Positions 1 to 42,101 of a stretch of DNA of 42,101 bases are shown here, piece after piece. This DNA comes from a virus, in IMG/VR virus record IMGVR_UViG_3300046673_000046, positions 1-42,101 of that record. The stretch is one strand, 5' to 3'. Below the pieces are notes generated by a model, which had not been told where the DNA came from, did not search any database, and saw only the letters and a program-made list of their open reading frames with translations. How positions within the stretch are numbered: the stretch's first letter is position 1; each line of letters begins with the position of its first letter. The translations under genes and the position numbers were made by a program.

Positions 1-360
1 TCCGCCCGCTGTAGTTCGGTAGATTGCAATACCCACACCATCATTGGTTGTGCTGTTCTGAACGGTAATCCCGCCGAGTAGTTCCATCTGCGTGTCCGTC
101 GGCGTCATCGTTGCTACGTGTCCCGTTGCAACGTATGTGCTGCTTGCGGTCGCGTAATCCGATGCAAGTGTGCCCAAAACTACAGGAACTTTATTGCCGC
201 CTACATCGTAATCTAAGCCCGTGTTAGGCGCGAATCCGTATTCAACCCCTGTCGTAGTCCATACCCCGCTAACTTTCCATTGTCTAGTCAAAGTACCCGC
301 TACGTCGTCTACAATTTCCTGATAGACGTTCGGTACAAGTTCAATTACTGTTTGTGTCAT
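1..360 (-). CDS. structural protein, partial (C-terminus off the window)
   Basis: An open frame begins with ATG at 360, preceded by an AAGGAG ribosome site, and runs off the left edge. The 120 visible residues start MTQTVIELVPNVYQEIVDD and are rich in Thr, Gly, Val and Ala with no charged clusters, typical of a beta-rich virion protein. It is the last visible member of the head/connector operon, directly downstream of two other small beta-rich proteins. I do not recognise the family; head-tail connector, tail tube or decoration protein are all possible. The true length is unknown. Confidence 0.75.
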   Translation of the reverse strand, partial: MTQTVIELVPNVYQEIVDDVAGTLTRQWKVSGVWTTTGVEYGFAPNTGLDYDVGGNKVPVVLGTLASDYATASSTYVATGHVATMTPTDTQMELLGGITVQNSTTNDGVGIAIYRTTAGG

Positions 361-373
361 CTTTCAATTCTCC

Positions 374-664
374 TTAATATCCCGAATAAACTTCCTTAGT
401 GCTGCCGTTGCCAGCGATATACAAACCGCCAGCGTCAACCGTGAACGATGTGCAGCGCAGATATCCCATGTTCATAAGTGTTGCGCCGCTTTGCACCTCG
501 ACCGCGCCACACGTCAGCTCTTCACCTGTTGATATAGCGGCGACCGTGCCGGAATAGATAGTCCAGTTCGGTGAGACGTATTGGTAAAGAATTGACTGTG
601 CAAGCGCGACGAGTCCTTGGTCGTTTGCGTATATTGGTGTCGGGCCGTTTCTAAGGAGCGTCAT
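374..664 (-). CDS. small structural protein, unknown
   Basis: A 96-residue protein whose ATG overlaps the stop of the upstream gene (ATGA at 661-664), so translation is probably coupled. The sequence is beta-rich with repeated short hydrophobic stretches and Gly/Ser/Thr turns (for example SGATLMNMGYLRC), resembling a small virion or fibre-associated domain. No catalytic motif is seen. It lies in the head/connector operon. Confidence 0.7.
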   Translation of the reverse strand: MTLLRNGPTPIYANDQGLVALAQSILYQYVSPNWTIYSGTVAAISTGEELTCGAVEVQSGATLMNMGYLRCTSFTVDAGGLYIAGNGSTKEVYSGY

Positions 665-954
665 TTTGTGTACACCCCTATAAATGATATGTTAACCGTC
701 GTGCCTGACACATTCTTGACTTGAATGTAATAGGTATAGTTTACGTCCTCGACGAGGGAAAGCCTGCCTCCGGCACCCGTGTCATAGTCATACTGAATTA
801 ACGTGTTTGGAGTAACAAAGAACAGTTGAACCGCGCCACTGTACCTGATGTTGTGAACGGTCGCCTCATTGCTGCTGCCTGGTTGGATGTTGAATGTGGC
901 ACCGTTTGCGAGACTTGCTGATTCCCCACAGAATTTGTCACCTTGTGAAACCAT
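661..954 (-). CDS. small structural protein, unknown
   Basis: A 97-residue protein with a strong AGGAGG ribosome site before the ATG. The composition (VKNVSGTTVNISFIGVYTK at the C-terminus) suggests a beta-sandwich virion component. It overlaps the next gene by an ATGA junction. The family is not recognised; from the context it could be a connector, decoration or minor tail component. Confidence 0.7.
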   Translation of the reverse strand: MVSQGDKFCGESASLANGATFNIQPGSSNEATVHNIRYSGAVQLFFVTPNTLIQYDYDTGAGGRLSLVEDVNYTYYIQVKNVSGTTVNISFIGVYTK

Positions 955-966
955 CGTTTTTTCCTC

Positions 967-1434
967 CTACTGTGCAGCTGCTACGGTCTGCGTGAATATC
1001 CCCTCTGCTGCCCACGCCAATGTGAGTGTTCCCCTCGTCACCATCTGCGCGCCGAGGTCAAGGTAGCAAAGTAACGGATTACTATTCGTCGTCGAGGCTG
1101 CAGCTGCATATTGCAGGATCGCGTATTCCGCCGCGATACTCGCGTTCGTCGTGAATACCAGCGGGCCGGACGTCTTGAGCCCTACGACCCCTGCCGCCAC
1201 CGTCGGAACGCCCGTCGCGACTCCTGAACCGCCGAGTGAGTAACCGTCACAGGCTGCAATCTCGAACGGACTTGATGCCGCCCATTTAATATCGTTATAT
1301 GTTTTCCACGATGCTTTAACCGGCGCATCAGCCGTAGGCCCAAGGACGCAGAACGTCGATGTGCTGTTTGCTTGTATGTTCACTCCACCCGTCAGCATCG
1401 CAACCGGGAGGTTATCAAATACTGCACTTGTCAT
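967..1434 (-). CDS. structural protein, unknown
   Basis: A 155-residue protein that starts at a TAATG junction with the upstream gene (stop at 1434-1436), indicating coupled translation. It is Ala/Gly/Thr/Val-rich with few charges (SLGGSGVATGVPTVAAGVVG), as in bacteriophage-type capsid decoration or tail proteins. There is no signal peptide or enzyme motif. The position downstream of the major capsid gene supports a virion role. Confidence 0.7.
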   Translation of the reverse strand: MTSAVFDNLPVAMLTGGVNIQANSTSTFCVLGPTADAPVKASWKTYNDIKWAASSPFEIAACDGYSLGGSGVATGVPTVAAGVVGLKTSGPLVFTTNASIAAEYAILQYAAAASTTNSNPLLCYLDLGAQMVTRGTLTLAWAAEGIFTQTVAAAQ

Positions 1435-1700
1435 TATCCATCACTCCTTTTCCTAATAAATTGCCCGCAATCATTATCGTAATGCCTGCGGCCTATGTGC
1501 TGCAATCCACCTTTCACGCCCGCCCTGCAATGATAGTGATAGTTCTCGGTGTCCAGTGTATCGTCAGGAAGTCGGACGCCCTTATGACAGGTCGTGCAGT
1601 TGCACAACTCCGCGAGCGGCGGCACGATGTTATTCTGCACCGTCACTTTCGGAGGGCAAACCTTGAACTCCCCGAGTTCGATTGACTTGAGATCGACCAT
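1434..1700 (-). CDS. zinc-binding-like small protein in the head operon
   Basis: An 88-residue protein. I chose the ATG at 1700 because it forms a TAATG junction with the upstream gene; a longer frame to 1718 would overlap that gene without need. Cysteine and histidine pairs (CNCTTCHKG, then HYHC) suggest one bound metal ion. It sits between two beta-rich structural proteins, so it may be a connector or completion protein, but the function is unknown. Confidence 0.65.
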   Translation of the reverse strand: MVDLKSIELGEFKVCPPKVTVQNNIVPPLAELCNCTTCHKGVRLPDDTLDTENYHYHCRAGVKGGLQHIGRRHYDNDCGQFIRKRSDG

Positions 1701-2155
1701 TAGTTCCTCGCTACCCAATTAACCGTCTGAGTCGCAGCCCCTGCGGACTTGACAAAGATCAAGTTCACATTAGCAACGTTGATCACTACCGATGTCGCGC
1801 CCGCAAGTAATTCCATAGTACAAGTTCCGACTGCCGAACCCCACATTACCGACTGCGTATTACCGGCCGGTGCTTGAAGTATGACTGATTTGCACGCCTG
1901 CGTTCCGATTATAACTGCAACTCCACCAGTAACTGGCGCGGTGATTGTGCCGGTGTACATTGCAGTGCTTGGGCCTGATATCGCGGCGGTGTTTGCCTTG
2001 ATGTCGGTGTCAAGCGCAGCGACATCAGCGTCGAGTTGCACGATGTTCGCGTTGAGGTTGCCCGCTCCGTCGATTATGTTGACTGGGACGCCTTGAGATA
2101 CGGCGTCATAGTTTGGATCGGTAGGTGTTCCTGATTTAAGTCCGCGCTCGGTCAT
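1700..2155 (-). CDS. structural protein with short coiled-coil and beta domain
   Basis: A 151-residue protein starting at the ATGA junction (ATG at 2155, upstream stop at 2152-2154). After about 40 residues there is a short coiled-coil-like heptad stretch (NANIVQLDADVAALDTDIKA), followed by a Val/Thr/Gly-rich beta domain. This stalk-plus-head layout is typical of small fibres, decoration or head-tail proteins. No specific family is assigned. Confidence 0.7.
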   Translation of the reverse strand: MTERGLKSGTPTDPNYDAVSQGVPVNIIDGAGNLNANIVQLDADVAALDTDIKANTAAISGPSTAMYTGTITAPVTGGVAVIIGTQACKSVILQAPAGNTQSVMWGSAVGTCTMELLAGATSVVINVANVNLIFVKSAGAATQTVNWVARN

Positions 2156-2436
2156 ACTGGTGCACCTGCTGAGTTCGTCCAGTTCGTGCCGTTCCACCAG
2201 ATCGGGATTACAAGCGTTGTGTCAAAGTAATACTGGCCCATGATCGGTGTCGCCGGGCGCTGTAAAGTCGTGCCCGTTGATCCAAGTGCAGTGATGTTAG
2301 CGATCGTTATCGTAGCAGCAGCAATCTTATCGGTGGTGATTGTTCCTGCAGCAATCTTTGCATCAGTTACCGCGCCGTCATATAACTGGTCAGTGTCAAT
2401 GATGTTAGGTGGAAATGATGTTGCGTGTCCTGGCAT
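2152..2436 (-). CDS. fibre-like small structural protein
   Basis: A 94-residue protein preceded by GGGGTGA. It carries the short repeats seen in many phage fibres: DGAVTDAKIAAGTITTDKIAAATIT, where 'T-x-x-K-I-A' units recur about every 9-10 residues, followed by a C-terminal 'GQYYFDTTLVIPIWWNGTNW' module common at fibre tips. This suggests a small trimeric fibre or head fibre. Its place between the capsid and connector genes makes a head fibre or decoration protein plausible. Confidence 0.7.
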   Translation of the reverse strand: MPGHATSFPPNIIDTDQLYDGAVTDAKIAAGTITTDKIAAATITIANITALGSTGTTLQRPATPIMGQYYFDTTLVIPIWWNGTNWTNSAGAPV

Positions 2437-2452
2437 TTGTTTTCACCCCACA

Positions 2453-2689
2453 TCACTTCTTTCTAATTGGAGAACGAACCATTTTATCTTTCTTCGGTTT
2501 CTCCATCGCTTTATCTTCTTTAGGTTCCGGTTTCATCTGCGTAAGTCCCACTCTATCCAAAAAGTCTTTCCTGTAAGCGTCTTTGACGAGACCAGATTGT
2601 ATCAGTCGTTCGGCTTCCTCTTCGCTGAAGTATTGGGACCGACCTTTGATGTAACCTAAGTGGTCTTGTAAAAAGGTAACTAATTTCAT
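2453..2689 (-). CDS. small charged protein in the head operon
   Basis: A 78-residue protein with GAGGTGG upstream of the ATG. The first 50 residues form a compact mixed domain (HLGYIKGRSQYFSEEEAERLI...), and the last 25 are a Lys/Pro-rich tail. It resembles small proteins often found just downstream of the major capsid gene in siphoviruses, but no biochemical role can be read from it. Confidence 0.65.
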   Translation of the reverse strand: MKLVTFLQDHLGYIKGRSQYFSEEEAERLIQSGLVKDAYRKDFLDRVGLTQMKPEPKEDKAMEKPKKDKMVRSPIRKK

Positions 2690-2775
2690 TTAAACCACCT
2701 CGAATAAAAATAAATGTGAGGGTGTACCGTTATCAGTACACCCCATGGTATGTTTCAACCTCGTATGTTTCTCTT

Positions 2776-3315
2776 TTAAGGCGCAGTTGTAAGAGTCGCC
2801 GACTGCGTTTGTGGTGCTTCGGTTGCCCCGCCAAGGATCAACAGAATTCGTCCTGTGACTGTATCCGTTATCGTGTTGGTGAACGTCCCTGTCACTGTGA
2901 CGCGCAAGAACTCCTTTGCCATCAACAGGTCGACATCCATCTCAGCAACGACGTTCACCGCCGTTGATGCTGGCGCGACAAAGCCGTGGTCGAGGTCTGT
3001 TCCTGCTGTTGAAATTGCGCCGTTTGGCTGCGTCTGTCCCGAGACGCTCCACGGCATTGCAGCGAATCCGCTGCCGGATGCTGCCGACGTGTCAAGCTCC
3101 ATCGAGAGCGAGAGCGTCTTAGCCGCTGCTGTAGTTGCTAAACCCGTGTAGACCACTTTGCAGTATGAGAACTCACCTGCACGAACCCCTGCCGCACGCA
3201 GGTCAAAGACCTGTGACGTAACGGCTGTCGTGCCACCCGCGGTTAGCGTGTTACCAGTTGCGGGTGTAATATCGTGAACCCTGCAATGAGCCAATGCTCC
3301 TCTATTTAATGCCAT
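2776..3315 (-). CDS. capsid cement/decoration protein candidate
   Basis: A 179-residue protein encoded immediately downstream of the major capsid protein, with a GGAGGT ribosome site. It is low in charge and rich in Thr, Ala, Val and Gly, with alternating beta patterns (FLRVTVTGTFTNTITDTVTGRILLIL). Size, position and composition fit a Bbp16-like capsid cement protein, an inference from context rather than a motif. Confidence 0.6.
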   Translation of the reverse strand: MALNRGALAHCRVHDITPATGNTLTAGGTTAVTSQVFDLRAAGVRAGEFSYCKVVYTGLATTAAAKTLSLSMELDTSAASGSGFAAMPWSVSGQTQPNGAISTAGTDLDHGFVAPASTAVNVVAEMDVDLLMAKEFLRVTVTGTFTNTITDTVTGRILLILGGATEAPQTQSATLTTAP

Positions 3316-3344
3316 ATCTTTTACCTCCGTTTAGGTCAGCTCAA

Positions 3345-4553
3345 CTAGCCGCCTGCGCCGCCTCCCCACGTAACACCTGTTAGTGCGGCAGCCGCTTCGT
3401 CGTGCTCCATTCCGAAGTCGTGCATAGATATACAGCGAATGACTGTCTCATCTCTGTCGAACGGAGAGACAAGCGTCGATGTTGCATCAGTGTATGCCGC
3501 TGTGTCTGAAGCGAGGATTTCAAGCGTGTATGAGTCACCTATGATTAAATTAGGGAACTCGCATAGGTACACCATGTTCTGTGTGGGTGGGCCTATTACA
3601 TCAATAGAGAGCTGCGTTGAAGTCGCTACAGGATAACCCCAAAATACAGGGTTAGGCCCGGACATTCCCGGGAACGCCAGTGCGCCAGTCGCTTCACGGA
3701 CTTGTGCAAGCCAGTTCTTGTTACTTGGCCGCATTATCCATCCTCTCTTAGTATCGTCAACGTTTGCATTATCAAGAACACTGACTGCTCGTGATGCATC
3801 CGTTGTCGCCGTTACTGCTGTTGCTGGTGCTGCGGTCTGTGCGATTTGGTTGCCTGGCAACATGTGGTTTCGAATACCAACAGGAGTACCGGAGTCGCCG
3901 TTGCCTTCTATGAACGCAAGGTCTTCTCGTAGTCCCATTCGCTTAACGATGTGCTGGCGTACGATTGTGTCGATGTTGAGTGCGCTGAACTTAAGAAGGT
4001 CATTGCTGATAGGAACTTTCGCTCCGAGCTTTTTACCCTGCAAAAGCAGTTGACCAAACCCGGGCTGTGTTGCCTGAATCGTCCCGCCTTCGGACAGGTA
4101 TGTTGCGCTTGCTGCTGATCCAATCTTCGGGATTCTTAATTGCCCGTTGACTAGAGGCAGAACCTGGCAACCCATTGTCCTCATAATCGCCGTCGCCTGC
4201 AACAGGTCGATGACATTTGTACTTAGTTCTTCTGAGATCGTGAAACCGCCTGCGACATCCGAAGACATATCAAGTGACTTTGCGATCACAGAGTTTTCTC
4301 CCCATCGTTTTGCGGCCCACTTTGCTGCGTCAGGGTGATGCCCTTTTGCTGCCGCGAGTGCCGCTGCGATTCCGCCGATTACATCCGCTTGTTTTTCAAC
4401 TTCCTGCCGGTTTTCATCGGCAAGCATACTACGCAATGCCATGCCTCTCTGCGTGGCTTCCTTGCGCTCTTCATGCTCGGGTTTCTTTTTATGGTCGGTC
4501 TTTTGCTCAAAGAGAGCAATTAACTGAGCCCGAGTCATTTCTTTTGCTACCAT
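3345..4553 (-). CDS. major capsid protein, HK97 fold
   Basis: A 402-residue protein with AGGAGG upstream. The first 100 or so residues are charged and helical, like the removable delta domain of HK97-type capsid proteins. From about residue 95 the sequence matches the fold: 'DVAGGFTISEELSTNVIDLL' (N-arm and start of the core), 'LRIPKIGSAASATYLSEGG' (E-loop region), 'DLAFIEGNGDSGTPVGIRN' (spine and P-domain signature). The prohead protease gene is directly upstream and portal precedes that, the canonical order. It forms the icosahedral shell and is probably cleaved after the delta domain. Confidence 0.9.
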   Translation of the reverse strand: MVAKEMTRAQLIALFEQKTDHKKKPEHEERKEATQRGMALRSMLADENRQEVEKQADVIGGIAAALAAAKGHHPDAAKWAAKRWGENSVIAKSLDMSSDVAGGFTISEELSTNVIDLLQATAIMRTMGCQVLPLVNGQLRIPKIGSAASATYLSEGGTIQATQPGFGQLLLQGKKLGAKVPISNDLLKFSALNIDTIVRQHIVKRMGLREDLAFIEGNGDSGTPVGIRNHMLPGNQIAQTAAPATAVTATTDASRAVSVLDNANVDDTKRGWIMRPSNKNWLAQVREATGALAFPGMSGPNPVFWGYPVATSTQLSIDVIGPPTQNMVYLCEFPNLIIGDSYTLEILASDTAAYTDATSTLVSPFDRDETVIRCISMHDFGMEHDEAAAALTGVTWGGGAGG

Positions 4554-4564
4554 TTTAGGCCTCC

Positions 4565-6124
4565 TTAGTTAGTCTCGGCTTGATCCGATTGCTCTGCTTC
4601 AAGCCCGAAATGCTCAAGTGCTTCGTTTAAAACGTCTTCGTCTACCAGATACTTCTCATCTTGATCGGGTTCGACGGGTTCACCTGTGTCAACGACAGGG
4701 ATTACATCTTCCGATTTGATTATCCCTCTCTCGATGAGTGTATCAATAACCGCTGTGGCTACTTCATCGGCGATTCCTTTACCAGGTTTCGTGCCGCTTG
4801 CATTTGCCGCCGTCTCTTGGTCCTGGTCCGATGCATCGCCAGGTGCTTGCTCTGGTGTTCCACCAGGTTTGCCCGTGACTTGATTGAGCACGCCATTAAC
4901 AAGTTTAACGCCTGAGTTGTGCGCCGATACTGCATCCCTAAGATCTGATTCATTCGCAGCACTGAGAACGCGGCCCGCTTTGTAGATCTCTTTAACGTGA
5001 GCGAGCAACTCATCCTTACTCATCGCTTCGATTTTTTCATCTGTCTTTTCCATACCTACACCTTCTGTTGATTTGTTTTCCTCGCGTTCCCGAATCTGCT
5101 CGGTTATTGCCGTTATATACGCGCATTTCTCGACGAGTTGAGTATAACTAGCAGTTCCCGCTTTCCATTCCAGCGGTGACGGATCAGCGCACTTAGTTGG
5201 TGGGACATCCTTCTTGTGCCACGCACACATTGCTGTCTCGACCTGTGCGTGCAGCCAGTTCATATCCGCTTTCGTAAACCCCGTCATTAAGTTGCCTTGC
5301 GCTGAGAACTGATGTAACCGCCGGTGATATGCCGATAGGTCTTGTAAGCTTTCTTTGCCGATTGCGGCCATTAGGCTGCTCTTATCGGAGTCAGTGATGC
5401 TCTTTTCCATTGTATCATCTTCAACTGGTTCTTGTGTAACTTCCTGTTTGCACGCCTCACACCGCACGACTGTCTCATCTGCCCACGTCTTGAGCGTCTT
5501 CATAAACGACTTGCGAGTCTTGCGGTCAACGAGTGCATCAGGATTTGAAGGAACAGGAACAGCACTGAACTCTAACATATCCCATTTTAAGAACTTCGTC
5601 CCACCGCCATCGATCATATCGAGAAGCGTACTGGGAGTTTTTTCTACGTCTTTCTCTTCAAGTGCTTCCCATTCGTGTGGATCAAAGCCAATCGAGACGG
5701 CGTTAAGGAACTTGGAACTATACATATCATAGACCATGCCGCCGGTTAGACCAGACCAGTTCTTTTGATAGTTTGAATCCGGTTGGAAAGTGACCAGTGC
5801 GGAGATCTTGTGGTTGATTACTGTATCGCCGTCTTTGTTTACGCCTGCTTCCTTGAGACGTTCCATCTCAACGGCCCGTGCGATTGGAAGTTGGTCATAC
5901 TGATGTGCCCACAGCATGACAGGATTGTTAGCATAGTCATCGGTCATTATCCCTGCCGGATCAACGACGTCTTTGTCTCTGTCTTTACGGTTCGACGTGA
6001 TAAAGAACTTTAACCGCTTGATCGTATCGCCGGTCTCAGGATCTTTGATACTGTAATCTTTAACGTCAGTAAGTTCGAATACCTTACGAACAATCTCACC
6101 GCGTTTAACTTCTTTGGCTAACAT
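4565..6124 (-). CDS. prohead protease (S78-like) fused to a long C-terminal scaffold-like region
   Basis: A 519-residue protein. The first 210 residues look like an HK97 prohead protease: 'FFITSNRKDRDKDVVDP', a candidate catalytic His in 'MLWAHQYDQLPIA', a candidate catalytic Ser in 'LNAVSIGFDPHEW', and the 'LEFSAVPVPSNPDAL' signature. The remaining 300 residues are acidic and helical or disordered, with a Cys pair near 222-225; this tail may act as internal scaffold, since no separate scaffold gene is visible. The protein would mature the shell by cleaving the capsid protein. It is about 2.5 times the length of a minimal prohead protease. Confidence 0.85.
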   Translation of the reverse strand: MLAKEVKRGEIVRKVFELTDVKDYSIKDPETGDTIKRLKFFITSNRKDRDKDVVDPAGIMTDDYANNPVMLWAHQYDQLPIARAVEMERLKEAGVNKDGDTVINHKISALVTFQPDSNYQKNWSGLTGGMVYDMYSSKFLNAVSIGFDPHEWEALEEKDVEKTPSTLLDMIDGGGTKFLKWDMLEFSAVPVPSNPDALVDRKTRKSFMKTLKTWADETVVRCEACKQEVTQEPVEDDTMEKSITDSDKSSLMAAIGKESLQDLSAYHRRLHQFSAQGNLMTGFTKADMNWLHAQVETAMCAWHKKDVPPTKCADPSPLEWKAGTASYTQLVEKCAYITAITEQIREREENKSTEGVGMEKTDEKIEAMSKDELLAHVKEIYKAGRVLSAANESDLRDAVSAHNSGVKLVNGVLNQVTGKPGGTPEQAPGDASDQDQETAANASGTKPGKGIADEVATAVIDTLIERGIIKSEDVIPVVDTGEPVEPDQDEKYLVDEDVLNEALEHFGLEAEQSDQAETN

Positions 6125-6125
6125 C

Positions 6126-6440
6126 TTAAATTATCCCCGTTTTTTTGCGCTTGTCCATAACCGCTTTTTGTGAATCTGATTCTTCAGTAAGTTCAGCGTC
6201 TTCAACAACCCGGGCCTGAGTCCTGCGCGCCGCATCCTTCGCTCGCTTCTGTTCAACGCGGATCGCCATGAACTCGTCAGAGTTAAGTATCATGTGTTCC
6301 GCTTCCTTGATGCAATCAGGACACAACCATTCACGCTTTTTAGCACCACCGATAAGTTGAAGTGTTCTGTTTACTTCACCACAAATGTCGCAGTGCTCGG
6401 GAACACGGAATTTAACATATTTCGTTACGCTGTCTTGCAT
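6126..6440 (-). CDS. zinc-ribbon protein between portal and protease
   Basis: A 104-residue protein, starting at the ATG at 6440 just after a GGGGGGCGAAG ribosome-site-like stretch; a longer frame would overlap the upstream gene. Two CxxC pairs (CDIC and CPDC, about 28 residues apart) form a classical zinc ribbon, followed by a basic helix (EQKRAKDAARRTQAR). It could bind nucleic acid or the protease or portal. The function is unknown. Confidence 0.65.
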   Translation of the reverse strand: MQDSVTKYVKFRVPEHCDICGEVNRTLQLIGGAKKREWLCPDCIKEAEHMILNSDEFMAIRVEQKRAKDAARRTQARVVEDAELTEESDSQKAVMDKRKKTGII

Positions 6441-6450
6441 CTTCGCCCCC

Positions 6451-6681
6451 CTATCGCATCCGTATATCATCAAGTAACTGGCGTTTCTCGCTCAGTGTCA
6501 GGTCTTTTAACATATCGTGAAGTGTGATTCTGTGAACCGTTCCGTCATCGTAACTGCACTCCCACCCGTCATCGTCGTAACTGCAATCGTGTAGGTGATT
6601 GCCGTCTGAGTTATCATTCATCATCTCGGCATCCTCGTTTGCAGTTGCGATCCGGTGCTTTAGTTGTGGCATGCATCTCAT
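6451..6681 (-). CDS. small acidic protein, unknown
   Basis: A 76-residue protein whose ATG overlaps the portal stop (ATGA at 6678-6681). It contains a nearly repeated acidic segment (CSYDDDGWE then CSYDDGTVHR) and a C-terminal amphipathic helix (LHDMLKDLTLSEKRQLLDDI). No family is recognised. Confidence 0.6.
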   Translation of the reverse strand: MRCMPQLKHRIATANEDAEMMNDNSDGNHLHDCSYDDDGWECSYDDGTVHRITLHDMLKDLTLSEKRQLLDDIRMR

Positions 6682-8198
6682 CTTCGAAGACGGATTATTA
6701 CGCCGCGTCCTGTAGTGATTACTCGGCCCTTACTGCGGTTTGCAATCCATGCTTGTGTCGGTGATGTTGGTTGAGTTGTTCCTGCATCTGCGGGTGGTGC
6801 TGGTTGTGGCGCACCTGTATCGCCACCGGTTTGTGATGGCTCACCTGGAACCATAATCGGCTCGGGTGTGCCTGGAACTTCTGTGCCTTCTGGTTCTTGC
6901 ACGCCTTCAATCGTTGGTAATGGTAAATCCTGAAGTCGCATCGGTGTCATATTCATTGGCCATGCTACGACCTGACCACGACCGTCTGGGAATGGTTCTT
7001 CGCCTGCCTTGACTCTGATCTCATCTAAGAGAAAAGCGTGACCCTGGAACCGCATTATTGCGGCTTCAAACTCTTTATCCTCTTGAACCGGGCTAACATA
7101 ATCAAGTTCTATTAAACCCGTGTCATCAAAGCGTGGGACTATCTGACGTTGGAACGCCTCGCGCATCATGTTAAGTCTAGGTCTGAGCGTCCATTTGGAA
7201 AAGAATAAGTCTGCGGCCTCTATCGTCGCTCGGTTACTGTTCTGAAGTATCCCCATTATCTCAGGAGGCAGACCAAGTATCTGCGTGATCGTGTCACGCT
7301 CCATCTTAACAAGGTCTATGAACTGTGCCGATTGGAAGTCCTGCTTAAACTCCTGAACCGTGACCTCTTCAGATAGGAAGTAAGGTTTAAAAGAGTTCCA
7401 GAATCCGCTTAACTTCTCACGCCATTCGGCTTCCATTCGCTTCGTCTTCTCGGGGTTTAGTGTCTTGCCGGTAACGAGTATGTCCGGTCGTGCCTGACGT
7501 TTAAAGAACCCGTCGAGTGTTTCGCCAGTCTCTTTGTAAATGTTAAGTTCAGTATCCAGGGATTGCGCGATACCGCTGCCTCGCGCATATGGTGCCGCAG
7601 GGTTAGGATCAACCAACCAGAAGACTTGCTCAAGTGGAATATGCGATTGCCCGCTTGATAATGAAAGAGTAAAGTAAGGTTTATCAGGAAGTTGCGGGAG
7701 TTCAGTTATCTTATCGGGAGTTATTGGCCATATCTGTTGTATATCGCCTTCAGTATCCCAGATACCGAAGCATTCGCCGGTAAGATCCAAGTGAACGGAC
7801 CAGATAAAGAGAATAGTTTGCCAGGAGAAAAGCGGGTGAGGTTGATCAAAGAAGATTTGGAGTGGATGTTTAGTAGTAATCAGTTCATCGAGCGGCGTTA
7901 GTTGTTCGGTCTCTGGATCTTCGACCAGGGTTAGCCATTCAACATCTGATATGCTCTGTGCTTTCTTAGCGCCGCCTGCTCGTAACCACGCTTGTGTATT
8001 GTATGCTTCAAGGAATTGAGGAACTGAACGTTTAACGCCTGCGTTACCTCGCGCGTTGCCTAGGAAGTTAGCCCAAAAGCCGGAACTGCCTGTAGTATAA
8101 TCGCTTGAATTAAAATTAGTATTGGAGTTATAAGGAGATGATGCCTTAGACCGGAAGTTCCTTACTCGGTTAAGTAATCCTGCTCTAGTCGTAGGCAC
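6678..8198 (-). CDS. portal protein, HK97 family
   Basis: A 506-residue protein with features of HK97-type portals: an N-terminal Asn/Ser/Gly-rich arm, the wing segment 'ECFGIWDTEGDIQQIWPITPDKI', the clip/stem region 'QFIDLVKMERDTITQILGLPPEIMGI', and 'NRATIEAADLFFSKWTLRPRLNMM'. The last 80 residues are Pro/Gln/Thr-rich and probably disordered. The start is a GTG at 8198 without a ribosome site, but a TATA element lies about 27 nt upstream, as expected for a leaderless archaeal transcript. It forms the dodecameric DNA gate at one capsid vertex. Confidence 0.9.
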   Translation of the reverse strand: MPTTRAGLLNRVRNFRSKASSPYNSNTNFNSSDYTTGSSGFWANFLGNARGNAGVKRSVPQFLEAYNTQAWLRAGGAKKAQSISDVEWLTLVEDPETEQLTPLDELITTKHPLQIFFDQPHPLFSWQTILFIWSVHLDLTGECFGIWDTEGDIQQIWPITPDKITELPQLPDKPYFTLSLSSGQSHIPLEQVFWLVDPNPAAPYARGSGIAQSLDTELNIYKETGETLDGFFKRQARPDILVTGKTLNPEKTKRMEAEWREKLSGFWNSFKPYFLSEEVTVQEFKQDFQSAQFIDLVKMERDTITQILGLPPEIMGILQNSNRATIEAADLFFSKWTLRPRLNMMREAFQRQIVPRFDDTGLIELDYVSPVQEDKEFEAAIMRFQGHAFLLDEIRVKAGEEPFPDGRGQVVAWPMNMTPMRLQDLPLPTIEGVQEPEGTEVPGTPEPIMVPGEPSQTGGDTGAPQPAPPADAGTTQPTSPTQAWIANRSKGRVITTGRGVIIRLRR

Positions 8199-8220
8199 GC
8201 TGTTAGTTTATCTTGTATCC

Positions 8221-8230
8221 GATATATAGA
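8221..8230 (-). promoter_or_regulatory. archaeal-type TATA box for the portal/capsid operon
   Basis: Read on the minus strand the sequence is TCTATATATC, centred about 27 nt before the GTG of the portal gene. This is the spacing of an archaeal TATA box from its transcription start, so the mRNA would be leaderless. A perfect 10-bp dyad (TAAACGTTTA, 8267-8276) lies about 45 nt further upstream and may be a regulator site. Confidence 0.6.
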
Positions 8231-8337
8231 AAATCCCATCTTCCTAGAAGTTATTTTCGTTATTGGTAAACGTTTAACACAAAACTAGAATAGATGCGGC
8301 AAAGTAGTTTTTTTATTCTACAAGTAGGCAAAAATAG

Positions 8338-8365
8338 AAAAAAAATAGATAGGGCGTTATGCCCC
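8338..8365 (-). terminator. hairpin plus T-run terminator
   Basis: On the minus strand, just after the stop of the 8368-8679 gene, a GGGC/GCCC stem with a 5-nt loop (8352-8364) is followed by eight T residues (8338-8345). It closes the small-gene operon before the portal promoter. Confidence 0.6.
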
Positions 8366-8367
8366 GT

Positions 8368-8679
8368 CTAATCTACTACAATCGGGTTCACACTACCTTG
8401 CCTATCTTTTATTCTGAGCAATAGTTTCGGTGCTGTGACGTGTGCGACCACTGCATAGGCCAGGACTATCACTATGAAGCCTATTCCTACAGTGAATAGT
8501 CCGACGATCACACCGAGGATCAGCGCCATTATCCAGCCGATTGCACTGCCCCACGAATGCTTTTGCATTAGAGTTGAGTTCAGTCCTTGTTCCTTAACAA
8601 CATACCCGGTCGTGATAAAATCATCAATGACCTTTTGCATGTCGTTCTCATCTTCGACGTTTCTTATTCTAGTACTCAT
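8368..8679 (-). CDS. two-helix membrane protein
   Basis: A 103-residue protein. A soluble N-terminal 40 residues (VEDENDMQKVIDDFITTGYVVKEQG) is followed by two adjacent membrane segments (about 46-63 and 65-85: 'AIGWIMALILGVIVGLFTVGIGFIVIVLAYAVVAHV' region) and a short basic tail. It is the last gene of the small-protein operon and precedes a terminator. It could be a holin-like or host-membrane modifying protein. Confidence 0.7.
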   Translation of the reverse strand: MSTRIRNVEDENDMQKVIDDFITTGYVVKEQGLNSTLMQKHSWGSAIGWIMALILGVIVGLFTVGIGFIVIVLAYAVVAHVTAPKLLLRIKDRQGSVNPIVVD

Positions 8680-8902
8680 TTTTTAATCCTCCATTAAGTA
8701 ACACTTCTTTCAGTATCTTCTCAACAACTGTCGATCTCGGCATCATCTCTTCTGTAGCGATCTCCTCGATTACTTTACTTATCGCTGGTTCAAACCATAG
8801 ATTTACATTGATACACCCCGCCGCTAGTTTCTCTGCTTTCCAATTTTGTTTACTCTTTCTTCGTGATACACCTTGATTGGTCTTTGCATAATCGTTAATC
8901 AT
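8669..8902 (-). CDS. ribbon-helix-helix DNA-binding protein
   Basis: A 77-residue protein. After a basic N-terminal arm comes a beta strand (INVNLWF) and two helices (AISKVIEEIATEE, RSTVVEKILKEVLL), the layout of Arc/MetJ/CopG repressors. It probably acts as a dimeric transcription regulator of a viral or host promoter. It overlaps its neighbours by a few bases, so it belongs to a tightly packed operon. Confidence 0.7.
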   Translation of the reverse strand: MINDYAKTNQGVSRRKSKQNWKAEKLAAGCINVNLWFEPAISKVIEEIATEEMMPRSTVVEKILKEVLLNGGLKNEY

Positions 8903-9116
8903 TGTTTCTTACCTTTGCCGCCTTTACATATTCATCGTGTAACGCGGGGTGCATCCATATATCCACCTTGCGGGTTACGATTCCTTTTTTATCTGTTACA
9001 GTTCCCCCAACGCTGCACATCGCACAGTTCTTGGTGCAGTTGCATTGATGATGAATTCGCATGTGTTTGCAGCGTTTAACCGGGATAACTCCGAACGGGC
9101 TGTTGCATGCTTTCAT
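8895..9116 (-). CDS. small Cys/His-rich protein
   Basis: A 73-residue protein. The ATG at 9116 is chosen because it forms an ATGA junction with the upstream gene and sits 9 nt after GGAG. Eight Cys and several His residues (CKHMRIHHQCNCTKNCAMC) suggest one or two metal sites. The C-terminal half (GIVTRKVDIWMHPALHDEYVKAA) may be a short beta-helix segment. The function is unknown. Confidence 0.6.
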   Translation of the reverse strand: MKACNSPFGVIPVKRCKHMRIHHQCNCTKNCAMCSVGGTVTDKKGIVTRKVDIWMHPALHDEYVKAAKVRNND

Positions 9117-9235
9117 TTTCTTATTCTCCACATATAAACCGCGTCGTAGATGATGATCGGTAAGAACATGATATACAAGACGATGGCGATTACAACTATG
9201 AGTGCACCATACACTCGCTGCTCAACGGTCTTCAT
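9113..9235 (-). CDS. single-pass membrane microprotein
   Basis: A 40-residue protein with one long membrane helix (about residues 10-32, ALIVVIAIVLYIMFLPIII) and a basic C-terminus (WRIRK). Its stop overlaps the next start (ATGA). It is one of at least three such one-helix proteins in this operon. Confidence 0.6.
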   Translation of the reverse strand: MKTVEQRVYGALIVVIAIVLYIMFLPIIIYDAVYMWRIRK

Positions 9236-9238
9236 CGT

Positions 9239-9430
9239 TCATCGCTTCTCCGCATCGTAATCATCTACTGCGCGGATAACATCAAGCACTACGTCACCGA
9301 CTGCGATCTTGCGGCCTTCGTCCGATTGTATTTCACCTGCCTTTTTCATCAACCAGACATACGCTTCAGTTGGTATCGATATGTTAGTGTGTGTTTCCCG
9401 ATAGTTGTTGGATACTGTGTGTGATGTCAT
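9239..9430 (-). CDS. antitoxin/RHH-like small DNA-binding protein
   Basis: A 63-residue protein with a good AGAGGTGA ribosome site. The core 'TNISIPTEAYVWLMKKAGEIQ...VGDVVLDVIRAVDDY' is a beta strand followed by two helices, as in CopG/VapB-type ribbon-helix-helix proteins. No toxin partner is adjacent, so a stand-alone viral regulator is likely. Confidence 0.65.
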   Translation of the reverse strand: MTSHTVSNNYRETHTNISIPTEAYVWLMKKAGEIQSDEGRKIAVGDVVLDVIRAVDDYDAEKR

Positions 9431-9442
9431 TTTTCACCTCTC

Positions 9443-9643
9443 TTAGGTTCGGTTCGCCAGTTTAACCAATTCATTTACCTTACGCATATAATACGAAGTC
9501 GTAAGTCTCGCTGCATTGAGTTCCTTCTCAAGTTGCTCGACACGATCTTGTAATGCATCGCGTTCATTGCAAACCTCTTCGAGTAGGTTGCAGTAGTCCG
9601 AGCACGTTTCGCTCCTTAAATGCTCATACTTCTCTGCGTTCAT
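9443..9643 (-). CDS. coiled-coil protein
   Basis: A 66-residue, almost entirely helical protein. Residues 18-50 follow heptads (LLEEVCNERDALQDRVEQLEKELNAA). Its ATG overlaps the coding end of the upstream gene. It probably dimerises; the function is unknown. Confidence 0.6.
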   Translation of the reverse strand: MNAEKYEHLRSETCSDYCNLLEEVCNERDALQDRVEQLEKELNAARLTTSYYMRKVNELVKLANRT

Positions 9644-9839
9644 TACTCTTCACCTCTCTAAAATAATCAAATTGCTCTTCACTTAATTGGAAGTCACCAT
9701 GAAAATCCTCTTTGACAAACTCACCACAATCGTTGTATGTGCTGCCGATCATTGCATTTACTAAGCAATCGAACGTCATGTTGGATGCTGATTTCGTGGT
9801 GATCTCACAGTTGATGCACCTGGCGCATTGTTCAATCAT
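9624..9839 (-). CDS. cysteine-rich small protein
   Basis: A 71-residue protein with GGAGGT before the start. The pattern CxxCxxC, then two further Cys residues (CLVNAM..., CGEF), is similar to other small metal-binding proteins here. The acidic, aromatic C-terminus (FQLSEEQFDYFREVK) probably forms one helix. The role is unknown. Confidence 0.6.
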   Translation of the reverse strand: MIEQCARCINCEITTKSASNMTFDCLVNAMIGSTYNDCGEFVKEDFHGDFQLSEEQFDYFREVKSNERREV

Positions 9840-9842
9840 AAT

Positions 9843-9998
9843 CTAATACCTCCTTTGTGAACACTGCATTTTATTGTTCGACTGATTCGTTGATGCGAAC
9901 TTACAACAAATGCAATGTTCAACACTTACGTATTTCTTACCACACTTGACGAACAACGAAAGGTCCTGCGGATCTTCGAGTATTAGCGTATCGTTCAT
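9843..9998 (-). CDS. cysteine-rich microprotein
   Basis: A 51-residue protein with a strong GGGAGGATTAAA ribosome site. It contains CGKK, HCICCKF and CSQRR, five Cys plus a His, so it may bind one zinc. It lies in the same operon as similar microproteins; the function is unknown. Confidence 0.55.
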   Translation of the reverse strand: MNDTLILEDPQDLSLFVKCGKKYVSVEHCICCKFASTNQSNNKMQCSQRRY

Positions 9999-10018
9999 TT
10001 TAATCCTCCCTTAGATTC

Positions 10019-10159
10019 CTAAATCATTCCACTTCGTACAAGATACCCCGCAACTCCTACCAGGATGAATGCGAGAAACACTATGATATAGAATATTGCA
10101 TCGGGCGTTAGAACTACGGTAAGACCCTCACCGATCCGAAGGATGTAGTAGTCTTTCAT
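10019..10159 (-). CDS. single-pass membrane microprotein
   Basis: A 46-residue protein with a membrane helix at about residues 21-39 (AIFYIIVFLAFILVGVAGY) and a short tail. It overlaps the preceding gene by 32 nt in another frame, typical of this compact operon. The ribosome site is weak. Confidence 0.55.
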   Translation of the reverse strand: MKDYYILRIGEGLTVVLTPDAIFYIIVFLAFILVGVAGYLVRSGMI

Positions 10160-10337
10160 TGTTTACATCCCGTTCCCTACTGCTAAACTCCTTGAGTTCA
10201 GTAGATTCTTTTAAACAACGCCTGCATGTCGATTCACTCTCGCGAGATATATCCTCCATTCGCGTGATCTTCTTGGGGCATGCATAACTGTAGTGTGCAG
10301 ATCCTTCTTGTTTGCACACTATGCCGATTTGTTTCAT
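10128..10337 (-). CDS. small zinc-binding-like protein
   Basis: A 69-residue protein with GGTGA upstream of the ATG and a 4-nt overlap with the previous gene. Four Cys in two separated groups (C8, C20, then CRRC) and an adjacent His suggest one zinc site; the C-terminal half is charged. The function is unknown. Confidence 0.6.
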   Translation of the reverse strand: MKQIGIVCKQEGSAHYSYACPKKITRMEDISRESESTCRRCLKESTELKEFSSRERDVNNERLLHPSDR

Positions 10338-10537
10338 TGTTTCACCTTTGCAGCGTTCATTGCGTTCCTTTGCGGTGTTCGGTGTTTATAAACAATGTAT
10401 AGCCAGACAAGTCCGAGTATTAATCCAATAGGAAAGAACAGCACGATGAATGCGAGCACGATAAGCGGACAGATTACATAGAGTGTTATCGCAACGCATA
10501 GATCGACCGCGTTTTCCCACGCTTTTATGAATCCCAT
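10334..10537 (-). CDS. two-helix membrane protein, first gene of the small-protein operon
   Basis: A 67-residue protein with two closely spaced membrane segments (about 12-34 and 36-50) and a basic C-terminus. It has an AAAAGGTGA ribosome site. The leader upstream carries a perfect 16-bp dyad and a TATA box, so this gene probably opens the operon running to the terminator at 8.34 kb. Confidence 0.65.
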   Translation of the reverse strand: MGFIKAWENAVDLCVAITLYVICPLIVLAFIVLFFPIGLILGLVWLYIVYKHRTPQRNAMNAAKVKQ

Positions 10538-10586
10538 TTTGTTTCACCTTTTAGATTTTAGAAGCACACAACCTCTTGGATTGTAT

Positions 10587-10602
10587 GTTTACTATAGTAA
10601 AC
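10587..10602. promoter_or_regulatory. 16-bp perfect dyad (operator candidate), copy 1
   Basis: GTTTACTATAGTAAAC is identical to its own reverse complement. It lies 49 nt before the ATG at 10537. Because the nearby TATA box is centred 27 nt upstream of the dyad, the predicted transcription start falls inside the dyad, the place where a repressor would block initiation. Confidence 0.65.
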
Positions 10603-10617
10603 ACTATGCACTACAAG

Positions 10618-10625
10618 TATATAAA
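10618..10625 (-). promoter_or_regulatory. TATA box of the small-protein operon
   Basis: Read on the minus strand the sequence is TTTATATA, a near-consensus archaeal TATA box. The predicted start about 27 nt downstream coincides with the 16-bp dyad, leaving a leader of about 55 nt with a ribosome site. Confidence 0.6.
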
Positions 10626-10647
10626 GCTATATTTATTGTAAGTATTA

Positions 10648-11169
10648 TTATAACTCTCGGAGACGCAACATCACATCATCCCAATTCAAGACGCCGTTCT
10701 CTCTCTTGAGTAATGGATAATCATTATCGGCAAGCCAGTCAGGATCAATAGACTTCTCACCGGATTCGTACCACATCCTGACCTGATGCCACGGAACAAA
10801 AAAGATAGTGTTGAGTCGTGGCCCACGACTTGATCCTCGTAGTTCAATGGCAAGAACGCCAAACCTGCCGGTGTCGTCGATGAACTTACTAATCCTAGTT
10901 ACCTGGTGCTCGCCTTTCTTACTAACGCTGAACTTAGAAAAGTATACCTTGTCAGTGTTAGGTCTGGTTATGGATTTACATTCGATGCCAAGATAGTGAT
11001 CCGGGTTGCGTGAGTCAACTAAGACATCAATGAACTGTGTAAAGAAGTGGCTCTGTTTTAAACGGAATGCAAACCCTGGTGAATCTGTAGACTTAAAATG
11101 CCCGTTGATTAGTTTAACAAGTCGGCCTTCGAAAGGGTGAAGTTCCTGGTATCTTGACCACCACCTTAT
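10648..11169 (-). CDS. RecU/Hjc-like Holliday junction resolvase, probable AUA start
   Basis: A 173-codon frame encoding a PD-(D/E)xK nuclease. Motifs in order: Glu14 in 'LHPFEGRL', 'GFAFRLKQSHFFTQFIDVLV' with Asp48, and 'YLGIECKS' with Glu63 and Lys65; later 'FGVLAIELRG' and 'FFVPWHQV' match the RecU-like core. It would cut four-way junctions in replicating viral DNA before packaging. No ATG, GTG or TTG exists in frame before the motifs; the frame opens right after an in-frame TAA with ATA at 11167-11169, which overlaps the upstream stop as A-TA-A. An AUA start coupled to the upstream gene is the simplest reading. No clear ribosome site is seen. Confidence 0.75.
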   Translation of the reverse strand: MRWWSRYQELHPFEGRLVKLINGHFKSTDSPGFAFRLKQSHFFTQFIDVLVDSRNPDHYLGIECKSITRPNTDKVYFSKFSVSKKGEHQVTRISKFIDDTGRFGVLAIELRGSSRGPRLNTIFFVPWHQVRMWYESGEKSIDPDWLADNDYPLLKRENGVLNWDDVMLRLREL

Positions 11170-11429
11170 TTAGATAGTTGCTCGACTTGTTTCGCTAGTT
11201 CATTATGACTGACGACGAGTTCCTTAATAAAATCTATGAGCTTATTAGTACTGTCTATTGTGTTTTCTAGCGCCACCTCGATGTTCCCGATACGTGATTT
11301 GCAGTCGTTGATTATATCTGCTTGCTGGTCCTTTGTGCGAACTATATCATTAAACGCCTTTTGATGTGCCTTGATTTGTGCGTCGTGCTTGCGGACTACC
11401 TCGTCGTGCTGACACTCTTCAGTACTCAT
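11166..11429 (-). CDS. coiled-coil protein
   Basis: An 87-residue, almost wholly helical protein with heptads from about residue 12 to the end (ALENTIDSTNKLIDFIKEL). Its ATG overlaps the previous stop (ATGA), and its own stop overlaps the resolvase AUA. It may be a small oligomerising accessory factor. Confidence 0.65.
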   Translation of the reverse strand: MSTEECQHDEVVRKHDAQIKAHQKAFNDIVRTKDQQADIINDCKSRIGNIEVALENTIDSTNKLIDFIKELVVSHNELAKQVEQLSK

Positions 11430-11668
11430 GGTGGGATTAATCCTCTTTCAAGTTCTTCTTTACCATACTGAAGTAGACATGCATCGCAATACCAACCGCC
11501 TTTTCCGTTGTTGCCGCCTGTCCAGAAGTGCAGACCTGCTTTGATTGGGTCTTCGTGCGTGCATTCGTTTAGTTTCTTGTCGCACCGTTCGCACTTGGTA
11601 GGATTGAATAGTGTGAACTCACCAAATGCTGCAAGTTTCTCGGGGTTTATGCTGTCGTCTTTGGTCAT
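11426..11668 (-). CDS. zinc-ribbon protein
   Basis: An 80-residue protein. The ATG at 11668 follows the upstream stop by 1 nt; a longer frame would overlap that gene. Two CxxC pairs (CERC and CDAC) about 37 residues apart form a zinc ribbon around an aromatic Gly-rich loop (FWTGGNNGKGGWY). The role is unknown; similar proteins are scattered through this genome. Confidence 0.65.
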   Translation of the reverse strand: MTKDDSINPEKLAAFGEFTLFNPTKCERCDKKLNECTHEDPIKAGLHFWTGGNNGKGGWYCDACLLQYGKEELERGLIPP

Positions 11669-11669
11669 G

Positions 11670-11957
11670 TTACCTCGTTTGCCACCAGACCTTACCTGTT
11701 CCATATGCGATCTGCTTCGAGGCCGTAGCAGTACCGCTATATAGTTTCGGTGGTCCGCCTGCCGGATCTGATTCTTCGCACATTGCATTCAATCGCTTAA
11801 CTACCAATGCTAGATCATGGTGTATCTTCTTGAGCCTTGTCTCTGTCGCAAACCTATTGTCTGTGCCATAATCAAGTCCACTGAGCGTACGTTCTAATTC
11901 AAGTGTTATATGCTTGAGAACGTAAGCCTCTGTATTAATCTCATCTTTAATACTCAT
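11670..11957 (-). CDS. helical protein downstream of the Mu F-like gene
   Basis: A 95-residue protein starting at an ATGA junction with the upstream gene. The first 65 residues form helices (LKHITLELERTL, LKKIHHDLALVVKRL), and the last 25 are a Gly/Ser-rich basic tail. It may be a minor virion or assembly factor given its neighbour. Confidence 0.6.
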   Translation of the reverse strand: MSIKDEINTEAYVLKHITLELERTLSGLDYGTDNRFATETRLKKIHHDLALVVKRLNAMCEESDPAGGPPKLYSGTATASKQIAYGTGKVWWQTR

Positions 11958-12838
11958 TCTTCCACCTCTTCTGATGATTCTTCGCCCGGAACTTCTGATT
12001 CTGCTGGCGCTGGATCGAGTAGGATAGTACAAGCGCAATTTATTATATTCTCAGGACTTCCTGCATCATCGCCAGGATAATCTAAATCTTCACCCATCAC
12101 TGTGAACGTATCAGACTGCGCTACTGATTGTCCGTCTGCATCTTGATGCCACTCTCGCACGTTATCCATGCCCGTTGTGCTCCACGTCTTCCACATATCA
12201 GGAACTGTTGCCTTTGCATCTGCCGATATTGCAGCATTCATTGCACTGTTTGCTTCTGTTCGTGAGATCATCATCCCTCTACCTAACCACGAATCGCCAA
12301 GAGCATCATCAACTGCTTGCCCTATTACATAATGCCCATCGCCGTTCTCAACGCCATCAGCGATCACTTTCATTACTTGATCCCTGGTCGTGTCGGTGAT
12401 TCCTGTTATCTTCTGACCGCCCTTCTTTAGTTTATTAGCGACGAACTGCGCCCATGTTGATTGTAACGCTGCGACATCTTTGATTAGAACCAAACCTTCA
12501 TCGTCAAAATCTCGCCAACTTGTGTAGGTATCAGATTCATACGCCGATTTGCCCGTATGAAACGCGTGTATATATTCAAGTGTAGCTTTGCCAGTCTCTA
12601 CCCACGCAGTTGTAAGCGCAGTCTTCCAACCAGCGTATGCTGGCCCTTTAAGAAACGATTTGATACGTTTAGATGCCTCCTCTGGTGTGGTAGTTACTCG
12701 GAAGATGCGGCGTATCTCTGCCATGTCTTCTTTGTAGGGTTTATCGAACGCCGCTTTGCAGAACGTGACCCAGGTTTGCCTATGACTGTCAATCATGATG
12801 GCATATTTATGACGAGCGGCGTCCGATTTAGGTTTCAT
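11954..12838 (-). CDS. SPP1 gp7 / Mu F-like minor head protein
   Basis: A 294-residue protein. The C-terminal half has the Phage_Mu_F signature: 'MMISRTEANSAMNAA', 'WSTTGMDNVREWHQDADGQ', and 'SPENIINCACTILL', ending in an acidic tail. Such proteins are head morphogenesis or ejection factors that associate with portal. The N-terminal 150 residues are helical and unassigned. No ribosome site precedes the ATG; a 16-bp dyad lies only 10 nt upstream, so expression of this operon is probably controlled there. Confidence 0.8.
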   Translation of the reverse strand: MKPKSDAARHKYAIMIDSHRQTWVTFCKAAFDKPYKEDMAEIRRIFRVTTTPEEASKRIKSFLKGPAYAGWKTALTTAWVETGKATLEYIHAFHTGKSAYESDTYTSWRDFDDEGLVLIKDVAALQSTWAQFVANKLKKGGQKITGITDTTRDQVMKVIADGVENGDGHYVIGQAVDDALGDSWLGRGMMISRTEANSAMNAAISADAKATVPDMWKTWSTTGMDNVREWHQDADGQSVAQSDTFTVMGEDLDYPGDDAGSPENIINCACTILLDPAPAESEVPGEESSEEVEE

Positions 12839-12848
12839 CTGTTCAACC

Positions 12849-12864
12849 GTTTACTATAGTAAAC
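12849..12864. promoter_or_regulatory. 16-bp perfect dyad (operator candidate), copy 2
   Basis: GTTTACTATAGTAAAC, identical to copy 1, sits in the 28-nt gap between the protease/lectin gene and the Mu F-like gene, 10 nt before the latter's ATG. A weak AT-rich element (CATTAAAC on the minus strand) lies about 22 nt upstream. Confidence 0.65.
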
Positions 12865-12866
12865 AA

Positions 12867-14063
12867 CTAGTTCAGGTTTAATGCAACTTCAGTCCAAGCG
12901 GTAGGCCACTTGCCACTGACATACTTCTTTTCATATATTGCATGCGTTGCGCCAGTGACAGCGACGGTCAATACGCCGTTTACATATGCCGCGCTTGGTG
13001 GCGCACCAGCAGGAACCGAGCCTCCGAGTGACTTCCATGGGGTTGCGTTGCGCTTCCACCAGATAGCGTTGTCTGAACCGACACAGAACACATCAACGTT
13101 TGTGCCATCGGTGCACGCGGCGGGTGCGCTTAATGCAACGCCGCCTAGTGACGTCCACGTTGTTGTTGCCTGATTTTCCCACACTGCCTTATCTGAACCA
13201 ACGCACAATATGTTGCCGGTTGACATGATGGTAGGAGCAGAGCTTACAGTTGTGTGCGTTACTGGCGGAGTTATCTCTGATTCGCCTGCGATGACGTGAC
13301 AGTCTGAGACTAGACCAGTTGTTACGTATCCTGTTGGTAGTAGTCCTAGTCCACCACCGAAGCTACCGAACGCTTTGCCCCAACCTTCGCCCCAAGAGTT
13401 CAACGTCCAGAGATACCCAGGTTGATAACCGAAGAACATCATGCAGTGACCACCGATTGATGCTCCGGAAGGCATGTCGATAATGCCGTCACTGCCTACA
13501 TCTTCAATCTGTGCATAGACAGGTGTTCCGTAAACAACTGGAAGACCTGTGACTGCGAGAGCGGTTTGAATATTAACTAACGTTTGGTTGTATCCTTGCG
13601 CTGAGTCTACGAGATACGAGTTGTTTGTCTCATCTTTGACTGCATCGCCTGCGACGTTTGCTGGCGGTGTGTCATCGATTCCATTAGGATCATATGGCCA
13701 ATCTGTTTCGGGTGCGACACCATATTGAATCGTTGCCTGGACTGCATCAGCAACCGTTGCTCCATTATCGCCAGGGAAGTCACCGCCTAAGATACGACTC
13801 ATACGGTATTCATACATCCGGTCGCCGAGAACTGCTTTACCGTTCCGCTTCATCTGTAACGCTTCAAAGGTGCTCGTCGTTCCGTGTGCTGTGCAACTCC
13901 CTGCGGAACCCTGGTTCTTAACGGTGCTGACTAGCGATGTTAGATCGCAGGTTGTAGGTAGTGCTTGCGGTGCTACGAACTGTTCATATCGCAATTCTTT
14001 ATGATTCAATAGTGGCGGCTTCCAACCAAGACCGTAGTTGTGTTTAGGTGTAGTTACTCTCAT
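12867..14063 (-). CDS. papain-like cysteine peptidase with C-terminal lectin-type propeller repeats
   Basis: A 398-residue protein. Residues 30-255 are a C1-family peptidase: oxyanion Gln51 and nucleophile Cys57 in 'NQGSAGSCTAHG', His206 in 'GGHCMMFFGYQ', Asn222 in 'LNSWGEGWG'. Residues 265-398 contain about three repeats of roughly 45 residues with 'W..LGG' and 'WWKRNATPWKSLGG', as in PLL-type fucose-binding propellers. No signal peptide is seen. In bacterial systems such a combination would suggest degrading or binding a cell-surface glycoprotein; here a role on the archaeal envelope (entry or lysis) is inferred. It lies within the head gene cluster, so it may be packaged in the virion. Confidence 0.85.
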   Translation of the reverse strand: MRVTTPKHNYGLGWKPPLLNHKELRYEQFVAPQALPTTCDLTSLVSTVKNQGSAGSCTAHGTTSTFEALQMKRNGKAVLGDRMYEYRMSRILGGDFPGDNGATVADAVQATIQYGVAPETDWPYDPNGIDDTPPANVAGDAVKDETNNSYLVDSAQGYNQTLVNIQTALAVTGLPVVYGTPVYAQIEDVGSDGIIDMPSGASIGGHCMMFFGYQPGYLWTLNSWGEGWGKAFGSFGGGLGLLPTGYVTTGLVSDCHVIAGESEITPPVTHTTVSSAPTIMSTGNILCVGSDKAVWENQATTTWTSLGGVALSAPAACTDGTNVDVFCVGSDNAIWWKRNATPWKSLGGSVPAGAPPSAAYVNGVLTVAVTGATHAIYEKKYVSGKWPTAWTEVALNLN

Positions 14064-14209
14064 TGATTTCTCCTCCGTTTTGCTTCGTCGTATTGTCGAT
14101 TAAACTCTCTCGTTTCTTTTATCATTCTATCAAACGCTCTTATGTATTCGTCGTCTAGTATCGGATTCGCGGGGTGGCCGCGCTTTATTTCTAAGTCGTT
14201 GTGACTCAT
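14060..14209 (-). CDS. small charged protein
   Basis: A 49-residue protein starting at an ATGA junction (ATG at 14209). It is rich in Arg, Lys, Glu and Asp (FDRMIKETREFNRQYDEAKRRR) and probably forms one long helix. Its stop overlaps the start of the peptidase gene. Confidence 0.55.
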   Translation of the reverse strand: MSHNDLEIKRGHPANPILDDEYIRAFDRMIKETREFNRQYDEAKRRRNQ

Positions 14210-14400
14210 TCTATTGCCTCTATGTTCACGAAGTACTTGCATTTGTAGCACATCTGAACGTACCAGTTCTTACGAAACGGATTGCTGCCCCGTGGACATT
14301 CGACTATCCGCGAGTATGATGGTCGTGACACATGCAACCGTCTCGGATTATTGCCGTCTCTCTCGAAACTGCATATAACAATTTGTTTTTCTTCTGTCAT
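14206..14400 (-). CDS. small zinc-binding-like protein
   Basis: A 64-residue protein with a Cys at 10 and 34 and a CYKC pair near the C-terminus, plus a basic middle (PSYSRIVECPRGSNPFRKN). It resembles other single-zinc microproteins here. It has GGTGAGCA upstream of the ATG. Confidence 0.6.
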   Translation of the reverse strand: MTEEKQIVICSFERDGNNPRRLHVSRPSYSRIVECPRGSNPFRKNWYVQMCYKCKYFVNIEAIE

Positions 14401-14403
14401 TGC

Positions 14404-14739
14404 TCACCTTATCATCCACTTCGGTCGTTCTTTGATCCTGCTATTCCATTCGTCAGCGTCTTTTCTTACGTCTAGATTATACGAGGCCCATTGCATTAGA
14501 TGCCCGAACGTCAGATGATGCGATTTACAAAGCACTATAAGGTTGTCTTCGTCAAGTTCTAGTTCGGGGTACCACTGATAGGGTTTTATGTGGTGAACGA
14601 CGTTGCATCCGCTGGATACCTTACCGCACACAGCGCACTCTGGATACCTTTTCTTAAACCGGCGTCTGAGTTTCGGCCATTCGCTGTTACGTATGTATTT
14701 AGATAACAATAGTTTATTGCTGCGTGCATCTGATACCAT
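14404..14739 (-). CDS. HNH endonuclease
   Basis: A 111-residue protein starting at a TAATG junction with the terminase nuclease gene. The order CAVC, 'VVHHIKPYQWYPELELDEDNLIVLCKSHHL', then 'GH' is a standard HNH domain with a CxxC...CxxH zinc knuckle. Stand-alone HNH proteins next to terminase genes are known in tailed phages to work with the terminase in genome cutting. That partnership is likely but inferred here. Confidence 0.85.
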   Translation of the reverse strand: MVSDARSNKLLLSKYIRNSEWPKLRRRFKKRYPECAVCGKVSSGCNVVHHIKPYQWYPELELDEDNLIVLCKSHHLTFGHLMQWASYNLDVRKDADEWNSRIKERPKWMIR

Positions 14740-15566
14740 TACCACATCAACGGCACTGAACCGCCTCCCATTGACTCAGCAACATAGATACCAATTCCTA
14801 GAGCGGATACAATATCATCGTGCATTCCCGTCTTCATACTGCCGAACTGATCGTATCCGACTTGAGATACCTTGTGTTCGTAGTTCAATAGTTCTTGTCT
14901 GATGATGTCTGCTTGTATTTCACCGCGTGGGATCCATATGCGATCTGCTTCGAGTAATGCGATTAACGTTGATGCCATCTGCGGTTTAGGCAATGATAAG
15001 TTCCTGGAGTCGTTCCATCGCGGGCGCGTTCCCCCAGTTAGCGTTACTCGATACACATCGGCCAACGGGATTAACTCACATACCTGGTCAGTTACCGCAG
15101 CACCTACGCCACCTTCATCTATGACATAATAAATATAATCTACATCTTCTTTGGCGTTGAGTTGTGTATCAGTCTTTTGTAGTGTTCGGGCAATCTTCGG
15201 GTACGGAATCTCAAGGTCATATCGTTTGATCTTAGTGACATTATACGTGAATTGTTTTTCACCACCGGACACTATGGCGCTGAAGATATCTGAATCAACG
15301 CCGCGGGGTTTCGGAATGAGTGGTTCGATGGTTGTGATCGCGGTATGATCTGCCTTCTTTCCAAGATCAACGGCTACATATATGCTTTTGTTATAACTAC
15401 CCTCTTCACGTTCAACATAGTCAGATGGTTTATTATCTTTCTTACTGGAATCCGGGTCTAGTTTTCTAAGTGGTGGCATCCCAAGATTCGTGCGTTGCAT
15501 ATCGAGGTCGTCGTAAACGTCCTGTAATGAATGTGGTGAATCCTGGAACCATTCGATCGGGGCTAT
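14739..15566 (-). CDS. large terminase, nuclease domain as a separate gene, probable AUA start
   Basis: A 275-codon frame with the RuvC-like nuclease of large terminases: Asp in 'YVAVDLGKKADHTAI', Asp in 'YYVIDEGGVGAAVTDQV', and the Asp pair in 'GMHDDIVSALGIGIYVAE'. It has no Walker motifs; the ATPase domain is a different gene 2.6 kb upstream. The only ATG before the domain (15500) has no ribosome site. ATA at 15564-15566 has GGTGA six bases upstream, overlaps the preceding stop as A-TA-G, and adds 22 plausible residues (IAPIEWFQDSPHSLQDVYDD...). The protein cuts concatemeric DNA during packaging, presumably in a complex with the ATPase. Confidence 0.85.
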   Translation of the reverse strand: MAPIEWFQDSPHSLQDVYDDLDMQRTNLGMPPLRKLDPDSSKKDNKPSDYVEREEGSYNKSIYVAVDLGKKADHTAITTIEPLIPKPRGVDSDIFSAIVSGGEKQFTYNVTKIKRYDLEIPYPKIARTLQKTDTQLNAKEDVDYIYYVIDEGGVGAAVTDQVCELIPLADVYRVTLTGGTRPRWNDSRNLSLPKPQMASTLIALLEADRIWIPRGEIQADIIRQELLNYEHKVSQVGYDQFGSMKTGMHDDIVSALGIGIYVAESMGGGSVPLMW

Positions 15567-15712
15567 GATGCTTCACCTTTGAACGGAAGCCACTCTCTAC
15601 ACGTATAAGTAAAGTCTTCAGCGCAGTTGCCTGTCTTTGCACAGAAGTAGTAACTATCATGATGTTTTCTTAGATTGTCGCATGTTGCACAAACTTTAAC
15701 TCCTACTGTCAT
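15563..15712 (-). CDS. cysteine-rich microprotein
   Basis: A 49-residue protein (MTVGVKVCATCDNLRKHHDS...) with GGGGTGAAAA before the ATG. CATC, CAKTGNC and a further Cys in 'YTCREWLPF' match small zinc or Cys-rich microproteins found in methanogens. It lies between the two halves of the terminase. Confidence 0.6.
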   Translation of the reverse strand: MTVGVKVCATCDNLRKHHDSYYFCAKTGNCAEDFTYTCREWLPFKGEAS

Positions 15713-15721
15713 TTTTCACCC

Positions 15722-15883
15722 CTATTTTTCTTCCCACTGTTCAGGGTGTAAGTCAATCTCCACGCTGTTATCCTCTTCAGTATCCCCAAGCCAAATACTA
15801 ATTCTTTCATCGCCAGTAGCGCGGTAACGTTCTATTAGTTCGACTTTAATTTCGTCGAGCGTTGCGTCTTTAAGTTCAGTCAT
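15722..15883 (-). CDS. small acidic protein
   Basis: A 53-residue protein with AGAGGTGA upstream of the ATG. The sequence (MTELKDATLDEIKVELIERY then ISIWLGDTEEDNSVEIDL) suggests a helix and a beta hairpin, rich in Asp and Glu. The function is unknown; the tight spacing indicates co-translation with its neighbours. Confidence 0.6.
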   Translation of the reverse strand: MTELKDATLDEIKVELIERYRATGDERISIWLGDTEEDNSVEIDLHPEQWEEK

Positions 15884-15893
15884 TTTTCACCTC

Positions 15894-17912
15894 TTAAACA
15901 TAAAACGGTCTGAACATTAATGTGAACTCGGCGACGCCGTTATCATCAACTCGTATCGTTATGAAGTGATAACCAGCGTGGTTCGCCATTCGCTTACTTC
16001 GCATCCATTTAGATTGCGTACACATCGCCCCACCACTTACTGCATGGATATGACGATCAAAAAAGTATCCTTGCTTGTGAGCGTGACCCATAAGCAGCAC
16101 ATTAGGTTTATCTCCGCCAGTTATACTCTCGATCAACTTCTGAATCCGATATGAAATTGCATATGAATTGTGCGTCCACAACGTCTTTCCGTTCCTTCTA
16201 ACCAAAATAAGTCCATTGGGAACTTCACAACAATATACCCGCCCTGAATAGTGGACAATTGTGGGCATCGTATTAACAGTCGGCGTTGATTGAACCGAAG
16301 TTACATTAACAGAGTCATCGGTTTTAGTTCTGTTAAACGTTATTTTATACCCTAACTTAATCGCGATTTCTGAAAAATCTTCTAACAATCTTTTACTTAT
16401 CGATCTATACCCAAATCCGCTGGCAGTAACCCACCCATCTCCTTTAACCATAGTCTCAAATACGATTTGCAAAACGGACGTATCACAATCTTTTAACCAT
16501 TTTGGAAGATATTTATTAGCGCTTTTATGCCCGCACTCAGCCTTTAAAAACTCTGATAGTTCTGCGCTATGGATTCTTATAACCCTATCAGATGCTCCGC
16601 ATCCACCCCCCAACCTTTCAGCCAAATCTAGTATCGCAGAATAATTTTCGGGGTTAACGGTTTTGTATTGGTGTATTCCGACGTAGTATTTTCTTGCGTG
16701 GCCTTCGGTTACATACCACGCTATTAATTCTGCCATATCGTCTATCGGAACATCGCCAAAATGATATGGCTTGTACCCATTATTCTTAGACCCCCTTGGT
16801 GGAATATTAACGGTTTCTGGTGTCGTCCCTTCCCATCCGTTCGAAACTTGCGTAAACTGCCATTTCTGTCTGCTATATTCATTTACAATATCGATTGCGT
16901 CTTTCCTGTGCCATTCGGTGTTTAATCTAGGATGAGACTTTGTAGGATACGTCAATGTTTCTTTTCTTTTCCACGTAGCGCATTCAGAAGCTTTTGTCCA
17001 CATACCATGATTCGGTGTTACCAAACAGTCTACACTTCTTGCCTTGAAATGAACCATACCACCATCGTAAGGCTCATCAGTGATATTTGTTGGATGTTGC
17101 CATTCAAACGTATGGTCTGCCTTGGTCATCGTTGCCACAAGATCTGTTTTCTCTAAAGTCTTAAACAGTTTCCAGCCATCACTAGTCATTATCTCTGTTG
17201 TATCATCAAAGCAACTTCCATCTTCACCGTGAAAGGCGCGTATTATTATTCCGCCGACTTCTATGTCCCCTTCATCACGCCCTATATATTCCGCATTAGG
17301 AACTGCATCACAAACATCCTGTATCATATTAGCGCCCATTGCCTCATACCACCTGTCGTGATTGCCAGAGATCAGGTATGTATGGAATGGTATCTTCAAT
17401 AGTTGGTTTACGGCGTATTCTTTTTGTGCTGCGTATCCGATATGCTTCAATTCGTAAAGTAGGTTATACTTTCTCGCATCCATTCCGTGTGTAAGATCGC
17501 CACCAAATATACAGAAGTGTGCCTCTCGTTCTTCGCATGTTTGAATGAAGTCGTCTAAGAACTCTTCATGATAATAAATCGATGACATATGCGAGTCAGT
17601 AAAGAAACCAAAGCGTATCTCTTCGCCAGTGTGGTCTAAGTTTACTTTTGGTGGTTCTACGGAGAACGTATTGATACTTTTTCCGATACTTATTGCCTTT
17701 AGTTCTTCGTGAGTGTATCGCCCTGTGATTCCTTCTATGTAGCGAGTTGCCCGTTGCTTTTTCCTATTCTCTCGCTGCCATTCGGTTCTGTGTGCGAGTT
17801 CTTTTTCTCGGTGCTCTACACGGTATATACGACTTGCTTCACGGCAGGCGTCACACGTCTTAAAGCCTTTAGACTCAATCGGTTTACCGCAGTGAGAGCA
17901 AAGTCTTTTCAA
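15894..17912 (-). CDS. metallophosphoesterase with zinc-finger N-terminus, interrupted by an intein
   Basis: A 672-residue precursor. The TTG at 17912 is chosen because it overlaps the upstream stop (TTGA) and follows GGAG by 8 nt; a TTG at 17930 is less well placed. Domains: N-terminal CxxC...CxxC zinc finger and a basic helix (about 1-65), then a calcineurin-like phosphoesterase with 'FFTDSH', 'GGDLTHG', 'SGNHDRWY' and 'GHAHKQG'. A 349-residue intein starts after 'HGEDGS'; removing it leaves about 323 residues. The mature enzyme is probably a DNA-processing nuclease or phosphatase of the Mre11/SbcD-like fold. It sits between the split terminase genes, so a role in packaging or end processing is possible. 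Confidence 0.85.
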   Translation of the reverse strand: MKRLCSHCGKPIESKGFKTCDACREASRIYRVEHREKELAHRTEWQRENRKKQRATRYIEGITGRYTHEELKAISIGKSINTFSVEPPKVNLDHTGEEIRFGFFTDSHMSSIYYHEEFLDDFIQTCEEREAHFCIFGGDLTHGMDARKYNLLYELKHIGYAAQKEYAVNQLLKIPFHTYLISGNHDRWYEAMGANMIQDVCDAVPNAEYIGRDEGDIEVGGIIIRAFHGEDGSCFDDTTEIMTSDGWKLFKTLEKTDLVATMTKADHTFEWQHPTNITDEPYDGGMVHFKARSVDCLVTPNHGMWTKASECATWKRKETLTYPTKSHPRLNTEWHRKDAIDIVNEYSRQKWQFTQVSNGWEGTTPETVNIPPRGSKNNGYKPYHFGDVPIDDMAELIAWYVTEGHARKYYVGIHQYKTVNPENYSAILDLAERLGGGCGASDRVIRIHSAELSEFLKAECGHKSANKYLPKWLKDCDTSVLQIVFETMVKGDGWVTASGFGYRSISKRLLEDFSEIAIKLGYKITFNRTKTDDSVNVTSVQSTPTVNTMPTIVHYSGRVYCCEVPNGLILVRRNGKTLWTHNSYAISYRIQKLIESITGGDKPNVLLMGHAHKQGYFFDRHIHAVSGGAMCTQSKWMRSKRMANHAGYHFITIRVDDNGVAEFTLMFRPFYV
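16167..17213 (-). other. intein with LAGLIDADG-type homing endonuclease
   Basis: A 349-residue in-frame insertion in the metallophosphoesterase. Block A: 'CFDDTTEIMTSDGWK' with Cys1; block B: 'CLVTPNHGMW' with the TxxH pair; two dodecapeptide-like motifs 'LIAWYVTEG' (about 163-171) and 'VFETMVKGDGW' (about 251-261); blocks F/G: 'VYCCEVPNGLILVRRNG' and terminal 'WTHN' followed by Ser+1. All residues needed for splicing are present. The extein joint would read 'HGEDGS/SYAISYR', within the conserved His-Gly motif of the phosphoesterase. Confidence 0.9.
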
Positions 17913-18073
17913 AAGAAGCTCTCCAACCAATCACCTAAGTGTTCTTCATTCTCATAGTGCAAATATTCAGTTAAAATCTTGAATATAAGTTGCTCATCGT
18001 TATCTTCAGCAAAGTAGTCTCTTTTAGAACGTATCTCTTCAAGGAGTTTTTGGGTTTCCGGGCTGAGATTCAT
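17909..18073 (-). CDS. small acidic helical protein
   Basis: A 54-residue protein (MNLSPETQKLLEEIRSKRDY...) following AAGGTGA. An alternative ATG lies one codon upstream. Its stop overlaps the TTG of the phosphoesterase gene, which helped to fix that start. It is helical and acidic, ending in 'LGDWLESFF'. The function is unknown. Confidence 0.6.
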   Translation of the reverse strand: MNLSPETQKLLEEIRSKRDYFAEDNDEQLIFKILTEYLHYENEEHLGDWLESFF

Positions 18074-18081
18074 CATTCACC

Positions 18082-18204
18082 TTAATGCATCAAATGCCCC
18101 AAGAAGAACCCAACTACAAAGATTATGATTAATAGGATTATGCCACCTGCAAGTGCATGGTCTTTCGGTGTTGGTTCTATCAAATCGCCCCATTCATCAT
18201 TCAT
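18082..18204 (-). CDS. single-pass membrane microprotein
   Basis: A 40-residue protein: a short acidic N-terminus, then a membrane helix (residues about 17-37, LAGGIILLIIIFVVGFFLGHL). It starts 2 nt after the terminase ATPase stop. Its role is unknown; small membrane proteins recur through the genome. Confidence 0.6.
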   Translation of the reverse strand: MNDEWGDLIEPTPKDHALAGGIILLIIIFVVGFFLGHLMH

Positions 18205-18206
18205 TC

Positions 18207-19037
18207 TTAATCAACCTCCAAATCCAAATCATCTCTGCTGAATATATCATCGTGAAACGCCCTGTCAATGTCCTCTGCTTTGAATACACTTGAAATTCCT
18301 TCAGCAAAATGGTTCATGTATTCTTGAAGAAACATCCAGTCGGGTTTTAATTGTTTTTCTTCTGCGAGAAAGTCCAGTGATATTCTCGGACACTGGTTAG
18401 CATTGAGCTTAATGCCTTGCCATCCACCAATGTTGCTTTGCTCATAATCATTCCAAACATCCCAAAAGAAACCACGCTTGCCGTGTGGTGTTGATAACAA
18501 GATTAACTTGCCTTCTGATACTGCGAGCATCGGCCGGATCGCTTCGGTGTATGTTTCATCGATTACTTGTGATGCTTCGTCTATGATTACCAGCGTCGGA
18601 CCTGAGAAACCACGTATTGATTGCGGGTGTTGTCCTGATAAGGTTATGATTCGAGAGCCGTTCTGTAGTTCGAGACGGTGTACGTTCTCGGTGACTGATA
18701 ATATTGGCGTATCTATCTCTTGATAGAATCGTGCGATCTTTCTAAAGGTTTCAGTTGCTTGGCGATAGATGTGTGAGACAACGAGAACAAGTGAGTTAGG
18801 ATTATTGAGTGCGTGGTGAAGTGCTACGACTGCGACTATTGTTGACTTGCCTGATTGCCTGGCACAGTTGAGTATGATGCGACTTGATTCTGATCTTAGA
18901 ACTTGAACTTGCCATGGATCGGGATCAATACCCAATGCCTTAGCGAACTGAACCGGATCGATAGCATACTTGAGTTCTCTGCGTTGCTGTTCGTTCAACG
19001 CTAAGAATATTTGATCGAATCTATCACTTACCGACAT
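18207..19037 (-). CDS. large terminase, ATPase domain as a separate gene
   Basis: A 276-residue protein containing only the packaging motor half of a large terminase. Walker A-like 'CARQSGKST' (58-66), Walker B with catalytic acid 'LVIIDEA' (149-155), and the coupling motif 'LLSTPHGKRGFF' (180-191). The sequence stops shortly after 'ISSVFKAEDIDRAF', the linker that normally leads into the nuclease domain, which is instead encoded at 14739-15566. It overlaps the small terminase gene by 14 nt. The protein powers DNA translocation through the portal. Confidence 0.9.
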   Translation of the reverse strand: MSVSDRFDQIFLALNEQQRRELKYAIDPVQFAKALGIDPDPWQVQVLRSESSRIILNCARQSGKSTIVAVVALHHALNNPNSLVLVVSHIYRQATETFRKIARFYQEIDTPILSVTENVHRLELQNGSRIITLSGQHPQSIRGFSGPTLVIIDEASQVIDETYTEAIRPMLAVSEGKLILLSTPHGKRGFFWDVWNDYEQSNIGGWQGIKLNANQCPRISLDFLAEEKQLKPDWMFLQEYMNHFAEGISSVFKAEDIDRAFHDDIFSRDDLDLEVD

Positions 19038-19548
19038 CTTCTAGTTCTTCCAGTTGTTCGCTGAGTCTGATTCGTTCTTCTAATGGCAGCGTGTTTAGCA
19101 CTTGTTTAAGTTTGGTTACGTCTGTGGTTGTTTTGACTTCGCCGCTTACGTCTATCTTTGTTTTATCAAGGCCGAGAACTTTCCATATTATATTTACTAT
19201 TGCAGTAACTCGTTCAGTGGTTGCATATGGTTTAGCCTCATCACTGAGCATCTTGTTTAATTCTTTTTTAAGAATTTCAGGAGCAATATCAAGTATATCG
19301 TCAGTGACGTTCTCGACTTTGGCCTGGTGTCTTTGTCTTCTTCTTTCTGCTAGGTATTCATCATACGAGGCTGCACGTTCTACCCAACTGTATTTAGAAC
19401 ACCACCCTGCGATGAGCGATCTATGCCTATGACACTTTTTGGCTACCTGTTCAATAGAGCGTGATGTCCCTAAGTTGCGGTATTCACAAAAAGCGGCGTA
19501 TGCTTTGGATGATTCTGCTCCTTTCATCCATCGCCGTGAGTCAGCCAT
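19024..19548 (-). CDS. small terminase subunit
   Basis: A 174-residue protein. The N-terminal 60 residues contain a helix-turn-helix of the terminase type ('SKAYAAFCEYRNLGTSRSIEQVAKKCHRHRSLIAGWCSKYSWVERAASYDEYL'), followed by helices for oligomerisation and an acidic C-terminus ('LEERIRLSEQLEELEDVGK') that would contact the large subunit. Its ATG overlaps the preceding stop (TAATG). It recognises viral DNA and recruits the packaging motor. Confidence 0.85.
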   Translation of the reverse strand: MADSRRWMKGAESSKAYAAFCEYRNLGTSRSIEQVAKKCHRHRSLIAGWCSKYSWVERAASYDEYLAERRRQRHQAKVENVTDDILDIAPEILKKELNKMLSDEAKPYATTERVTAIVNIIWKVLGLDKTKIDVSGEVKTTTDVTKLKQVLNTLPLEERIRLSEQLEELEDVGK

Positions 19549-19751
19549 TATTTGTGTTCAACCCCATTCAAATCATAAAGAAATATATGCCTTGTGCCTC
19601 GTTCCGTGCGAGTGACGCATCCTTTTTGAAATAATCGTTTGGTGAAGTAACTCGTTAATCCAACCGCTAACCCTGCTTCCTGTGCTATCTCAATGTTTGT
19701 CGCTGGTCTGCCAATCCTTACAAGAGCGTGATAAGCTTCTATTTGCGTTAT
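19548..19751 (-). CDS. winged-helix protein, probable AUA start
   Basis: A 67-codon frame: 'QIEAYHALVRIGRPATNIEIAQEAGLAVGLTSYFTKRLFQKGCVTRTERGTRHIFLYDL' has the layout of a winged helix-turn-helix (recognition helix about 36-46, wing at 'TRTERGTRHIFLY'). No ATG, GTG or TTG occurs in frame before the domain; an in-frame stop lies 7 codons upstream. ATA at 19749-19751 follows GGGCGTGAT (7 of 9 matches to GGAGGTGAT) by 3 nt. Its stop overlaps the small terminase ATG, so the frame is part of the operon. It is a likely regulator or DNA-end recognition accessory. Confidence 0.65.
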   Translation of the reverse strand: MTQIEAYHALVRIGRPATNIEIAQEAGLAVGLTSYFTKRLFQKGCVTRTERGTRHIFLYDLNGVEHK

Positions 19752-19786
19752 GGTATCACGCCCGTAGTTTTATGTTTTTGAGTTTG

Positions 19787-19981
19787 CTAGTACTGCTGAT
19801 ACTTCATCCTGGCTCCTCTTTTATTCCACGTACTTAAGAGCGGATTACTTTCTTCTCTGTGTGATATGCTTTGAGGTGTTTGGCAGAATGTGCATAAGAC
19901 ATGCACGTCGCCGTCGTGGTAGACTGTGCTTTCTACGAGTAGTATCGGTCTTCCGCAGTGCATGCACCGGACGGCGTTCAT
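19787..19981 (-). CDS. zinc-ribbon protein
   Basis: A 64-residue protein with CMHC and CTFC pairs 23 residues apart, and a basic C-terminus (TWNKRGARMKYQQY). GGTGAGCA precedes the ATG. It lies between the glycosidase/lectin gene and the small terminase region. Confidence 0.65.
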   Translation of the reverse strand: MNAVRCMHCGRPILLVESTVYHDGDVHVLCTFCQTPQSISHREESNPLLSTWNKRGARMKYQQY

Positions 19982-19988
19982 TGCTCAC

Positions 19989-21176
19989 CTACTGAATCGA
20001 AGTTGCTACCGCTAGCCATGTTGACCAGGCAGTTCCGTTCCATGACTTGCGGAATAGCACGTTGTTGATTCCTATTACTTCAATATCAATAGTTTTACCG
20101 TCTCTACTGATTGCTGATGGTCCTGTTCCTGCTTTGAGTCCTCCGCCCAGTGATGTCCATGGCAACCATGCTTTACCGTTCCATTCTTTTCGCCATACTG
20201 CGCCATTGGTCCCGCGAACAAAGACGTCTATTAAATCTCCGGTTGTCGTTACTGCTGTTGGTGCTGATGTGCATTGTCCGCCTAACGATTCCCATGCGTG
20301 TTGTGTTCCGTCAAATGCTCTATGCCATAAAGCGGTGTCTGATCCAACTGCAAATTCGTCAAATTCGTCAAGACGTCCTACAGCCCAAGAACATAGCGCT
20401 GGGGCGAATGCTGCAAAGGCGATTGGTTTCGGTGGTGGGGGTGGTGGTGCAGGACTGAATCGGTTCTTCATCGTTACATTTGTTGGCGGCCAAATAGCTT
20501 GCCACGCTTTATACCATGATTCAAATTCGTTGTAAACCGAGTTGGCATTTGAGCCATATCCGCCCCATACACCTATGCCTGCGAAGGTTATGCCGTTTGC
20601 TTCCATCTGCTGTGCGATGTTTATGTAATCTTGGGCCGTTGAATGATTTATCATCCACGTTCCCACGCACATGCCGATTTCTTTTACGCCGTGGGCCTTT
20701 GCGTGTTGCATCCCTGACCCCATGACGTCCCAACCCCATAGATCCGAGTTAGAATCATAGGTTTCCATATATGATGCAGCGCCGTGACCGCTGACCGGAC
20801 CTGGATGCGTTACATTCCATACGTCGTCGTCTGTGCCGCCGCCTGTGCCTTCACCGCCGTAATCGAGAAAGATGAGGTGACTCATTATAGAATCTATCTC
20901 TGCGGCCTGCTCTGATTCACCGCCAACTGCGTGCCAACCCTGGGTAGCTAGGTTTGCATTATATGAATCACTACCATTCCAACCTGCGGCCCCATCGTTG
21001 CCGTTATTTAGAATCGGACTTAAACCTGCTGCGTTGCAGTCAGATACGACGCTGGTTGGTGCGCTACTTCCGCCACCGTGAATGATATAGTGTAAATCAA
21101 TTATTCCCCCGCTTCTAAGCGCCGTTAGGTCGCTGTATGAATCCCCTGCTACAAAGTAAACTGCACTATGTGTCAT
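19989..21176 (-). CDS. glycosidase-like (TIM-barrel-type) domain with C-terminal lectin propeller
   Basis: A 395-residue protein with TTTAGGAGGATATTAA before the ATG. Residues 1-235 look like a barrel domain with candidate acids in 'FLDYGGEG' and 'SYMETYDSNSD', ending at 'GIGVWGGYGSN...WYKAWQAIWPP'. A Pro-rich linker (242-251) leads to repeats with 'W..LGG' and 'WRKEWNGKAWLPWTSLGG' of the PLL lectin type. The same 'Y-[IM]-E-T-Y' motif occurs in two tail-region proteins of this genome. It probably hydrolyses or binds an envelope polysaccharide during lysis or entry. The family is not one I can name with certainty. Confidence 0.75.
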   Translation of the reverse strand: MTHSAVYFVAGDSYSDLTALRSGGIIDLHYIIHGGGSSAPTSVVSDCNAAGLSPILNNGNDGAAGWNGSDSYNANLATQGWHAVGGESEQAAEIDSIMSHLIFLDYGGEGTGGGTDDDVWNVTHPGPVSGHGAASYMETYDSNSDLWGWDVMGSGMQHAKAHGVKEIGMCVGTWMINHSTAQDYINIAQQMEANGITFAGIGVWGGYGSNANSVYNEFESWYKAWQAIWPPTNVTMKNRFSPAPPPPPPKPIAFAAFAPALCSWAVGRLDEFDEFAVGSDTALWHRAFDGTQHAWESLGGQCTSAPTAVTTTGDLIDVFVRGTNGAVWRKEWNGKAWLPWTSLGGGLKAGTGPSAISRDGKTIDIEVIGINNVLFRKSWNGTAWSTWLAVATSIQ

Positions 21177-21192
21177 TTAATATCCTCCTAAA

Positions 21193-21318
21193 CTAAGCTC
21201 GGCAGCACACGTGATACCAAAGTGGTGACGTTCCCATAACCACTAGTAGCGTCGCGATGATGCCGCAGTAAAATCCTGTCGATACGTTGTCTTGCCACGT
21301 TGCGCGGCAAAAATCCAT
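21193..21318 (-). CDS. possible small membrane protein
   Basis: A 41-residue frame (MDFCRATWQDNVSTGFYCGI...) with one hydrophobic segment (YCGIIATLLVVMG). The frame is open for another 20 or so codons upstream (TNRWQAIDTIRRIKHP), but has no standard start near the GGAGG at about 21375. A competing 56-residue frame with an ATG (21188-21358) covers the same bases and looks less protein-like. One of the two is probably real; the membrane frame would be a holin candidate beside the glycosidase-like gene. Confidence 0.35.
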   Translation of the reverse strand: MDFCRATWQDNVSTGFYCGIIATLLVVMGTSPLWYHVCCRA

Positions 21319-21406
21319 CGGGTGTTTTATCCGCCGTATTGTATCTATTGCTTGCCATCTATTCGTTAGACCAACTCCTCCTATCTAAAGTGCAAAAGGA
21401 TTATCG

Positions 21407-21591
21407 AAAAAAAGCAAAGAAGGGTGGCAGAGTCGAGCCAGGGAGGTGAATGAACCCTGCGGCATATCCGGGAGGATTAGTCTAGATACGTAGACTCTGC
21501 CAATGATACTAATGGTTCTCCTCCGTCATAAACCCTTCTTGCGTTCATAGGTCTTTTCCCTAAGATAGATACGGGCTCCCGACCGTATCGA
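21407..21591 (-). ncRNA. candidate structured non-coding RNA
   Basis: A gene-free stretch with strong secondary structure. On the minus strand: TATA-like AGTTATAGTG (21614-21621), predicted start about 21591, a 7-bp hairpin (GATACGG/CCGTATC, 21568-21589), then a compound helix in which 18 contiguous bases (21417-21434) pair with two 9-base blocks, 21532-21540 and 21493-21501, separated by a 30-nt bulge. A 58-nt apical part contains a CAGGG/CCCTG hairpin. Seven T residues (21407-21413) follow, as for an archaeal terminator. GGAGGA in the bulge could pair with TCCTCC in the apex. It matches no class I know, and it is not a tRNA. Confidence 0.55.
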
Positions 21592-21629
21592 TGGTATTTA
21601 ATTGTTTCGATACACTATAACTTTTTCTG

Positions 21630-21746
21630 TTAATGCCCGGTAAAAAGCACAATAGTTAGGCGAATACTAAGTGCGACGATCCAGTATATCGCTAAATACC
21701 TGAGACCTTCGACGCTTAACGTCTTCGCTACGATTGTTTTACTCAT
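21630..21746 (-). CDS. small membrane protein
   Basis: A 38-residue protein with GGGAGGATTTAAAAA before the ATG and a hydrophobic helix (YLAIYWIVALSIRLTIVLF). It overlaps the end of the upstream gene by 8 nt. The candidate RNA begins about 40 nt after its stop. Confidence 0.55.
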   Translation of the reverse strand: MSKTIVAKTLSVEGLRYLAIYWIVALSIRLTIVLFTGH

Positions 21747-21921
21747 TTTTTAAATCCTCCCTAAATTCTGACGCTACAATATCGTGATGCAGTTTGAAAC
21801 ATTCACACACCCCGCCTTTCGAGACAGTTGCGCGGGAATCCTTGCAGCGCAGTTCACCTTTGACCTTATCGAAATGCACGTAGTTTGTATATTCACATCG
21901 AATACATTGCCAGTATGACAT
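21739..21921 (-). CDS. zinc-ribbon microprotein
   Basis: A 60-residue protein (MSYWQCIRCEYTNYVHFDKV...) with CIRC, a Cys in 'LRCKDSRA', and CECF, giving a four-Cys zinc site. GGGAGGATTAA precedes the ATG. The function is unknown. Confidence 0.6.
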   Translation of the reverse strand: MSYWQCIRCEYTNYVHFDKVKGELRCKDSRATVSKGGVCECFKLHHDIVASEFREDLKNE

Positions 21922-22206
21922 TTAATCCTCCCTTAGATGATTGAGAATGCAACGCCGTTCATTCGCAACCCGTTTAGTATAGATAACCTCCGCCTGTTCC
22001 AGGGTTTTAATACGGTATCTTACAACGTGGAGATGCGGCGGTTCAATGCGTTTCGATATACAACGCCACACTGATACGACGTTAATCCCTGGTCGCTCCT
22101 TGATGCACTGGATGATGTTTATGTCCAGTGCATCGAGGTCGCGTTCAATCTCTGCAATTTCTGCAACTGTCCAGCGTTGATGATACTGCGATCTTTGACG
22201 TTTTAT
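21922..22206 (-). CDS. winged-helix regulator, probable AUA start
   Basis: A 94-codon frame. 'LDALDINIIQCIKERPGINVVSVWRCISKRIEPPHLHVVRYRIKTLEQAEVI' reads as a winged helix of the Lrp/MarR kind. An in-frame stop lies 6 codons before the candidate start, with no ATG, GTG or TTG between. ATA at 22204-22206 is 9 nt after GGAGG. The 16-bp dyad (copy 3) lies 22 nt upstream, so this protein is a candidate to bind the dyad family and regulate itself. An internal CTG would remove the first helix and is less likely. Confidence 0.65.
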   Translation of the reverse strand: MKRQRSQYHQRWTVAEIAEIERDLDALDINIIQCIKERPGINVVSVWRCISKRIEPPHLHVVRYRIKTLEQAEVIYTKRVANERRCILNHLRED

Positions 22207-22228
22207 CGTGATGTGCCTCCGTTACACC

Positions 22229-22244
22229 GTTTACTATAGGAAAC
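22229..22244. promoter_or_regulatory. 16-bp dyad (operator candidate), copy 3
   Basis: GTTTACTATAGGAAAC: one base differs from the perfect dyad. It lies between the coiled-coil gene and the winged-helix gene. An ATTATAAT element, centred about 16 nt upstream on the minus strand, could be its TATA box. Confidence 0.6.
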
Positions 22245-22248
22245 AAAA

Positions 22249-22419
22249 TTATAATCCCTCTCGGTTCGAATCCAACTTCTCAATGCGGTCTTGCAGTTCT
22301 ACTATTACCCCCCATAACTTATCGTGCTCATCGTCTATCTTTTCAAATATCTTTTCATATTTGTTTGCTAACTCTTCGAGCTGGCTTGTATGTCCAGCAG
22401 TTTCGTCTTGTTTGTCCAT
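22249..22419 (-). CDS. coiled-coil microprotein
   Basis: A 56-residue protein (MDKQDETAGHTSQLEELANK...) with heptads over most of its length and an AACGAGGCAACAAC leader. It lies in the operon started at the dyad copy 4 and ends 5 nt before copy 3. Confidence 0.6.
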   Translation of the reverse strand: MDKQDETAGHTSQLEELANKYEKIFEKIDDEHDKLWGVIVELQDRIEKLDSNREGL

Positions 22420-22462
22420 GTTGTTGCCTCGTTACGAACTCCTTGAATTACTTCCCCTTCAA

Positions 22463-22495
22463 GGTCCTATTCCTGCTTTGAGTCCTCCGCCCAGT
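22463..22495. repeat. 33-bp segment shared with the lectin gene, in another frame
   Basis: This block matches 20119-20151 at 32 of 33 positions. At 20119-20151 it encodes the 'SLGGGLKAGTG' part of a lectin repeat; here it encodes the C-terminus 'DWAEDSKQE' of a coiled-coil microprotein and its stop, in a different frame. Confidence 0.85.
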
Positions 22496-22592
22496 CAGTC
22501 AAATCGTCGGCTGCGTCTTCCAGTTTTTCTATGAGTCTTTCAATTTTCTCTTCCAGTTTTTCTATGAGTCTTTCAATTTTCTTAATCATCAT
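22467..22592 (-). CDS. coiled-coil microprotein with internal duplication
   Basis: A 41-residue protein: MMIKKIERLIEKLEE, then the same 11-residue unit again, then an acidic C-terminus. The unit is an exact 33-bp tandem duplication in the DNA (22516-22548 and 22549-22581). The 3' end is shared with a lectin gene segment. It is the first gene after dyad copy 4. Confidence 0.6.
   Translation of the reverse strand: MMIKKIERLIEKLEEKIERLIEKLEDAADDLTDWAEDSKQE
22516..22581. repeat. exact tandem duplication, 2 x 33 bp
   Basis: Two identical 33-bp copies encode the 'KIERLIEKLEE/D' unit. A further 13-bp direct repeat (CCTTCAAGGTCCT) flanks the gene at 22456-22468 and 22595-22607. Confidence 0.85.
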
Positions 22593-22616
22593 CGCCTTCA
22601 AGGTCCTTTTTCCTAT

Positions 22617-22632
22617 GTTTACTATAGGAAAC
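22617..22632. promoter_or_regulatory. 16-bp dyad (operator candidate), copy 4
   Basis: GTTTACTATAGGAAAC, identical to copy 3, sits 24 nt before the first gene of a small operon. A TTTATGC element on the minus strand lies about 30 nt upstream. Confidence 0.6.
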
Positions 22633-22705
22633 ACGCATCAATTGTATCTTCTAAGCATAAAGATTCCTATTTGATTCTACTCAAGCTGTTCGATCTAAAA
22701 TTTTT

Positions 22706-23182
22706 TTATCGTTCATTGATATATCCTCTCAAAATACGCTTCTGCTTCTGCGCGATCCTCTTCGGCTCCCATTTAAATTTTAGGTCATGCTGCTTGGCGT
22801 GACAATTTCGACAAAGTGGTTTAAGCCACCCTTTAGGAAATCCCGCAGCGACAATGTCCGCCCACGAAACAGGCGCAACTTTTCTTCCGTGAACGTGATG
22901 TAAAATAAGAACGCGCCGGTCAGTCTCTCCACAATCAACGCAATGTAGAACGTCGCTGCCTCCGTAATGGTCAAAGCATTTTCGCCTGTTACTTCTCATT
23001 CCAATTTTATGCTTTTGATGAATATCTCGTTTAGGCCCAGAGATTGAATATTGATGCGTTAAGAGTCGTTCCCGAAATTCCATATCTGGGTTGTATATTG
23101 GGTCAACCTCTAAACGGCCGCGTGGCTTTTTAACTTCAGTCGTTCCACCTTCAATAACGCTTTTCTCCCAAAACCTGCTCAT
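22706..23182 (-). CDS. HNH-type endonuclease
   Basis: A 158-residue protein starting at an ATGA junction with the upstream gene (ATG at 23182). The C-terminal 90 residues have the HNH pattern: 'CFDHYGG...CVDCGETDRRVLILHHVHGRK', 'WLKPLCRNCHAKQHD'. Two Cys pairs would bind structural zinc. The N-terminal part is basic and may bind DNA. It is probably a homing or free-standing nuclease. Confidence 0.8.
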   Translation of the reverse strand: MSRFWEKSVIEGGTTEVKKPRGRLEVDPIYNPDMEFRERLLTHQYSISGPKRDIHQKHKIGMRSNRRKCFDHYGGSDVLHCVDCGETDRRVLILHHVHGRKVAPVSWADIVAAGFPKGWLKPLCRNCHAKQHDLKFKWEPKRIAQKQKRILRGYINER

Positions 23183-23580
23183 GGTTTCCACCCATACCAC
23201 TTCTCTGCCTCTTCCTGATACAAAATCCCTCTTTTAATCTGTCCGGCAATCTCTCGGTAAGCTTCGGCTTCCCATCCGCGCACTCGCATATGTGCGGGAT
23301 TGACACAGTTCGGCTTTCCGCAGATCATTCTAATTTGTTTTGACGGTAAGAACTCGTACTCCATGAGATAAAGCAACCGCTTAACCAAAACTAGACGCGG
23401 TTTCCCGTCTTCCGTTTCTCCCGGGGCAAGCCGAATGAACCTGTTGGTGTTAATCGGTTCTCGCAGCATCCAGTCATTCGGTGTGTAGCATCCGACGGTT
23501 CTGCTTTTCACTTTGCGAAGAATCCCTTTCCGATGCTCAGGTGATAATGCTGTCTCGGATAGCTCAAATAGCTTAGTCAT
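23179..23580 (-). CDS. HNH_3-like homing endonuclease
   Basis: A 133-residue protein. The ATG at 23580 is preferred over an upstream ATG (23673), since a TTTAAATATT TATA box lies about 26 nt before it, pointing to a leaderless mRNA. 'MICGKPNCVNPAHMRVRG' is the Cys/His loop found in HNH_3 homing endonucleases, and the N-terminal half matches the DNA-reading part ('RFIRLAPGETEDGKPRLVLVKRLLY'). It is coupled with a second HNH gene. Confidence 0.75.
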   Translation of the reverse strand: MTKLFELSETALSPEHRKGILRKVKSRTVGCYTPNDWMLREPINTNRFIRLAPGETEDGKPRLVLVKRLLYLMEYEFLPSKQIRMICGKPNCVNPAHMRVRGWEAEAYREIAGQIKRGILYQEEAEKWYGWKP

Positions 23581-23600
23581 CAAAGGATAGAAGGCGCGAG

Positions 23601-23610
23601 AATATTTAAA
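23601..23610 (-). promoter_or_regulatory. TATA box of the HNH pair
   Basis: Read on the minus strand: TTTAAATATT, centred about 26 nt before the ATG at 23580. A leaderless transcript is predicted. Confidence 0.55.
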
Positions 23611-23673
23611 AGTATCGAAAGTATTGCTAATATATATCCAGTCTAGATGAAGTGTCGAGGTAGGCGGAAGCAT

Positions 23674-23879
23674 ACTTCCGTCGATACCTTGACGTTAATG
23701 AGAGACAATGTAGGCAGGAGAACTATTTTTTAAAATTAAGTTATAATATCATCCTAGCCGAGCATCCTCACAAATGCACCAAATATATTAGCGAAACTTC
23801 TAACACTTTTAAAACTTTTACAAGTTGAACCTTACACTCACAAAGAAGGCATGTTGAACTTCTGCGTGGTGTTTCAGCT
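23674..23879. other. divergent intergenic region, AT-rich
   Basis: This gap separates minus-strand HNH genes from plus-strand accessory genes. It holds AT-rich runs (CTTTTAAAAC at about 23807-23817) that could be a plus-strand TATA box, and a tiny frame of 10 codons at about 23849-23881. I see no repeat or hairpin that would mark an origin. Confidence 0.4.
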
Positions 23880-23990
23880 ATGATTATGGCGAAACAGTTA
23901 CTTCCAGCAGAGGAAGTCGTGGAACCGGACAAAAAGCCTCGCTGGACTACCCGCGTAAAGCTCTTTCTAGGGTTTAAAGGTCGTGGGTAG
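23880..23990 (+). CDS. possible basic microprotein
   Basis: A 36-residue frame (MIMAKQLLPAEEVVEPDKKP...) with a basic C-terminus (TTRVKLFLGFKGRG), followed by a T-rich stretch that may end transcription. There is no clear ribosome site. It is kept at low confidence because of its length. Confidence 0.35.
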   Translation: MIMAKQLLPAEEVVEPDKKPRWTTRVKLFLGFKGRG

Positions 23991-24059
23991 CTTCTTTTTA
24001 ATGCCTTTAAAGGTATTTATACTACTTATGTATATTAGGTTAGTAGAGGTAATAGATAG

Positions 24060-24254
24060 ATGAGTGACATTCCTTGTCTAAGTTGTAAAAACAACAAGCA
24101 ATATTTTCTTCGACAATACAACATGGAAGGTACGCGCATGGTTCATTGTGGTGATGAGTGCTTAGTATTACCAAGACGGGCGGTTGCGTGGATTAATGAG
24201 AAATGGATATGCCACTGGTTTGAGGAAGGTTCTGGACCTCTTGAGGTGAACTAG
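24060..24254 (+). CDS. small cysteine-rich protein
   Basis: A 64-residue protein with CLSC near the N-terminus and further Cys residues in 'VHCGDEC' and 'WICHWFEEG'. A TTTATA element (24016-24021) and GAGGT (24045-24049) precede the ATG. It resembles the zinc microproteins of the minus-strand operons but lies on the other strand. Confidence 0.6.
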   Translation: MSDIPCLSCKNNKQYFLRQYNMEGTRMVHCGDECLVLPRRAVAWINEKWICHWFEEGSGPLEVN

Positions 24255-24256
24255 CA

Positions 24257-24382
24257 GTGAAGACGATAACCGTTAAAGACGAAACTCATGCAGAATTAAC
24301 TAGCATCGGTAAGAAGGGAGAATCGTATGATGATATTATCCAGCGCCTCATAAAGGATTATAAAATTTATGTTGAGGAGTGA
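24257..24382 (+). CDS. VapB-like antitoxin
   Basis: A 41-residue protein starting with GTG after AGGTGA. 'VKTITVKDETHAELTSIGKKGESYDDIIQRLIKDY' closely follows the short archaeal VapB-like antitoxin pattern (beta strand, 'GKKGESYDDII', helix). No PIN-domain toxin is adjacent, so it may neutralise a host toxin. It is co-transcribed with the upstream gene. Confidence 0.7.
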   Translation: MKTITVKDETHAELTSIGKKGESYDDIIQRLIKDYKIYVEE

Positions 24383-24389
24383 AAACAAA

Positions 24390-24434
24390 TGACTAACGTA
24401 TTAAGGCGTGGTGGAGGTCGCAGACGCGGCTAAT
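24390..24434 (+). CDS. possible 14-residue basic peptide
   Basis: The frame encodes MTNVLRRGGGRRRG after TGAGGAGTGAAAACAA, a good ribosome site 7 nt after the antitoxin stop. It is too short to judge; it may be a leader peptide. Confidence 0.25.
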
Positions 24435-24496
24435 CCTGAGTGGTAATAGATAGGTAATGATAAAGTAACAAAAGTAACGAAAAAGGAGGCTGAAAA

Positions 24497-25099
24497 ATGA
24501 CTAAACTCTTAGATTTATACTGCGGGGCAGGCGGTTGCTCAGTAGGTTACAATCGCGCAGGGTTTGACGTGGTGGGTGTCGATATAAAACCGCAGCCGAA
24601 TTATCCTTATGAGTTTGTACAGTCAGATGTATTCAAATTAGAAGAATCGTTTATCGATGAGTTTGATATTATCCACGCCTCACCACCGTGCCAAGCATAT
24701 ACGTGGGGTACGCGTCAAGGCAGGTTAAACAAGTTTCCTGATTTAATATCCGCTACGCGCGAATTAGTAGATAACAAAGATTATATTATCGAGAATGTAC
24801 AAGGCGCACCATTAATAAAACCGATGAAACTATGCGGTACAATGTTTAATTTAAAAGTAATTCGACATCGGTTGTTTGAATCGAATATATGGATATATCC
24901 CCCAGGACCGTGCAACCATAACGGAACGGTCGGCAGGGGGGATTATATTACCGTAGCAGGTCATGGTGGTAACAGTAAGACGTTTAAATATAAAGACTGG
25001 TGTGAAGCTATGTGTATTGATTGGATGACTAAATACGAACTAACCCAGGCGATACCGCCAACTTATACTGAATGGATAGGGGAGCTATTAATCCAGTGA
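24497..25099 (+). CDS. C5 cytosine DNA methyltransferase, short viral type
   Basis: A 200-residue protein with AAAGGAGG before the ATG. Motif I 'DLYCGAGGCSVGY', motif IV 'SPPCQAYTWG' with nucleophile Cys65, motif VI 'ENVQGAP', motif VIII 'RHRLFES', and the C-terminal 'ELTQAIPPTYTEWIGELL' (motifs IX-X). The target-recognition region is almost absent, as in small phage C5 enzymes. It probably methylates viral DNA to evade host restriction. No restriction enzyme is adjacent. Confidence 0.85.
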   Translation: MTKLLDLYCGAGGCSVGYNRAGFDVVGVDIKPQPNYPYEFVQSDVFKLEESFIDEFDIIHASPPCQAYTWGTRQGRLNKFPDLISATRELVDNKDYIIENVQGAPLIKPMKLCGTMFNLKVIRHRLFESNIWIYPPGPCNHNGTVGRGDYITVAGHGGNSKTFKYKDWCEAMCIDWMTKYELTQAIPPTYTEWIGELLIQ

Positions 25100-25171
25100 A
25101 CAATTCATGTCTAATGCTTCTTACTGTTTGTAATTAAATACGTTGTTTAAAAGTAAACATATATATACTAG

Positions 25172-25375
25172 GGGTGCGCAAAGCCAACGCTGGACATTCC
25201 ACGATATATCAATGCACTCAAAACAATAACGTCGCGTGAGATACGGCGAAACTTCCCCGAAGTAAAAGAAACGCTGAAACGCGGAACGTTTTGGTCACGC
25301 TCATACTTCTTAGCAACAACAGGGCAGGTATCGCTTGACAGACTGAAACAATATGTTGAGAGTCAGGGACGATGA
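25172..25375 (+). pseudogene. tnpA: truncated tnpA (IS200/IS605 Y1 transposase), C-terminal part only
   Basis: About 65 codons read 'AKPTLDIPRYINALKTITSREIRRNFPEV...SYFLATTGQVSLDRLKQYVESQG', the C-terminal end of an HUH Y1 transposase. The N-terminal half with the HUH histidines is missing and an in-frame stop precedes the fragment. The stop overlaps the tnpB start (ATGA), the arrangement of intact IS605 elements. The element therefore cannot move on its own. Confidence 0.8.
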
Positions 25376-26481
25376 ATAAAGTATTCCGCTATCGGCTCTA
25401 TCCGACACGCGCACAAGAAACGGCGCTCAATCACACCCTCGACCTGTGTCGATGGGTCTATAATGAAACACTAGCAACACGGCGTAACGCATATGAAGCG
25501 ACCAAAATATTTCCTTATTCAAAACATACTTTATACTCTCGATATGACACTCAAAGGCTCTTGCTGCTATGGAAAGAGCAACAACCAACGCTAACGAGTG
25601 TTTATTCACAGGTACTCCAAGAAATACAATACAGAGTAGACCTAGCGTTCAAAGCGTTCTTTAGACGTGTGAAAGCCGGAGAGAAAGCTGGCTATCCACG
25701 CTTCAAAGGCAAAGGTTGGTATGACTCTTTTACTTATCCACAGTCAGGTTTTGCTCTTGATGGTTCGACGCTGCAACTGTCAAAGATAGGCAGCGTCAAG
25801 ATAAAACTACACAGACCGATAGCAGGCGAGATAAAACGACTCAACATAAAGCGCAGTTCAACAGGGAAGTGGTTTGCGTGTTTCACTGTTGAGTGTGAAC
25901 CAAACATACTAGAACACACCAACGACGCTGCGGTAGGTATAGACGTTGGCTTGACTTCGTTTGCTACGCTCTCGAATGGTGAGCATATAAACAACCCACG
26001 TTTCTTTAGAGCCGAAGAAAAGCAGTTAGCAAAAGCGCAACGAAAGAAGTCAAAGAAAGTTGTCGCTAAGGTTCACGAACGGATAGCAAACAAACGGAGT
26101 AACTTCGCTCACCAGTTGAGTAGGAAACTTGTCAACACATACGGCGTCATCGCCTTTGAGGACTTGAACATAAAAGGGATGATGCAAAACCGCTACCTAG
26201 CAAAGTCAATAGGCGATGTGGCGTGGAGTCAATTCATCGCATTCACACAGAACAAAGCTGAGAACGCTGGTTCGGTTGTGGTGATGGTCGACCCAAAGAA
26301 TACAACTCAAGAATGTTCACGATGTGGTGCGATAGTCAAAAAAGAACTGAAAGACCGCACACATTCGTGTGACTGCGGACTTGTCTTAGACAGGGATGAG
26401 AACGCAGCTAAGAATATCCTGACACGAGGGCTATCGTGTTTTCGCCAGCAAACGGCGATAGAAGCTGCTTGCGTGAGCTAG
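25372..26481 (+). CDS. tnpB: TnpB RNA-guided nuclease of IS605 type
   Basis: A 369-residue protein of normal length. It has the RuvC residues Asp191 ('GIDVGLTSFATL'), Glu263 ('AFEDLNIKGM') and 'DRDENAAKNI' (340-349), with a CxxC...CxC zinc knuckle between (315-335). The N-terminal 'FRYRLYPTRAQETALNHTLDLCRWVYNE' is the typical TnpB start. All catalytic residues are present, so it may still act as a nuclease although tnpA is broken. Confidence 0.9.
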   Translation: MNKVFRYRLYPTRAQETALNHTLDLCRWVYNETLATRRNAYEATKIFPYSKHTLYSRYDTQRLLLLWKEQQPTLTSVYSQVLQEIQYRVDLAFKAFFRRVKAGEKAGYPRFKGKGWYDSFTYPQSGFALDGSTLQLSKIGSVKIKLHRPIAGEIKRLNIKRSSTGKWFACFTVECEPNILEHTNDAAVGIDVGLTSFATLSNGEHINNPRFFRAEEKQLAKAQRKKSKKVVAKVHERIANKRSNFAHQLSRKLVNTYGVIAFEDLNIKGMMQNRYLAKSIGDVAWSQFIAFTQNKAENAGSVVVMVDPKNTTQECSRCGAIVKKELKDRTHSCDCGLVLDRDENAAKNILTRGLSCFRQQTAIEAACVS

Positions 26482-26555
26482 CAGAGTAGTCACGAAGTTT
26501 GGCGTTGACAAAGTTTATTACAGACTGACATGGTTAGTGGTTATTGGAGATGAAA

Positions 26556-26765
26556 ATGGTCAAACTCACGGGCGCTTTTATAAAAGTTGACGACTGCTAT
26601 ATCGCTTTTATTAAAGAAGAACCTGGCGCAATAACAGAAGGAAAGACTATCGAAGAAGCCGCCAAGAATCTTCTAGATGCATACAACCAACTTCAAATAG
26701 CGCGCCGCAACCTACAGGGAAAGAAGGGTGTTGTGGTGTTGTTCTGTGGATGGGCAGCGTGTTAA
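26556..26765 (+). CDS. HicB-like antitoxin domain protein
   Basis: A 69-residue protein; the ATG at 26556 lies 6 nt after GGAG. 'VDDCYIAFIKEEPGAITEGKTIEEAAKNLLDAYNQL' is the HicB N-terminal domain. No HicA toxin is adjacent, and the C-terminus (KKGVVVLFCGWAAC) is unusual for HicB. It may be an orphan antitoxin carried by the virus. Confidence 0.7.
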   Translation: MVKLTGAFIKVDDCYIAFIKEEPGAITEGKTIEEAAKNLLDAYNQLQIARRNLQGKKGVVVLFCGWAAC

Positions 26766-26767
26766 AA

Positions 26768-26932
26768 ATGACAACCATACGCCTTAACGACTCCACAGCT
26801 AAAGAACTTAAAGAACTATGCTTCCGCACCGACTCATACGAGAAAGTAATAGCGATGCTTATAGGCAGCTTCAAGAGATACGACCCGCGATGGGGTGCGA
26901 TACAGGATTTAAAGGCGGCGGTAGAAAAATAG
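26768..26932 (+). CDS. small ribbon-helix-helix-like antitoxin protein
   Basis: A 54-residue protein starting 2 nt after the HicB-like stop. 'TTIRLNDSTAKELKELCFRTDSYEKVIAMLIGSFK' has the beta-strand plus two-helix layout of archaeal antitoxins. It probably forms a unit with the upstream gene. Confidence 0.6.
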   Translation: MTTIRLNDSTAKELKELCFRTDSYEKVIAMLIGSFKRYDPRWGAIQDLKAAVEK

Positions 26933-27012
26933 TCTTTTGGTTAATATCCGAGCACGCTACAGCGTTATCTACAATACAAAAGAAGGGTTTCGTATCATGC
27001 AAAAGCTAGGGT

Positions 27013-27106
27013 GCGGGAGTACTGGTAAGGCAAAAATAGTCTTATAACGTTTTGGGTCTCTTTGTGTACTCCCGCTGGAGGTGAATCTCCGAACGCTAAA
27101 GGGGTT
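27013..27106. other. hairpin-rich convergent intergenic region
   Basis: Between converging genes three stems occur: a perfect 10-bp stem GCGGGAGTAC/GTACTCCCGC (27013-27022 and 27066-27075) with a 43-nt loop, a GGAG/CTCC hairpin (27077-27090), and CGAAC/GTTCG (27091-27109 region). They may end transcription on both strands or belong to a structured RNA. No tRNA fits. Confidence 0.4.
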
Positions 27107-27117
27107 CGATACTATAT

Positions 27118-27516
27118 CTATCTGTTCCAATGGTACGCTTGGGCATCGGGATGTGTGCAAATCGCAGCCTTTAGTAGTAAGTACCATTCTCTAAGGTAGA
27201 GTTTAACATCCGGCGTATCTATCTCTTCAATCGCAATAGTGATTTTTCCTAGGTCGTCTACGATAACTATGACTAACGCTAAGGTGTGGCTGTCGTGTGG
27301 GTAATATATCCACGGTTCAACCTTTTCCTTGTAGTCTGTCTTATCGCACGCGCTGATCGCACATTCTAACTTGTTGCTAGAGATATTATCCTCTATCTTA
27401 GATAACCAAATCGAGAGGCGGTTTGCGAGTATTGCCTCTTGCGGGTCTTCGCAGATCGTTCCGAATTGTGGTGCGATCATAATAAAAAAGAAGTAGGTGG
27501 TTAGCCTACTCATCAT
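27118..27516 (-). CDS. protein of unknown function, last gene of the lysis-region operon
   Basis: A 132-residue protein overlapping the end of the upstream membrane gene; the ATG at 27516 is used here, but others at 27513 or 'MIAPQFG' are possible. After a hydrophobic start (RLTTYFFFIMIA) comes a mixed alpha/beta domain (LALVIVIVDDLGKITIAIEEID). No family is recognised. Confidence 0.6.
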   Translation of the reverse strand: MMSRLTTYFFFIMIAPQFGTICEDPQEAILANRLSIWLSKIEDNISSNKLECAISACDKTDYKEKVEPWIYYPHDSHTLALVIVIVDDLGKITIAIEEIDTPDVKLYLREWYLLLKAAICTHPDAQAYHWNR

Positions 27517-27760
27517 CCCATTCTTGTTCAATAATCCGATCAGTCATTGATTCTTCTGGTTCCGTTGGTTCTTCATCAGTCGTCAGAATCTTTGCGAGCA
27601 ACGTCAATACACCTACTGCAAACAGGATGGCGCTACTTTCTCTTGTAGATAGGACGAACGTTGATGATGCAAGTCCTAGTGCTCCAATTATGAAACCTAT
27701 AATCAGTAGCCATTCAGCGATGCTTGGCAACTTTGCGGTTAACGATAGTTTTAAAGCTAT
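27506..27760 (-). CDS. holin-like membrane protein, probable AUA start
   Basis: An 84-codon frame. Two membrane helices (about 17-37 and 40-58: 'AEWLLIIGFIIGALGLASSTFVL', 'SSAILFAVGVLTLLAKIL') and an acidic tail suggest a holin. A perfect ribosome site AAGGAGGTGAT (27764-27774) is followed after 3 nt by ATA (27758-27760), in frame and overlapping the upstream stop as A-TA-G. The first standard codon, a TTG, lies 30 nt further on, too far from that site. AUA initiation fits best. Confidence 0.75.
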   Translation of the reverse strand: MALKLSLTAKLPSIAEWLLIIGFIIGALGLASSTFVLSTRESSAILFAVGVLTLLAKILTTDEEPTEPEESMTDRIIEQEWDDE

Positions 27761-28161
27761 TTTATCACCTCCTTATTACATCCTTGACAACTAGCTTTCG
27801 CTGCGAGCATTGTCGCGGCGAGTGTTCGGATGTTTGGATCGTAGCAGTAACAGTAAGGATCGAGACAGTGTGCTATTCTGTGGTGTTCAAAGTGATGTAG
27901 CATTATGAAGTTACTAAGAATAAAGTTATAGTCATTCTGTTGCGCTGGCGTTAATGTGTGGTACGGTTGAACATCGTGCGCTTCGAGGTTTGCTTGAACC
28001 CCCGTCGCTCCGTCAAGTCCGCCCAGTGTTCCTGCCTTTGATCCGCACATCTCGCAGGTGTGATGGGTCTTATGAAAGTCCTTATCTGCTTTGTTCCACG
28101 CCGCTGTTCTTCCGCTACCTAGTATTACCCTCAACAACCCCGTTCGTGCTTTTATCTGCAT
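27757..28161 (-). CDS. HNH-like zinc protein
   Basis: A 134-residue protein. CEMC, 'NLEAHDVQPYHTLTPAQQNDYNFILSNFIMLHHFEHHRIAH' and 'CLDPYCYCY' plus CQGC resemble an HNH nuclease with an extra zinc knuckle. The catalytic His pair is in 'AHDVQPYH'. It lies between holin-like genes. Another possibility is a zinc structural protein. Confidence 0.65.
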   Translation of the reverse strand: MQIKARTGLLRVILGSGRTAAWNKADKDFHKTHHTCEMCGSKAGTLGGLDGATGVQANLEAHDVQPYHTLTPAQQNDYNFILSNFIMLHHFEHHRIAHCLDPYCYCYDPNIRTLAATMLAAKASCQGCNKEVIK

Positions 28162-28246
28162 TCTAATTCGCTCTTTTCGTTGTTTTAAGGCCGTGTATTG
28201 CTCCGATTCAAAGGCAACGCATTACCTCTCCCTAGTTACGGCACTC

Positions 28247-28702
28247 TTATAGCACCTTAGCAGCTATCACGAATACCAGAGTTGATATTATTGCTATAAA
28301 TATTCCTATGAGCATGGTTTGATTGCTCGCGGTGAACGATTCGAGCTTTTCACTTACTCCCGCAACGTTCTTTTCAAACTTCTCAGCGAGTATATCTAAA
28401 CTCTTAGACATATCATCTTTAATTGTATCTATCTTTTCATCAAGTGTAGTATCAATGCGTGACATTCGGGCATTGAGAATTGCAAGCATCGGTTCCCGTG
28501 AATCATTTATTTTGTCTATCTCCAGGTCATTTCGTTTATGCTGTTCTTTCAGCGTTGATAGTTGTTCGGAGTGGAGTATTCGTGCCTGGCGCAAATCATC
28601 AAGTATCTTTTCATGTTCGATGAGAGCACGTTCCGCCGAAGCTAATCGAAACGAAAGGCCGCTTCCTATTCCATATGTTCCGTCGTCGTTCTCGTCAGGC
28701 AT
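28247..28702 (-). CDS. coiled-coil membrane-anchored protein (holin or spanin candidate)
   Basis: A 151-residue protein with long heptads (about 20-125) and one membrane helix at the C-terminus ('TMLIGIFIAIISTLVFVIAAKVL'). The form resembles tail-anchored holins and membrane-tethered lysis proteins. GGAG precedes the ATG by 8 nt. It is directly downstream of the spike gene. Confidence 0.65.
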   Translation of the reverse strand: MPDENDDGTYGIGSGLSFRLASAERALIEHEKILDDLRQARILHSEQLSTLKEQHKRNDLEIDKINDSREPMLAILNARMSRIDTTLDEKIDTIKDDMSKSLDILAEKFEKNVAGVSEKLESFTASNQTMLIGIFIAIISTLVFVIAAKVL

Positions 28703-28781
28703 TATTATTTCTCCGTTTCTCTTTTCTACTTCGCTTTTTTCTCAATCTCGCCTTGCTAGTCTTCTTGCTATTGCCTGCCAT
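28695..28781 (-). CDS. possible basic microprotein
   Basis: A 28-residue frame (MAGNSKKTSKARLRKKRSRK...) with nearly half Lys/Arg, 4 nt after the spike stop, and overlapping the next ATG. There is no strong ribosome site; coupled translation is possible. It could be a nucleic acid-binding peptide or chance. Confidence 0.35.
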   Translation of the reverse strand: MAGNSKKTSKARLRKKRSRKEKRRNNNA

Positions 28782-28785
28782 TGTT

Positions 28786-30333
28786 CTAAGGACTGTGTGT
28801 TGCGTACAGGTTAAACGTCAGTCCACTCAGCGTTAAACCAGATGCAGCAAAGATATCATAACTCCCGGTCCCGGAGGCGGCGTCATACAGGTCATTGGCG
28901 ATTGCCCGGGTATCAACCGCACCGTTCTGAACAGCGAGTCCGTATTTGAGTACTGGAGCACCAGCAGACCACACGTAGTTACTGACTACGGAGGTGTGGT
29001 TTGCACCTGAACCAGAAATGAGGATACCAGCATGCGTAGTTGTCGCTGCTTGTCCACATTGACCCACTTCGTTGTTGCCAATCATGTTAAATAAGCCACT
29101 GCCCGCTGTGCCGTCCATATAAACCCCGTTCATCCCACATCCTGTGATTAAATTACTGGCGATTCTGTTACAGCTCGCAACGTTTGTTGTAGGGTTGATG
29201 TGAATCCCGACGTCTCCGCAGTTCCCGATGAAGTTATCTGATATATCACTATACTCACCTGCGAAGTCTATGCCGTCACCGAAGCATGCAGTGATAGAGC
29301 AGTTGTTAATAACCACGTTTGCAGGGCCGCCTGTGACTACTATTCCGGCATTTTGCATATTCTGTATACTCACGTCGTGTATGCTCGCGCCCGCCGCACT
29401 CACGACATTAATTCCATTATTACCAGCGACGGGTGTCGTTGTGTAGACGTTTGATGTAGTCCCCGCGCCGTTTAGTAATAGATTATGCACACTACCGGTA
29501 GCATAATTCATTGAGATCATAGGCGTGCCTGCGGGTGCGCCACCATATAGTGTGATCGTTGTTTGCGCTCCGCATCCTGCAAGCGTGCCTCCGTTTACTG
29601 GAGTTATTGTATCCGATATGATACAATCACCCTCGCTGAGCATGACTGTTCCGCCGCACGCTGGTAGTGCTGCAAATGCTTCATTTATGATTTCATCGGC
29701 GTAAACGTATGATTCTACATCAGGTATCTGGAAGTCTGCGTTTTGTCGCATCTTGTCACTTGCATTGGGCATCGCTACCGTAATTGCATTGCTCTGCGCT
29801 GCCCCAGAACCGACGAAGTTCCGCTGGTCGAGCATTTGTGAAGTAGGATATACTACTGCCTGGTTCTGTAATGTGTACACCTGCGCGAGGGCTATCTGCC
29901 ACTTTACACCATAGGTTTGAGTCAGCGGCGCAGGCATCGGGCCGCTGAACGCAGAACCTGTAGGCCACGTAGCCCCTGCGGTTCCTGTTACAACCGTTGC
30001 GGTAATTCCCGCATTAAGCCCCCACTTACACTCAAGAACGATCAGGTCTGCGCGTGTTCCTGCATTAGTGTTTTGTGGAATTGTTAATGTGTTTACAGCA
30101 TCACTTTGATAGTAATGCCCTTGAATCCATGCTGCGCCTGTATCGATGTCAACAGTCAGCGGTGTTGCCCCGGGTGTTACCTCTAGTTCGTTAAGATTAT
30201 CATTAAACGTAGCGGCCATTACGCCGCTTCCAAGAACGTAGCGCATCATGGCCGCCCACTGGTTTTCACTCATCGTGTTTCCACTCGGATTGGTACTTGC
30301 TGGTGCTTTGAAAGGGTACGAGACTTCTACCAT
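28786..30333 (-). CDS. beta-helix tail spike/fibre protein
   Basis: A 515-residue protein with AAAGGAG before the ATG. Residues 1-185 are an N-terminal attachment domain shared by phage tail proteins ('FNDNLNELEVTPGATPLTVDIDTGAAWIQG', 'LIVLECKW', 'YPTSQMLDQRNFVG'). Residues 210-500 are a right-handed parallel beta-helix: repeats such as 'NAGIVVTGGPANVVINN' and 'NMIGNNEVGQCG'. It probably binds or cleaves host surface polysaccharide. The catalytic residues are not obvious. Confidence 0.8.
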   Translation of the reverse strand: MVEVSYPFKAPASTNPSGNTMSENQWAAMMRYVLGSGVMAATFNDNLNELEVTPGATPLTVDIDTGAAWIQGHYYQSDAVNTLTIPQNTNAGTRADLIVLECKWGLNAGITATVVTGTAGATWPTGSAFSGPMPAPLTQTYGVKWQIALAQVYTLQNQAVVYPTSQMLDQRNFVGSGAAQSNAITVAMPNASDKMRQNADFQIPDVESYVYADEIINEAFAALPACGGTVMLSEGDCIISDTITPVNGGTLAGCGAQTTITLYGGAPAGTPMISMNYATGSVHNLLLNGAGTTSNVYTTTPVAGNNGINVVSAAGASIHDVSIQNMQNAGIVVTGGPANVVINNCSITACFGDGIDFAGEYSDISDNFIGNCGDVGIHINPTTNVASCNRIASNLITGCGMNGVYMDGTAGSGLFNMIGNNEVGQCGQAATTTHAGILISGSGANHTSVVSNYVWSAGAPVLKYGLAVQNGAVDTRAIANDLYDAASGTGSYDIFAASGLTLSGLTFNLYATHSP

Positions 30334-30365
30334 TTGTTTTTAACTCCTTTTTTATAAATTCTAAA

Positions 30366-30887
30366 TTATGCTACCTTTCGACCGATGGGTAAGCGCTTAT
30401 GATCTCTCAAAGAGACTGTGATTCCATCCGACATAACAGGTGGCAACGGCAGGACAGGCGTTAACGATACATCTGGTGGTTCATATCCTGCGGGTGTTTG
30501 CGCGATTGTAGGTTTTGGATTCTTCGCGCCCCAGTCTATTGAGAGTTCATTGCCCCAGTTACTCGTTCTCCATGCAGGGGTCGGCGTTACGACCGTTGTT
30601 GTCCCCGCTGCTTTTGGCGTAGCTGCGGGGGTTGTCGTTGAGGTTTTAGTTGCAGTCGGGGACGCCGCCGCTTGAATCGCTGCCATTTGACATGTCTCAT
30701 CACAGCTCGGGAATCCGTAGCATGTGCCGGTTGCGGTGATTACTGTGCAGGGTGTCCCTGAACCACATTTAACCCCCTGGTCAACCACAACAGTGACTTG
30801 ACTAGTGAGGCCGGCACTTGAGATAAGTCCTTCAAGTGTGGCGCAGTGTTCGCAGCCAGTCATTGTATAAATCGTTGCAATAGCCAT
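30366..30887 (-). CDS. thioredoxin/glutaredoxin-like tail protein with Thr/Pro-rich stalk
   Basis: A 173-residue protein. The start 'IATIYTMTGCEHCATLEGLIS' is a thioredoxin-fold strand with a CEHC active-site pair (Cys12, Cys15), and the next 50 residues fit the rest of a small glutaredoxin-like fold. Residues 80-110 are Thr/Ala/Pro-rich, a linker. The C-terminus 'SDGITVSLRDHKRLPIGRK' is reminiscent of tail attachment. It sits among tail fibres, so it may reduce surface disulfides during entry. Confidence 0.65.
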   Translation of the reverse strand: MAIATIYTMTGCEHCATLEGLISSAGLTSQVTVVVDQGVKCGSGTPCTVITATGTCYGFPSCDETCQMAAIQAAASPTATKTSTTTPAATPKAAGTTTVVTPTPAWRTSNWGNELSIDWGAKNPKPTIAQTPAGYEPPDVSLTPVLPLPPVMSDGITVSLRDHKRLPIGRKVA

Positions 30888-30897
30888 TTAAAATACC

Positions 30898-31944
30898 TCA
30901 CAAGAAACGAACATTATAGTATCGTGTCTCAGCGGTGTCACTTCCTACCATAAACGAGAAAGTCCCGTCTTTAGCGGGCCATATCTTACCTAGTGCCCAA
31001 CTCTTGCCTTTTGAATCCCTGCACCAAATCTCTAGCTGTCCCGTGTATGGTCTGCCGTGAATCCACTTCTCGTTATTATCCACCCATCCTGCCTGACCGA
31101 CGATTTGCACCTCAAACTCAAGCTTGGAAGATGTCTTTGCACTTGTCCCACCTTTGAACCCGAGGACGATGTGTTTGCATGGGCATTGAATCGCAGGTAT
31201 GACTGTTGTTTTGCCTGCCGCCACTGTTGCTGTAGCCCCACCAGTGCCGCCGGTTGCTCCGGTTTTTGTTGCTCCGTAATGACTGATTAATTGCCCCGCC
31301 AGCCCTTCGCAGACGGACGAACTGCTACCGTATCCGCTCCAAAATAGTACTGAGTCACAGCCGTTTTGGTCAATGACGTTTATGTAGGTGTTTACGTCTG
31401 CCGCTGGACTTGGCCCATACATTATTAAGATGCCGAGGTGTCCGGCACCAGCAGCTTTCGACCATCCGATTGATTGGCTTGGGTCACGATATTCGTTGCT
31501 GTTATTATACGTTTCAATATAATCCCAATGCCCTTTTCCACCGCCCGTCGGGTGATCCCACGGGTCGGCGTACATATCTCCTTGACTATCTCCAACAATG
31601 CCGCCGTAATTAACATACGTGCAATAGTTCTGAACGGTGGAAACTACAGAGCCGCCGCAGCCCTCACCTGCGATACAGTTCCAACCGGCGCTCGCAAGAG
31701 CTTGGAAGTATCCTGCATACGGACCACCGGCAGCGCCTGGTTGACACACCGCTGCGCTGCCGTCATTGAACGCATTGAATGTGGCCGTAGGAATCCCCGC
31801 GTTGTGTATTGAACTCGCGGTTCCTGCAGCGGTAGTACTACCATCCCACTGCCATACAAGACCAGCTTCAGCAAATCCCGATGATGCTAACCAACTAAGA
31901 TTGTCCAAATTGCCGAAGTGAGCGCAGAATCGTTTTGCCGTCAT
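30898..31944 (-). CDS. 'Y-I-E-T-Y' domain protein, glycosidase-like, tail region
   Basis: A 348-residue protein with GAGGTAA before the ATG. Residues 1-230 form a barrel-like domain ('AGLVWQWDG', 'WDYIETYNNSNEY', 'GILIMYG', 'DSVLFWSGYGSSS'), related in layout to the N-terminal part of the 19989-21176 protein and the middle of the 33999-37709 protein. A Gly/Thr-rich linker (about 230-245) leads to a C-terminal beta domain. It may hydrolyse or bind host glycans. Confidence 0.65.
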   Translation of the reverse strand: MTAKRFCAHFGNLDNLSWLASSGFAEAGLVWQWDGSTTAAGTASSIHNAGIPTATFNAFNDGSAAVCQPGAAGGPYAGYFQALASAGWNCIAGEGCGGSVVSTVQNYCTYVNYGGIVGDSQGDMYADPWDHPTGGGKGHWDYIETYNNSNEYRDPSQSIGWSKAAGAGHLGILIMYGPSPAADVNTYINVIDQNGCDSVLFWSGYGSSSSVCEGLAGQLISHYGATKTGATGGTGGATATVAAGKTTVIPAIQCPCKHIVLGFKGGTSAKTSSKLEFEVQIVGQAGWVDNNEKWIHGRPYTGQLEIWCRDSKGKSWALGKIWPAKDGTFSFMVGSDTAETRYYNVRFL

Positions 31945-31964
31945 TTTTTACCTCACGGGTTACC

Positions 31965-32411
31965 TCACGGACCGTCCGTTCCGCCTAAGCTTGTCCAACT
32001 CGGTATCGTGGTAGAGTAGCTTGCTGTGCTGAGTACTCCGTATTTTATCGAGTTCGCAGCGGAAGCGATATAGACGTGGATCTCTGAGCTTTGATAATAC
32101 GCAGTTGGACCGGAAGTCCAATCTCCTGTATCTGAAATCTGCGCCCATCCGATCCACTTGTTCTGCGCATTTGAGTAGACATTCCGGTATAAGAATCTAT
32201 CAGGCCCAACCGAAAAGACATAATGGTCGCCCTTGTCTGAATCGTAACACGCACCGAGGTTAAAATTCATATTCTCCGTCCACGTCCAGATCATGTTAAT
32301 AGCGTCCGTGTTATCGCCAATCGCTTCCTGTGCATCGCCGATGTCGCTCCGAGCGTTTAGAATTGACTGTGCGACCGCAGTTCTATAATCCGGTTCTTTT
32401 GCTGATTGCAT
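31965..32411 (-). CDS. small lectin-like protein (PLL-type repeats)
   Basis: A 148-residue protein. A helical N-terminus (AVAQSILNARSDIGDAQEAIGDN) precedes about two propeller repeats with 'FLYRNVYSNAQNKWIGWAQI' and 'WTSLGG', as in the peptidase and glycosidase-like proteins here. It is probably a receptor-binding or glycan-binding tail component. Confidence 0.7.
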   Translation of the reverse strand: MQSAKEPDYRTAVAQSILNARSDIGDAQEAIGDNTDAINMIWTWTENMNFNLGACYDSDKGDHYVFSVGPDRFLYRNVYSNAQNKWIGWAQISDTGDWTSGPTAYYQSSEIHVYIASAANSIKYGVLSTASYSTTIPSWTSLGGTDGP

Positions 32412-32424
32412 TTTATTTAGATCC

Positions 32425-33999
32425 TTAAGTCATCTGCATTTGCTGCAACAACTTCGAGGTCGCTTTTTGAGCCTGCATCGCGCGTGTCTCTTGTTTAGTG
32501 AGTGCAACCATCAATGCCGACCCCTGCGCCGCGCTACTTGTCCCTGAAGGGAGTGAGTACATAATAGTTGTAATAATTTCATCTACAGGCATCGTTCCGA
32601 CCATAACACGCACTTTATCCCCAAGTCCGAAGTCTCTGGGATACCTGACCTGGTCCGTCTCTTGAATAGTAAGCGTAAGTTGCCCATTGATAACCGACTG
32701 AGAAAGCGCGAGGTTGTTTGTTTGAACCATGTTAGCGGCAATCTGTGCAGGCGTGTCACCCGCAACCGCCGTCGCTGCACTGATCCACGATTCCCACCGT
32801 CCGTACTGTTGAATTGAATTAATATCTCCACTAGGGAGCATTTGTTTATCTGGGCCTGTTTGAGGACCACAACCCCATATCATATTAGCCGTCGGTGGCC
32901 CATATGTGTATACGTATTCTTTTAGGTTGCCACTCTCAACGCTAAATATAAGGTTGCCGTCTTGTGTTAAGTCATTGCCCATAAACGTATCAAATACTAA
33001 CTCTCCGTTAATCTGCGTGGTTTTGAAGTTTACCCCACCACTAAGGCATACGTTTTGAACCTGTGTAAGTAGGTTCTCGCCTCGCGAGTTTGCAGTCACG
33101 GTTAATCCCTGTGCGGTTGGCATCCCTGTATTCAGAAATGGGATCGCCCGAGTACTGAAGTGATCCGAACACGCCCCAAGACCAGCATTGAAATAAACGA
33201 GCTCTTTCGCAACATTATCTGCTGGGCCACTTCGCGTATCATATCCCAAGTATAACGGATCATCAACGGTTCCACCGGATGTTTGGTATAACGCACCGCC
33301 AGTAAACGCCGGGGCGAGCATTGCAGGGTATTGTTGTGGCACCGCGATTGTGATAGTGTTAGTGCTAAAATCAACGCCCGACATAGTCATAGCCGCACTG
33401 TTATAATACCGCAGGTCGCTCATGTTGCCGTCATAGCCGCCTTCGATCGTATCCCAATTACTATGAGCGACCCCAGTAGGATCAAGCCATGTAACCGTTG
33501 AACCATCAAGGAACCCCTCAGCATCAGCAACTACCAGAGGTACGTCGTACTCTTCTCCTGCCGTTGAGCCGGTTGTAATGGTCGTTGATATACCAACCGC
33601 TGAACGCTGAACATCAAACTTCCAGGTTCCCGCTACTGCATCAAAGAGCGGCCCGGTGACTACGGGGTAACAGATACGGGACATTAGATACGCATTATCA
33701 CAACCGCCTATTATCGACGTTGTTTCTACGCCCGCCTGGAGCGTGTGTTTAATCCCGTTAGACATAATTGGCCCGTCAATCAGTAGTTCTCCATCACGGT
33801 AGAATAGTATGCCAGTATTTACGTCAATGTCGTAGCTCTCGAAGTCCCTGGTGAGCATATCAAGTTCCCAGCTTGAGACTTCATTCAGTTTTAACGTATG
33901 TTGCCATTGGGTATATCGCGTGATCTCGCCTATGTCTTCCAGGTTAGAATCACGCATTATGATCTGACAGTCAGATTCTATTAAAGGACTTCCGGGCAT
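32425..33999 (-). CDS. tail protein, ReqiPepy6 Gp37-like
   Basis: A 524-residue protein. The N-terminus 'CQIIMRDSNLEDIGEITRYTQWQHTLKLNEVSSWELDM' and 'YRDGELLIDGPIMSN' follow the Gp37-like family of siphovirus tail/baseplate proteins. The C-terminus 'YPRDFGLGDKVRVMVGTMPVDEIITTIMYSL' is the usual domain with a central channel fold. It overlaps the upstream gene by 1 nt. It forms part of the tail tip hub. Confidence 0.8.
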   Translation of the reverse strand: MPGSPLIESDCQIIMRDSNLEDIGEITRYTQWQHTLKLNEVSSWELDMLTRDFESYDIDVNTGILFYRDGELLIDGPIMSNGIKHTLQAGVETTSIIGGCDNAYLMSRICYPVVTGPLFDAVAGTWKFDVQRSAVGISTTITTGSTAGEEYDVPLVVADAEGFLDGSTVTWLDPTGVAHSNWDTIEGGYDGNMSDLRYYNSAAMTMSGVDFSTNTITIAVPQQYPAMLAPAFTGGALYQTSGGTVDDPLYLGYDTRSGPADNVAKELVYFNAGLGACSDHFSTRAIPFLNTGMPTAQGLTVTANSRGENLLTQVQNVCLSGGVNFKTTQINGELVFDTFMGNDLTQDGNLIFSVESGNLKEYVYTYGPPTANMIWGCGPQTGPDKQMLPSGDINSIQQYGRWESWISAATAVAGDTPAQIAANMVQTNNLALSQSVINGQLTLTIQETDQVRYPRDFGLGDKVRVMVGTMPVDEIITTIMYSLPSGTSSAAQGSALMVALTKQETRAMQAQKATSKLLQQMQMT

Positions 34000-36900
34000 T
34001 AGATACCCTCATATCGCGGCACTAAACTTAGGTTAGCTATGCTCTTGTTATACGTGGCTACGCCCATCTCAACAGTGATAACGTTCGCCCCGGGTTGGAA
34101 TCCCCAGAACGTATTGCCGTTCGGGTCCATCTCGAATCTAAGGTTGTTCATCCCCCCAATGTCGGTAGTACTACCAGTAGATGCCGGAACCCACACGCTG
34201 ATTACACCCGAGCCGTGGCACGTCGGACATATCTCCCACCCTCCGCACGTTGCGCATCCTGACGGGATAACGCCTGTGCCGTGACAGGTCGGACACGTCT
34301 CACTCTTCATATATCCTGCGCCAGTAAAGGTTGCGGAGTTTGTGCTCGCGACCGTGTGTGCGTTTTCTGTTGCATCTATGACAACAGCTTCGCCTGCTAC
34401 TAAGTCGTGGTTCAGTTGGAATACGTCGCCCGTGGTAACGTTAGTAAGCGTTGGTGATCTTCCCGGGCCGGTGAATGTCCAGATAGGATATGCAATCACA
34501 TCACCGTTATTATTAACGATGACTTGACTTCCGATGTAGCTCTGTCCAAGTCGCCAGGTAAGCATCGGACCGCACGCGTCCAGGATCGTATCAGTTGAGA
34601 CAGGGTCTACGCCTGTTGTATGCACACCGCACCATGCCGTGATAAACAACCCATTTCGATATAGTGCAATAACCGTAGGCATGATATCATCAATAACGGT
34701 CATCGGCCCCCATGCTGGAAGAGCAGGGCCACACTGACCACCTTCGGACTTAGGGCGTGCGAATTGAAGTGCTGAAGGATACTGGATCGCAACTGCGTTC
34801 ATGCCAATATCTCCGGGTTCGTTATAAGGGTAAAAATTGTTACTTGGACCGTAGGGTAACTGTTCTGTGATATTGGCATGCAGATATGTCACGCTTGGGT
34901 AATCTGCAACTAGCGCGTTTAGCTGTGCCATTGCATTATAACAAGGAGGGCAACCAGGTATCCACATCTGTAGTAGTGTGCAGTTCGGATTCACGGTGCG
35001 GGTCGTTGAGGGATCAGGAGTGAGGAAACAATCCTCAGTATCGACTTCGACTAGGTACGCCTCACTCGCAACCGTGTAGTTATTAGCAAGTGGGTTAACC
35101 AATGTTAGAACGGTTGGGCTATCAATGGAATAAATCTCATTCATCTCTTTAACTGATAGGAGATCAACGACGCAAAGGTTCATGGTAATACCGAATGCTG
35201 AGGGTGCCGTGAATGCCATATGAGTGGCATCTCCAGCGTACATAATCCTGAATGTGTGAATGCCTACAGTACTTGTAAACGGAATATCATAGTTCCCTGC
35301 GCTGTCAGTAGTAGTTGTAGCCCGTTGTGTCCAAGTTCCTGTTACATCTTCCCACAGAGTGACGGTTGCAGATGCGACGGCTATGCCGGTGTTCAGTTCC
35401 GTTAATGTGCCTGTAAACTCACACGTCCCTGCGGGACTCGTAGTGTAGTTCATTGTAAGACTAACCGCTTTGTGTGTCGGTTGCGTCCACACGTAATGCG
35501 TCCCGGCCATATCCAACTGATTGCTTCCAGGGTAATAGGTACTTGCAAGTTCCGAAATGATGAGATCGAATTGAAGTGATTTATAAAGACTAAGTTGTTC
35601 GGGTTCACTATCCCGTGCAGTTATCGCATTATATTTCGGCCCGAACCACACGACAAAGTTAGTCATCCCAGTCTGGTTAACATAACTCCAATCAAAGATG
35701 TCTCGGTACGTCGGCGCGGTTCCCGCAACGGAGTTAGTAAGCATCCCGTTAATGCCGCTTGAATCGTCAGGTCGAACGTATGCAGTTAGTCCGCTTTTTA
35801 CGCTAGGTGATGCCAAATAGGCAGAGGTCGTATAGGTTTCGATGTAAGGAATTGACTTTGAGTTGTAGCAATCGAAACTATTATGATACACGCCTGTTCC
35901 TGAGATGTCAGGTTGTGTCGTGCCCGTACCTCGAGGAGACGAGTTGTCATTGATATACACAGCTCCGGCCCCTAATGATGCTATATATGCGGGGTCGCCA
36001 GTTCTGCCGTGAGAGTTGCCACCCATAAAGTAGCGCCATCCTGCAGCGTAGAGTGACGCAAGCCACGTATGATGGACAGAAAGCGCCGTATCATTATTTG
36101 TAACGACTGAGATATCAATCGCAGGCCATAATCCTTGTCCGGTTATCACGCCGAGTTCTGTAGAGTAATTATCAGAACCAGCCTCGGCAATGCAGATAAT
36201 ACCCATAAAGCCGTTGTAACCAAAGTATTGTATTTCTCCGTCGTTTATCATACTCGGCGGCAAGCCCGCCATATAATTGATATGATACGTGAATGTTCCA
36301 ATCGCCACGATAAGCGAGGCACTGGAAGCCGCAAATGAACCATACGTGACCTGTCCTTCGAGCTCACCGAATATCTTTTGAAACAGCCACGTAAGCCACG
36401 TTGATAGTGACGGGTCTTGTTTTGCTATAGTAGTAACCGTATCTCCGGCATAACTAGCAAGATACGAGACCCACCCTGCGGTAGTTTCTTTACGGGTAAA
36501 TGAGTATGCACCGTTCTTATCTGTAGTGGCAGATGCTATCTTAGTCTTGCCTCGCGGAGAGTTCTTATAAATCGTGACTGTTTGCCCTAAGACTCCTACG
36601 CCTCCCGCTTTAAGCGTGCCGGATAATGTGAAGTTAGTACTAACTGCCGGGTTACCTGGAGAGACTGTTAATGTTAGCGTTGTCGCAGCGACAGTACCGA
36701 CAGTGATTGACGTTGACGCAGTAGATGGAGCAAGACTTCCGCTGCCGAGGAATGACGCTACATAGGTATATATCCCGTTTATATTGAGATTCTTAGTCAC
36801 ATAATAGGTGCCCGTCCCACTAGTAAAAGAGATACTACTCGTCGTTACACCATTGGGATCAGTCTCTTGGATTGACACCATTGTATTCGAAACGTTTTGG

Positions 36901-37709
36901 CTCTGCGAGGTAAGCGTTCCTGATACATGGAACGTCTGGTTGAGTTGAACGTTTGATTGCTCTGTTGAAACGGTGATATTTGTTGACGACTGGACGCTTA
37001 ATGATAATTCATCTTCGGTTTCTTTTTCTTTATCTGCCAATAGTTCCGCTTGGAGGAGGCCCAACACCGCCTTACTTCCTTGAATCTCGATCGGGAACCC
37101 CGCTTCGCAGTTCTCCGTATTAGTAACCGTGAGCCGCGTATCGCCGGTTGCCGCGTCAGCAGAGAGTGCAATCTCTTCTGTGAATGTAAGGAAGTCAGAG
37201 TTCCAGGGTTCGCTCGAAAATGACTGCGATATTTCAGCACCTGGAGGAGCATACCAGTATGGATCGTCTGCTTCAACATAGAGTGGAACATTAACCGTTA
37301 AGCGGCTTCGTTTATCATCATCAACGGTTGTCTCGAACCCCTTTAGGTACCTGCAATACAATACCCTGGTTTCACCCTCTTCGTTAGTGACCCAAAGCTG
37401 GTGTTCGTCAACTTGTGTTATAGAATTTCTAATCCTCTCAAAGTTTCGATGGAAGTCCGCGGGATTTTGACCCGTGATCCTAAGTGGCAAATAAACGGGA
37501 CGAACAGCGCCAACCCTCTGACGGAACTCCGCTCCTGCGATGTTTGGAACAGGATCAGATAGTATTGTATAAGGGAGGCCGTGGTGTCCGGTAGTTCCGA
37601 TTAGTAAGTTGTAAACGTCATCATAAAGTATAGCATTCGGGTCGTTGCCTTGAACATTGAAGTTGTAGACTTGACCATCTGCCGTGTATAACTTCCATAC
37701 TTCTGCCAT
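33999..37709 (-). CDS. mosaic distal tail protein with inserted Ig, 'Y-I-E-T-Y', thioredoxin and zinc-finger domains
   Basis: A 1,236-residue protein. Residues 1-220 and 1055-1236 are the halves of a siphovirus distal-tail protein ('VRPVYLPLRITGQNPADFHRNFERIR', 'NNLRFEMDPNGNTFWGFQPGANVITVEM'). Inserted between them are: Ig-like domains at about 243-430, a barrel-like domain with 'PYIETYTTSAY' (464-735), another Ig-like domain (747-845), a thioredoxin-like domain with CPPC at 920-923 (about 890-1050), and a zinc finger with three CxxC pairs and CxxCxGxG motifs (1139-1168). The piece 'LLSVKEMNEIYSIDSPTVLTL' (850-870) seems to continue the host domain from residue 220. It should sit at the tail tip and contact the host cell. 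Confidence 0.8.
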   Translation of the reverse strand: MAEVWKLYTADGQVYNFNVQGNDPNAILYDDVYNLLIGTTGHHGLPYTILSDPVPNIAGAEFRQRVGAVRPVYLPLRITGQNPADFHRNFERIRNSITQVDEHQLWVTNEEGETRVLYCRYLKGFETTVDDDKRSRLTVNVPLYVEADDPYWYAPPGAEISQSFSSEPWNSDFLTFTEEIALSADAATGDTRLTVTNTENCEAGFPIEIQGSKAVLGLLQAELLADKEKETEDELSLSVQSSTNITVSTEQSNVQLNQTFHVSGTLTSQSQNVSNTMVSIQETDPNGVTTSSISFTSGTGTYYVTKNLNINGIYTYVASFLGSGSLAPSTASTSITVGTVAATTLTLTVSPGNPAVSTNFTLSGTLKAGGVGVLGQTVTIYKNSPRGKTKIASATTDKNGAYSFTRKETTAGWVSYLASYAGDTVTTIAKQDPSLSTWLTWLFQKIFGELEGQVTYGSFAASSASLIVAIGTFTYHINYMAGLPPSMINDGEIQYFGYNGFMGIICIAEAGSDNYSTELGVITGQGLWPAIDISVVTNNDTALSVHHTWLASLYAAGWRYFMGGNSHGRTGDPAYIASLGAGAVYINDNSSPRGTGTTQPDISGTGVYHNSFDCYNSKSIPYIETYTTSAYLASPSVKSGLTAYVRPDDSSGINGMLTNSVAGTAPTYRDIFDWSYVNQTGMTNFVVWFGPKYNAITARDSEPEQLSLYKSLQFDLIISELASTYYPGSNQLDMAGTHYVWTQPTHKAVSLTMNYTTSPAGTCEFTGTLTELNTGIAVASATVTLWEDVTGTWTQRATTTTDSAGNYDIPFTSTVGIHTFRIMYAGDATHMAFTAPSAFGITMNLCVVDLLSVKEMNEIYSIDSPTVLTLVNPLANNYTVASEAYLVEVDTEDCFLTPDPSTTRTVNPNCTLLQMWIPGCPPCYNAMAQLNALVADYPSVTYLHANITEQLPYGPSNNFYPYNEPGDIGMNAVAIQYPSALQFARPKSEGGQCGPALPAWGPMTVIDDIMPTVIALYRNGLFITAWCGVHTTGVDPVSTDTILDACGPMLTWRLGQSYIGSQVIVNNNGDVIAYPIWTFTGPGRSPTLTNVTTGDVFQLNHDLVAGEAVVIDATENAHTVASTNSATFTGAGYMKSETCPTCHGTGVIPSGCATCGGWEICPTCHGSGVISVWVPASTGSTTDIGGMNNLRFEMDPNGNTFWGFQPGANVITVEMGVATYNKSIANLSLVPRYEGI

Positions 37710-37711
37710 GA

Positions 37712-40700
37712 TTAAAACCCGTTCATATGGTGGTATCTCTCCAGTTCAAGATTTGACATAAGCACCTTTCTTGTTACGTTTTCTGAGTCCACACTGACGT
37801 ATGTATTATAATTGATAGTTTGTGAGGATGATGAGGTCTGAGATGTTCGAACCGTTCCGCTAGGTGTGTTGGTACTGCCTACGATGCCCCCAGACGCGAA
37901 CGACCCACCATATGATGCGACAAGCGAACTCCAATCTTCACCCCATCGCCTGCGGGGTACTACGAGTTCTTCTTCGTTCGCTTCACCCAGGAGGTATAGT
38001 GACCCGCCCGGCTTAGCAGGTACTAAAGCACCCTCAGCGCCTAATGATATGTGTAAGAACGGGGGGGTGGTATCAAGCGTAACATGAACCTGCCCTAAGG
38101 CACTTTGAAATGCTCCGGGAATCCCGGTGAAGAATCCCGCCGCCGCCGTCGTTAACCAGTCACCAAGTCCGCCTATCTGTCCCTTAATCCCTCCGGGAAG
38201 CCCGGTGAAGAATCCGGCGGCGCCAGTGAGTAACCAATCACCAAATCCTGATACGGCGCTTGTGATCTTACCAGGCAATCCAGTGAAAAAGCCTTCCGCC
38301 GCAGTGAGTAACCACGTACCGAATCCACCGAGTGCAGATACGATATCGTTCCAAAGGCCTGTCGCCCAATCAGCCCACGGCAACCCTTTGAGCCACGTTA
38401 CCATACCACCTATCGCGCCAGTAAGGGCGTTCCATAGGTCTGTCGCCCATGTTGCCCATGGCAACCCTTGTAACCACGTTACCATACCACCTATCGCGCC
38501 AGTAAGGGCGTTCCAAACTGTAGTCGCATAACCACCCCAATCTAGACCTTTAAACCAGTTGACTATACCCGTTAGTTTGGCAATGAGTGCGTTCCATATA
38601 GCCAAAGCCATTCCACCCCAGTCCCTCGTTTCGAGTATGTTGAGAACCTTGTCGAACCCCGTGCTAAGCGCGGTCCACAGTTTAAGCAACGCGCCTCCCC
38701 AATCAATCCCTGTAAGTGCCTTGAGAATTGCCTGTCCAAAATATACTAATGTAACGAAGATAAGAGTGAATATCTGTAACCAATTAACCATTTTAAAAGC
38801 ATTTAAGAGGGCTGTCCCTAATGCGACGCCCATAGACCCAAGCAGTTTAAAGAGATTTAAAATAGCGCCGCCCCAGTCTATCTTTTTTAGGGAGTCAAAG
38901 GCCCCCCCCAACGCTGCGCCAATACCACCTAATGCACCCATAAGGGCATTCTTTAGGTCGTTTCCAACCGGCCCCCAGACTGTTTTAAATGCATTAAGCA
39001 TCCAGCCGCCTATCTGTGAGAGGTATCCGGGTACCGCTGACCAAAATGTAACGAACGCGCTGAGCATCCAGCCGCCTATCTTAGGAACAATCGCCCCGAC
39101 AGTGCTCCAGAATGTGACAAATGCAGTCTCCATGGCAGTTAATATTTTACCGCCTATTTGTCCCAAATCAACCTTTGCTAATGCTTCTCCTAGCGCGGTA
39201 GCCACTTTAATGAATATCGTAGGTAACAATTCCATTAATTTTACAAAGACGTCACCGAGTTTGCCGAGTATGTCTGGACCTGCTTTGCTCACGCCATCGC
39301 TTAGTCCTTTGCTCATCCCGCCTGATACTTTGGTTCCCGTCGGACTTGTTGAAGAACCTCCACCACCACCAAAGAGACTGTCAAACGCTGCGCCTATCGC
39401 ATTGATAATATTGTTAATCATAGAGGTCGGATCGAAGTTAAGCAAGCCAGTCAGGACATTGTCAATCGCCGTGAGCAGTCCGTTCACCATACCGCCCCAA
39501 TCTATATTTTTAACTGAGTTGAACGCACCCATCAGCATGCCGCCGATCTTATCAAAGATGCCGCCTATCGTCGTGACGGATTCCCCGATAGCTGTGACTA
39601 ACATTCCTGGGAGGCCCATTATATCGTTCTTTACAGTATCAAGGCCGCCCTTGATCCCACTGACCAAATCAGTCGAGAACTTGGAGAAGTTAAGGCTTGT
39701 TAGGTCTCCGACGAGTTCCTTGACCCATCCGAGAAGAGACATGAATTGACTCACAAGAGCGCCGATTGAGGTTCTAAAAGTATTTGATGTCGCATACAAC
39801 AACATGAACCCCGCACCTATCGCCGCGATAGCTATAGTTATGGGGTTAAATGCCATTGCGATACTTCCAATAATTTCAAGGAAGCTTCCACCACTTGTTA
39901 CTGCGCCGGCAATACCAGTAACTGTGCCCATTATAGGTGCCAGCATGCCACCGAGAAGAGCTGTTATCGGTGCGAGAACGCCTGCAAGTATGCCACCTTC
40001 ACCCGCAGCAGCACCGAGCCCTGTTGCGACGCCTTCCGCTTCACCCGCCGCGCCGCCGCCTTCTGCCACTTCTGCGCCTTCAGCTGCTTCACCCGCTGCG
40101 CCCCCCCCGCCAACTTTTGGCGCGACTAGGTTAGTCACTTTACTCTGTAGGTTCATATCCTTCAGCGCAGAAGTAACCTTTGCGATATCCGCAGGTAGTT
40201 TCGTGATACTCATATCAAACAGTTTGAGCACCATCTGTAACGCGCCGACACCGCCGACTAGTCCTATGAAGGCCATACCGATCATCTGTATAGGCATCGG
40301 TAAACTAGTAAATACAGTTACTAAAGAAGTGATAATAGGTAGAAGCGGCGTAATAGCAGCAAGGAAGCTTTCTAGTAAACCAATTATAGACTCACCTAAC
40401 GGGGCAAATGCTAGTTCGAGTTTGTTTTTGAATATGTCTAGTCGTTGTGAAAAAGTTCGCGTATCTTCATACGATTTCTCCATAGCACCGGAATTCGTGT
40501 ACATCTTACCCGTCAGGGTATCAAAGTCAAACGCCCCGGATTTTGCTGCGGCAGTTAGCTGTACTAGAGCGGTTCCACTAAGTTTCGACACCTCACCAGT
40601 CTTTACCCCCGTTGTAGCATATTTGTCTAGCTCTTGAGTGAGTGTAGAGAACGCCTGCTTTGATGTATCGCCGCTCTTTTCAAGCGCCGCCATCCCCGTG

Positions 40701-41410
40701 TTTAGGCCACTTATAGCGGTTCTTGATTTAACCCCTGAGCTGTCCATCTGAGCAATCGATGCGGTCATATCATCGACGCTAACACCGGCTGCCGCATATG
40801 TCGGCCCGGCCTTTATCATATCACTTTGTAGCTGAGAGACTGGGATGTGAGCGTACTGCGAAGCTTGGGTAATGTCGTTAAGTGACGCCGCCATACTGGA
40901 CGCTGGTTCATGAAACTGTGCAAAGGTCTTCATTAACTGGTCGGTATCTGTCGCCACGCTTGTGCCTGTTACCGTGGCGAACTCTTCAAAAGCAGACGTA
41001 AGTGATGTGACCGCTGCTTGCGTTGGCGGTACGCCGCCCTGCATATCTTTAAGTCGGTCATAGACCGTAGAGACCGCAGTGGCGGCGTCAGCAGAACTTA
41101 TAGGGAAGTTACCAAAAACAGTGTTGAACGATCCCTTTAAGCCATTAAGTGCCGTGCCAGTTGCGCCGGTTTGTTTCTCTATAGATTTATAGGCGCCGTC
41201 AACATCCTCAGCAGACTTTACGGCGAATGCGGCAATTGCTACACCTGCAACACCGACACCTGCCGCAGCCATCGTGCCGATGCTGCCTAACTTACTACCT
41301 AAGCTGCTACCTAAGTCCTCGCCTTCACCTTTCGCCTCAGCCATCCCCGCTTTAAGTTGGGTAAGGTCTGCCCCGAACTTAACAACGATGTCAGATCCAG
41401 TGCCTACCAC
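37712..41410 (-). CDS. tape measure protein
   Basis: A 1,232-residue protein starting with GTG, with GGGGTGA upstream. The first 300 residues match the TP901-type tape measure core ('SAEDVDGAYKSIEKQTGATG', 'SAFEEFATVTGTSVATDTDQLMKTFAQF', 'MIKAGPTYAAAGVSVDDM'). The middle has several hydrophobic segments (340-550), and the C-terminus carries Trp-rich tandem repeats. It sets tail length and is ejected at infection; about 1,230 residues predicts a tail of roughly 180 nm by the usual 0.15 nm per residue rule. Confidence 0.9.
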   Translation of the reverse strand: MVGTGSDIVVKFGADLTQLKAGMAEAKGEGEDLGSSLGSKLGSIGTMAAAGVGVAGVAIAAFAVKSAEDVDGAYKSIEKQTGATGTALNGLKGSFNTVFGNFPISSADAATAVSTVYDRLKDMQGGVPPTQAAVTSLTSAFEEFATVTGTSVATDTDQLMKTFAQFHEPASSMAASLNDITQASQYAHIPVSQLQSDMIKAGPTYAAAGVSVDDMTASIAQMDSSGVKSRTAISGLNTGMAALEKSGDTSKQAFSTLTQELDKYATTGVKTGEVSKLSGTALVQLTAAAKSGAFDFDTLTGKMYTNSGAMEKSYEDTRTFSQRLDIFKNKLELAFAPLGESIIGLLESFLAAITPLLPIITSLVTVFTSLPMPIQMIGMAFIGLVGGVGALQMVLKLFDMSITKLPADIAKVTSALKDMNLQSKVTNLVAPKVGGGGAAGEAAEGAEVAEGGGAAGEAEGVATGLGAAAGEGGILAGVLAPITALLGGMLAPIMGTVTGIAGAVTSGGSFLEIIGSIAMAFNPITIAIAAIGAGFMLLYATSNTFRTSIGALVSQFMSLLGWVKELVGDLTSLNFSKFSTDLVSGIKGGLDTVKNDIMGLPGMLVTAIGESVTTIGGIFDKIGGMLMGAFNSVKNIDWGGMVNGLLTAIDNVLTGLLNFDPTSMINNIINAIGAAFDSLFGGGGGSSTSPTGTKVSGGMSKGLSDGVSKAGPDILGKLGDVFVKLMELLPTIFIKVATALGEALAKVDLGQIGGKILTAMETAFVTFWSTVGAIVPKIGGWMLSAFVTFWSAVPGYLSQIGGWMLNAFKTVWGPVGNDLKNALMGALGGIGAALGGAFDSLKKIDWGGAILNLFKLLGSMGVALGTALLNAFKMVNWLQIFTLIFVTLVYFGQAILKALTGIDWGGALLKLWTALSTGFDKVLNILETRDWGGMALAIWNALIAKLTGIVNWFKGLDWGGYATTVWNALTGAIGGMVTWLQGLPWATWATDLWNALTGAIGGMVTWLKGLPWADWATGLWNDIVSALGGFGTWLLTAAEGFFTGLPGKITSAVSGFGDWLLTGAAGFFTGLPGGIKGQIGGLGDWLTTAAAGFFTGIPGAFQSALGQVHVTLDTTPPFLHISLGAEGALVPAKPGGSLYLLGEANEEELVVPRRRWGEDWSSLVASYGGSFASGGIVGSTNTPSGTVRTSQTSSSSQTINYNTYVSVDSENVTRKVLMSNLELERYHHMNGF
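38393..38515. repeat. 27-codon direct repeat within the tape measure gene
   Basis: A 42-bp exact repeat at 38393-38434 and 38474-38515, 81 bp apart, encodes part of a 27-residue unit containing 'WNALTGAIGGMVTWL' and 'GLPWA'. Further diverged copies flank it. Such repeats can change tail length by recombination. Confidence 0.8.
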
Positions 41411-41916
41411 TATTCACCCCACGGTGCTTTTCCAAAGACCTTCGGATCAACTTTCTTAATCTCGATCCCGCCCTCTAATACGATAGAATCTTCCGCGGCT
41501 TCCGGTCCGCAACAGATGATCGCTATGTTCTCTGCTTCTGTCCATTCTTCTGAATCCTTCTTAACTGTCTCAGGATCGAGCCCGCGCTGTTCAAGGATCT
41601 GGTGCGTCGTCATTAAAAGCAGTTCATCGCGTGGGATTGCCGGACGCATTGGTATATCTATCTTTTCAATTACTTCATCAGGTACATACTCTTCATACCA
41701 CGGCAGAATATCCTGAATCGTTACGACTGGTTGTTTCTCGTCCCATCGGTTTGAGTTGGCGATTGTAACCATGAGTTGAGCGTTTCTGATTTGCTCTAGT
41801 TTCTCACGTTCTTCCCACCCGCGATAGAGTTGTGTGAACTGAAACGGCGTTAAGGCAAACAGTTCATCGTGTGTAAGGTGTAGCACCCCGAACGCCGCTT
41901 CCATTATCGCGGACAT
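41410..41916 (-). CDS. tail assembly chaperone, frameshift extension
   Basis: A 168-residue frame; an ATG at 41916 exists, but the same frame is open to the slippery site at 41931-41937, so this part is probably made as the C-terminal half of a fused protein, as in lambda gpGT. The sequence 'AAFGVLHLTHDELFALTPFQFTQLYRGWEEREKLEQIR' is typical of tail chaperones. It bridges tape measure and tail tube during assembly. Its stop overlaps the tape measure start. Confidence 0.8.
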   Translation of the reverse strand: MSAIMEAAFGVLHLTHDELFALTPFQFTQLYRGWEEREKLEQIRNAQLMVTIANSNRWDEKQPVVTIQDILPWYEEYVPDEVIEKIDIPMRPAIPRDELLLMTTHQILEQRGLDPETVKKDSEEWTEAENIAIICCGPEAAEDSIVLEGGIEIKKVDPKVFGKAPWGE

Positions 41917-41927
41917 ATCGAGACGGG

Positions 41928-42101
41928 TTACTTTTTTGCTTCGCCCTCCACACCTTCAACAAGGGTCTCTGTAAACTCTTTCTGGTCTACATCCTCTTTG
42001 ATCTCTACCGGAACGACGCCCTCAAAGGCAATGTTCATCGCCGTCATTATCTGCGCTAACACATCGGTCATCGTTTCGCAACCGAGGACTTTATACGCAA
42101 T
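41928..42101 (-). CDS. tail assembly chaperone, upstream part, partial
   Basis: The visible 57 residues (IAYKVLGCETMTDVLAQIM... EGEAKK) end at TAA 41928-41930 and the start lies beyond the right edge. The acidic C-terminus and the slippery A AAA AAG just before its stop match the gpG-type chaperone of siphoviruses. Confidence 0.75.
   Translation of the reverse strand: MAYKVLGCETMTDVLAQIMTAMNIAFEGVVPVEIKEDVDQKEFTETLVEGVEGEAKK
41931..41937 (-). promoter_or_regulatory. -1 ribosomal frameshift site
   Basis: Read on the minus strand: A AAA AAG, followed directly by the in-frame TAA. A -1 slip leads into GTA ACC CGT and then the 41410-41916 frame with no intervening stop. This heptamer is among the most efficient known slippery sites. 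Confidence 0.8.

Follow-up and report, generated by a model that had tools for sequence, protein, structure and literature searches.

Distal tail proteins (Dits) that carry extra domains, the so-called evolved Dits, have been described for siphophages of lactic-acid bacteria, and these proteins carry carbohydrate-binding modules (CBMs) within loops of their peripheral C-terminal domain (PMC7291167). A thioredoxin is listed among the metabolic genes of HGTV-1 (PMC8651126), and the papers on the structure of the archaeal virus HFTV1 and on mycobacteriophage baseplates mention no thioredoxin. No description of a thioredoxin domain within a Dit or a tail tip was encountered in open-access full text, in agreement with the claim of novelty made in an earlier note on the DNA analyzed here. 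Judged by that literature, evolved Dits are known, and what is new is a thioredoxin-type domain together with a zinc finger as a conserved decoration. The DNA concerned, hereafter the window, is a stretch of 42,101 nucleotides (IMG/VR record IMGVR_UViG_3300046673_000046, positions 1-42,101).

The interrupted Dit and its locus

The gene at 33999..37709, which like all of its features given below lies on the minus strand, is a single open reading frame of 1236 amino acids with an ATG start. It directly follows the gene of the tape measure protein (37712..41410, minus strand; PHROG_1272, E=8.5e-40) and precedes that of a Gp37-like minor tail protein (32425..33999, minus strand; Pfam Sipho_Gp37, E=8e-21). 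The N-terminal (ring) half of a Dit was recognized in residues 1-165 (37215..37709), of which residues 5-158 match PHROG_106 (E=1.6e-23). The first part of the Dit C-terminal domain (residues 1050-1135; 34305..34562) matches PHROG_5577 (E=4e-12) and PHROG_33 (E=1e-11, named distal tail protein Dit) over residues 1050-1126, and the match of the same residues to Pfam SPP1_Dit (E=7e-6, 26.6 bits) lies above the gathering cut-off of 25; the remainder of the domain (residues 1171-1236; 34002..34199) was assigned by alignment. Given these profile matches, the 1236-residue protein is, as far as its sequence goes, a Dit whose halves (residues 1-165 and 1050-1236) lie around 885 residues apart, in line with the around 800 residues of interrupting domains that had been noticed before. 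Its location in the tail follows from gene order and Dit homology, and by analogy to SPP1-type Dits it would form a six-copy ring at the tail end.

Homologues were found in at least ten viral contigs. An assembly error joining separate genes, which had been named as a possible objection, was ruled out because the same gene recurs in independent contigs, being complete and 100% identical in L002 and partial in L003 and L007, and because complete homologues of 1231-1628 amino acids exist. Among the related loci in IMG/VR, divergent complete forms are present in L004/L005/L012-L015, L006, L008, L017, L019 and L031/L032. As a side observation, the Dits of L004 (8001-12341) and L015 (4638-8981) are nearly identical from around residue 170 to the end, whereas their N-terminal halves and the tape measures diverge, a pattern of recombination exactly where the Dit ring domain ends. 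The tape measure of L031 (1-2631) contains many near-identical ITGGAHDIWSY repeats.

The insert between the Dit halves starts with a small beta-domain that is split by a cassette (Ig, Ig, barrel-like domain, Ig) and is followed by the thioredoxin-like domain. The halves of the beta-domain (residues 176-218, 37056..37184; residues 847-900, 35010..35171), when joined, align with two contiguous copies, that of the 579-residue protein of L017 (residues 179-272) and a second one in L004. Considering that the beta-domain is contiguous in L017 and that the joined halves of the window align with it, the L017 protein represents a natural version without the cassette. It has kept the thioredoxin and the finger, and these therefore constitute the conserved core.

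Within the cassette, the earlier reading of Ig domains was borne out. The second one (residues 341-427; 36429..36689) was identified as Big_3_5 (Pfam E=1e-9), the first one (residues 240-338; 36696..36992) was modelled by AF2 with a pLDDT of around 75-85 and retrieved Ig-like adhesin domains in Foldseek, and the strands of the third one (residues 745-845; 35175..35477) were modelled with a pLDDT of 78-93 (model residues 590-670). The proposal of a glycosidase-like domain was abandoned, as residues 455-735 (35505..36347) resembled no glycosidase family or fold and had no significant match in Pfam, PHROGs or PDB sequences. The region is conserved (50-71% identity in relatives) and its fold is unassigned; the AF2 model of the window insert is unreliable here. 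The Ig/barrel cassette is an optional part, presumably for adhesion.

Elsewhere in the window, a calcineurin-like phosphoesterase is encoded at 15894-17930 (minus strand; Pfam E=1e-7), which has weak matches to the small subunit of archaeal DNA polymerase II and seems to hold an intein, with a Hint-like start CFDDTTEIMTSDGWK and the end WTHN/S. The window also encodes a papain-like (C1) cysteine peptidase (12867-14063; Pfam E=1e-9), and frames that by eye resemble it were seen in L021 (5057-6355) and L024 (538-1680). A gene for a Ku protein (L025:1517-2308; Pfam E=2e-43) is present on a relative of 67.9 kb. Neither Rfam families nor tRNAs were detected in the window.

The thioredoxin-like domain, the zinc finger and their cysteines

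The thioredoxin-like domain comprises residues 905-1062 (34524..34997) and overlaps at its C-terminal end with the beginning of the Dit C half. The CPPC motif (residues 920-923; 34941..34952) is invariant in all seven distinct homologues and is preceded by Trp916 (W-x3-CPPC). A candidate cis-proline loop is formed by Met1010-Pro1011 (34677..34682), which in a MAFFT alignment coincides with Ile75-Pro76 of E. coli TrxA; the motif MP[TA] is conserved, with the MP being invariant and situated before a strand, although the cis state of the proline is not confidently modelled. In a comparison with PDB chains, the profile of the seven sequences matched thioredoxin 6ali with a modest E of 1.2e-4, and nearly all further matches were thioredoxins, TlpA or redoxins. 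Single members matched the Pfam families Glutaredoxin, Glrx-like and Thioredoxin weakly (best 1e-3), and no single sequence of the family passed the Pfam Thioredoxin cut-off.

The AF2 model of the L017 protein has a mean pLDDT of 48.8, with 60-77 in the thioredoxin core, and that of the window insert a mean of 50.3, with the Ig domains well modelled. In the latter the elements are ordered beta-alpha-beta-alpha-beta-beta, and a helix starts at the CPPC (model residue 762, which is residue 921). In Foldseek the L017 model retrieved first the tail-tip proteins of mycobacteriophages Douge and Bxb1 (E 1e-4 to 1e-3) and then thioredoxins, with a probability of 1.00 and a TMt of up to 0.58 at a pLDDT of 60-77. 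These low-confidence models are supporting and not decisive. Nevertheless, profile and Foldseek results agree with the CPPC-bearing thioredoxin-like unit that had been proposed before and with a thioredoxin fold around the CPPC, and residues 905-1062 very probably adopt this fold.

The zinc finger (CPTCHGTG/CATCGG/CPTCHGSG; residues 1136-1170, 34200..34304) interrupts the C-terminal domain of the Dit within a loop, and gp17 of phage SoJo shows a gap here. Its CxxC knuckles are found at 1139/1142, 1152/1155 and 1161/1164, with the motif spanning residues 1139-1168, and its best PDB profile match is the cysteine-rich domain of DnaJ (1exk, E=1.9e-6). The type of finger named in the earlier note was thus recovered; its location was not, as it lies inside the Dit C half and not between the halves. 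With two full CxxCxGxG repeats plus CATCGG in place of the four-repeat, two-zinc arrangement of DnaJ, and with a score of 17.7 bits against a cut-off of 32.7 for Pfam DnaJ_CXXCXGXG, the chaperone-like activity that had been suggested along with it appears weakly founded.

Conservation of the cysteines sets this part of the protein apart. Between the seven distinct versions, identity over residues 895-1236 amounts to 48-77%, and within this region 11 of the 12 cysteines are invariant, versus 20% of the other positions (binomial 2e-7, a value that assumes independent positions and ignores the generally high conservation of cysteine). A better control is provided by the cysteines elsewhere in the same protein, of which none out of seven is invariant. 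The invariant set includes all six cysteines of the finger and five in the thioredoxin-like domain, namely the CPPC pair and Cys993, Cys1027 and Cys1046. The presence of the latter three could point to a structural or metal-binding role instead.

One may argue that the same holds for all of these cysteines, such that the redoxin fold would be a decoration or spacer that performs no catalysis, the CPPC and the three other cysteines would form stabilising disulfides or bind metal, and the zinc of the finger would stiffen the Dit loop. The presence of five and not two invariant cysteines in the domain fits such a role, as do the facts that the extra domains of Dits often are inert or serve in binding (PMC7291167) and that zinc knuckles are common folding aids. 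However, an inert fold needs no invariant CPPC at around 50% identity, the context of a thioredoxin active site has been kept (the tryptophan, the CPPC at a helix start and the MP loop), and the best profile matches are active thioredoxins. A purely structural role therefore seems rather unlikely to us, and we consider the domain to be probably redox-active.

A second candidate redoxin is encoded in the tail module. The protein of 173 residues specified at 30366..30887 (minus strand) has an N-terminal glutaredoxin-like GCEHC and is conserved in position within the tail module of relatives, C12, C15 and C41 being invariant among five aligned sequences. It carries the C-terminal signature IAQTPAGYEPPDVSLTPVLPLPP, and in L017 it is fused into a tail-region protein of 885 residues with the same signature. 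The protein is possibly a second redox protein of the tail module, but since the match to Pfam Glutaredoxin is weak (best E=0.016 among members) this is put forward as a suggestion. When the two redoxin-like proteins were compared as potential close paralogues, hhalign gave a probability of 3% over 21 columns around the CxxC. The adjacent frame at 30898-31944 encodes a cysteine-rich tail-region protein of 348 residues, which is 55-77% identical in relatives and has no match in Pfam, PHROGs or PDB; its comparison with residues 455-735 of the Dit gave an hhalign probability of 0.9%, and thus no detectable relation.

The cysteine content of these adjoining tail proteins (2.9% in the 348-residue protein and 4% in the small redoxin-like one) could be taken to mean that redoxin and finger form or guard disulfides in the virus's own tail proteins during assembly or maturation, the more so as an algal protein with a DnaJ-like finger and oxidising chaperone activity exists (PMC7865324). 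Yet, assembly occurs in the reducing cytoplasm, and the fusion to Dit would retain the enzyme in the finished virion, where an assembly factor is not needed. A target within the virion itself is in our opinion improbable.

The host

Two genes of the window provide clues to the host. The TnpB of an IS605-type element (25372..26481, plus strand) has its best matches in methanogens, at 57-63% identity overall (Methanomicrobiales, 62%; Methanothrix/Methanosaeta, 58-63%), followed by Chloroflexi (57%). The frame of an Hjc-like nuclease (10648..11169, minus strand) is 40-48% identical to a methanogen gene. Homologues of the latter, one per genome, were detected in two methanogen classes, with 169 of 238 genomes in the class to which Methanosaeta belongs and 91 of 231 in that of the Methanomicrobiales genome, and in none of 47 Ktedonobacteria (the sole bacterial group searched), 50,697 phages and 72,556 plasmids. 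The nuclease is also present in relatives of the virus (L021, 37% identity and a weak Pfam Hjc match; L024, 27%). The frame in the window has no ATG, GTG or TTG start near its 5' end, implying another start codon or a truncated gene.

A search with the tail profile recovered no provirus or host-borne relative in 84,980 genomes, and one with the major capsid protein recovered none in the two methanogen classes and the Ktedonobacteria. In the search for CRISPR spacers, for which both methanogen classes were covered by part of the pieces of the window, short matches were obtained that lay outside repeat arrays in the inspected cases, and no spacer was found among them. The TnpB and nuclease results spoke against a host among the Chloroflexi (Ktedonobacteria) or Actinobacteria, which had been considered at first. 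On the basis of these two matches the host is quite likely a Halobacteriota methanogen and not a bacterium.

The same evidence bears on the idea that the protein is a carbohydrate- or protein-binding adhesin of an ordinary bacterial phage, with incidental redox features. Ig domains and CBM insertions in Dits are normal adhesion devices, the Dit C half is closest to that of Streptomyces phages, and relatives of TnpB occur in Chloroflexi as well. Nevertheless, the Ig/barrel cassette is dispensable whereas thioredoxin and finger are not, and the nuclease and TnpB point to methanogens, making an ordinary adhesin very unlikely.

A possible redox function at the tail tip and comparison with known systems

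With redoxin and finger being the conserved decoration and the cassette an optional one, the most straightforward interpretation is chemistry performed by the redoxin at the tip. We tentatively favor a scenario, based on the sequence data above, in which the protein is the evolved Dit of a siphovirus-like archaeal virus that displays redox domains for disulfide exchange with the host coat. The Dit ring would expose the CPPC thioredoxin-type domain and the DnaJ-type zinc finger, with or without the Ig/barrel cassette. Following a first, Ig-mediated contact, the CPPC thiols would attack disulfides of the host's protein coat, either those of the S-layer or those that link the sheath of sheathed methanogens, and the coat would be loosened or the tail locked on through a mixed disulfide. 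The CPPC site could be re-reduced by the anoxic, sulfide-rich surroundings, in which case a reductase partner would be unnecessary. In this way the tail-tip domain may help in the attachment to, or the crossing of, a disulfide-held coat. An action of the redoxin on disulfides of the host, be it at attachment or at entry, is conceivable, if short of an even chance, and that its substrate is the sheath is doubtful.

The sheath hoops of Methanospirillum and Methanothrix are disulfide-linked and a strong reductant is needed to split them (PMC6242892, PMC10593813), and viral passage through the sheath on entry has been the subject of speculation only (PMC11576556). A coat of this kind would be a fitting target for a thioredoxin at the tail tip. 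For virions of sheathed-methanogen viruses one may imagine, as a long shot, that it reduces the disulfides of the hoops or swaps in to anchor the tail, and in that case there would be a testable answer to the question of how viruses pass a coat that requires a reductant.

To our knowledge, the opening of host coats by tail-tip enzymes has so far been described as the cleavage of sugars or of peptides. If the proposed function is true, a redox-based route through the cell coat would replace such a glycan- or peptide-cleaving enzyme, and a thiol-disulfide domain built into the tail ring would represent another chemistry for attachment or entry.

The Dits of Douge and Bxb1 (PDB 8zdo, 9d93) were the top Foldseek matches of the L017 model, but the paper on Douge mentions no thioredoxin, zinc or disulfide. 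Similarly, the minor tail protein gp17 of Streptomyces phage SoJo is related in the Dit C-terminal domain, with 37% identity over 84 residues ahead of the finger, but with 447 amino acids it is without the thioredoxin domain and without a finger at the matching loop. Thioredoxins and TlpA-like oxidoreductases share the CxxC after a Trp and the profile and fold matches, whereas the domain of the window has its MP loop separated from the second strand/helix by a long insertion, has three further invariant cysteines and is part of a structural virion protein. The CxxCxGxG knuckles are shared with DnaJ (1exk), unlike which the finger has three in place of four CxxC knuckles, scores below the Pfam gathering threshold and is not accompanied by a J domain. 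The SH-like proteins of viruses of sheathed archaea are also viral proteins that are thought to act on the methanogen sheath, but these secreted, amyloid-like proteins were proposed to function in egress (PMC11576556), whereas the Dit of the window is a tail protein with a possible role in entry.

A parallel is found in the evolved Dits of lactic-acid-bacteria siphophages (PMC7291167, PMC10688798), which likewise have extra domains within loops of, or adjacent to, the peripheral C-terminal domain and are encoded between the tape measure and the next tail gene. Their decorations are CBMs, whereas those described here are a thioredoxin-type domain, a DnaJ-type finger, Ig domains and an unassigned domain, with one domain being split by a nested cassette. 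The concept of the evolved Dit would hereby be widened to include a possible enzyme beside the sugar-binding decorations and, on indirect host evidence, to take in archaeal viruses.
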